Of a stretch of DNA of 32,330 bases, positions 1 through 32,330 are shown piece after piece (within the stretch, counting starts at the first letter, position 1; the number at the start of each line of letters is the position of its first letter). Source of the DNA: an uncultured Flavobacteriales bacterium. GTDB taxonomy: Bacteria > Bacteroidota > Bacteroidia > Palsa-965. Where the stretch lies: positions 1-32,330 of the forward strand of contig CAIQQJ010000064.1 in assembly GCA_903873905.1 (NCBI GenBank). The letters run 5' to 3'. The position numbers were made by a program, and so were the translations under genes. A model generated the notes under the pieces. The model was not told the origin of the DNA, ran no database searches, and worked only from the letters and a program-made list of their open reading frames with translations.

Positions 1-132
1 ATGGAATGGATATATGACCACGCAAGCCCAAACAAAATTTGCATTGTTCTTGCCTTCGTTTGTTTTGCATGGTGGATGAAAATGCAGGCTAACTTCAACA
101 AGAAAGCAATTAAAGAGGGCGGCTATAAATAG
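1..132 (+). CDS. Small single-pass membrane peptide, possibly the 3' part of a longer gene
   Basis: An open frame starts with ATG at the first base and encodes 43 residues (MEWIYDHASPNK...KEGGYK). Residues about 13-25 are hydrophobic (CIVLAFVCFAWW) and are followed by a Lys-rich tail, which suggests one membrane helix with a cytoplasmic C-terminus. A strong terminator hairpin follows 27 bases after the stop, which supports this as a transcribed 3' end. I do not recognise a family. Because the window begins exactly at the ATG, the true start could lie upstream and this Met could be internal. The function is unknown. Confidence 0.5.
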   Translation: MEWIYDHASPNKICIVLAFVCFAWWMKMQANFNKKAIKEGGYK

Positions 133-158
133 TCACTGATCCTTCGATGATACAATTT

Positions 159-189
159 TAGCCCTACAGAAATGTGGGGCTATTTTTTT
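159..189 (+). terminator. Intrinsic terminator after the small membrane peptide
   Basis: A 10-bp stem (TAGCCCTACA with TGTGGGGCTA, one T-G wobble) is closed by a GAAA tetraloop and followed by seven T residues at 183-189. The T-run is on the plus-strand side only, so it serves the gene ending at 132. It also separates that gene from purD, which arrives from the other strand and ends at 230. Confidence 0.85.
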
Positions 190-229
190 GCCACAACTTG
201 CGTAGATCAATGTTTCAACCTTTTCAGAA

Positions 230-1522
230 TTATTTTCCCTTGACCAACCTCATCAAATCCTGACCAATATCTTTTCGGAAATAACAGCCTTCAAATTTTA
301 CCGTATTCGCAGCGACGTAGGATAATTTTATGGCTTCATCAATTGTATTTGCAAATGCCGTGAATGCAATTATTCTTCCACCGTTGGTGACAATGTTTCC
401 ATTTTCACTTTTTGTTCCGGCATGAAATGCGATGGCCTCTTTTACATTTTCCAATCCTGAAATAATTTTTCCATTTTCATAATCGCCTGGGTAACCACCG
501 GCAACCATCATAACGGTAGTCGCGATTCTGGAATCCAATTCAAATTTGAAATCGGAAAGTTTTTTTTCTGCAACAGCAATAAACAACTCCAACAAATCGG
601 ATTTTATTCTTGGAATGACAACTTCCGTTTCAGGATCACCCATGCGCACATTATACTCAATCACTTTCGGGTTTCCATTATCATTCATCAGTCCGATGAA
701 AATAAATCCTACATAGGGAATTCCATCTTTCCGCAAACCTTCAATGGTTGGAATAACAACTTGCTCTTCCACTTTTTTCAGATATGCTTCGTCAGCAAAG
801 GGCACTGGGGAAACGGCTCCCATCCCTCCTGTATTCAATCCTTCATCACCATCTCCAATTCTTTTGTAATCTTTTGCGGCAGGCAATATTTTATAGGAAA
901 TTCCATCTGTCAAAACAAAAACGGAAAGTTCAATTCCTTTTAAAAATTCCTCAATCACCACTTTGCTGCTGGCGATTCCGAATTTCGCATCGGCTAACAT
1001 GGCTTTTAATTCGGCTTTCGCTTCGGGAAGGTTGTGTGGAATTACAACTCCCTTTCCTGCTGCAAGTCCGTCGGCCTTTAAAACGTAGGGTGGTGAAAGT
1101 TTTTCCAGAAATGCGTAGCCATCATTCAGCGTTTCTTTCGTGAAAGTTGCATAGGCTGCGGTTGGAATACCGTGACGAATCATGAATTGTTTTGAAAAAT
1201 CCTTGCTGCCCTCCAATTGTGCTCCATTTTTCGGCGGACCAATAACAGGAATGTGTTTCAATAGATCATCCGCAAGAAAAAAATCATGAATGCCTTTTAC
1301 CAATGGATCTTCTGGTCCAACGATTACCATTTTAACATCATGCGACAAAACAAAATTCCTGATGGAAGGAAAATCAGTTGATGACATTTGCACATTTGTT
1401 CCACACATAGCCGTTCCTGCATTTCCCGGTGCAATAAAAAGTTTAGAAAGTTTTTTGCTTTGCGAAATTTTCCAAGCGAAAGCATGTTCACGGCCACCAG
1501 ACCCAAGAATAAGTACGTTCAT
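230..1522 (-). CDS. purD: Phosphoribosylamine--glycine ligase (GAR synthetase)
   Basis: PurD catalyses the ATP-dependent joining of glycine to 5-phosphoribosylamine, the second step of de novo purine synthesis, in the cytosol. The 430-residue protein has the usual bacterial length. The N-terminus MNVLILGSGGREHA is the classic PurD opening. An ATP-grasp fold follows, with VLKADGLAAGKGV, then GGMGAVSP, and the metal-binding EYNVRMGDPE near residue 290. The reading frame is intact and no other pur gene lies next to it. The start at 1522 fits the family N-terminus exactly. A -7-like TACATTTG (minus strand, 1534-1527) lies only a few bases upstream, too close for an ordinary leader, so the promoter is uncertain. 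Confidence 0.97.
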   Translation of the reverse strand: MNVLILGSGGREHAFAWKISQSKKLSKLFIAPGNAGTAMCGTNVQMSSTDFPSIRNFVLSHDVKMVIVGPEDPLVKGIHDFFLADDLLKHIPVIGPPKNGAQLEGSKDFSKQFMIRHGIPTAAYATFTKETLNDGYAFLEKLSPPYVLKADGLAAGKGVVIPHNLPEAKAELKAMLADAKFGIASSKVVIEEFLKGIELSVFVLTDGISYKILPAAKDYKRIGDGDEGLNTGGMGAVSPVPFADEAYLKKVEEQVVIPTIEGLRKDGIPYVGFIFIGLMNDNGNPKVIEYNVRMGDPETEVVIPRIKSDLLELFIAVAEKKLSDFKFELDSRIATTVMMVAGGYPGDYENGKIISGLENVKEAIAFHAGTKSENGNIVTNGGRIIAFTAFANTIDEAIKLSYVAANTVKFEGCYFRKDIGQDLMRLVKGK

Positions 1523-1535
1523 GTTGCAAATGTAA

Positions 1536-1567
1536 TGTGATGATGTGCTGATATGCGAGTGTGCTGA
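1536..1567. repeat. Degenerate 8-bp tandem tract upstream of purD
   Basis: Four consecutive octamers, TGTGATGA, TGTGCTGA, TATGCGAG and TGTGCTGA, lie 14 bases upstream of the purD start. This is one member of the 7/8-bp periodic tracts found throughout the window. I see no coding potential in it. Confidence 0.7.
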
Positions 1568-1595
1568 TAAAAATTAATAATTACTCTTGAAATTT

Positions 1596-1762
1596 GGGCG
1601 TGTCTCCAATCCCAACCCCGACAATTCTGTTGGCGTTGGGAGAGTCGGGCTTTATCTCGAAGGGACTACTATGTAGCGCTACAAGTCCTCAGCCGCAGTG
1701 TCGGGATTGAAAACCCTGCACCACGTCTTCCGGGCTTTACGCTGCAATCCCTCACGCAAAAA
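1596..1762. repeat. Interspersed hairpin repeat, copy A (long, diverged)
   Basis: Begins with GGGCGTG and ends with ATCCCTCACGCAAAAA, the same head and tail as the copy at 20824-20925. It contains a symmetrical hairpin at 1611-1640: CCCAAC, bulged C, CCGACA, loop ATTC, TGTTGG, bulged C, GTTGGG. The interior is longer and more diverged than the other copies. No open reading frame of note lies inside. From memory this resembles an intergenic repeat type common in Bacteroidota genomes, but I cannot check that here. Confidence 0.6.
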
Positions 1763-1765
1763 CAA

Positions 1766-1791
1766 AATGCCACAATGCACAATGCATTATG
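1766..1791. repeat. Short 7/8-bp periodic tract
   Basis: AATGCCAC, AATGCAC and AATGCATTATG follow directly after hairpin repeat copy A. It is another small periodic tract in the 411-base gap between purD and the DUF885 gene. Apart from repeats, I see no gene in that gap. Confidence 0.5.
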
Positions 1792-1819
1792 TTACCATAC
1801 CTTTTCAGTCATTTCAATA

Positions 1820-1877
1820 AGCCTTTGTGCTGGAGCTAGTCCTGAGCTTGTAGAAGGACGCTTTTGTGATTTTGTGG
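1820..1877. repeat. Palindromic repeat (GTCCTGAGCTTGTAGAAGGAC) nested in an octamer tract
   Basis: A 21-base near-palindrome lies at 1839-1859, with GTCCT and AGGAC as its arms. It belongs to the widespread TCCTGAGCTTGTCGAAGGA-type palindrome. It is flanked by CCTTTGTGCT on the left and by TTTTGTGA, TTTTGTGG (1862-1877) on the right, which look like parts of one octamer tract interrupted by the palindrome. It lies just upstream of the DUF885 gene. Confidence 0.6.
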
Positions 1878-1933
1878 CAAAAAAGAAAACACAATTCCGG
1901 TATCTTTACACTCCCAGAATTAAATAAATCAAA

Positions 1934-3730
1934 ATGAAAAAACTTTTTTTTCTATTCATCATCTCCGCAACAATTTACAGTTGCAATTCAAATTCTCCTG
2001 CCGTTGTTGACAAAACAAAAGAGGACAACAAAGAACTGGCAACATTCTTCAATGCTTATTATGAAGAGCGCCTCCAATTATTCCCCCTCGAAGCTACTTC
2101 GAATGGCGACAATCGCTACAATAATAAAATGTATGCCGATTTCACCGATTCATATCGTGCGAAGCTGAAGGAATTCTGGCAACGTAATTTGGATATTGTG
2201 TTAAAATACAACCGCGATTCTCTTAGTGAAAATGATCAAATCTCTTACGATATTTTCAAACGTGAAATGGAAATGAGTATTGAAGGCTTGACGTTCCATG
2301 ATAATTATTTTCCCACAAATCAATTCGGCGGCCTTACTTTAACGATGGGCCAATTGGGAAGTGGAGAAGGAAATCAACCTTTCAAAACTGTAACGGATTA
2401 TGATAATTGGATTGAAAGGGCAAAACAATTTACCGTTTGGACAGACAGCGCAATTATTTATTTCAGAAAAGGAATTGCTTCAAATTATGTCTTGCCGAAG
2501 GTATTGGTGGAAAAAATGTTACCACAATGCGACGACATACAAACGAAAGAGGTAACAAAAAGTCTGTTCTATGGCCCAATAAAAAACATGCCCGCAAGTT
2601 TTTCAGCTGAAGATAAAGATCGTTTAACAAAAGCATACACAAGTCTAATCACTGATGACATAAATCCTGCGTATAAAAAACTGGGAGCCTTCTTGCGTGA
2701 GGAATATTTGCCGAAAGCGAGAACCACTTCAGGAATGAACTCACTTGAAAATGGATCTGCGTATTACAATTTCATGATTCGTTATTGGACCACAACCAAC
2801 AAAACGCCTGATGAAATTTATCAAACTGGCTTATCGGAAGTAGAGCGTATTACCAAAGTGATGGACACGATAAAGGAAAGTGTGAATTTCAAAGGCGACA
2901 TGAAATCATTTTTTGAATATCTTAAAAAGGATCCGAAAATGTTTCCTTATAAAACTCCGGATGATGTGTTGAATGCTTTTCATGCAATTCAAACCAAGAT
3001 TGATCCAAAATTGAAAAATATGTTTGGTAGAGTTCCGAAAACAAAATTCGAAATCCGGCAGACCGAAGCTTTCCGCGCAGCAAGTGCAAGTGCAGAATAC
3101 AATCAAGGAAGTGCGGATGGATCGCGACCAGGAATTTTTTACATTCCGATTATTGATGCCACAAAATTCAACATGACAAGTGGAATGGAAAGTTTGTTTT
3201 TGCACGAAGCGATTCCTGGACATCATTATCAAATGTCATTGCAACAGGAAAATGAAAGTTTGCCAAGTTTCCGACGTTTCCTTTGGTGTGGCGCTTATGG
3301 AGAAGGTTGGGCTTTGTATTGCGAAAGTCTGGGAAAAGAATTGGGATGTTATACAGATCCTTATCAACACATGGGCGCGCTGGGAGATGAAATGCTGCGT
3401 GCCATTCGATTGGTGGTTGACGTTGCGCTTCACACGGGAAAAATGACAAGAGAAGAAGCGATCCAATACATGCTTGACCACGAATCACTCACAGAAGAAT
3501 ACGCAACAGAAGAAGTTGAAAGATACATGGCTGTTCCTGCGCAAGCACTGAGTTATAAAATCGGTTCACTGAAAATTCGTGAATTGAGAAACAGATATGC
3601 AAGTGAAAATGCAGATTCATTCAAACTCTCTGATTTTCATGATGAGTTATTGCGTTATGGTTGTATGCCTTTGGATGTGATGGAAAAAAATATGGATGCT
3701 TGGGCAAAAAGAGAAAAAGCACAGAAATAA
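1934..3730 (+). CDS. DUF885-family zinc metallopeptidase-like lipoprotein
   Basis: The 598-residue protein has a lipoprotein signal peptide (lipobox near IYSC, Cys17), so it is probably anchored in the periplasm or outer membrane. The remainder matches the DUF885 family of gluzincin-like peptidases. HEAIPGHH at residues 424-431 supplies HExxH-type metal ligands and the catalytic Glu. GEGWALYCE at 456-464 supplies the downstream acidic ligand. DGSRPGIFYIP around 395-404 is typical of the family. Substrates of DUF885 proteins are mostly unknown, so I assign no specific peptide target. The gene stands alone and is followed by a strong hairpin terminator at 3751. The start is fixed by the signal peptide. 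Confidence 0.9.
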   Translation: MKKLFFLFIISATIYSCNSNSPAVVDKTKEDNKELATFFNAYYEERLQLFPLEATSNGDNRYNNKMYADFTDSYRAKLKEFWQRNLDIVLKYNRDSLSENDQISYDIFKREMEMSIEGLTFHDNYFPTNQFGGLTLTMGQLGSGEGNQPFKTVTDYDNWIERAKQFTVWTDSAIIYFRKGIASNYVLPKVLVEKMLPQCDDIQTKEVTKSLFYGPIKNMPASFSAEDKDRLTKAYTSLITDDINPAYKKLGAFLREEYLPKARTTSGMNSLENGSAYYNFMIRYWTTTNKTPDEIYQTGLSEVERITKVMDTIKESVNFKGDMKSFFEYLKKDPKMFPYKTPDDVLNAFHAIQTKIDPKLKNMFGRVPKTKFEIRQTEAFRAASASAEYNQGSADGSRPGIFYIPIIDATKFNMTSGMESLFLHEAIPGHHYQMSLQQENESLPSFRRFLWCGAYGEGWALYCESLGKELGCYTDPYQHMGALGDEMLRAIRLVVDVALHTGKMTREEAIQYMLDHESLTEEYATEEVERYMAVPAQALSYKIGSLKIRELRNRYASENADSFKLSDFHDELLRYGCMPLDVMEKNMDAWAKREKAQK

Positions 3731-3750
3731 TTTGATTTGAAAATTTGAAA

Positions 3751-3780
3751 AGGCGAGTTCCATTTGGGGCTCGCCTATTT
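3751..3780 (+). terminator. Hairpin terminator after the DUF885 gene
   Basis: An 11-bp stem (AGGCGAGTTCC with GGGGCTCGCCT, two G-T wobbles) has an ATTT loop and is followed by ATTTTATT. It begins 21 bases after the stop codon. The U-tract is interrupted, so termination may be partial. Confidence 0.75.
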
Positions 3781-3906
3781 TATTAAATTCAAAAACGCCC
3801 AACAATTCAATATTCCTACAAGGACAATTAGAGTTAAGTATATCGGGCAATTAAAAAATCAGACTCCCTATTTTTACATTCAAAGAAACAATCCGTATTT
3901 CTGAAT

Positions 3907-3937
3907 GTTGTCGAATGTGCTTTATTTAATACATTTG
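3907..3937 (+). promoter_or_regulatory. Bacteroidota-type promoter of the histidine kinase operon
   Basis: TACATTTG at 3930-3937 matches the -7 consensus TAnnTTTG. GTTG at 3907-3910 is a plausible -33 element, 19 bases upstream. This is the spacing known for Bacteroidota sigma-ABfr promoters. The predicted start of transcription leaves a leader of only about 10 bases before the ATG at 3954. Confidence 0.6.
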
Positions 3938-3953
3938 ATTTAATCCCTACTAC

Positions 3954-5369
3954 ATGCCTGCCAAGAACCCCGAAATGCCATTAATCCCTATAAATCCAAG
4001 AGCTTCTGAAGCTTACTTTAAAAGTCTGGCCGAAAACCTACCACACTTCATGGCCATTCTCGATCCGGAAAATTTTAAAATAAAATCCATAAATAGAGCA
4101 CAGGATGGTTTTACAGTGGAGGATATTATTGGTAAAGAGATTTTTGATTTCATTCTAATTGAAAACAAGGAAATCTATATACAAAAACTAGAAGAGTTAA
4201 AACAAACAGGAAATACTTTGGTTCTTGATGTTGAATCAGCTTCTAAACGTTACCCCAGTGGAAAAGCATGGTACCATGCGAACATCTCAATTATTTATGG
4301 AGAGGAAAATTCTGTCGAAGCTATTTTAGTCGTCTACGAAGATATTTCTGAAAAGAAATTAAAAGAAATTGAAAACATAAATGCCAGAGAGAGAATAAAT
4401 GCGATTATCAATAATACCAGCGATATTATTTGTTCCATTGACAACAATTATAATTTATTGGAGTTCAATAATACGTTTGAACAAATTATCAAGAAGGGAT
4501 TTGGCATTGAATTAATTTCTGGCAAGCCAATATTTGAATTTATTGATCCACAAAGGCACGAAAGCCTGAAAGTCATTTATGCTAGAGTTCAACAGGGTGA
4601 AACCTGCAATGATGTTTCCCGATTTCTCACAAAATCTGGTTTGGTTTTATATAATGAAACCAGTTTCAATCCCATTTATAATTCGGAGAAACAAATAAGT
4701 GGAATCAGTATTTTTTCAAAGGACATCACAGAGCGGGTGAAAAATGAGCAGAAAACTACAGCTGCTTTAAAGGAAAAAGAAGTTTTGCTGGCGGAAATTC
4801 ATCATCGGATAAAAAACAATTTGGCAATGGTTTCCGGTTTATTGGAATTGCAAGAAATGAATATCAACAATACGGAGGCAAAAGAAGCGCTTGCACAAAG
4901 CAGAAAACGAATAAAATCAACTGCCCTAATTCACGAACTTTTATATCGTAGTGAATCATTTCAAAACATCAATCTGAAAGATTATCTGTCGGAATTATTC
5001 CAACACTTGAAAATCAACGATAAAGTTCAACTTGTTTTAAAAGGGAATGATGTCAATCTCAATCTGACCACTGCAATGCCTTTGGGTTTGATGATCAATG
5101 AAATCATGCTGAATTCATTTAAACATTCTCACAAGGATGGCACTGAAGGAAAAACTGAAATTGAACTCATAAGCAATTCGAATTCATTGGTAATTAATTA
5201 TTGTGACTGCAAAGGAAACTTTCCTGTTCACATAGATTTTAAAAACTCAAAAACAACCGGACTCGCACTCATTCATACTTTTGCAGCTCAATTAGACGGA
5301 AGCATTGAATTGATTTGCAATGCACCACCAAAATATAAAATTCAAATTCCCACAAATGACAATCAATAA
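3954..5369 (+). CDS. Soluble PAS-PAS sensor histidine kinase (HisKA_2 type)
   Basis: A 471-residue cytosolic kinase with no membrane segment. Two PAS-like domains occupy roughly residues 18-135 and 145-262, so the signal is probably internal (redox, ligand or light). A HisKA_2 dimerisation domain follows with EIHHRIKNN at 281-289 (His283 the likely phospho-acceptor). A compact HATPase domain comes next, with the N-box around 379-392 (LMINEIMLNSF) and TGLALI at 435-440. This class often phosphorylates stand-alone receivers or acts in stress or light signalling in other bacteria. The downstream receiver gene overlaps its last 14 bases, making it the obvious partner. It sits behind a good TAnnTTTG promoter. 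Confidence 0.9.
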   Translation: MPAKNPEMPLIPINPRASEAYFKSLAENLPHFMAILDPENFKIKSINRAQDGFTVEDIIGKEIFDFILIENKEIYIQKLEELKQTGNTLVLDVESASKRYPSGKAWYHANISIIYGEENSVEAILVVYEDISEKKLKEIENINARERINAIINNTSDIICSIDNNYNLLEFNNTFEQIIKKGFGIELISGKPIFEFIDPQRHESLKVIYARVQQGETCNDVSRFLTKSGLVLYNETSFNPIYNSEKQISGISIFSKDITERVKNEQKTTAALKEKEVLLAEIHHRIKNNLAMVSGLLELQEMNINNTEAKEALAQSRKRIKSTALIHELLYRSESFQNINLKDYLSELFQHLKINDKVQLVLKGNDVNLNLTTAMPLGLMINEIMLNSFKHSHKDGTEGKTEIELISNSNSLVINYCDCKGNFPVHIDFKNSKTTGLALIHTFAAQLDGSIELICNAPPKYKIQIPTNDNQ

Positions 5370-5718
5370 AAATATTTTGATTGCCGAAGATGAATTGGTG
5401 ATCGCAAAGGTTTTGCAGATGCAATTGGAGAGAACTGGATACCAGGTAGAAAATGTTCCCAATGGAAACGATGTTTTCAATAAGGTAAATGAAATGAAAC
5501 CAATTTTTATCATTCTCGATGTGCAGTTGAAAAACAACACAAGTGGCCTTGATGCAGGAAAGAAGATTCGGGAAGCGGGCATTAATACACCTATCATTTT
5601 CACAACAGGCAATTCTTATGACCACACTGTGCAATTAGTGAAGGACATTGAGCACGCGAAAGTATTGACAAAACCGGTGCTGTTTGAACAACTGTTGGCG
5701 ATGATAAAACAATTCTGA
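5356..5718 (+). CDS. Single-domain response regulator
   Basis: The 120-residue protein is one receiver domain and nothing else. Acidic residues E11/D12, phospho-acceptor Asp55 (IILDVQL), Thr83/Thr84 and Lys106 (LTKP) are all present. The start at 5356 is chosen because MTINKNILIAEDE is a canonical receiver opening. A further upstream Met would only add kinase-overlapping sequence. The 14-base overlap with the kinase stop suggests translational coupling. With no output domain, it probably acts through protein-protein contact or as a phospho-relay intermediate. It ends only 6 bases from the convergent msrB stop, so readthrough antisense is likely. Confidence 0.92.
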   Translation: MTINKNILIAEDELVIAKVLQMQLERTGYQVENVPNGNDVFNKVNEMKPIFIILDVQLKNNTSGLDAGKKIREAGINTPIIFTTGNSYDHTVQLVKDIEHAKVLTKPVLFEQLLAMIKQF

Positions 5719-5724
5719 ACAGCC

Positions 5725-6237
5725 CTACTCTTTCACAAAAATCAAGGCCCCAGAATTAATACAAAATCGTTGGAAAGTTGGTGGTGGTCCATCATCAAAT
5801 ACATGACCCAAATGTCCTCCACATTTTTTACACGTCACTTCCGTACGCACCATTCCCACAGAATTATCTTTTGTATAAGCACAGGTTGATGAATCAAATG
5901 GCATTTTAAAACTAGGCCATCCACAACCAGCATCAAATTTTTCATCGGAAGAAAATAACACCGTGCCACAGGCCGCACATTTGTAAATTCCTTTTTGATC
6001 ATTGTTCCAATAGGCTCCTGTGAATGGTCGCTCCGTTCCTTTTTCACGTAGGATATTATATTGCTCGGGCGTCAATTCCTTTTTCCACTCTGCATCTGTC
6101 TTTACAATTTTTGTCGTATCCATTATTTTATTTTTTGTAGAATCGGTCACCACAACCTTGTTTGCCGGAATTGTATCGGGGCTTGAGCACGCGGAAAAGA
6201 GTGTCAAAAATATTGCCGTGCAAAAAAACATTCTCAT
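5725..6237 (-). CDS. msrB: Peptide-methionine (R)-S-oxide reductase, lipoprotein form
   Basis: MsrB reduces the R-diastereomer of methionine sulfoxide in proteins. The 170-residue product has a full MsrB domain: GCGWPSF at 104-110, Zn-binding pairs Cys87/Cys90 and Cys136/Cys139, and the catalytic Cys159 in RFCINSGAL. Unlike cytosolic MsrB, it begins with a lipoprotein signal (lipobox LFSAC, Cys17) and a ~30-residue linker, so it should repair oxidised proteins in the cell envelope. Its electron donor outside the cytoplasm is not encoded nearby. MRM at the start gives two possible initiators two codons apart; the first is used here. Confidence 0.93.
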
Positions 6238-6364
6238 TGCTTTAGTTTCCTAAAATTACAAAGTAATTGAATTTGCAATTTCCCGATGCCGTAAGGAATT
6301 GTTTGGAAATGTTAAAATGAATGTCACAAAGTGACAATTGTCAACTCTTCGCGCAATTAAAATC

Positions 6365-7699
6365 CTACCTGTTGTGCTTTAACATAACTCTATATTTCCC
6401 TAGTGAAAAAATCGTTCCCTCCGCTTCTTTTCCCAAGTGAACATTTGCACCAGTTGCCGCTCCAACACGATTCACAACACTGCTGGTCAAATCAAATCCT
6501 GTAACATTGCCACTCTGATTATTACTGGCTGTGTAAGCTGAATAAATTGTATTTCTATCTTGAGCATTCTCCTGATCTCCATTAAAACTATTATCCAATT
6601 TCTTTTTCATCCAACGCATCGCTGCTTGGCGTAATGAAATATCGTTGCTTGCAACAGGCGAATTGGATTTGAATGTTGCATAATTATAGTACGCATCCGT
6701 AAAGTCAACATGCGCATTAATCCGATTTTTGAGAGGACCATTTGTATAATTACATGCAAGTGCAACAAACGGATCCTTTTCATTTACATTGGGCAAAGGA
6801 ACCAAAATGTCATTCGTTTTGTTTTTCGGATTTCCGTTTGATTCAATTGGATTGGGAACATTATCATGACCACTGTTATTCGCCATCTGATCATTGGAAT
6901 GTGGCAATGGAGAAATTTGTTTTTTTGAATTTGAAGTATCAATCTTGGCAAGATCACCTTTGTCCTTTTTCACTTCGTCATTTCCAGAATAATTGAAAAA
7001 GAAAATTCCCAGCAACAAGGCAAAAACGGCAGCAGCGGCAAAACGAATATCGCGCATCCACCAAAAACCTCCACGATCATTTTCCTCCCGTTTCAATGAT
7101 TCCTTGTCTTCAAATACAACCGAAGTGTCAGCGGAAAGTTTTGTTTGTTTATAAAGTGCAAATGCATTTTGCTGTTCCACACTTCCTGCAAGTGAAGCGG
7201 TAAAACCTTTTTCTTCCTCCGCATTCAACAAGCCTTCCATCGAAGCAATTGCCATTTCATCGAAATCCTCTTCTGAAACAAGAACCGATTTCATCAAGGA
7301 AGCCTTGTGTTCGAAAACAATACCTTCATCCGGAACTAGAATCGCTTTACGCAACAAATCCAACTCAGTTCTTTTCGAAGGATGCAAAACAATAAAATTT
7401 TCCAATGCAATTTTTTCTTCCGCACTCGTCAGTCCTTCCACTTCAGCAACAAAATATTCTTCATAATTCAATTCATTTATTCCGTCAGCTAATTCAACCG
7501 ATTTTTTCAAATCAGCCTTCCCATCGAAATGAACTTTTTTGTCGGGTGAAAAGGATACTTCTTCATAACTGTCAAAAACTTCCCGCAAGTCCGGATTCAA
7601 AATCAAAAATGAAAACAAAGCTTCCACCCCTTCTTTCGAAAGATTTCCCTCGTAATAATCGAGGAACCAGGCTTCACAATTTTCGCGATCGATGGACAT
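6365..7699 (-). CDS. Probable anti-sigma factor with three tandem cytoplasmic repeats
   Basis: A 444-residue protein directly downstream of an ECF sigma gene (71 bases apart, same strand). The N-terminal half is three copies of one ~60-residue unit at about 6-66, 78-137 and 144-204. Each has an EG-turn, a Glu-rich helix, and a closing motif such as VHFDGKADLKK, IVFEHKASLMK or VVFEDKESLKR. One membrane helix lies at about 218-236 (AAAAVFALLLGIFFF), followed by a ~205-residue periplasmic tail rich in Asn and Ser, with no recognised domain. The topology (cytosolic N-terminus, one helix, periplasmic sensor) matches anti-sigma factors. I see no zinc-type ZAS HxxxCxxC motif and no FecR domain. The anti-sigma role is inferred from position and topology. 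Confidence 0.65.
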   Translation of the reverse strand: MSIDRENCEAWFLDYYEGNLSKEGVEALFSFLILNPDLREVFDSYEEVSFSPDKKVHFDGKADLKKSVELADGINELNYEEYFVAEVEGLTSAEEKIALENFIVLHPSKRTELDLLRKAILVPDEGIVFEHKASLMKSVLVSEEDFDEMAIASMEGLLNAEEEKGFTASLAGSVEQQNAFALYKQTKLSADTSVVFEDKESLKREENDRGGFWWMRDIRFAAAAVFALLLGIFFFNYSGNDEVKKDKGDLAKIDTSNSKKQISPLPHSNDQMANNSGHDNVPNPIESNGNPKNKTNDILVPLPNVNEKDPFVALACNYTNGPLKNRINAHVDFTDAYYNYATFKSNSPVASNDISLRQAAMRWMKKKLDNSFNGDQENAQDRNTIYSAYTASNNQSGNVTGFDLTSSVVNRVGAATGANVHLGKEAEGTIFSLGKYRVMLKHNR

Positions 7700-7700
7700 T

Positions 7701-7775
7701 AAATTACAATTTTGAATTTTGAATTATCTAAAACATTTGACATTTTATATTTGACTTTCAACATTAGACTTTAGA
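7701..7775. repeat. Two 7-bp periodic tracts between sigma factor and its partner gene
   Basis: Units AATTACA, ATTTTGA, ATTTTGA, ATTATCT run from 7701 to 7728. After a short break, six heptamers in exact register run from 7734 to 7775: ATTTGAC, ATTTTAT, ATTTGAC, TTTCAAC, ATTAGAC, TTTAGAC. The second tract covers the stop codon of the sigma factor gene (7771-7773). The tracts fill essentially the whole 71-base gap. Confidence 0.8.
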
Positions 7776-8256
7776 CAACCTTTTCAATACTTCCTATGTA
7801 ATTTTTCAAAAATGTCCGCGCACGAAAAATATAAACTTTCACTTGCGGTTCTTTCAATCCACATATCGCACCAATCTCCTCATAAGAATAACCTTCATAA
7901 TCCCGCAGCAACACAACCGATTTTTGAATCTCTGGCAATTTGTTCAAGGCCTCATTCAATATTTCCTTCAAGTCAGAATATTGTCGGTTGTGCGATAATA
8001 CAATCATGGGCGCCTCTTCCATTGTTCCCTGGCGCTTATCCTTTCGCAGATAATCAATCATGGTGCGGTAACCTGTCGTGAACATATACGATTTCGCATT
8101 TGTCGCTTCTGTTTCCGAAACTTTCAACCACATTTTTTCAAATGTATCCTGCACAATATCTTTCGCCTTATCCTTATCCCTGATATTTTTCAGGACAAAA
8201 CGATAAAGACTATCACTATATAAATCGACGCAGCGATTGTATTCTTGAACGGTCAT
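7771..8256 (-). CDS. ECF RNA polymerase sigma factor
   Basis: A 161-residue sigma-70-family protein of the extracytoplasmic-function type, with only regions 2 and 4. Region 2 covers about residues 5-75, with DKAKDIVQDTFEKMW and a -10 recognition segment around YMFTTGYRTMIDYLRK. Region 4 covers about 105-155, with LPEIQKSVVLLRDYEGYSYEEIG and a helix-turn-helix (GLKEPQVKVYIFRAR). It would direct RNA polymerase to a small regulon, probably held in check by the membrane protein encoded downstream. The stop codon lies within a 7-bp tandem tract. No autoregulatory promoter could be identified with confidence. Confidence 0.93.
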   Translation of the reverse strand: MTVQEYNRCVDLYSDSLYRFVLKNIRDKDKAKDIVQDTFEKMWLKVSETEATNAKSYMFTTGYRTMIDYLRKDKRQGTMEEAPMIVLSHNRQYSDLKEILNEALNKLPEIQKSVVLLRDYEGYSYEEIGAICGLKEPQVKVYIFRARTFLKNYIGSIEKVV

Positions 8257-8392
8257 TTTAGGTCAGGTCTGCTCATAAGACGCACAAGGAAGGCCTCTTG
8301 TTACAGCTAAGGTAGAATAAATCGTAAAAAGCTGGTTTTAAGATGTTTTGGAGCGGAAAATCGTATGTATTTTTTAGCACCTCACGCGCTTT

Positions 8393-8452
8393 CCGCTTTT
8401 ACTCCTCTCCCAACAGAAATGTTGGGATCCGGGGTAACCGCTTCAATCACGG
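8393..8452. repeat. Interspersed hairpin repeat, copy B (partial)
   Basis: Shares CCGCTTTTACTCCT and GGGGTAACCGCT with the copy at 20824-20925. It contains the same perfect hairpin: CCCAACA, loop GAAA, TGTTGGG at 8409-8426. The GGGCGTG head and CCCTCACGC tail are missing or degraded. It lies in the 270-base gap upstream of the ECF sigma gene. The sigma-proximal part of that gap (8257-8390) shows no gene. Confidence 0.7.
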
Positions 8453-8487
8453 CTATTTTCGATCTCCTCAGTTTCAAAAAACAAAAA

Positions 8488-8526
8488 AATCTGAAATCTG
8501 AAATTTGAAAATCTGAAATCTGAAAT
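8488..8526. repeat. 7-bp tandem tract (AATCTGA) abutting a stop codon
   Basis: AATCTGA, AATCTGA, AATTTGA, one spare A, then AATCTGA, AATCTGA and a partial unit run into the stop codon of the di-haem peroxidase gene (TGA at 8529-8527, minus strand). The same heptamer occurs in frame inside leuS at 23702-23736. Confidence 0.85.
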
Positions 8527-9540
8527 TCAGAACGGATCGCTGAATTGTTCTTGATGTGTACTTACGGTATCCGTTAGTGTTTTCAAAAATGCAACAAGGT
8601 CAGCTTTCTCTTGCGTGCTCAACAACAAGCCGTACAATTTTGCAGGCTTCGTCATAATCGGATCAACAGTTGGCGTAACATGCACTCCCGAATTATAATG
8701 GTCCACCACTTGCTCCAATGTTTGAAAACGGCCATCGTGCATATACGGAGCTGTCAATTCAATATTGCGAAGTGTCGGCGATTTGAATTTTCCCAAGTCA
8801 GCCGAATTGCCGGTTACATTATAACGCCCCGCATTCACACCGACAAAAAGTGAATCGATTCCGTTGTTGTGAAAACTTTCATCTGTAAAAAGTCCTGGCG
8901 TATGACAGTGAAAACAATCGCCTTTCTCTGTATAAAAAATGGTCATTCCATTCAATTCCGACAAAGTCAAATTCTCTTCATAACGCTTGTACCGATCAAA
9001 CTTTGAATTGCAAGAAATAATGGAGCGCACATATTGCGCAAGGGCGTAAGAAACTTCTTTGGAAGTAACTTGTGCCGTTCCAAAAACCTGAATGAATTTT
9101 GGTTGGTAAAAAGCACTATTACTCAATCGAACTAAATCAGTATGAAAAAATTGTTCCACTTCAAATTTCATTGCTGTTTCAACATCTCCTTCCACAAGTC
9201 CATTCCACAAAAAATGATTTCCCCAACCCAAATTTATGTGTGCAAGAGAATTTGCTGCGTAAGATGAAAACCCTTCTGCTTGATGGTGGCAATTTCCACA
9301 TCTACGTCCATCATTGGAAAGAATTGTATCGTAATACAAAAAACGACCCAGTGCAATTCCTTCAACCGTGAGAGGATTGTCGGGATTCAATGTCATTTGA
9401 GGAAAATAGGATGGATACTCCAATTGAACAGGCGTCAAGGAACTCGCAGGAGGCACAACAATCGGTTCGTCTTTTTTACAACTATTGACAATAATTATCG
9501 GTAGCAAAAAAACAAATAAAATAAAAACGGACTTTCTCAT
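8527..9540 (-). CDS. Di-haem cytochrome c peroxidase lipoprotein, MbnH/MauG-like
   Basis: A 337-residue lipoprotein (start at 9540, MRKSVFILF; lipobox VNSC, Cys21). An in-frame Met nine codons upstream lies inside the preceding gene and is not used. Two haem-binding motifs are present: CGNCH at 81-85 and CFHCH at 209-213. YMHDGRF (Met267) and the PTLRNIELTAPYMHDG block are typical of the bacterial CcpA/MauG family. The gene starts two bases after the stop of an MbnP-like gene. Known MbnH enzymes are diheme members that oxidise a tryptophan of their MbnP partner to kynurenine. By context this is the likely role, rather than plain H2O2 detoxification; that is inference. Confidence 0.9.
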   Translation of the reverse strand: MRKSVFILFVFLLPIIIVNSCKKDEPIVVPPASSLTPVQLEYPSYFPQMTLNPDNPLTVEGIALGRFLYYDTILSNDGRRCGNCHHQAEGFSSYAANSLAHINLGWGNHFLWNGLVEGDVETAMKFEVEQFFHTDLVRLSNSAFYQPKFIQVFGTAQVTSKEVSYALAQYVRSIISCNSKFDRYKRYEENLTLSELNGMTIFYTEKGDCFHCHTPGLFTDESFHNNGIDSLFVGVNAGRYNVTGNSADLGKFKSPTLRNIELTAPYMHDGRFQTLEQVVDHYNSGVHVTPTVDPIMTKPAKLYGLLLSTQEKADLVAFLKTLTDTVSTHQEQFSDPF

Positions 9541-9542
9541 TG

Positions 9543-10322
9543 CTATCGGGTTTGAATTATGGAACACATGTCACAAGCATTATTCGATATTCGTCGCATC
9601 AATAAGGTATCACCCATTGTATAGTTTCCATCCAAATCAAGATCATATGTATATGGATTTTTAAAAATCTCATTCATATTCATGTTGAAATCCAATTCAT
9701 GCGAAACTCCATTCAAATAAATTTCTGCATTCCCCTGTAACAACGACTGAAATCCCGGTTTTCCAAGATGCATTGCATAACCATAAGAAGTGATTCCTGA
9801 AGTAAAACTTCCTTCCATTTTCATAAAATGATAACCACCTCCCAAATTTTCAGGCCAAAACATATTTTGATTTGCCATTGTATTGGGCAATAAACCAAAC
9901 GTATCTCGTTCGGAAGGAACACCAAGCAGAGCAGAAAAACTTACTACATGACCAGTTCCTGGATTACTAATGGTAATCGTCAACGTTGTTGAATCGCGTC
10001 CATCAACATAATGGACATTATGATCTATGAATTGTCTGCCATCCGAAGTATTGAAAGTAATATTTGATAAATAATAATTCAAACGTTCAACACTGAAATG
10101 ATTTCCCGCAGCATTTACAAATTGAATTGTGTCATATGCAATCGGATTATTATCCACCAAATGTTTTAAATGGATCTTAACTTGATTTGGAACACCTCCT
10201 GTAGTAGTCAAAGGTGGATCCTTTTTGCAGGAAATAATTACTGTAAAAAATAAAATCAATAAGAATGAAATAATATTCAATCTTGCTTTCCCAGAAATAA
10301 TCCAAAAATAATTTTTCAACAT
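9543..10322 (-). CDS. MbnP-like copper-binding family lipoprotein
   Basis: A 259-residue lipoprotein (Cys32, ISCKKD) that looks like the MbnP family: a beta-rich domain opening with VKIHLKHLVDNNPI, then FSVERLNYYLSNI, and the FWPENLGGGYHFMKMEG segment at 155-171. In studied MbnP proteins, a Trp converted to kynurenine by the diheme partner is needed for copper binding; Trp156 is a candidate here. It lies directly upstream of the diheme peroxidase in an apparent two-gene operon. Odd points are a long cytoplasmic/signal lead of 31 residues and a C-terminal CDMC pair (Cys250/Cys253). No methanobactin precursor or core genes are nearby. The family call is made from memory of motifs. Confidence 0.7.
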   Translation of the reverse strand: MLKNYFWIISGKARLNIISFLLILFFTVIISCKKDPPLTTTGGVPNQVKIHLKHLVDNNPIAYDTIQFVNAAGNHFSVERLNYYLSNITFNTSDGRQFIDHNVHYVDGRDSTTLTITISNPGTGHVVSFSALLGVPSERDTFGLLPNTMANQNMFWPENLGGGYHFMKMEGSFTSGITSYGYAMHLGKPGFQSLLQGNAEIYLNGVSHELDFNMNMNEIFKNPYTYDLDLDGNYTMGDTLLMRRISNNACDMCSIIQTR

Positions 10323-10350
10323 GATATGTTTTTCAATCTATTTATTTATT

Positions 10351-10358
10351 CAAATGTA
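10351..10358 (-). promoter_or_regulatory. -7 element of the MbnP/MbnH-like operon
   Basis: TACATTTG (read on the minus strand) is a perfect TAnnTTTG match, 29 bases upstream of the MbnP-like start codon. A TTTG lies upstream, but with only a 16-base spacer, shorter than the usual ~19, so the -33 element is uncertain. Confidence 0.45.
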
Positions 10359-10462
10359 ATTGATTGACAAAACGCAAACTATGAGTAATGACATAGCTAC
10401 AAGTTATTTTCCCAAATGAAAATCAGTGTACCAACAGCTATTTTTTGTGAATTATTACGCAC

Positions 10463-10500
10463 AAAAAAAACCAATCCGCAAATTTGCAAATTGGTCTTTT
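10463..10500 (-). terminator. Terminator of the M16 peptidase operon
   Basis: Read on the minus strand, ACCAAT pairs with ATTGGT around an inner palindromic GCAAATTTGC, and the stem is followed by a run of at least seven T (plus-strand A-run 10463-10470). It lies 40 bases past the stop of the downstream M16 gene. Four T on the opposite side could make it weakly bidirectional. Confidence 0.75.
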
Positions 10501-10540
10501 AAATTTTGTTTCCGATTTTCTATCGGAGTAAATTCACTTA

Positions 10541-11920
10541 TTATTGATCTTTCTCAATTACACTCCATTCCAATTTTTGCAATTTTGGAATTTTTGTAAG
10601 TTGATCATTCAACAATGAGGCATCACCGGCAATAATTAATTTGTAACAATCGGGCGTAAAATATTTTTTGATCGCTTTGTTTAATGCTGGAATATCCACC
10701 GCATCGATTTCAGCAAGTATTTGTTGACGTTTGGAATAATCACGGTAAACCCATGGATTAATCAAAGCTGCGACATCAGCTGGTTCTTCCCTATTGTTAA
10801 TACTCACCTTCAACATCGTTTTGAATTTTTTCAATTCAACTTCCGTTGCGCCATTGGTATAAAAATCATTCAGCACTTTATCGAAAGCGGCCATCGTTGC
10901 AAACATCACTTCATTTCTGATTTGGGTTTTCGAACGATACATTTCATCATTCTGTGATTCACGGAAGGTGCTGTAAATTCCATAGGTAAATCCATCTTTC
11001 TCGCGAATCTCTTTTCCAAGATGATCGGAAAAAACATCATTGGCCAACATGAATGCAGCAACATCTTTACTTCCTGCAGCTGGCGCTTTTTTATACCATT
11101 GCAAACAAGCTTGCTTTGAACTGTCCTTTTGCACGAAAGCATATTCCTTCGTTTTGATTGCAGGAATTTCATAGGAAGCTCCATTCACTTCACCATAAGC
11201 AGCAGTCCATGCACCGAAATATTTTTCGATAAGCAATTTCATCTGTGCGTGATCTGTTTTTCCTGAAACAACAAGTTTTGTATTTCCCGGTGTATAATTG
11301 AAATTGTAAAATTCTTTTATCTGTGTATTCGTTAGTTTAAGATATTGTGCCGCGTAATAATGTCGACCAAGTGGATGCGCAATTCCATAGGCAAAATAAT
11401 TGCCATATTCATCTGCAAGATCACCAATATCCATTTTGGAAGGTTTGTTCTGTGAAATTTCATAACCTCTTTGTTCGTCAATATCCTGTTGTGGAAATAC
11501 TGGATGAAGAAGTACAGATGAAAGAATATCCATGCCTTTATCAATATCACGATTCAAGAATTCCCCCGACAACAAGGTGAAATTCTCATTCGATGAGGAA
11601 CTCAAACGTGCGCCTGTTCGAAAAATTTCGCGGCCCAAATCAATGCGATTGTATTTGTCGCTTCCTAAACCAAGTGCATTAGCTGTGAGCGATGATAACC
11701 CTTGTTGACCTGGCGTTTCACTTTTTTTGCCTACGTTAATAAAAAATGAAATGCTGGTAACAGGTAAATTACCATAGTCGGCAAAAATGACTTCCAGACC
11801 ATTTTTCAATTTATAACGTTCCAATTCTGGAAATGGATTCTTTTGTTCTGTTCCTGCAGAAAGCAATAATATGAATGCGGGAAGGAGAAGGAAAATCCTA
11901 AAGGAAAATATCTTTTTCAT
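10541..11920 (-). CDS. M16-family peptidase subunit, catalytically inactive
   Basis: A 459-residue secreted protein (signal peptide ~1-22) with the two-domain M16 fold: YKLKNGLEVIFADYGNLP at the N-terminus and the R/Y pair region near residues 300-320 (EIREKDGFTYGIYS). The zinc site is lost: where the partner has GMAHMFEH, this protein has GLSSLTAN (residues 74-81), so both His and the Glu are replaced. In M16B systems, inactive subunits pair with an active one to form the proteolytic chamber. It lies 75 bases downstream of the active gene and was probably co-transcribed with it. A strong terminator follows. Confidence 0.9.
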   Translation of the reverse strand: MKKIFSFRIFLLLPAFILLLSAGTEQKNPFPELERYKLKNGLEVIFADYGNLPVTSISFFINVGKKSETPGQQGLSSLTANALGLGSDKYNRIDLGREIFRTGARLSSSSNENFTLLSGEFLNRDIDKGMDILSSVLLHPVFPQQDIDEQRGYEISQNKPSKMDIGDLADEYGNYFAYGIAHPLGRHYYAAQYLKLTNTQIKEFYNFNYTPGNTKLVVSGKTDHAQMKLLIEKYFGAWTAAYGEVNGASYEIPAIKTKEYAFVQKDSSKQACLQWYKKAPAAGSKDVAAFMLANDVFSDHLGKEIREKDGFTYGIYSTFRESQNDEMYRSKTQIRNEVMFATMAAFDKVLNDFYTNGATEVELKKFKTMLKVSINNREEPADVAALINPWVYRDYSKRQQILAEIDAVDIPALNKAIKKYFTPDCYKLIIAGDASLLNDQLTKIPKLQKLEWSVIEKDQ

Positions 11921-11995
11921 AAAAATTATTTTAGAATAGAATGAATGTGTTTTTGTTGATACAAGTTTTTCAAATGTTTTAAATTCATTCGAAAT

Positions 11996-13318
11996 TTATT
12001 GTCGCGGCTTAATGTTGATGATATCAATGTGATCAGCGGAAAAATAAAGGGCAGCAACGCGCTTAATATCTTCTTGCGTTATGGCTTTGTAATGATCGAG
12101 CAGGTTGTCAATTTGTTTGTAGTCATGGAAATAATATTCATTATTTCCCAATTGACCTGCAACTCCAGCATCGGTAAAAGCATTCATGCTTAATTCAGCC
12201 TCTGCACTTGAAATATAATCTTTCATTTTTTCAACCGGCAAACCATTGACAATAACCGAATCCATTTCTGCCCGAATCGCCTTTTTCACTTTGACATTCC
12301 CCGGTTGTGGTCCCATAAAAACATCGAACTGTGCTCGTGAAGGAAATAAAAGCCAACCATCACTAACCTGACTAATCGCAAAAACGCTGCGATCCTTTTT
12401 CACCAAACGTTCATTCAAAATGGAATTGTCGGCGGTAAAAAAGATAGACATCAACATGTCAAAAGCGAAAAAATCCTTATTCGAAACAGCAGGTTCTGGA
12501 AATGAATAAAAATAATCTTGCAAAGGAAAATTCAATTCCATTTCAGTTGCTTTCAAATGTGTTCCCATAATTTCAGGTGAAGCTCCTGCAGCAGCAACAG
12601 GCAATTGTTTTGTAATTGGTCCAAAATATTTTTTTGCCATGGCAAATATGTCTTCGTGCTTCACATCTCCAACAATCACAACATACGCGTTATTCGGACT
12701 GTAATATTTGTTGTAAAAATCCATGCATTGTGGTGCTGTGAAATTTACAATTTCATCCAAATGCCCAATGACATTATATTGGTAAGGATGACCCTCTGGA
12801 TAAAGATATTCATAACGATCATCTTGCAGTTTCCCATACCAATTACTTCCTCCATTGCGATATTCTTCTCCAACAACTTGTCGTTCCGTATTCAAAACGT
12901 CCTGCGTCACTTTCAAATTCGCCATGCGATCCGATTCAAGATACATTGCCATTTCAAGAGCTGATGTCGGCAAATATTCATGATAAACCGTGCGATCATA
13001 ATGCGTGTATGCATTCCAACTTGCGCCAACGCTATCCATTTTTTCAAGCAATTTTTCTCCAGAAACATTTGTGGTTCCACGAAACATCATGTGTTCGAAC
13101 ATGTGCGCCATTCCACGAATACCAGGTTTTTCATCTTTACTTCCAACACGATACCACACTTCTATTTCCGCAAAACCATTTCCGGGTTTTTCACACACAA
13201 TTACTTTCAAGCCATTTGGCAACGTCTCATCGAAAGTTGGATAGACAAAGGCTGAAGAAAGAAGCGGCAGGAAAAAAAATGCTGCTGAAATCAAAAAAAG
13301 ATTTTTTATTTTTTTCAT
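11996..13318 (-). CDS. M16-family zinc metallopeptidase, active subunit
   Basis: A 440-residue exported peptidase (signal peptide ~1-23, MKKIKNLFLISAAFFFLPLL). The inverted zinc motif HxxEH is intact as HMFEH at 72-76, and the downstream Glu ligand falls in VVGEEYRNG (Glu151/Glu152). The Arg/Tyr substrate-binding region appears in the C-terminal half. It should cleave peptides in the periplasm together with the inactive subunit encoded downstream. The substrate is unknown. The start is fixed by the signal peptide. Confidence 0.93.
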   Translation of the reverse strand: MKKIKNLFLISAAFFFLPLLSSAFVYPTFDETLPNGLKVIVCEKPGNGFAEIEVWYRVGSKDEKPGIRGMAHMFEHMMFRGTTNVSGEKLLEKMDSVGASWNAYTHYDRTVYHEYLPTSALEMAMYLESDRMANLKVTQDVLNTERQVVGEEYRNGGSNWYGKLQDDRYEYLYPEGHPYQYNVIGHLDEIVNFTAPQCMDFYNKYYSPNNAYVVIVGDVKHEDIFAMAKKYFGPITKQLPVAAAGASPEIMGTHLKATEMELNFPLQDYFYSFPEPAVSNKDFFAFDMLMSIFFTADNSILNERLVKKDRSVFAISQVSDGWLLFPSRAQFDVFMGPQPGNVKVKKAIRAEMDSVIVNGLPVEKMKDYISSAEAELSMNAFTDAGVAGQLGNNEYYFHDYKQIDNLLDHYKAITQEDIKRVAALYFSADHIDIINIKPRQ

Positions 13319-13358
13319 ATTGATTTAATTTTTGATTTTCAATAAACAATTTTATTTC

Positions 13359-13382
13359 CCAATTAACCAAATTACCCAATAA
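13359..13382. repeat. 8-bp periodic tract between DUF5686 and M16 genes
   Basis: CCAATTAA, CCAAATTA and CCCAATAA are three octamers in register, ending seven bases before the stop codon of the DUF5686 gene (minus strand, stop at 13390). Confidence 0.6.
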
Positions 13383-13389
13383 ATTTTCA

Positions 13390-15873
13390 TCATTGTATAC
13401 GAACACCAATTCTTAATCCTGCACTCACGCTTGCATTTTGCATATACGCAAAAGCGAAATCAACGCGAATCATTCCAAGTTTATCAGCACCGAAATAAAT
13501 TTCATAATACGATGGAACTTTATTTGTCATCAACCAATTTGCTCCTACAACTTCTGTCAATTTCAGACGACGTACAAATGGAATCTTGTTGAAAATGAAT
13601 CCACCAAATCGATGTTCAACATGTGCTTCCAGAAACCAATTATTTGTACTGCAAGAATAATAATTCAACAATTGGTAACTCTGTTGCGGGAATGTTGACC
13701 AAATGGTTTGATTTCCCGTGAAGTGATAATAATCCATGAAAGGAAGATTGCCAACGCGCAAATATTTTCCGGCGGCAAAATAATAGGAGAATTTACCAAT
13801 GAGTCCAAGCCTCATTTCATCTTTTACACTGACTTTCAAAAAGTCATAATCCGTTTCACTTCCGAAAACTCCTTTTGTCCCTCTGCGATATTGAACTCCA
13901 AATACTGGATATTTTGTACCGAGAATGATTTTCTGATTCGGACGCGTATAATATTTCTGCTTGATGGTAATGGTTGCTTCCACATTTAAATCAAGTGCCT
14001 TATGGGAAGTAAATCCCGCCGCTGAAAAATTCTCCGGATCAAGTGGATTATTCGATGTGAAATGCCGACTGTTCAACAGCTCACTGTAATGTTTGTTCGG
14101 ATTGAACGGATCCCAATACAACAATGAAGTATTGTACAATGGAGTTCTGTTTGCGAATTCAAGATTGGTACTCAACATTAAACCATTCACTACTTCATGG
14201 TGCCAATTTACTTTTGCAAAATCTTTTGCATACAACTTCAAGAAATTCTGTTTGGCCAAAAGTGTGTAACATGAATTTACAAAAGTTGGTACAGGATCAC
14301 TTTCATTGAACTGTTGCGCTGTTCTTCCTCCGCCAATTGTAATCCTTGAAAAGGTTACTGGGTTGTAATAATAATTTAGAACCATATTCAATTCTGTTCG
14401 CTTGTCTGAATAACCATATGCAACAGCAGGATTAACATTCAACCATTTGTTATTTTCCCAACCCTTAAAAAAATTCACATTCAATCCCGTTCGAATACCT
14501 TGAACAGTATTGTAGGAGAATGATGTTACCAATGGAGAAACATTGATGAACAAATGATCATATCGCCGCATGAATGAATAACCGGTAAAAATCACACCCA
14601 AGATTTTCGGTTGGTTGGAATGGTGATCCACTGAATCGAGATAGGTTTTTGAACTTCTCAATTTCATGATACTATCACGCCTTCGATAATCCTTTTCTTC
14701 TTCGTAGGTCAATTGTACGGGACGCGTATCTCCCCAATACAAGGAATCCTTTTTATTCGCATCGTTGTTGACATGCATTTCCTCATTGTTAAAAAACTTT
14801 TTTGGAAAATCAGGATCGATAATATAATTGCGATTTACACCAACATAAAATCCATTTCCTTTCAATCCCATAAAACCAAAATTGAAAGTGAATTTGTTTG
14901 TAAAAACCATCCACACATCTTTTTCTACTGGAACAAAAGTCTGGCTGATGATCAGCGTATCCACAAAATCAATTTGCGCGTCTTTAGTGAGATATAATTC
15001 CGTGCTGTGAATGCGCCAGGAATTTTCCATGATATAAATGTATCCGTGAAAACAAGGATCCGTTTTACGGCGTGGAATCACTTCTATTTTATCAATCATG
15101 GAATCGTTTTCCATAATTGTTCCTACGAGTCGATATTTATAAAACAGCATTGCATCACTCGCAATTGGAGAAACAAATCCGCGTTCACTCAAATCTTGAA
15201 TCTCAATAATATTTTCATAAAAATTAAACATCATATCAGAAGCGCGATTGTAAGAGAATGCCTTATTATCGCCACTCACTTTAGAAGAAATCATTTCTTC
15301 CTTCACATGATCTTTTTGTTTGTAATTGAATTTGGAAACTGATTCGGAGAGATATACGATTCCTGAAGTGGAATCAATATCGCCTTCTGGATCCACTTCC
15401 ATTCCCATTATTTTCTGCGGATGGGAAATGATGCGTTGCAAACCTTTGATATAAACATCGCAGGAATAAGCATCCACTTGATCGAGATAAAATTTTCTTT
15501 TTTTAATGGCATGGCGAATGATTGCATAAGCAGGATCCTCCCCATCACTGATCACAGCTTCCGTCAATTGAATTGAAGTGGGATTCATTACAACATCGAG
15601 TGTTCTATTTCCCGAAGTCAAATCAACTTCAATTGAACGTTGCGCAAAACCCATTGCCTGAAAAATGACATTGTATTTTGCAGCTGGCAGATCAAGTGTG
15701 TAAAATCCCTGATCATTAGTGGTGGTTCCTTGTGAAGTTCCTTTCACATAAATCGCAGCATAAGAAAGCCCTGATCCATTTGAAGAAGTCATTTTACCAC
15801 TTAGCACCATTGAATTCCCCAATGAAGAACACAGCATTAACAGTGAAAAGAAAAATAAAAATCTGGTAAACAT
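13390..15873 (-). CDS. DUF5686 outer-membrane protein with carboxypeptidase-regulatory-like domain
   Basis: An 827-residue envelope protein. A signal peptide (~1-20) is followed by a CarboxypepD_reg-like beta-sandwich (about 23-100, with GTSQGTTTNDQGFYTL). A long DUF5686 region starts around AYSCDVYIKGLQRI. The C-terminal half shows alternating hydrophobic strands with many aromatic residues and ends in SAGLRIGVRIQ, consistent with an outer-membrane beta-barrel. Members are widespread in Bacteroidota; their substrate is unknown. There is no SusD-like partner here. TATATTTG at 15939-15932 (minus strand) matches the -7 consensus and would give a ~50-base leader, but no -33 element is clear. Confidence 0.85.
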   Translation of the reverse strand: MFTRFLFFFSLLMLCSSLGNSMVLSGKMTSSNGSGLSYAAIYVKGTSQGTTTNDQGFYTLDLPAAKYNVIFQAMGFAQRSIEVDLTSGNRTLDVVMNPTSIQLTEAVISDGEDPAYAIIRHAIKKRKFYLDQVDAYSCDVYIKGLQRIISHPQKIMGMEVDPEGDIDSTSGIVYLSESVSKFNYKQKDHVKEEMISSKVSGDNKAFSYNRASDMMFNFYENIIEIQDLSERGFVSPIASDAMLFYKYRLVGTIMENDSMIDKIEVIPRRKTDPCFHGYIYIMENSWRIHSTELYLTKDAQIDFVDTLIISQTFVPVEKDVWMVFTNKFTFNFGFMGLKGNGFYVGVNRNYIIDPDFPKKFFNNEEMHVNNDANKKDSLYWGDTRPVQLTYEEEKDYRRRDSIMKLRSSKTYLDSVDHHSNQPKILGVIFTGYSFMRRYDHLFINVSPLVTSFSYNTVQGIRTGLNVNFFKGWENNKWLNVNPAVAYGYSDKRTELNMVLNYYYNPVTFSRITIGGGRTAQQFNESDPVPTFVNSCYTLLAKQNFLKLYAKDFAKVNWHHEVVNGLMLSTNLEFANRTPLYNTSLLYWDPFNPNKHYSELLNSRHFTSNNPLDPENFSAAGFTSHKALDLNVEATITIKQKYYTRPNQKIILGTKYPVFGVQYRRGTKGVFGSETDYDFLKVSVKDEMRLGLIGKFSYYFAAGKYLRVGNLPFMDYYHFTGNQTIWSTFPQQSYQLLNYYSCSTNNWFLEAHVEHRFGGFIFNKIPFVRRLKLTEVVGANWLMTNKVPSYYEIYFGADKLGMIRVDFAFAYMQNASVSAGLRIGVRIQ

Positions 15874-16133
15874 CTATTGGGGTTAGGTGTGTATCTGTTA
15901 GTCGGAGGGCATTCATTTTGGTTGCCTCACCCAAATATAACAAATGAAAAGCGTTGTATTACTTTTGAGTAAGTTGCATTTAAAAATTTGGAATAAATGA
16001 ACAAATGGATTCCTATTCTCGATCAACATCTCTAAAAAAAAGGTGTGTTAAATTACCAATAATCAAACCCCAATTTCCTGGAACTTTATTTAAACTTTAG
16101 CGCAATTAAGGAATGAAATATTTTGAGGCACAA

Positions 16134-16526
16134 CTAACTCAAACTTGAAATTACTTTCTTGAGTTTCTGTTGAACTTCCAATGCCATTTCTGCCAAGGCT
16201 TCATTTTTCACCGAGATCATTGAAGCAACTGGATCAACGGCAGAAACTTCAACGTCTCCATTCTCCTGTTCCTCCACAATCACATTACAAGGAAGGAAAA
16301 CTCCTATTTTATCTTCACTTTGCAAGGCCTTATGCGCAAAATGCGGATTGCATGCTCCCAAGATTTTATATTTTTTAAAATCAACATCGATTTTCTTTTT
16401 CAATGTTTCTTTCATGTCAATTTCAGTAACAATACCAAAACCTTCCTTTTTCAACTCTGCGGTTACAAGTTCAATTGTTTCCTCGAAACTTTTCCCTTTT
16501 AAAACTTTGTTGAAATAATATTTCAT
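16134..16526 (-). CDS. DUF302-domain protein
   Basis: A 130-residue cytosolic protein covering one DUF302 domain. It begins with MKYYFNKVLKGKSFEETIELV and carries the family block ILGACNPHFAHKAL (residues ~56-69) and IGVFLPCNVIV (~74-84). Members are small alpha/beta proteins of unknown biochemical role, sometimes found with metal- or redox-related genes. Here it stands alone with 107 bases to the next gene. The 260-base gap upstream (15874-16133) shows no other gene. Confidence 0.9.
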   Translation of the reverse strand: MKYYFNKVLKGKSFEETIELVTAELKKEGFGIVTEIDMKETLKKKIDVDFKKYKILGACNPHFAHKALQSEDKIGVFLPCNVIVEEQENGDVEVSAVDPVASMISVKNEALAEMALEVQQKLKKVISSLS

Positions 16527-16632
16527 TCTGTAATTTCTTAATTCATTTAAAAATCAACCTATTCCGAATTCCAAAACTTATTTCCTAAATGAAAATTTGA
16601 AACAGCCATTGCTCCATTTACTTCTATTGTAT

Positions 16633-17415
16633 CTATTGAACCCAGCTGTTGAAAATTTCCCCTTGTGTTGTGTACAAACTGATTTTCAAAGAATCGTTAT
16701 GATTCATCCCGTAATTCTTCACGAGGGTTTTTATTGTTGAAGAATTATTGGAGTAATTATAAATGTAGGGTCGAATGAAATTATAGCCACTGTTTGTTGG
16801 AGCTACAATTTGACCATTTCCATCGATCTGAAAATAACCATAATCACCCGTTGCATAAGTAGGTGTTGTTGCGCCTAAAAGTTGCAGCGAATCAATGAAA
16901 GTCTGCACCAAGTTTGTTGTGGAAATTGTGTCATAACCAACGGTTCCCCAAATTGTATTGGCAGGAACTCTGTTCAATGTGTTGTTCACAATTTGAATTT
17001 GCTTTTGTTGATCAAGTGTGATCACATAAGAATCTGTTGAGACAATAAGGTGGCCGGTACTTTTTTCATCTCCAATACTTATTTTCAACTCATACGTTCC
17101 GTTGGAAAGTGTTCCAAGATCAACAGTTGTTGTTGCAGGACCGGTGGCGGTCAAACAAATTTCGGGATTGATAATTGAAATGAAATCAATGTCAATTTTG
17201 TTGTTGGAAATATCGAAATCCTTGTTGATGGTGTAATTGCAACACTCATAAATCTTTTCTGTTGAACACGAAAATTGAAATGTTCGATTGGCGGGATAAA
17301 ATGTTTCCCCCATTTTCATTCTGATAACGGAGTCAATTTTGTCAAACAGTTTGTCTTTTTTGCAACTCGAAAAAAGAAGGAAAATGACCAATGCACTTTG
17401 AATTAATCGTTTCAT
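16633..17415 (-). CDS. Lipoprotein of unknown function
   Basis: A 260-residue protein with a clear lipobox (LFSSC, Cys18, then KKDKLFD), so it is membrane-anchored outside the cytoplasm. Beyond that I recognise no domain. The sequence is rich in Asn, Thr and Tyr and looks beta-strand-like. Cys50, Cys58 and Cys59 lie close together near the N-terminus and could form disulfides. Segments such as GPATTTVDLGTLSNGTYELKI resemble Ig-like or SusE-like folds, but this is weak. It is separated from kynA by 96 bases on the same strand. No function is proposed. Confidence 0.8.
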   Translation of the reverse strand: MKRLIQSALVIFLLFSSCKKDKLFDKIDSVIRMKMGETFYPANRTFQFSCSTEKIYECCNYTINKDFDISNNKIDIDFISIINPEICLTATGPATTTVDLGTLSNGTYELKISIGDEKSTGHLIVSTDSYVITLDQQKQIQIVNNTLNRVPANTIWGTVGYDTISTTNLVQTFIDSLQLLGATTPTYATGDYGYFQIDGNGQIVAPTNSGYNFIRPYIYNYSNNSSTIKTLVKNYGMNHNDSLKISLYTTQGEIFNSWVQ

Positions 17416-17511
17416 TGTAGATTGAATTTAAATCAACGGTTCAATTACCATTGGTCTAATATCCCTATTTGCTTAATGAAAACGCATGATGCTAGTCACC
17501 TTTGAAAATGA

Positions 17512-18444
17512 TTAAAAATTTCCCCAATTCTTCAGTTCCTCTTCCGACCATAATTGTGGGAAGAAAACTCTTCTTTGATAAGCAGGATGTAAATATTTTT
17601 GCCATTCACTTCCTCCTGTTGCCGCCTTATTTTCTCCTTTGGAATTCAAATAATATTCCGCGGTTTTCAAATGGGAAAGTGGCCATACTACATTGTAGGT
17701 ATGATCGAACTCTCGAATGGCATTTTTCATTTCCGCATAACCCAAATCGGATTCCTTGAAAGAAAGGAATTGCTGCAACAGGTTTTTTGATTTCATTTTT
17801 CCTGCAAGCGATTTCAAATCATCCTCGTATTTCTCCTCGAACATTTTTAACGTTTGCGTCTTTTTTCCTGTCTTGCGATCGAGTCCTGCATCTTTCCAAT
17901 AGAGTTCCTCGAAAATCTGATCCATTCCAACATCTTCTGAAATTTTTCCTTTCACTCGAGAATTGACCAAATTCAAAATATCCGTACACATGATTTCCAC
18001 GATGCGAAATTGAGCCGATTGAAATCCACTCGCAGGTGCAAGAGCCAAACGAAATTCATTGTACTGCTCGTAGTCCATTCCTTCCCGCATCACGCTAAAC
18101 GATTGCGTAAGCACACCCGCATACCGGTTCACACGCTCCAATTTTATTTTGAAAAATGCTGGCGTTAAATTTTCTGCATCAACAACCTGTTGCAATTCAT
18201 GCACAATTAATTTGAGCAACAATTCCGTTACTTGATGATACATAATGAAAATTGGCTCATCTGGAAAATCAGTTCGTGGTCGTTGAAGGGATAGCAATGT
18301 TTCCACTTCTACATAATCCCAATAAGTAACTGGTTTATTATGACTGAAACCTTTCAGAAAAGCGCCTGCATCTTGTCCGAGTGCATCATACTTTTCATTG
18401 ATCTTCTGAAGTGTTCCGAGTTGTTCTGGTTTTATTTCGCTCAT
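17512..18444 (-). CDS. kynA: Tryptophan 2,3-dioxygenase
   Basis: Haem dioxygenase that opens the indole ring of L-tryptophan to N-formylkynurenine, the first step of the kynurenine route; cytosolic homotetramer. The 310-residue protein has all family blocks: FIMYHQVTELLLKL (distal His70), YNEFR (Arg132, substrate carboxylate), SGFQSAQFR (139-147), WPLSHLKTAEYYL (proximal His258), and ATGGSEWQKYLHP (275-287). It ends in RRVFFPQLW as expected. No other kynurenine genes are adjacent, so the later steps must be encoded elsewhere or absent. A terminator lies between it and the upstream DUF3108 gene, so it probably has its own promoter. Confidence 0.97.
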   Translation of the reverse strand: MSEIKPEQLGTLQKINEKYDALGQDAGAFLKGFSHNKPVTYWDYVEVETLLSLQRPRTDFPDEPIFIMYHQVTELLLKLIVHELQQVVDAENLTPAFFKIKLERVNRYAGVLTQSFSVMREGMDYEQYNEFRLALAPASGFQSAQFRIVEIMCTDILNLVNSRVKGKISEDVGMDQIFEELYWKDAGLDRKTGKKTQTLKMFEEKYEDDLKSLAGKMKSKNLLQQFLSFKESDLGYAEMKNAIREFDHTYNVVWPLSHLKTAEYYLNSKGENKAATGGSEWQKYLHPAYQRRVFFPQLWSEEELKNWGNF

Positions 18445-18526
18445 GTCTGAAATTTAGGAATGACAAAGTACGAAAAGGAGTGCTTGAAAAAATTGAGAAA
18501 TGTCAATTGCTGCACGAATTGCAAAT

Positions 18527-18583
18527 AAAAAAAAGAATCTACGAACCCGAATATTTACCAATGAAATTCGCCTTCGTAGATTC
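18527..18583 (-). terminator. Terminator after the DUF3108 gene
   Basis: Read on the minus strand, GAATCTACGAA and TTCGTAGATTC form a perfect 11-bp stem, extended inside by CGAAT/ATTCG across a GG/GG mismatch, and are followed by eight T. It sits 31 bases past the DUF3108 stop, between that gene and kynA. This is one of the strongest terminators in the window. Confidence 0.9.
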
Positions 18584-18613
18584 GCAAAATATTGTCCTCC
18601 GTACCCCTTCCTC

Positions 18614-19402
18614 CTACTTCACAATATTCATCACACCTGCTAATCCACCAACGTGAATCAAATCCAATTTAATTGAACCCACGAGAATATCTCCCTGACA
18701 ACGGATTGGAAGATGGTTTACATCATCACTGATCCAAATGGTTAAATCCTCATCATGGCGAAACACACGGCCTTTTTGTACAACTGGACAGAATTTCATG
18801 CAAGAAATTTTTCCCATATCTGAATTGACAATTTCTTTTCCGAGGAATTTCAATTTCAAATCCCATATTTCATTATCCATGAAAGTTTGCACAGCATAGG
18901 TATCTCCCTTTTTTGCCTTAGTGAAATCCATTGTGCGTGCATAATAAAAAGAGGAAAGCATATCCTGAACGTATTTCGGAACTTCCATTGATTTTCCGTC
19001 GGAATTCACTTTTCCATTGGTGTGATCGAATGACTGATTCTGAATTATTTTAAATCCACCTTCATCTACACGACGAATGAAAAGCCACGGCATTAATGCG
19101 TCCTCATCCACATACGATTCGTAACGATCGCGAACTTTAAACACCCAGTCAAAGGCTCCTTTTGTGGTTCCTGTTCCAATTAAATGCATGGTTGGGCGAC
19201 CATTGATGAGTTTGTTGGAATTATCAATACTCATGATGGCCACTCCTGCATTCACAGCTCCATAGTGAACCCTGAAAGTGAGTTCCTCGCCGCGTTTGAA
19301 AGCGGTATTTGAAATCTTGCGGAAGGGAGCTGTCTCGGACTGAGCAAATCCTGCTATTGGCAGACTGCTTATAATTGCGAGGAAAATAAGGATGCGTTTC
19401 AT
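18614..19402 (-). CDS. DUF3108-domain exported protein
   Basis: A 262-residue protein with a signal peptide (MKRILIFLAIISSLPIAGFAQ, cleavage near 20) and one DUF3108 domain. Typical segments are FRVHYGAVNAGVAIMSI, GFKIIQNQSFDHTNGKV, and the C-terminal DLTIWISDDVNHLPIRC. Members are periplasmic beta-rich proteins of uncertain function in Bacteroidota and other Gram-negatives, possibly lipid- or polysaccharide-linked. It is followed by a strong terminator. Confidence 0.9.
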   Translation of the reverse strand: MKRILIFLAIISSLPIAGFAQSETAPFRKISNTAFKRGEELTFRVHYGAVNAGVAIMSIDNSNKLINGRPTMHLIGTGTTKGAFDWVFKVRDRYESYVDEDALMPWLFIRRVDEGGFKIIQNQSFDHTNGKVNSDGKSMEVPKYVQDMLSSFYYARTMDFTKAKKGDTYAVQTFMDNEIWDLKLKFLGKEIVNSDMGKISCMKFCPVVQKGRVFRHDEDLTIWISDDVNHLPIRCQGDILVGSIKLDLIHVGGLAGVMNIVK

Positions 19403-19580
19403 TTTATTCAGCGTTTAACGAAGATCATTCAAAGCATGTGCCAAACTGAGGAATGTTACACCAATTGTCAGATTTTGAATAGACTAAATTTAGTTAAAAA
19501 GTGGCACTGTGCTTTGTCCATTTACAATTGGTGGAATCTGCCCCGCAGGTGGTAAATAAGGTAACGTGAAATAAATTTGT

Positions 19581-20792
19581 TTATTGGATGAGCATCTTTC
19601 CACTTGCAATTTTTCTGCCATTTGTATTCACGGCATAAAAATACATTCCTGCTGAAATTCCTTCACGACTAAATTCCAATTCATTTCCGTTAAACTTTTT
19701 CTTCATCACACATTTGCCATCACTAGAAAAAATGGACAATTCATTTTCCACATTCACATTTCCATTCTCTATTTTCAAAATTGCCGTGGCAACAATCGGA
19801 TTCGGAAAAACTGAAGAACCCATTTCCAAATTTTGATTTTCATTTATTCCAACCATGTTATTGGAATTGAATTCCCAACAATCACTATAATTTGTTCCAC
19901 TCGTTCCACAGGCTACATACGCCAAATTACCAATGACAAAACTTGCAGAATTCTCTCTGCCCTGCCCTGGAAATGAATTCACTTCTGTCCAAGTATTTAA
20001 TGTTGCATCATATTCCCAAAAATCCTGCACATCCATTTGTCCGCCTGTTCCGAGATATCCTTTTCCGTTCACACCAAATGCCACAGCTTGCGAACGCGGT
20101 GATCCTGCAAAATTGGCTTTCGTTGTCCAAACGCCATTGGCCGGATTGAATTCATACCAATCACCAACATCCGTATACGTATTGTCGCTTCCTGTTCCAA
20201 CATAAATTTTATTGTTGACCACAAACGCACACGGATCACGCCGACCATCAGCTGGAAATGTTGTAGTGAATGTCCAGGAATTATTTGCAGGATTATAGGA
20301 ATAAACTTCATTGTGTCTCCAATAACCTAAGTCCCAATCGTCACCACACATTACATATCCAATATTATTTACAACCGCGGAACTTCCTCCGAAAATTGGT
20401 GTGCCAATCCATGAAGCCTTGGTAGTCCAAGTATTCGTCACAGGATTATACTCATGCACGTCACTTTGCACGTAAAGATTTTGATCCAATCCACAACCCA
20501 CATATCCTTTATTGCCAATGGAAAATCCAAAAGGACTCAAGCGCGGCCCAGTTGGATAGTCCGCTTTTTGCATCCAGGAATTGGAGCCTGGGTCATATTC
20601 CCAAACATCCTGATACATCGTCACACCATTCCAACCACAACCCAAATAGCCCCGCGATCCAATTGAAAAAGTAAACGGTCGGTGACGCGCATTTCCACCC
20701 AACGATGCTTTTTGCGTCCAAGGCCCTTGTGCCATAAGAGAGACGGAAAGGCATAAGAAAAAAATAAATGATAAAACTTTTTGAGACTTCAT
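19581..20792 (-). CDS. Kelch-repeat protein secreted by the type IX system
   Basis: A 403-residue protein with a signal peptide (SLMA/QGPW) and about six kelch motifs across residues 22-310, each with a GY(L/V)GCG or similar strand and a YDP-N-W element (VWEYDPGSNSW, VHEYNPVTNTW, VYSYNPANNSW, WYEFNPANGVW). They should close into one beta-propeller. The last ~75 residues are a type A T9SS sorting domain: VFPNP, then GISAGMYFYAV, ending GRKIASGKMLIQ. It is therefore an extracellular or cell-surface protein, probably binding rather than catalytic. It is the only T9SS cargo in this window, and no por/gld genes are present. Confidence 0.93.
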   Translation of the reverse strand: MKSQKVLSFIFFLCLSVSLMAQGPWTQKASLGGNARHRPFTFSIGSRGYLGCGWNGVTMYQDVWEYDPGSNSWMQKADYPTGPRLSPFGFSIGNKGYVGCGLDQNLYVQSDVHEYNPVTNTWTTKASWIGTPIFGGSSAVVNNIGYVMCGDDWDLGYWRHNEVYSYNPANNSWTFTTTFPADGRRDPCAFVVNNKIYVGTGSDNTYTDVGDWYEFNPANGVWTTKANFAGSPRSQAVAFGVNGKGYLGTGGQMDVQDFWEYDATLNTWTEVNSFPGQGRENSASFVIGNLAYVACGTSGTNYSDCWEFNSNNMVGINENQNLEMGSSVFPNPIVATAILKIENGNVNVENELSIFSSDGKCVMKKKFNGNELEFSREGISAGMYFYAVNTNGRKIASGKMLIQ

Positions 20793-20823
20793 TGGAAAGG
20801 CAAGTTAAGAAAAATAGTAATTA

Positions 20824-20925
20824 GGGCGTGCCCTCCTACGTCGGTCGGGCTATCCGCTTTTACTCCTCGTCCCAACAGAAATGTTGGGCCTGCGGGGTAA
20901 CCGCTCCTATCCCTCACGCAAAAAA
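20824..20925. repeat. Interspersed hairpin repeat, copy C (best-formed)
   Basis: Has the GGGCGTG head, TCGGGCTATCCGCTTTTACT, the perfect CCCAACA-GAAA-TGTTGGG hairpin at 20871-20888, GGGGTAACCGCT, and the tail ATCCCTCACGCAAAAA. The hairpin portion is nearly identical to copy B (8393-8452), and head and tail match copy A (1596-1762). It lies between the kelch gene and leuS. Confidence 0.8.
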
Positions 20926-20934
20926 TGGAAAATC

Positions 20935-21019
20935 GAATAATGAATATCGAACACCGAATATCGAAGTGGTTTATCGAATTTTACTTCGATATTCTATAAT
21001 CAATATTCGATATTCAAAA
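20935..21019. repeat. Facing 7-bp tracts forming an inverted structure
   Basis: Left arm 20935-20969: GAATAAT, GAATATC, GAACACC, GAATATC, GAAGTGG. Right arm 20985-21019: TTCGATA, TTCTATA, ATCAATA, TTCGATA, TTCAAAA. The arms are reverse-complementary (GAATATCGAA against TTCGATATTC) and could fold into a long imperfect hairpin in the 278-base gap after leuS. Confidence 0.7.
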
Positions 21020-21031
21020 CTGAATTTCAAA

Positions 21032-21071
21032 CCAACTTTCCAACTTTCCAACTTTTCAACCTTTCAACTCC
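21032..21071. repeat. 8-bp tandem tract abutting the leuS stop codon
   Basis: CCAACTTT three times in exact register, then TCAACCTT and TCAACTCC, ending at the first base of the leuS stop codon (TAG, 21073-21071, minus strand). Confidence 0.85.
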
Positions 21072-24000
21072 TAAACAACAATATTCACAATCCGCTTCGC
21101 AACCACAATCACTTTCTTCGGCGCTTTTCCTTCCAGCCATTTCTTCGCTTCTTCACTCGAAAGAATTTCCTTTTCTATTTCCGCATTGGAAAGCAAATTC
21201 GAAACGTTGAAATTAAAACGCACTTTCCCATTCACTTGAACTGGATAATTGAAGGAATCGTCTGTCAAATATTTTTCGTTGATGCTTGGGAAACTTGCTT
21301 TCGTAACACTCTCTTTATTTCCAAGAATTTCCCAAAGCTCTTCCGAAATGTGCGGTGCGAAAGGTGAAAGTGCAATCACCATCGGTTCAAGAATCTCTCG
21401 TTTGTACGATTTCAATTCCATCAAATCATTCACACAAATCATGAACTGACTCACACAAGTGTTGAATGCGTAACGATCAATGTCTTCCTTTATTTTTTTC
21501 AAGGTGCGATGCAACACTTTCAATTCCGCTTCCGATGCAACATCATTCGAAACACGATTATTTCCCGCTTCATCAAAAAACAATCTCCAGAAACGTTTCA
21601 AGAAACCATGAACGCCAGTAATTCCATTGGTGTTCCAAGGTTTGTGTTGTTCCAATGGTCCAAGGAACATTTCGTAAAGACGAAGTGTGTCGGCGCCGTA
21701 TGAATCAACTATTCCAGGAACTACTTTTTGAATTTGCTTATCAAAATATGTATCAGGAGAAATTACATTAAATTTTGACTTGGACATTTTTTCAACTTCT
21801 CGTCCACAAAAATATTTTTCGTCTTCTAAAATAAATCTTGAATCAGAATATTCACTTCTCCATTTTTTAAAGATCTCTGTATCCAATTCGTTAGTCAATT
21901 GATCTATGATACTTACATCAACATTAATTTCATAAGCCATTCCCATGAAAGAAATATTTCCAGCCTTGTTTGGAAATTTGCTTTTCATTTCAGCAGTGAT
22001 CTCGGAAAGCAGCTTCTCTATTTCATGAATATTTTCCAAATATCCAGACTTGTCGCTTTGTTTTATTTTTTCATAAAAAGACTTGCTGACGAAAACTGGA
22101 GGAACATCACTGATGTTCAATAATTCCATTTTAGATTCATCCGAATCGCTGGTGGTAATCGAACTAATAGATAATACGAGTTTGTAAACTTTAGCTGACA
22201 AACCCTGAATCATCCCCTGATTAATCAACTTCTTCGCAGGTTCTTCAATCGGAATTTTTCCAATGTCAAACAAAAATTTTGTCCAGAAACGCACATACAA
22301 CAAATGCCCAGTTGCATGTTCTGCTCCGCCCAAATACAAATCAACATCTCTCCAATAATTCACTGCATCTTTCGAAACAAGTTCCTTCTCGTTTTTCGGA
22401 TCCATGTAACGCAAGTAATACCATGAGCTTCCTGCCCAACCGGGCATGGTGGTGGTTTCTAGAGGGAATTTTTCAGAGGCAGGCTTCGCCTCACCTAAAT
22501 CCTCTCCTGCGGAGAGGACTTTGATATTGGATAACTCGTTCTTTATTTTTTCGACTACGGCTTTTGTATTGTTGGTTACCTCGTTATTGAAAAAGCGAAT
22601 GACTTTGAATCCAAGATTATTCAATACAAAAGTTCTTTGTTCGTCATACTCTTTTTGTTCAGGATCATTGTGATATTCTCCATCCACTTCAATCACAACT
22701 TTCTTTTCAATGCAAATGAAATCAGCAATGAAAACATCAATAGCATGCTGTCTCCTGATTTTAAATCCCGTTTTTCTATCTCGTAATTCCTGCCAAAGAA
22801 TATTTTCTGCTTCGGTTGGATTCTTCCTGTTATCACGAGCAAGAGCTTTCAGTTTTTTCCACAGCTCAGAATTAGCCGTCATATACGGCCGAAGCATTTC
22901 CGCGACAATATTATCTTCATCATCAAAACCTTCTTCACCAACACCATACAAGTGCTGGCTTCCCTCTCCCCCGGAGAGGGACCGAGGGTGAGGCAACTTT
23001 GGACTGTAATTCCAATCCGTTGCCCTAGCCAAAGGAGGTTCACCACTTTCCGTCGGCAAGAATTTATCCACTTGTGGAAGAACAATAGGCAAATCACTTT
23101 CATCCACTGCACAAGGAATTCCATCCTTGTAATAAATCGGAATCGGTTCGCCCCAATAACGTTGTCTTCCAAAAGCTGCATCACGCAAACGGTAATTCAC
23201 TTTTCCTTTTCCAATTCCCAACTTCTCAATTGCTGCAATCGCTTTTTTTACCGCATCTTTTACATCCAATCCATTGAGGAAATCGGAGTTGATGCATTTT
23301 CCTTCTTTCGCATCGTAACTTTCTTTTTCAATGTTGCCTCCTGACACAACTTCCTCGATTGGCAAACCAAAATGTTTTGCAAATGCATAATCGCGTGAAT
23401 CGTGTGCAGGAACAGCCATCACTGCACCTGTTCCGTAACCTGCAAGAACATAATCGCCAATCCAAACAGGCACTTTTTCATTCGTGAAGGGATGAATCAC
23501 ATAGGCGCCCGTAAACACTCCCGTTATTTTTTTTACATCCGCCATGCGTTCACGTTCACTCCTGTTTTTCGCAGCGGTAACGTAAGCATCAACAGCAACT
23601 TTATTTTCACCAGTGGTAATTTGAGAAACCAATTCATGCTCCGGCGCAAGCGTCACGAATGTCACACCGAAAATTGTATCAGGTCGAGTTGTGAATACTT
23701 CAATTTGGAATTTGGAATCTGAAATCTGAAATCTGAGACTTGTTCCTTCCGAACGACCAATCCAATTCCGTTGTGATTCCTTCATGGATTCTGTCCAATC
23801 GAGTGCATCCAAATCATTCAGCAAACGATCTGCATAAGAAGTAATTCGCATACTCCATTGCGGCATGCGTTTTCTTTCCACAGGATAACCACCGCGTTCT
23901 GAAACGCCATCTTTCACTTCATCATTCGCCAACACAGTTCCCATGGCAGGACACCAATTCACCCAAGCTTCACCGAGATAAGCCAAACGGAAATTCATCA

Positions 24001-24628
24001 ACACATCCGATTTTTCTTTCTCGGAAAAATTTTTCCATTGAGCAGGAGTGAAAGTTTTCAAATCATTCTCATTTCCACTTGTCTGCTCGAGCGTAGTCGA
24101 GAACCGTTCATCATTTCCAGTAAAACCTTCCGTTTCAAAAATCGAAATCAAGGAATCAATTGATTCCGCCTTTTTCGTTTTGTTATTGTACCACGATTTG
24201 AAAATCTGTAGGAAAATCCATTGTGTCCATTGGTAATAATTCGGATCACTCGTTCGCACTTCACGGTCCCAATCGAAAGAGAAACCGATCTTATTCATTT
24301 GCTCAATGTAACGGGCAATATTTTCTTTCGTTGTTTTTTCAGGATGTTGTCCTGTTTGAATGGCATATTGTTCCGCAGGCAAACCGAAAGAATCGAATCC
24401 CATCGGATGCAAGACATTGAATCCATCCAAACGTTTATAACGCGCAACAATATCGGAAGCGATGTAACCCAACGGATGACCCACATGCAATCCAGCTCCA
24501 CTTGGATACGGAAACATGTCGAGCACATAATATTTCGGACGATCGGAATGGTTTTCCACGTGATACGTATTCCGGTCTTTCCAGACTTTCTGCCACTTCT
24601 TCTCGATATCGCTGAATTTGTATTCCAT
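21071..24628 (-). CDS. leuS: Leucyl-tRNA synthetase carrying an in-frame DUF559 endonuclease insertion
   Basis: Class I synthetase that charges tRNA-Leu. The start at 24628 (MEYKFSDIEKKWQ) fits the family; the 66 codons upstream come from non-coding repeat DNA. At 1185 residues it is about 250 longer than usual for Bacteroidota. Core motifs are intact: HVGH (48-51), editing-domain TTRPDTIFG (313-321), QRYWGEPIP (489-497), ETTTMPGWAGSSWYY (724-738), and KMSKS (947-951). Insertions: a palindromic-repeat segment at ~174-186, a 7-bp-tract segment at ~297-309, a DUF559 domain at ~545-714, an expanded region at ~811-905 just before the catalytic KMSKS, and an extra ~15 residues at ~961-975. The frame is open throughout, so the insertions are presumably tolerated as extra loops. 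No second leuS lies in the window. Confidence 0.92.
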   Translation of the reverse strand: MEYKFSDIEKKWQKVWKDRNTYHVENHSDRPKYYVLDMFPYPSGAGLHVGHPLGYIASDIVARYKRLDGFNVLHPMGFDSFGLPAEQYAIQTGQHPEKTTKENIARYIEQMNKIGFSFDWDREVRTSDPNYYQWTQWIFLQIFKSWYNNKTKKAESIDSLISIFETEGFTGNDERFSTTLEQTSGNENDLKTFTPAQWKNFSEKEKSDVLMNFRLAYLGEAWVNWCPAMGTVLANDEVKDGVSERGGYPVERKRMPQWSMRITSYADRLLNDLDALDWTESMKESQRNWIGRSEGTSLRFQISDSKFQIEVFTTRPDTIFGVTFVTLAPEHELVSQITTGENKVAVDAYVTAAKNRSERERMADVKKITGVFTGAYVIHPFTNEKVPVWIGDYVLAGYGTGAVMAVPAHDSRDYAFAKHFGLPIEEVVSGGNIEKESYDAKEGKCINSDFLNGLDVKDAVKKAIAAIEKLGIGKGKVNYRLRDAAFGRQRYWGEPIPIYYKDGIPCAVDESDLPIVLPQVDKFLPTESGEPPLARATDWNYSPKLPHPRSLSGGEGSQHLYGVGEEGFDDEDNIVAEMLRPYMTANSELWKKLKALARDNRKNPTEAENILWQELRDRKTGFKIRRQHAIDVFIADFICIEKKVVIEVDGEYHNDPEQKEYDEQRTFVLNNLGFKVIRFFNNEVTNNTKAVVEKIKNELSNIKVLSAGEDLGEAKPASEKFPLETTTMPGWAGSSWYYLRYMDPKNEKELVSKDAVNYWRDVDLYLGGAEHATGHLLYVRFWTKFLFDIGKIPIEEPAKKLINQGMIQGLSAKVYKLVLSISSITTSDSDESKMELLNISDVPPVFVSKSFYEKIKQSDKSGYLENIHEIEKLLSEITAEMKSKFPNKAGNISFMGMAYEINVDVSIIDQLTNELDTEIFKKWRSEYSDSRFILEDEKYFCGREVEKMSKSKFNVISPDTYFDKQIQKVVPGIVDSYGADTLRLYEMFLGPLEQHKPWNTNGITGVHGFLKRFWRLFFDEAGNNRVSNDVASEAELKVLHRTLKKIKEDIDRYAFNTCVSQFMICVNDLMELKSYKREILEPMVIALSPFAPHISEELWEILGNKESVTKASFPSINEKYLTDDSFNYPVQVNGKVRFNFNVSNLLSNAEIEKEILSSEEAKKWLEGKAPKKVIVVAKRIVNIVV
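22488..22994 (-). mobile_element. DUF559 endonuclease element with terminal inverted repeats, inside leuS
   Basis: A 507-base element (169 codons, a multiple of three). Its ends are inverted repeats starting GCCTCACC, each followed by its own hairpin: CCTCTCC-TGC-GGAGAGG (22501-22517) and CCCTCTCC-CCC-GGAGAGGG (22962-22980). Between them lies a DUF559 domain (synthetase residues ~583-699): NPTEAENILWQELR, FKIRRQHAID, IADFIC (Asp636), VVIEVDGEYH (Glu647, Asp649), and VIRFFNNEV. This is the Vsr/PD-(D/E)XK-like nuclease fold. It has a possible own start (Met578 or Met583) in the leuS frame. It interrupts the linker between ARATDWNYSPK and FPLETTTMPG. It resembles stand-alone DUF559 genes with similar flanks, so I infer a mobile or formerly mobile unit. 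Confidence 0.75.
23702..23736. repeat. In-frame 7-bp tandem tract inside leuS
   Basis: Five heptamers in exact register: AATTTGG, AATTTGG, AATCTGA, AATCTGA, AATCTGA. Read on the coding strand they give most of the segment LRFQISDSKFQI (residues ~298-309) just before the editing-domain motif TTRPDTIFG. The same heptamer forms the intergenic tract at 8488-8526. Confidence 0.75.
24081..24106. repeat. Palindromic interspersed repeat inside leuS
   Basis: GTCTGCTCGAGCGTAGTCGAG followed by AACCG contains CTCGA and TCGAG arms around a GCGTAG loop. It matches the common Bacteroidota repeat of the type GGTTCTCGACTACGCTCGAG. Read in the leuS frame it encodes RFSTTLEQT, in a linker that is naturally variable in Bacteroidota LeuRS. 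Confidence 0.6.
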
Positions 24629-24690
24629 TTTTCTAATGAGATAATTCTGTTTATGAAAGGCGAATTTACGGAAAAGTGAAGCAGTGTTCT

Positions 24691-24713
24691 GCCACAGAGG
24701 CACGATGGCACAG
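24691..24713. repeat. 8-bp periodic tract (GCCACAGA-type)
   Basis: GCCACAGA, GGCACGAT, GGCACAG. The reverse complement of the same type occurs at 32139-32162. It lies in the divergent region between leuS and ftsX (24629-24832), which contains no gene. Confidence 0.65.
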
Positions 24714-24778
24714 TTTTTTCTCCATGCAAACTTGGTATTTTCAAATAATGCTGAGTAATTAGGCCTTTTTAACTCCTT

Positions 24779-24806
24779 ACTTGCCACTTGCCACTTGCCA
24801 CCTGTC
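24779..24806. repeat. 7-bp tandem tract (ACTTGCC)
   Basis: ACTTGCC three times and then ACCTGTC, in exact register, ending 26 bases before the ftsX start. Translation of this DNA explains the spurious N-terminal extensions of both neighbouring open frames (WQVAS upstream of leuS and PLATCH upstream of ftsX). Confidence 0.85.
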
Positions 24807-24832
24807 ACTTTTTCGTATTTTCGCAAGCAATT

Positions 24833-25711
24833 ATGACAGAGGTTTCCGTTCGTCGCCGTTTTCGTACTTCATCCGTTACAATCGTAGTGAGTGTTTCACT
24901 AGTGTTGGTGATGCTCGGCCTATTGGGGGTGTTGGTTTTGAAAGCAAGAGATGTTTCAAATTATGTGAAGGAAAATATCAAAATCACTGCTTTTCTCGAT
25001 CAGGATGCAAAGGATGTGGATGTAATCGCTCTTCAAAAATCCATTGATGCAGAACCTTGGAGACGCAGTACAGAATTTGTTTCCAAAGAGGATGCAGCAA
25101 AAACATTACAAAATGATTTGGGAGAAGATTTCGTCCGCACACTCGGTTTTAATCCGCTTCAGCCTTCCATTGAAATTTTCCTGAAAGCTGGTTATGCAAA
25201 TGCCGATAGCATCAAATGGATTGAACAGGATTTGCGTGACGATTCGAGAATAAAAGATGTGTATTACCAAAAAGATATGGTGAGTGCTGTCAATGAAAAA
25301 ATGGGATCGATTAGCCTTGTCATTATTATTTTCAGTGCTGCATTGCTATTCATTGCTGTCGGTTTAATTTTCAATACCATTCGGCTTTCCATTTATTCGC
25401 AACGTTTTCTCATTCGCACCATGAATCTTGTTGGTGCAACTCAAAAATTTATTCGTCGTCCTTTTGTTACAAAAGGCATTCTCAATGGAATAGCTGGTGC
25501 GCTCATTGCAATTGTGATTACAACAGCCATTGTATTGATTCTCGACAAAAATTTTCAGGAACTCGATTTGATAAAAGTCGCGGACGTACAAACACTCGCA
25601 ATTCTCTGCGCATTGCAGATTGTTTTGGGAATCATCATCACTTGGATCAGCACGGCTCTTGCAGTAAGGAAATTCCTGCGTCAAGGAACGGATGCGCTTT
25701 ATGCTAACTAA
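24833..25711 (+). CDS. ftsX: Cell-division protein FtsX
   Basis: Membrane partner of the ATPase FtsE; together they control septal peptidoglycan hydrolysis. The 292-residue protein has the standard FtsX layout: helix ~14-36, an extracytoplasmic domain ~40-155 (ENIKITAFLDQDA, SKEDAAKTLQNDLGEDF), then helices ~158-181, 214-236 and 255-277. The conserved NTIRLSIYSQRFLIRTMNLVGATQKFIRRPF lies between helices 2 and 3. The start at 24833 (MTEVSVRRRF) is preferred over a frame extension into the ACTTGCC tract. It begins a four-gene run with DUF3098, uppP and truB. FtsE is not encoded next to it, which is usual in Bacteroidota. Confidence 0.95.
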   Translation: MTEVSVRRRFRTSSVTIVVSVSLVLVMLGLLGVLVLKARDVSNYVKENIKITAFLDQDAKDVDVIALQKSIDAEPWRRSTEFVSKEDAAKTLQNDLGEDFVRTLGFNPLQPSIEIFLKAGYANADSIKWIEQDLRDDSRIKDVYYQKDMVSAVNEKMGSISLVIIIFSAALLFIAVGLIFNTIRLSIYSQRFLIRTMNLVGATQKFIRRPFVTKGILNGIAGALIAIVITTAIVLILDKNFQELDLIKVADVQTLAILCALQIVLGIIITWISTALAVRKFLRQGTDALYAN

Positions 25712-25731
25712 ATCATTTTTACCTTTACATC

Positions 25732-26022
25732 ATGGCTACGAAAATTGAAATAAAAAAAGCTGCGGCGAAAAAAGAAGAAAAACCTGCTGTTGTCAACGGA
25801 ACATTTGCTTTCGGAAAAGAAAACTACACTTTCATCCTGGCAGGTGTTGGTGTATTGGTAATCGGTTATCTCTTGATGATTGGCGGCGGTGCTGATTCTC
25901 CAAACAAATTCAATCCTGAAATTTTCAGCACACAACGCGTTACCATTGCGCCTGTAACTTTACTGATCGGATTCGGAATTGTGCTTTATGGCATTATGAG
26001 AAAACCGAAAGAGGCAGAATAA
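25732..26022 (+). CDS. DUF3098 small membrane protein
   Basis: A 96-residue protein with a basic N-terminus (KKAAAKKEEKP) and two membrane helices at about 34-50 and 74-88. The block FGKENYTFILAGVGVLVIGYLLMIGG and the segment NKFNPEIFSTQRVTIAPVTLLIGF are typical of DUF3098. It lies 20 bases after ftsX and is conserved in this place across Bacteroidota, suggesting a role linked to FtsX or envelope growth. Its biochemical function is unknown. Confidence 0.92.
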   Translation: MATKIEIKKAAAKKEEKPAVVNGTFAFGKENYTFILAGVGVLVIGYLLMIGGGADSPNKFNPEIFSTQRVTIAPVTLLIGFGIVLYGIMRKPKEAE

Positions 26023-26034
26023 AAATCATTGTCG

Positions 26035-26152
26035 ATTTGTTAATTGCCAATTTTCAATTTTAGTTAATTGTTAAATGGAACTGCGGCAAATTAATACGGA
26101 GTAAATCCCATAAATTTTCAATTGACAATCGGCAATTAACAAATTGGCAATC
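26035..26152. repeat. Facing 7-bp tracts with a 14-bp perfect inverted repeat
   Basis: Left arm, 26039-26066: GTTAATT, GCCAATT, TTCAATT, TTAGTTA. Right arm, 26115-26150: TTTTCAA, TTGACAA, TCGGCAA, TTAACAA, ATTGGCAA. ATTTGTTAATTGCC (26035-26048) and GGCAATTAACAAAT (26131-26144) are exact reverse complements. It fills the 138-base gap between DUF3098 and uppP and could form a large hairpin in the operon transcript. Confidence 0.8.
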
Positions 26153-26160
26153 ATTTCTCC

Positions 26161-26964
26161 ATGAACTTCATTCAAGCTATTCTGCTTTCCATCATCGAGG
26201 GTTTCACGGAATTCCTTCCTGTTTCTTCAACTGGCCACATGATCATCGCCTCCTCGGCAATGGGAATTGCTAGCGATGAATTTGTAAAAACATTTACGGT
26301 TGCCATTCAACTCGGCGCCATACTTGCTGTGGTGGCATTGTATTGGAAAAAATTTGTGAATTTCTCTGATTACAAGTTTTATTTAAAATTGGCCATCGCT
26401 GTAATTCCAGCTTTGATTATTGGCAAATTATTCAATGATTTCATTGATGAAAAATTAGGCAATCCATTATTTATTGCCTGTTCCTTATTGGGTGGTGGTG
26501 TCTTGTTTTTGTTCGTTGATAAACTATTCAAAAACCACACAATTTCTGAGGAAAAGGACATCAGTTTTCTCAAAGCGTTTCTGATCGGTTGTTGGCAATC
26601 GCTTGCAGCCATTCTTCCAGGATTGAGTAGAAGTGGAGCAACCATTATCGGTGGGATGCAACAGAACTTAACACGTGGCCTTGCGGCAGAATTCTCTTTC
26701 TTCCTTGCTGTACCAACCATGTTTGCAGCAACAGGCTACAAACTTTTCAAGTTCTATAAAACAAATGGAGGTTTTTCTCACGACCAAATTTCATTGCTAG
26801 CCGTTGGAAATATTGTTGCATTCGTAGTCGCAATATTCGCAATCAAAGGATTTATCGGTGTGGTAAAAAAATACGGATTTAAGATTTGGGGATATTACCG
26901 CATAGTATTGGGAATTCTCGTTTTTGTCATTCACTATTTCATTCATCCGCTCATCGTATTTTGA
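26161..26964 (+). CDS. uppP: Undecaprenyl-diphosphatase (bacitracin resistance)
   Basis: Integral membrane enzyme that recycles the lipid carrier undecaprenyl diphosphate to the monophosphate for peptidoglycan and other envelope polymers; it confers bacitracin tolerance. The 267-residue protein has the family signatures: EGFTEFLPVSSTGH at 13-26 (catalytic Glu17 and His26) and PGLSRSGATI at 153-162 (Arg157). Several membrane helices cover the rest. The third gene of the ftsX cluster, it overlaps truB by four bases. Confidence 0.97.
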   Translation: MNFIQAILLSIIEGFTEFLPVSSTGHMIIASSAMGIASDEFVKTFTVAIQLGAILAVVALYWKKFVNFSDYKFYLKLAIAVIPALIIGKLFNDFIDEKLGNPLFIACSLLGGGVLFLFVDKLFKNHTISEEKDISFLKAFLIGCWQSLAAILPGLSRSGATIIGGMQQNLTRGLAAEFSFFLAVPTMFAATGYKLFKFYKTNGGFSHDQISLLAVGNIVAFVVAIFAIKGFIGVVKKYGFKIWGYYRIVLGILVFVIHYFIHPLIVF

Positions 26965-27689
26965 GTCAGGAAATTCCTCCATCCGAATATATTGTCGGGA
27001 AAACTTTACTCATCGACAAGCCACTCACCTGGACATCTTTCGATGCGGTGAATAAAATTCGTTGGCAGCTCAAGCAATTACTCAAGCAGAAATTGAAAGT
27101 TGGTCACGCAGGTACGCTTGATCCCTTGGCAACGGGATTGTTGATCATTTGCACAGGAAAATTCACCAAACGAATTGATGAATTTCAGGGCCAAGAAAAA
27201 GAATACACCGGAACCTTTGTTATCGGTGCCACAACTCCTTCTTCCGATCTCGAACAGGCAATTGATTTTCATTTCCCAACAGAACACATTACCGACGAGT
27301 TGCTTTATAACACTACCAAACAATTCATCGGGACTATTGACCAGTCGCCACCACTTTTTTCCGCGATCAATGTGGATGGCAAACGCGCCTATTTGATGGC
27401 GCGCAAGGGAGACGAAACCATTCTGCCAACACGAAAAGTTGAAATCCGGGAATTTGACATTCGCGACATTCGAAGAATCGACAAATTGATTGAAGTTGAT
27501 TTCCGCGTTTCCTGCGGAAAAGGAACTTATATCCGATCACTCGCGCGAGATTTTGGAAAAGCCTTGGATTCCGGTTCCTATCTCAGCTCATTGCGAAGAA
27601 CACGAATTGGCGAATTCAGAATTGAAGACGCTATGTCCATTGAAGATTTTGTGAAGTTGATTTCATTGGTACAGGATGAAAAGCTTTAA
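26961..27689 (+). CDS. truB: tRNA pseudouridine-55 synthase, TTG start
   Basis: Makes pseudouridine 55 in the T-loop of tRNAs. At 242 residues it has GKTLLIDKPLTWTSFDAVNKIR at the N-terminus, catalytic Asp54 in GHAGTLDPLATG, and KEYTGTFVIGATT. CGKGTYIRSLARDFG lies near the C-terminus. There is no ATG in a sensible position. The best start is TTG at 26961, which overlaps the uppP stop as TTGA, the overlap pattern expected for translational coupling. A longer upstream frame lies wholly inside uppP and gives a non-family sequence, so it is rejected. Confidence 0.95.
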   Translation: MSQEIPPSEYIVGKTLLIDKPLTWTSFDAVNKIRWQLKQLLKQKLKVGHAGTLDPLATGLLIICTGKFTKRIDEFQGQEKEYTGTFVIGATTPSSDLEQAIDFHFPTEHITDELLYNTTKQFIGTIDQSPPLFSAINVDGKRAYLMARKGDETILPTRKVEIREFDIRDIRRIDKLIEVDFRVSCGKGTYIRSLARDFGKALDSGSYLSSLRRTRIGEFRIEDAMSIEDFVKLISLVQDEKL

Positions 27690-27770
27690 TGTTGTCAGGC
27701 TGATTGTTTTTTGTAAACAAAAAGACACACTATTTATTGGAAAATTCCTTGACAAAAAATGTATCGAAGC

Positions 27771-30071
27771 CTAGAACTTCAGCATCACCTGAAAAACAAA
27801 ATTTCTTGGTGGTTGCACATCTGCTGGGCGCGAAGTGTATTCACGATTCAAAACATTGTTCACAATGAATGAAATGCGTGCACGGTCAGTTAGCTGATAC
27901 ATGATTCTTGTATCGAAAACAACATCTCCTGTATGAAAACGCTGACGGTACGCCTTGATTCCAGGAAGCGCTTGTTCAAAAAACTTATCGATGTTTTCCA
28001 TTCTTGAATTGCAACGCATACTTGCACCGAAAGAGAATTTTTTATACGTGGCTTCCGCATCAAATTTTCCTATGTGACGATAACGATATTTCAAAATGTT
28101 CTGATTTGAAGTCGCAAAAAGTGTATCATGTGCTGGATTCCATCTCAAGGAAACTGGATCCATGTAAGTATAACCTGCAAGCAACATTACATCCACTTTA
28201 CCAATTTTTCCTTCACCCATTACAGAACAATCCACTCCTCGAATTCTTGTACTTCCAATGTTGATGGACTCAAACCCAAGTCCCCAGTTCGGATCTGTTG
28301 GCCTTCCATAAAGTCCGAAAGTAAATTCCATCATGTTGGTATATTGCATCCAGAAAAGAGCAACATCCGCATATCCTTTCCATGCTTTTCCAATATGAAT
28401 TCCTTGCTTAACTCCAATTTCAGCCGATTGTCCGCTCTCTGGTTGTAATCCATGATTTGGATAAATTTCCAATCCCGCAGCAGATGTGCGAATATATTTT
28501 TCAGCAATGGCAGGAAAACGATAACCTTGTCCGTAAGAAATACGGAAAAAAGTTCCTTCTCCCGCTTGATAAGTAATTCCTGCACGAACAACAGGACGAA
28601 ACGGAAGTGTCATCAAGGTGTCAGACTTCTTTAGCCTCATAGAATATTCTGTAGAGAGCGAATCATCTTTGAAATATTCAGCACGAACACCAACCGTAAT
28701 AAACAAGCGATCAAAAAACTTTCTGTCGAATTGCGCATAACCTGAGACATTATTCGCCAGGTGATCCTTATAAAGATCCGAATGAACCTTTGTATATGTT
28801 CCAACAAGACCTGTAGTTATTGTAAATGTATTTTTGAATCTATGTTGAAACTGGTATTCTCCATAATAAAAATCTGCAATCGCAGCTTGCTTTGTATCGT
28901 TGTGATTATTCGTTCTATAAAAACGAGTTCTGATTGAATGCCGACTTCCATTCGGACTAAAATAATTAATGTACGGATCGATATTGAAACGATTATTGCT
29001 GTAATTCTGAATGGTGCTATCGGATGGTGTGTAGGCAAGTGTGTCGTTGTACCACAATAAAAACAAGCCACCCCTTGTATTCATCATGTTTGTATTAATA
29101 CCAGCATTCAATCCTGGCACTTTTTTGAAACGGTACCGCAAGTTCATATTGAAACGTTCTCGTTGTTCTCTTTCTAAATAACGATAACCCTCATCGGAAT
29201 AAACATGTCCGCCCAAAACCAAATCCAAATTTCCTATTTGTTGGGAATGAGAAAAATTAGTTCCACTGAAAGTGGGATTTGAATTATGCCACCATTTTAA
29301 TTCAGGTCGTTGTGGTTCACCATAAAATCCTGAAAACATTGTAATGGTAGTTGCAGGTTTATCTGTAGGATAAGCGGTACGAAAATGAATTACTCCATTC
29401 ATGGCGGAAGAGCCGAACAAAGTGGAGGAAGCTCCTTTCATTACCTCTACTTGTGAAACATTTTCAAGCGGTAAATAATTCCATTTCACATCACTTGCAT
29501 CGCCCGACAACATGGGCATATCATCCACCACCATCATTACACGAGAGCCAGCTCCAAAACTATATCCACTGCCTCCGCGAATATTCGCTTGGCCATCTGT
29601 CATTGAAACACCAGGAACTTGATCCATGATGTTCTCCATATTGGTCGTGCATTTATTTTCAATCAATTTCGGACGCAAGACTTCACAAGAAACAGGAACC
29701 TCTCCAATGTTCTGCTCATATCTTCCCGATGAGACAACAAAAATGCTTAGCTGTTTGGAAGTACTTATCATTTTCAAATCGAAGTGAATGGTCTTTCCCT
29801 CCTCTGTATTAAAAACTGCAGAGTCGGCACGATAGCCAGAATAATTAAACTTCAATTTTACTTTTCCAACTGGTACTGTCAAGGAATATGCACCGTTAAT
29901 ATCCGTCACCGTTCCTGCTCCCGATGGAATACGCACGACCACTCCTACCAATGCTTCTCCATTTGCACTATCACGCACAGAGCCGTTTACAAATGCTTGT
30001 TGCGCGTTAATTGAAATTGTAGTGAAGAAAAAAATCGAAAGGAAAGCCCACAAAAATTTGTTTGATGACAT
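27771..30071 (-). CDS. TonB-dependent outer-membrane receptor
   Basis: A 766-residue importer. Signal peptide 1-23 (SINA/QQAF), CarboxypepD_reg-like domain ~27-102 (GTVTDINGAYSL), a TonB-box region around 105-120, plug domain ~122-235 with QVPGVSMTDGQANIRGGSG and VEVMKGASSTLFGSSAMNGVIHF, then a long beta-barrel ending NFVFQVMLKF. The aromatic C-terminus is typical of outer-membrane barrels. No SusD-like lipoprotein or sugar enzymes are adjacent, so it is not a polysaccharide locus. It resembles the cobalamin/siderophore/metal class, but the substrate cannot be told. It is convergent with truB (gap 27690-27770 shows only a weak T/A hairpin). Confidence 0.94.
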   Translation of the reverse strand: MSSNKFLWAFLSIFFFTTISINAQQAFVNGSVRDSANGEALVGVVVRIPSGAGTVTDINGAYSLTVPVGKVKLKFNYSGYRADSAVFNTEEGKTIHFDLKMISTSKQLSIFVVSSGRYEQNIGEVPVSCEVLRPKLIENKCTTNMENIMDQVPGVSMTDGQANIRGGSGYSFGAGSRVMMVVDDMPMLSGDASDVKWNYLPLENVSQVEVMKGASSTLFGSSAMNGVIHFRTAYPTDKPATTITMFSGFYGEPQRPELKWWHNSNPTFSGTNFSHSQQIGNLDLVLGGHVYSDEGYRYLEREQRERFNMNLRYRFKKVPGLNAGINTNMMNTRGGLFLLWYNDTLAYTPSDSTIQNYSNNRFNIDPYINYFSPNGSRHSIRTRFYRTNNHNDTKQAAIADFYYGEYQFQHRFKNTFTITTGLVGTYTKVHSDLYKDHLANNVSGYAQFDRKFFDRLFITVGVRAEYFKDDSLSTEYSMRLKKSDTLMTLPFRPVVRAGITYQAGEGTFFRISYGQGYRFPAIAEKYIRTSAAGLEIYPNHGLQPESGQSAEIGVKQGIHIGKAWKGYADVALFWMQYTNMMEFTFGLYGRPTDPNWGLGFESINIGSTRIRGVDCSVMGEGKIGKVDVMLLAGYTYMDPVSLRWNPAHDTLFATSNQNILKYRYRHIGKFDAEATYKKFSFGASMRCNSRMENIDKFFEQALPGIKAYRQRFHTGDVVFDTRIMYQLTDRARISFIVNNVLNREYTSRPADVQPPRNFVFQVMLKF

Positions 30072-30132
30072 ACTTTTATATTTTTGTCAAAGATTTAGTT
30101 TTGATATTTTAGATACTATTTGAATTTATTGT

Positions 30133-30175
30133 TTTTTTAAGGTTACAATATAGTTTTTTCAGGTTACAATATAAG
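30133..30175. promoter_or_regulatory. 21-bp direct repeat in the TonB receptor/dprA divergent region
   Basis: TTTTTTAAGGTTACAATATAG (30133-30153) is followed at once by TTTTTTCAGGTTACAATATAAG (30154-30175). The core GGTTACAATATA starts at 30141 and 30162, a 21-base period, i.e. two helical turns. The position between two divergent starts (30071 and 30197) suits a paired operator site, but a tandem duplication without function is equally possible. Confidence 0.45.
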
Positions 30176-30196
30176 AGAAAAGGTTTGTAGGTACAT

Positions 30197-31303
30197 ATGG
30201 GTTTCGACGAAAGAGTGTATCAGGTCGCTCTAACCATGCTTCCGGGCATTGGACCTGTTTCAGCTAAAAGGCTGGTTTCCTATTGTGGTAGCGCAGGAGA
30301 AGTTTTCCGTCAGAAGAAAAATCAACTGTTGAAAATCCCTCATATTGGTGAGGCGACCGCTACTGCTTTGAAAAACAAGGACGTTTTGATAAAAGCTGAA
30401 AATGAGCTGAAGTATTGTGAAAGGAAGGCTATTCAAATACTTTTTTATCTCGACAAAGAGTTTCCTAACCGCTTGAAACAATGTTATGATGCACCTGCCC
30501 TTTTATACTTTCAGGGAAATATTTCTCTTGATCATAAACGAATAATAAGTATTGTTGGAACAAGAAAAGTCACACCGTATGGTGAAGCATTGACAGAAAA
30601 ATTGTTGCAGGATTTCGCAGAGCAAAATATCCTTATTGTAAGTGGCCTTGCATATGGTGTTGATATTTGTGCGCATCGTGCTGCCTTGAATGTTGGATTG
30701 CCCACCATTGGCGTTCTTGCGCACGGTTTGGATTTGTTGTATCCCGCTGCACATAAATCAACCGCAAAAAAAATGATTGAACAAGGCGGTTTGCTAACTG
30801 ATTTTCCAAGTGGAACAAAACTTGAACCGGAAAATTTCCCTATGAGAAACAGAATTGTCGCGGGATTGAGTGATGCAACCATCGTCATTGAATCGGGAGA
30901 AAGTGGTGGGTCAATGATTACTGCAGAATTTTCTAACAATTACAATCGCGATGTTTTTGCATTTCCAGGAAGAGTTGGTGATTTGCATTCTGCTGGATGT
31001 CATAAGTTGATCAAAAAAAATAAAGCCGCATTGGTAGAATCTGCTTCCGACATTTTAGCCTATTTAAGTTGGGACGAAACGAGCATCAATACAAAATCGA
31101 CAAAACAAAGTGAATTGATTTTACCAATGAATTTGGACGAAGAAAAAATTGTTGCCGCACTTCGTGATCAAGGAAATGTTTACATCGATGAAATTTGTTC
31201 TGCAAGTGGTTATGCCATGGGAAAAGTGTCTGCTATTTTATTGCAATTGGAATTTGCAGGTGTGGTAAAATCCTTGCCAGGAAAATTTTATCGTTTGCAA
31301 TAG
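30197..31303 (+). CDS. dprA: DNA-processing protein DprA/Smf
   Basis: Loads RecA on incoming single-stranded DNA during natural transformation. The 368-residue protein has all three parts: an N-terminal helix-hairpin-helix/SAM-like region (~8-60, LPGIGPVSAKRLV), the Rossmann-like DprA core (~75-285, with IISIVGTRKVTPYG, IVSGLAYGVDICAH and ESGESGGSMITAEF), and a C-terminal winged-helix DML1 domain (~305-366). Such a complete form suggests competence, or at least retention of the RecA-loading role. No com genes lie nearby. Confidence 0.96.
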   Translation: MGFDERVYQVALTMLPGIGPVSAKRLVSYCGSAGEVFRQKKNQLLKIPHIGEATATALKNKDVLIKAENELKYCERKAIQILFYLDKEFPNRLKQCYDAPALLYFQGNISLDHKRIISIVGTRKVTPYGEALTEKLLQDFAEQNILIVSGLAYGVDICAHRAALNVGLPTIGVLAHGLDLLYPAAHKSTAKKMIEQGGLLTDFPSGTKLEPENFPMRNRIVAGLSDATIVIESGESGGSMITAEFSNNYNRDVFAFPGRVGDLHSAGCHKLIKKNKAALVESASDILAYLSWDETSINTKSTKQSELILPMNLDEEKIVAALRDQGNVYIDEICSASGYAMGKVSAILLQLEFAGVVKSLPGKFYRLQ

Positions 31304-31400
31304 GAAAGCGGATATAAAAAATGTAATCAGCGCAATCCTCGCGAACGATTGGCATGCATTGCAAGAGTTAAACTATTTTTACATTTTACAAAATTCTAAA

Positions 31401-32090
31401 ATGACTAAAGCAAAAATAATTCCGTCCAATCTTGCCTTTTTGAAACTGGTTGGGAAAAACAACAACCGCGAATGGTTCAACGCCAATAAGCATCGTTATT
31501 TAAAGGAACACGAATCGCTTGTGCAATTTGCTGAGGAATTATTATTCGAAATGAACAAACACGATGTGATAGAAACGGCAAGTGGAAAAAAGAGTTTGCA
31601 TCGCATTTACCGAGACACGCGATTTTCAAAGGAGAAAATTCCATACAAAACCAATTGGAGCGGAAGTTATCGGCGCGCAAGCAAACTTCGTCGCGGTGGA
31701 TATTATTTTCACATTGAACCAGGAAATACTTTTGTTGCAGGTGGCTTTTGGGGACCAGAACCAGATGATTTGAAACGCATACGTGATGAATTTGCAAGTG
31801 ATGCAAAACCATTTCAAAAAATTTTAAAATCAAAATCATTTCGTGACACATTTGGAGAATTGGTAGGGGAACAAATAAAAACCACTCCCAAAGGTTTTGA
31901 TGCCAATGACCCCGCAATTGATTTGTTGCGCTACAAACAATTTCTACTCATCAAAGAATTCAGCGACAAGGAAGTGCTGAGCGATATTTTTTTGAAAAAG
32001 GTGAATCAAACATTCAAAAGTATGCGGCCGTTTTTGAATTACATGTCTGATGTTCTAACAACAGATTTGAATGGAGAGATGGTAGTGTAA
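31401..32090 (+). CDS. DUF2461 (TIGR02453) family protein
   Basis: A 229-residue cytosolic protein spanning one DUF2461 domain. Family marks are FLKLVGKNNNREWFNANKHRY near the N-terminus, IYRDTRFSKEKIPYKTNWS (~70-88), GGYYFHIEPGNTFVAGGFWGP (~98-118), and PKGFDANDPAIDLLRYKQF near 155-175. The function is unknown in all lineages I know of. The start at 31401 is preferred over an in-frame Met 14 codons upstream because the domain begins right after it. TATTTTTA at 31374-31381 with ATTG 22 bases upstream is a weak promoter candidate. Confidence 0.93.
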   Translation: MTKAKIIPSNLAFLKLVGKNNNREWFNANKHRYLKEHESLVQFAEELLFEMNKHDVIETASGKKSLHRIYRDTRFSKEKIPYKTNWSGSYRRASKLRRGGYYFHIEPGNTFVAGGFWGPEPDDLKRIRDEFASDAKPFQKILKSKSFRDTFGELVGEQIKTTPKGFDANDPAIDLLRYKQFLLIKEFSDKEVLSDIFLKKVNQTFKSMRPFLNYMSDVLTTDLNGEMVV

Positions 32091-32095
32091 AATGA

Positions 32096-32162
32096 TTTCA
32101 AATTTCAGATGTGCGGATTTCAGATTGTTTTTCAAAATTTTGTGCTGTGCCGCTGTGGCATT
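32096..32162. repeat. 7-bp and 8-bp tracts downstream of DUF2461
   Basis: TTTCAAA, TTTCAGA, TGTGCGGA, TTTCAGA run from 32096 to 32124, six bases after the stop. TTTGTGCT, GTGCCGCT, GTGGCATT form an octamer tract at 32139-32162. The latter is the reverse-complement type of the 24691-24713 tract. Confidence 0.7.
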
Positions 32163-32238
32163 TTTGTATTTGAAACAGACGTGCTTGGGAATAGCCCCGA
32201 ATTCTATGGTTTATCCAAACGTTTCTGAAAATAATTTT

Positions 32239-32330
32239 TCATGCCGCTTTTGCTAGATTTGGTAAATATGGAGTTCCTCTTTTGATCGTGGCAAATATTC
32301 TGCTTACCAGTTTGTTACGCAAAATATTGA
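32239..32330 (-). CDS. C-terminal end of an IS110-family-like transposase (continues beyond the window)
   Basis: On the minus strand, the last 29 codons before a TGA (32241-32239) read RNKLVSRIFATIKRGTPYL and then PNLAKAA. The block NKLxxRIxAxxKRGTPY is the conserved C-terminus of IS110/IS1111-type DEDD transposases. The rest of the element lies outside the window to the right. The flanking 32163-32238 may include the terminal non-coding part of the element; I see no clear boundary. Only ~30 residues support the call. Confidence 0.6.
   Translation of the reverse strand, partial: NILRNKLVSRIFATIKRGTPYLPNLAKAA

Follow-up and report, generated by a model that had tools for sequence, protein, structure and literature searches.

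A putative membrane-anchored anti-sigma factor with tandem class I-like domains in an uncultured Flavobacteriales bacterium and its relatives

An ECF sigma factor gene followed by a three-unit membrane protein

The window analyzed here is a 32,330-nt stretch of contig CAIQQJ010000064.1 (GenBank assembly GCA_903873905.1) from an uncultured Flavobacteriales bacterium (GTDB lineage Bacteroidota; class Bacteroidia; Palsa-965). An ECF sigma factor gene lies 71 bases upstream of, and on the same strand as, a gene encoding a membrane protein in which three repeated units stand in tandem (Table 1; L and G numbers are our labels for loci and genomes). By the limits of a profile built for the unit, each is ~66 residues long and all three precede a single transmembrane helix; the hydrophobic segment, which peaks at aa 217, comes straight after unit 3. 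Elsewhere in the window, a MauG-type di-heme peroxidase gene that overlaps an MbnP gene (8527–10322) shares the strand of the sigma gene and lies upstream of it, and a PAS/HisKA_2 histidine kinase gene (3954–5718) overlaps by 50 bases the gene of a 132-aa protein that, judged by eye, resembles a response regulator.

Table 1. Features of the sigma/anti-sigma locus, together with promoter-associated genes elsewhere in the same genome
Feature	Position	Strand	Basis
Cognate ECF sigma factor, 161 aa	7771..8256	(-)	Pfam Sigma70_r2 and r4_2; NCBIfam NF058625 best, below cut-off
ECF-type promoter motif TGTAAC-N17-CGTCTTA before sigma gene	8276..8305	(-)	Motif alignment, counts versus controls
Putative anti-sigma factor gene, 444 aa, ATG start	6365..7699	(-)	ORF list, repeat scores, hydropathy, AlphaFold2
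Unit 1 (aa 4-69), conserved "first" lineage: NCEAWFLDYYEG helix 1, F and NP of helix 2/3	7493..7690	(-)	Repeat scores, profile, unit tree, conservation
Unit 2 (aa 75-140), "mid" unit	7280..7477	(-)	Repeat scores, profile, unit tree
Unit 3 (aa 142-207), "last" unit, with conserved T-K-L-x-x-D-x-x-V-V-F-x-x-K-x-x-L segment	7079..7276	(-)	Repeat scores, profile, unit tree, conservation
Transmembrane segment (aa 217-235)	6995..7051	(-)	Hydropathy peak 2.1 at aa 217; predicted helix aa 199-238
Periplasmic stretch (aa 242-351), probably disordered	6647..6976	(-)	pLDDT <50
C-terminal region (aa 356-441), three helices and three strands	6377..6634	(-)	AlphaFold2
Methionine sulfoxide reductase B (SelR) lipoprotein gene, directly 3' of anti-sigma gene	5725..6237	(-)	SelR E 1.4e-50
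DUF2807 plus outer-membrane barrel gene, and barrel gene, after strict promoter sites in the window's genome	L240 64-1473; L241 735-1457	(-)	

The homology of the units was evaluated by shuffling. The summed pairwise local score for the three thirds of aa 1–208 is 226, versus a maximum of 112 in 2000 shuffles. Pairs 1–2 and 2–3 score 94 and 77, values reached by none of 5000 shuffles each, and pair 1–3 scores 55, which was reached by two of 5000. This confirms the three repeats reported in a first-pass annotation made from the sequence alone, with limits slightly longer than the 6–66, 78–137, and 144–204 given there. The EG turn that it described is indeed common to units 1, 2, and 3. The shared ending V-F-x-x-K-x-x-L-K that it listed is recognizable as a motif, with small departures in each copy (V-H-F in unit 1, L-M-K in unit 2, and L-K-R in unit 3). 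Searched against the window's genome, the unit profile returns three matches, all in this one gene, and two weak others (E of 0.05 and 0.77). Neither Pfam nor NCBIfam gives a match to the window protein itself at E ≤ 1, and PDB sequences give none.

The unit resembles class I anti-sigma domains without zinc

With an alignment of 23 three-unit proteins as input, AlphaFold2 predicts each unit as three helices plus a fourth (unit 1: aa 8–16, 22–34, 37–47, and 61–72; unit 2: aa 79–87, 93–105, 108–119, and 132–136, the last of these short and of low confidence; unit 3: aa 143–154, 160–172, 174–186, and 199–238), and the fourth helix of unit 3 continues into the membrane helix. This prediction corresponds to the three-helix bundle, linker, and fourth helix of a class I anti-sigma domain, the anatomy of which is given as three helices plus a fourth in PMC7406223. 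The mean pLDDT is 63.7, with very low confidence for aa 242–351, and the pTM is only 0.23; therefore, the arrangement of the domains is not predicted. The modeled C-terminal region is likely the sensor end of the protein, and its strand end can be discerned by eye in many relatives.

Foldseek alone returned nothing at E ≤ 0.001 for the model. In a second look by structural alignment with VIA-align 2 against 313 chains, within which the ranking holds, the top three were the class I anti-sigma domains of RsiW (5wuq_D on unit 3; Z 6.2, rmsd 7.0, 68 residues aligned), RslA (3hug_B on unit 1; Z 5.9, rmsd 3.9, 58 aligned), and MucA (6in7_A on unit 3; Z 5.0, rmsd 2.4, 53 aligned), and the next row had a Z of 4.1. 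For a small helical domain this is a moderate match, at Z values also reached by chance in helical bundles. That three independent anti-sigma factors head a ranking based on a predicted structure agrees with the gene neighborhood.

Sequence comparison indicates a relation to known members that is weak but specific, and below curated cut-offs. When 146 units (first, last, and single units) were scanned singly, the two most frequent NCBIfam families at E ≤ 0.1 were PRK13920 (anti-sigmaE; 18 units) and NF052375 (antisigma; nine units). At E ≤ 0.5, the most frequent Pfam family was zf-HC2 (nine units), closely followed by DUF7667 (eight). All of the matches to anti-sigma models are weak and below their curated cut-offs. 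Minor matches to the Pfam MHB heme-binding family and the NCBIfam hemophore family TIGR04529 were found for three of the 146 units each; the MHB match is above its cut-off in L020, where the matched stretch spans about half a unit. We took DUF7667, MHB, and TIGR04529 to be chance matches rather than the identity of the unit. A profile of all 379 units scores E. coli RseA (aa 1–80) at 21.8, with an hhalign probability of only 23%, versus 14.1 for the best of 403 decoys. With a profile of the non-first units, RseA is again above all 403 decoys, and with the first-unit profile alone, three of the 403 score above it. A direct profile search of PDB sequences gave no anti-sigma chain, only matches at chance level.

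The unit profile also matches single stretches elsewhere in the phylum. We examined 20 such places (15 outside the class and five inside), in proteins of 156–354 aa. Nineteen have one confident unit and L238 has two, and 18 of the 20 adjoin an ECF sigma gene. Ten of these proteins were scanned; eight match anti-sigma models at E ≤ 0.001, below curated cut-offs, and three match zf-HC2 weakly.

The zinc motif H-x3-C-x2-C occurs in none of the 379 units, so that its absence from the window's units, already reported in the first-pass annotation, extends to all units collected, and a zinc (ZAS) anti-sigma domain can be rejected. From that absence, the first-pass annotation went on to suggest a separate anti-sigma class. 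We find instead that fold and profile searches place the unit among class I domains, ~44% of which lack the zinc motif according to PMC7406223. The VIA-align 2 top three, the PRK13920 and NF052375 matches, the score of RseA relative to decoys, and the single-domain relatives all count against a class apart. Because of the fold ranking, the profile matches, and the missing zinc motif, the unit is likely a class I anti-sigma domain of the non-zinc kind, as far as the tools used can show.

Tandem units are widespread, and their number varies

At E ≤ 1e-5, the unit is present in 193 of 395 genomes surveyed from the class, representing 101 of its 197 genera in the survey. For a detailed set we combined the window and nine regions of its family with 78 from the other genomes ranked highest in that survey, giving 88 sources with 89 unit-containing ORFs. 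Two units are found in 50 of these, three in 25, one in nine, five in three, and four and six in one each, in counts from a profile that may miss a few units. True single-unit proteins are fewer than nine, because the two one-unit ORFs of L085 are one interrupted gene and the one-unit ORF of L108 is just 74 aa long. In both L085 and L108 the anti-sigma reading frame is apparently broken just after unit 1, leaving ORFs of 72 and 74 aa. In L025 (4361–4624) there is a lone, 87-aa single-unit ORF with no membrane helix or adjoining sigma gene; the same genome has a two-unit gene as well, and this ORF is probably a remnant.

For a second sample, a public genome collection was scanned with the sigma factor as the sole query, and the best 80 of at least 569 relatives were taken. 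A unit gene lies directly 3' in 78 of these best 80, always with at least two units (two in 54, three in 23, and four in one). The exceptions are L145, which ends 23 bases past the sigma gene, and L214, where a two-unit ORF was assigned a start too far upstream. Among the 78 ORFs, two fall short of 150 aa (L201, at a contig end, and L210). The two samples overlap, and the 159 loci with a sigma gene of normal length reduce to 153 with distinct sigma DNA. Among these (the sigma-only part again being the best 80 of at least 569), there are 98 loci with two units, 43 with three, six with one, three with five, two with four, and one with six. Within the window's genus alone, the protein has three units (the window's own genome and G003), five (G002, G005, and G006), or six (G004). 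Unit number shifts quickly between close relatives, and the partner sigma factor stays.

One sigma factor gene accompanies the unit gene

The window's sigma factor scores 109.4 bits against NF058625 (the GFO_1088/PG0214 family ECF model), below the curated cut-off of 130. This is nonetheless the best model for it and for 10 other sigma factors scanned, two of which pass the cut-off (L130 and L137, both beside single-unit proteins).

In 86 of the 89 cases the unit ORF is closely preceded (−150 to +400 bases) by a same-strand sigma ORF, a neighbor typical of class I domains, and in 74 of the 86 pairs the gap is −30 to +35 bases. Among the 86, the sigma ORFs of L093 and L116 are short, and in L085 a single sigma is counted for both unit ORFs. 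Homologs without sigma genes, which the first-pass annotation had named as counterevidence to its reading, come down to two contig ends (L078 and L096) and the 87-aa fragment of L025. The presence or absence of the unit and of a close sigma is concordant in all 12 genomes of the family. Three genomes without units (G001, G008, and G010) are also without a close sigma; G001 is 66% complete and G010 62%. In G009 the sigma beside the unit protein is only 31% identical to the window's. Taken with the neighboring gene, these results support the proposal that the triplicated cytoplasmic domain belongs to an anti-sigma factor, and the window protein is very likely the anti-sigma factor of the ECF sigma encoded beside it.

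Attempts to locate the contact were less informative. In a complex model based on L079 as a fusion (with natural stops and the intergenic stretch read as a linker), the pTM was 0.34 and there was no confident docking. An earlier mirror-tree run was suggestive, but a fuller run with controls was nondiscriminating: in two-unit proteins, the C-terminal end tracks the sigma at 0.235, versus 0.226 and 0.206 for the units, which are not told apart.

A promoter motif links the locus to outer-membrane genes

The motif TGTAAC-N16/17-CGTCNTA lies upstream of the sigma gene in seven of eight aligned family members (L022 is without it). A relaxed form, GTAAC-N15-18-CGT(not G), occurs within 200 bases upstream of the sigma gene at 150 of 159 loci, compared with seven of 795 random stretches, and at 144 of the 153 distinct loci, always with a spacing of 16 or 17 (in both counts the sigma-only part is the best 80 of at least 569). 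The nine loci without it are L022, L024, L108, L130, L134, L137, L203, L213, and L217, and the single-unit L130 and L137 are among them. As judged from these alignments and counts, the motif is probably an autoregulatory ECF promoter across the class, through which the sigma factor would control its own gene, and it should be usable as a probe for the regulon.

The strict pattern, TGTAAC-N16/17-CGTCNTA, occurs three times in the window's genome, a count that is meaningless by itself because the reversed control also gives three. The sites precede the sigma gene, a gene with DUF2807 and an outer-membrane barrel, and a further barrel gene (Table 1). Across the family genomes there are 39 strict sites, versus 24 for the reversed control, a moderate excess. 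Of 30 sites examined there, six precede sigma genes, eight precede barrel/DUF2807 relatives, four precede small secreted proteins, and the remaining 12 were not assigned to these groups. The four small secreted proteins are related to a 114-aa ORF that adjoins the DUF2807 gene of the window's genome, and the family (~110 aa) under the promoter motif is represented by L240 (1547–1891, minus strand), L250, L254, L256, and L261.

Members of the DUF2807 gene family were found in 61 of the 88 sources. In 57 of the 88 (e.g., L060 1817–3124), such a gene immediately follows the anti-sigma gene on the same strand, no more than 400 bases away; the domain was checked by Pfam in three members. No such DUF2807/barrel gene occupies that 3' place in the window. 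Gene neighborhood elsewhere and the promoter in the window's genome thus point to the same family of outer-membrane genes. MsrB relatives also follow closely on the anti-sigma gene in L018, L019, L020, L021, and L023 (the L020 copy is in two pieces), and in the window msrB is probably read through from the sigma/anti-sigma operon. By analogy, the outer-membrane and msrB associations would fit an envelope stress response, as reported for the Reo and Dma systems in PMC13088901, PMC9308784, and PMC13114119.

Specialized units and how they may act

We constructed a tree of 201 units, all longer than 50 residues (L025, L085, L108, and L078 were left out). With units of the same locus disregarded, the nearest relative of a first unit is another first unit in all 79 cases, and that of a last unit is another last unit in 70 of 78. 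The label "first" versus "other" changes three times on the tree, as opposed to at least 49 times in 200 shuffles. Of the 196 units in multi-unit proteins, only eight (six mid and two last) have their nearest relative within the same protein.

Conservation was evaluated for 156 first, 63 mid, and 155 last units (L073 was also left out, and duplicates were down-weighted). First units are conserved in helix 1 and the turn between helices 2 and 3 (N at column 4, 100%; E6, 96%; D11, 96%; Y12, 78%; F28, 100%; P33, 91%). Mid and last units are weaker in both places, and at the D11 and Y12 columns of helix 1 the residues of non-first units are varied, most often A. The segment before helix 4 is conserved in mid and last units (T45, 80% and 78%, respectively; L47, 84% and 83%; D50, 61% and 72%; K58, 93% and 94%), and the helix-4 end F-x-x-K-x-x-L is kept in all unit classes. 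In 24 three-unit proteins, the mean identity of unit 1 is 0.52, versus 0.39 and 0.37 for the other two. On these patterns, unit 1 and the last unit are separate, old, and conserved lineages and the copies are specialized, which we read as a division of labor.

Two explanations raised in the first-pass annotation fare poorly against these data. One is that the repeats include decayed copies, as might follow a recent duplication. It is true that the window's unit 3 is the copy most diverged from unit 1 (the pair that scores 55). But so few units lie closer to a same-protein unit than to one elsewhere, and the last unit has conserved residues of its own, so the tree and the unit-specific conservation lead us to reject decay, to which we attach almost no credence. 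The other is that the units bind several different sigma factors. Candidate partners do exist, in that 13 further places in the window's genome match NF058625 at E ≤ 0.001. Against this, the six genomes of the genus, with 3, 3, 5, 5, 5, and 6 units, hold one close sigma each: in G002–G006 it lies beside the unit gene, at 81%–85% identity to the window's, and the further ECF factors of the genus genomes, among those listed at E ≤ 1e-6, are at most 33% identical. One close sigma per genome makes multiple partners highly improbable, and we rejected them.

The other readings all involve a single sigma factor. Class I domains are described as meeting sigma region 4 with helices 1 and 3 and region 2 with helix 4 and the linker (PMC7406223), and by analogy two units here could divide these contact roles. 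The idea we tentatively prefer, at less than even confidence, is that at least two anti-sigma domains per protein are the rule for this class-wide sigma family, with the first unit gripping one part of the sigma through helix 1, the last another part through the segment between helices 3 and 4, and the number of middle units tuning affinity or release. That the units jointly share one sigma is, to us, likewise possible rather than probable. If instead each unit bound its own molecule of the same sigma, the array would act as a sponge with several seats, and unit number would set the threshold or grade of the response; the helix-4 end kept by all classes and the fast change in number in one genus, beside one close sigma gene each, are what such a device might look like. 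The units are not interchangeable, however, as the grouping of first units and the few label changes on the tree indicate, and helix 1, strongly conserved in first units, is more varied in the others; we are doubtful of the sponge for these reasons. Less likely still is that sigma binding falls to a single unit, either unit 1 or the last, with the remaining units serving as a spacer from the membrane or contacting something else, such as RNA polymerase or a protease adaptor. Conservation is indeed highest in unit 1 and the number of middle units varies, as this would have it, but non-first units keep a conserved segment of their own, which argues against a mere spacer because a spacer would not need one, and all 78 classified sigma-only loci (from the best 80 of at least 569) have at least two units.

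Returning to joint binding of one sigma, the whole can be framed as follows, and we consider this overall explanation probable: a membrane-anchored anti-sigma factor with three non-zinc class I domains, release by an envelope signal, and control of its operon and an outer-membrane regulon. Without stress, the three domains would hold the sigma factor at the inner membrane. A signal from the envelope, received at the periplasmic C-terminal end, would free it, and the freed sigma would then act at TGTAAC-N16/17-CGTC promoters to transcribe outer-membrane genes as well as its own operon, including msrB downstream. The main specific sigma contact may be unit 1, given its strongly conserved helix 1, and a second may be provided by the last unit, in which the stretch from helix 3 to helix 4 is conserved; middle units could be gained or lost with no change of partner.

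Relation to known systems and significance

To our knowledge, solved examples of class I anti-sigma factors have one domain per protein. The window protein is like class I anti-sigma factors (RseA, RsiW, RslA, MucA, and ChrR; PMC7406223) in the three-helix bundle with a fourth helix, the N-terminal position of the domain before one transmembrane helix, and a gene beside an ECF sigma gene. It differs from them in that proteins of this family have one to six domains, mostly two or three, all without the zinc motif, and in being invisible to Pfam and NCBIfam.

The Reo and Dma systems, also of Bacteroidota, by their descriptions combine an anti-sigma domain, a transmembrane helix, and a disordered tether, with an ECF sigma encoded beside. 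The window protein differs in having three units and a short C-terminal end of helices and strands; no outer-membrane barrel was found in it by Pfam, and the part after aa 351 has fewer than 100 residues and three short strands. The single-unit protein of L130, in which the unit is joined to an OMP_b-brl_2 outer-membrane barrel domain, has the architecture described for Dma. With this barrel in L130, and with a sigma there that scores above the NF058625 cut-off, the domain may be common to Dma-type and tandem proteins, in a comparison made with descriptions of Dma. A further described system close to this one is the ECF sigma/anti-sigma pair THC0290_1774-1773 of Flavobacterium psychrophilum (PMC9723704). 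We found no description of tandem anti-sigma domains in the open-access literature searched, a coverage that leaves out the 2013 EcfO/Reo and 2024 Dma1 papers and so is no proof of absence.

The class I domain itself is known. What appears to be new is an anti-sigma factor in which such domains stand in tandem, widespread in the class, with specialized copies and one sigma partner. A domain described as one per sigma is, in this family, mostly found in tandem, and in about half of the class genomes sampled. Class I domains are reported near only 6% of Bacteroidetes ECF genes (according to PMC7406223), and the tandem family may have escaped earlier domain searches, because domain models like those searched fail to see its units. 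The profile is a gain for a phylum in which class I anti-sigma domains are rarely recognized, and the promoter motif allows regulons to be traced in many genomes. The natural series of one to six units offers a means of asking how inhibition depends on valency. If the division of contacts proposed above is true, several domains would be used to hold one sigma factor, and this would go some way toward explaining why class I domains have been seen beside so few ECF genes of these bacteria.

Follow-up and report, generated by a model that had tools for sequence, protein, structure and literature searches.

Intergenic arrays with a 7/8-bp period, about half of them arms of inverted repeats, in an uncultured Flavobacteriales bacterium

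The intergenic DNA of the uncultured Flavobacteriales genome GCA_903873905.1 (hereafter G000) carries a real class of short tracts with a period of 7 or 8 bp, and about half of these tracts are arms of inverted repeats able to form intergenic hairpins, an arrangement absent from the first reading of the sequence. The window, i.e. the whole stretch of 32,330 bp analysed here (CAIQQJ010000064.1), is one contig of this 3.93-Mb draft genome, of which 860 kb (22%) was sampled, together with 384 kb of the congener G003 and smaller portions of 15 relatives. Gene calling relied on a hexamer model that the sample itself served to train, and its stop codons are more certain than its starts. Tract runs were defined as maximal stretches in which s[i]=s[i+p] for a period p and were termed strict at a score of at least 12; the intergenic DNA of the G000 sample amounted to 85 kb.

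Strict intergenic runs in the G000 sample numbered 28 at period 7 and 14 at period 8 (42 together), with 3 at period 9, 25 at period 14, 15 at period 16 and many also at 21 and 24. None was found in this intergenic DNA at periods 3–6 and 10–12, nor did order-3 Markov sequence give a single run at periods 7 and 8. Autocorrelation of the intergenic DNA confirmed the period (z values of 20.5, 14.5 and 8.4 for lags 7, 14 and 8, respectively), the lag-7 excess decaying over lags 14 and 21; lag 7 retained z=13.4 once the regions with strict tracts were taken out. A lag-7 stretch was present in 84 of 481 intergenic regions (~17%), as compared with 2–6 regions at lags 4–6 and 9–13. An earlier note, made from the letters of the window, had claimed a nearly constant period carried by many different units, and this holds: 46 canonical units were distinguished among 81 arrays. 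A general feature of Bacteroidota can be rejected, 26 other loci of the phylum being almost empty (just 4 strict period-7 and no period-8 runs in their 41 kb of intergenic DNA); a further 54 loci yielded 3 and none, respectively, in 87 kb. Among the family samples, only G000, G003 and, in a degenerate form, G007 stand out for tracts. In G007, which belongs to another genus of the family (L023, L241–L244), long inverted repeats with CAATTTGAAAATG arms flank leuS on both sides, and hairpins were seen in 35% of the sampled intergenic regions.

The 14 tract coordinates listed for the window in the earlier note form a mixed set. The best period-7/8 run score per 90 bp was compared with those of 3000 simulated 90-mers (order-2 Markov, from own intergenic DNA). 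Seven tracts are clearly non-random: the scores at 8488, 21032, 23702 and 24779 were reached by none of the simulated 90-mers, and 7701 (P=0.0003), 20935 and 1766 (P=0.005 each) were also well supported. Two are marginal (1536, P=0.01; 26039, P=0.03) and five lie individually at chance level (P=0.23 for each of 13359, 24691 and 26115, and P=0.08 for both 32096 and 32139). Positions 26039 and 26115, however, represent opposite arms of one 37-nt inverted repeat that spans the whole DUF3098–BacA intergenic region; its left arm (26023–26059, plus strand) begins directly past the stop codon, its right arm (26120–26156, minus strand) ends 4 bp ahead of the next start codon, and the arms are 86% alike (DNA fold z=−3.8). 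Another inverted repeat, built of an ATTCGAT-type heptad, has 31-nt arms, 81% alike, at 20928–20958 (plus strand) and 20985–21015 (minus strand, TRF period 7), with a DNA fold z of −3.9.

The remaining intergenic tracts of the window have no strand assigned. Degenerate heptads at 7708–7777 (AATTTTG ×2.6, then ACATTTG/ATTTGAC/TTAGACT-like units; TRF; best run score of 11, with P=0.0003 for 90 bp) have the start of a 444-aa gene on one side and a sigma-factor stop on the other, the stop being overlapped by the portion 7733–7777; no inverted partner was found for this tract, its partner score being no higher than that of shuffles. The heptad AAATCTG at 8487–8526 (TRF; run score 18) adjoins the stop of a MauG/CCP-like gene (Pfam match; minus strand, 8527), and the octad CCAACTTT at 21032–21069 (TRF; run score 23) adjoins the leuS stop (minus strand, 21071); the unit of the latter belongs to a GTTGRAAR group which is recurrent in G000 and whose pattern is private to that genome. 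The heptad ACTTGCC at 24779–24810 (TRF; run score 17) is placed between the divergent leuS and ftsX-like genes, whose starts the hexamer model sets at 24628 and 24833. Two weak tracts complete the set, a marginal octad ATGTGCTG at 1535–1568 near the purD start (TRF score 38, P=0.01) and a heptad AATGCAC at 1766–1786 (TRF score 33, P=0.005). No Rfam family matched within the window at the gathering score. The window also contains, at 1597–1760, 8360–8460 and 20827–20918, a dispersed element of ~90–170 bp (GGGCGTGYCC...GGTCGGGCTNTCCGCT...CTCACGC) that was encountered in 17 intergenic regions of the G000 sample, with ~16 copies on the plus strand versus 2, though contig orientation should be arbitrary. 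At the pattern used, this element is absent from the G003 sample; it is present 5′ of leuS in G002 (L024).

One strong tract resides within a gene, at 23702–23736 (minus strand) in the coding sequence of leuS, where the coding strand reads TCAGATT (run score 22). Judged by leuS, the closest named relatives are Bacteroidota, mainly metagenome assemblies. Comparison with the protein and DNA of 30 relatives disclosed no change in length, so that an insertion is rejected and the tract must have taken the place of existing codons. At the same LeuS position, different relatives (L024, L025, L034 and L040) display varied heptad-like codon strings (TTCAAGA, TTCAAGG, ATTCAAA), again with unchanged length. 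Separately, LeuS (21071–24628) harbours an inserted DUF559 (Vsr/MTES_1575-like nuclease) domain at about ORF residues 658–765; in G016, G024 and G035 the order of matches places a DUF559-type domain elsewhere in LeuS, at about ORF residue 373, near the site that the heptad tract occupies here. Further gene-internal heptads were found in called coding sequences at L015:4300–4331 (valS), L020:7229–7263, L013:2939–2990 and L071:17930–17959. Coding-sequence arrays have period 7 only, with 6 at a score of at least 13 and none at periods 4, 5, 8, 10, 11 and 13. FKVQ-type peptide repeats arising from such arrays may also occur in other Bacteroidetes.

The tandem character of the tracts, which was the arrangement described in the earlier note, is only part of their organization. 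An inverted partner within the same intergenic region (score at least 26) was found for 37 of 78 tracts, as compared with 8 direct partners and with 3 inverted partners after shuffling. Characteristically, a unit stands at one end of the region and its reverse complement at the other, as in GTTGAAAGGTTGAAAAG ... CTTTCAACCTTTCAAC. A two-armed hairpin score of at least 30 was reached by 32 of 82 tract regions versus 13 of 278 tract-free regions; the outer ends of the hairpins are often ~10 bp or less away from a neighbouring gene, and the two arms are separated by a spacer of 33 bp (median). RNA folding z was below −3 in 30% of tract regions and in 13% of controls. The two arms are 92% identical (median, a value inflated by the choice of arms according to mutual similarity), as compared with 75.5% between neighbouring units inside an arm, a difference seen in 27 of 32 cases. 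At several loci, ruvB and valS among them, an irregular order of units in one arm is mirrored in the other. Such mirroring is not what independent expansion of two arrays would produce, while either arm-to-arm copying or selection for pairing would yield it. Mismatches between arms are evenly divided between G.U and A.C (52:53), as predicted for a process acting on DNA, in a test that has little power since comparison hairpins are also unbiased (77:68).

The units are both recurrent and subject to replacement. In the G000 sample, 53 period-7 region-units fall into 32 kinds where 49.7 would be expected, and 23 period-8 region-units into 14 kinds where 22.7 would be expected; some units therefore recur at many sites and are not fully free to vary. 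The octad GTTGAAAR has 68 overlapping matches in G000 (the backward pattern is of no use as a control, the reversed unit being a rotation of the unit itself). Among 196 other genomes of the class, one had a single match, and G002, G003, G006 and G007 had none. Units that are recurrent yet private imply more than local slippage starting from random seeds. Turnover becomes apparent when the same gene borders are compared. Read by eye, the DNA past valS has GTTGAAAN arms in G000, GGTATTA-type arms in G003 and an apparent ordinary terminator in G005; at the site of the G000 octad hairpin, G002 (L115) carries a longer direct repeat with a GCTCAGYATGACAAACACTTAG-like unit. Reading by eye likewise indicates CAGTTTT-type arms 3′ of rny in G003, a GGAATGC-type inverted repeat 3′ of leuS in the same genome, and an AGACATG-type inverted repeat 3′ of ruvB in G005 in place of the AATTTTG of G000. 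Among the 3′ flanks of G003 that are orthologous to paired tracts of G000, a hairpin scoring at least 40 was present at 5 of 12 usable sites versus 0 of 14 controls (p=0.012; small numbers), and period-7/8 windows at 7 of 12 versus 3 of 14 (p=0.11). The genes of G003 are no more than 26 bp apart at another six tract sites. The proposal of the earlier note that the mechanism is tied to length and not to sequence is accordingly upheld in part: it fits, because congeners have different units at the same gene borders, but the recurrence of units within G000 speaks against complete indifference to sequence.

With respect to genes, 20 tract ends in G000 are 5 bp or less from a stop codon, as compared with 8.3 expected for random placement of the tracts within the same regions (20 was reached in 0 of 2000 placements). 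No excess was found at starts in G000 (7 versus 6.2 expected), and enrichment at stops was not seen among the 18 tracts of the congener G003, the effect being shown for G000 only. The association with stop codons put forward in the earlier note therefore stands for G000 and for 8487–8526, 21032–21069 and 7733–7777 in the window, but not for every strong tract: that at 23702 is inside leuS, that at 24779 lies between two start codons and the weaker one at 1536 is near a start. The tracts also have a polarity. Read inward from the nearer gene, 57 are G-rich versus 18 C-rich, in the same way for paired and single tracts; the background G/(G+C) of 0.61 at starts explains part of this polarity, whereas that of 0.52 at stops does not. 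Within genes, the clear heptad arrays, such as those of leuS and valS, show the C-type on the coding strand; among intergenic tracts, it is this orientation that contains fewer stop codons. A role of the inward strand as a stop-codon backstop is rejected, stops being present in 1.87 frames versus 1.76 in shuffled tracts, i.e. about equally.

Our best reading, to which we would lend about half of our belief, is that the tracts are lineage-private arrays generated by slippage of 7–8 nt, mirrored by snap-back template switching, tolerated in the apparent absence of SbcCD and possibly serving as gene-end hairpins. Replication slippage by 7–8 nt would first enlarge a seed into an array. Loops of 7–8 nt are expected to evade mismatch repair, and loss of that repair as the cause is rejected, as MutS is present. 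The nascent strand would then snap back onto its own array, or a hairpin would serve as template, giving a reversed copy and keeping the arms alike even where the units inside an arm differ. Slippage together with arm-to-arm copying would spread new unit variants, such that units are replaced from one species to the next and only period and hairpin stay. Some units would also reach other gene borders of the same genome. The arrays would end up where they are least harmful, i.e. past stops, in intergenic DNA and, within genes, mainly in the orientation with fewer stops; some may replace ordinary terminators. Template switching between the arms of inverted repeats is, as described in PMC8604942 and PMC7202029, a known process that makes arms alike. 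The restriction to periods 7 and 8, the inverted partners, the likeness of the arms and the different units of orthologous hairpins all speak for this reading.

The hairpins may persist because the family apparently lacks the hairpin nuclease SbcCD. No match to SbcD was obtained in G000 or nine relatives, and G011 gave a weak fragment below the cut-off; the same search was positive in 13 of 14 control genomes. No SbcC match exceeded the cut-off either, which is weak evidence alone, since the model passes it in only one control genome. In E. coli, SbcCD is described as acting at palindromes (PMC3315005, PMC4245961), and its absence is thus a plausible permissive condition. This absence is, however, family-wide and includes tract-poor relatives, so that it cannot explain why only some members are tract-rich. 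Nor does slippage supply the spreading route needed to bring one unit to many sites, and the G-inward polarity is not predicted by this reading.

Alternatively, the tracts may be selected gene-end structures, a fairly doubtful but credible explanation in which an RNA hairpin stops transcription or protects the 3′ end of the mRNA in place of a canonical terminator; any folding sequence would suffice and the units would drift. Canonical terminators are indeed few: tract regions have one at 6 of 75 stop ends, as compared with 58 of 269 elsewhere (p=0.007), and between convergent genes the corresponding counts are 2 of 28 and 21 of 68 (p=0.017). The enrichment of tract ends at stops, the low RNA folding z of many tract regions, the hairpins at orthologous 3′ ends and the apparent canonical terminator of G005 past valS, where G000 has an array, point in the same direction. 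The scarcity of terminators is equally compatible with selection and with our preferred reading, and fits either replacement by arrays or destruction through them. A pure terminator role is opposed by the similar frequency of tracts in divergent (21 of 80) and convergent (14 of 62) regions. The arrays do not require a T-run, and a GC-rich stem followed by a T run past the stop, as in intrinsic terminators, was seen at just 2 of the 30 stop ends whose region has both tract and hairpin. Moreover, arm mismatches have no excess of G.U, folding alone does not call for a period of 7–8 bp, and arrays are found within genes too.

It is unlikely that the tracts descend from a mobile or dispersed element of the REP or MITE kind, inserted as whole hairpins at gene borders and decaying thereafter. 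Two-armed hairpins and units that recur at many sites while being private to a species would suit such an origin, and the separate GGGCGTG...CTCACGC element is found in 7 tract regions versus 2.6 expected. Yet arm and spacer sequences vary from site to site, an arm finding a match in just 7% of the other tract regions (1.4% for the remaining intergenic regions) where copies of an element would share their sequence, although some units do recur; the diversity of canonical units argues likewise, and neither conserved ends nor target duplications were noticed in an unsystematic look. Arrays of binding sites for a protein or RNA with a 7–8-nt register are very improbable. The idea was put forward for TAACTGA repeats and cold-shock proteins, and single-strand binders with a 7-nt register have been discussed (PMC4679880); a constant period and a position at gene edges would agree with it, but the units vary so widely between and within species that no sequence-specific binder fits, while a sequence-blind binder would attach everywhere. 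Chance or an assembly artefact, to which the five listed tracts at chance level might point, has next to no standing and is already refuted for the class as a whole, given that Markov controls, other periods and the 26 and 54 comparison loci yield essentially nothing and that the arrays, with a median of 30 bp, are covered by a single read.

Among published repeats, GGGAATC of Xanthomonas comes closest. The GGGAATC and GGGGA(C/T)T heptamers of Xanthomonas and Nostoc are mostly intergenic and near genes, and Xanthomonas has 70–75 convergent inverted pairs per genome, with the G strand inward, mostly between the same genes in two species and variable in length and sequence (Rehm et al. 2015, PMC4692102). 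The tracts of G000 share the convergent pairs near genes (37 of 78) and the inward G strand (57:18). They differ in that Xanthomonas and Nostoc have one fixed G-rich unit per genome, capable of forming G-quadruplexes, whereas here units are many, include 8-bp ones and are replaced by others at the same border in congeners; a G-quadruplex explanation is rejected, four GGG runs being present in no more than 2 of 79 tracts. The TAACTGA direct repeats of Beggiatoaceae, some Cyanobacteria and Bacteroidetes (MacGregor 2015, PMC4679880) are also intergenic heptamer arrays at gene edges, with other heptamers beside them in Gramella and Elizabethkingia; they have, however, one fixed unit, stand mostly before starts and include only one indirect repeat in the main genome, whereas in G000 no recurrent canonical unit corresponds to TAACTGA, inverted pairs are common, units vary and stops rather than starts are enriched. 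We therefore file the tracts with the heptamer-repeat kind, as a variant, and not with the G-quadruplex, TAACTGA or terminator families.

The resemblance to the heptanucleotide repeats of cyanobacteria (STRR) proposed in the earlier note is supported in a broad sense, the tracts being tandem arrays over-represented in intergenic DNA with 28 period-7 runs and none at 3–6 and 10–12; the 14 period-8 runs go beyond a strict heptanucleotide definition. To our knowledge, neither an inverted-pair architecture nor unit turnover at orthologous sites is known for cyanobacterial STRR. Three different heptanucleotide STRR are cited for Calothrix in PMC4692102. A slippage idea based on length has already been published: among prokaryotic simple sequence repeats of 5–11 nt, heptanucleotides are the most abundant, and polymerase slippage tied to 7 nt has been suggested (Mrazek et al. 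2007, as cited in PMC4679880 and PMC4692102). That work concerns tandem repeats only, and the inverted pairing found here is absent from the two descriptions that cite it. Quasipalindromes, as described in PMC7202029 and PMC8604942, are likewise imperfect inverted repeats, in which template switching homogenizes the arms, but in these descriptions they are not built from 7–8-bp tandem units across a genome.

It is tempting to speculate, as a tentative but genuine possibility, that the element is free of any particular sequence, a border keeping only an architecture of two inward arms with a 7–8-bp rhythm while the unit is replaced between species through coupled slippage and arm-to-arm copying; on this view, the heptamer pairs of xanthomonads would represent one instance of a general process in which no G-quadruplex is needed. 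Heptanucleotide repeats have so far been known from scattered bacteria, with one or few fixed units each and an unsettled role, and the paired ones of xanthomonads have been studied as G-quadruplexes. Here, the 7–8-bp rhythm, the convergent pairs and the inward G strand occur with dozens of units, mostly not capable of forming quadruplexes, so that architecture is separable from sequence; hairpins of other sequence at the same gene borders in a congener part the two as well. Such arrays can, moreover, occupy essential genes, for instance leuS and valS. The question of why the period should be seven thereby becomes testable, as coupled evolution of the arms, dependence on SbcCD and changes of length in steps of whole units are predicted.
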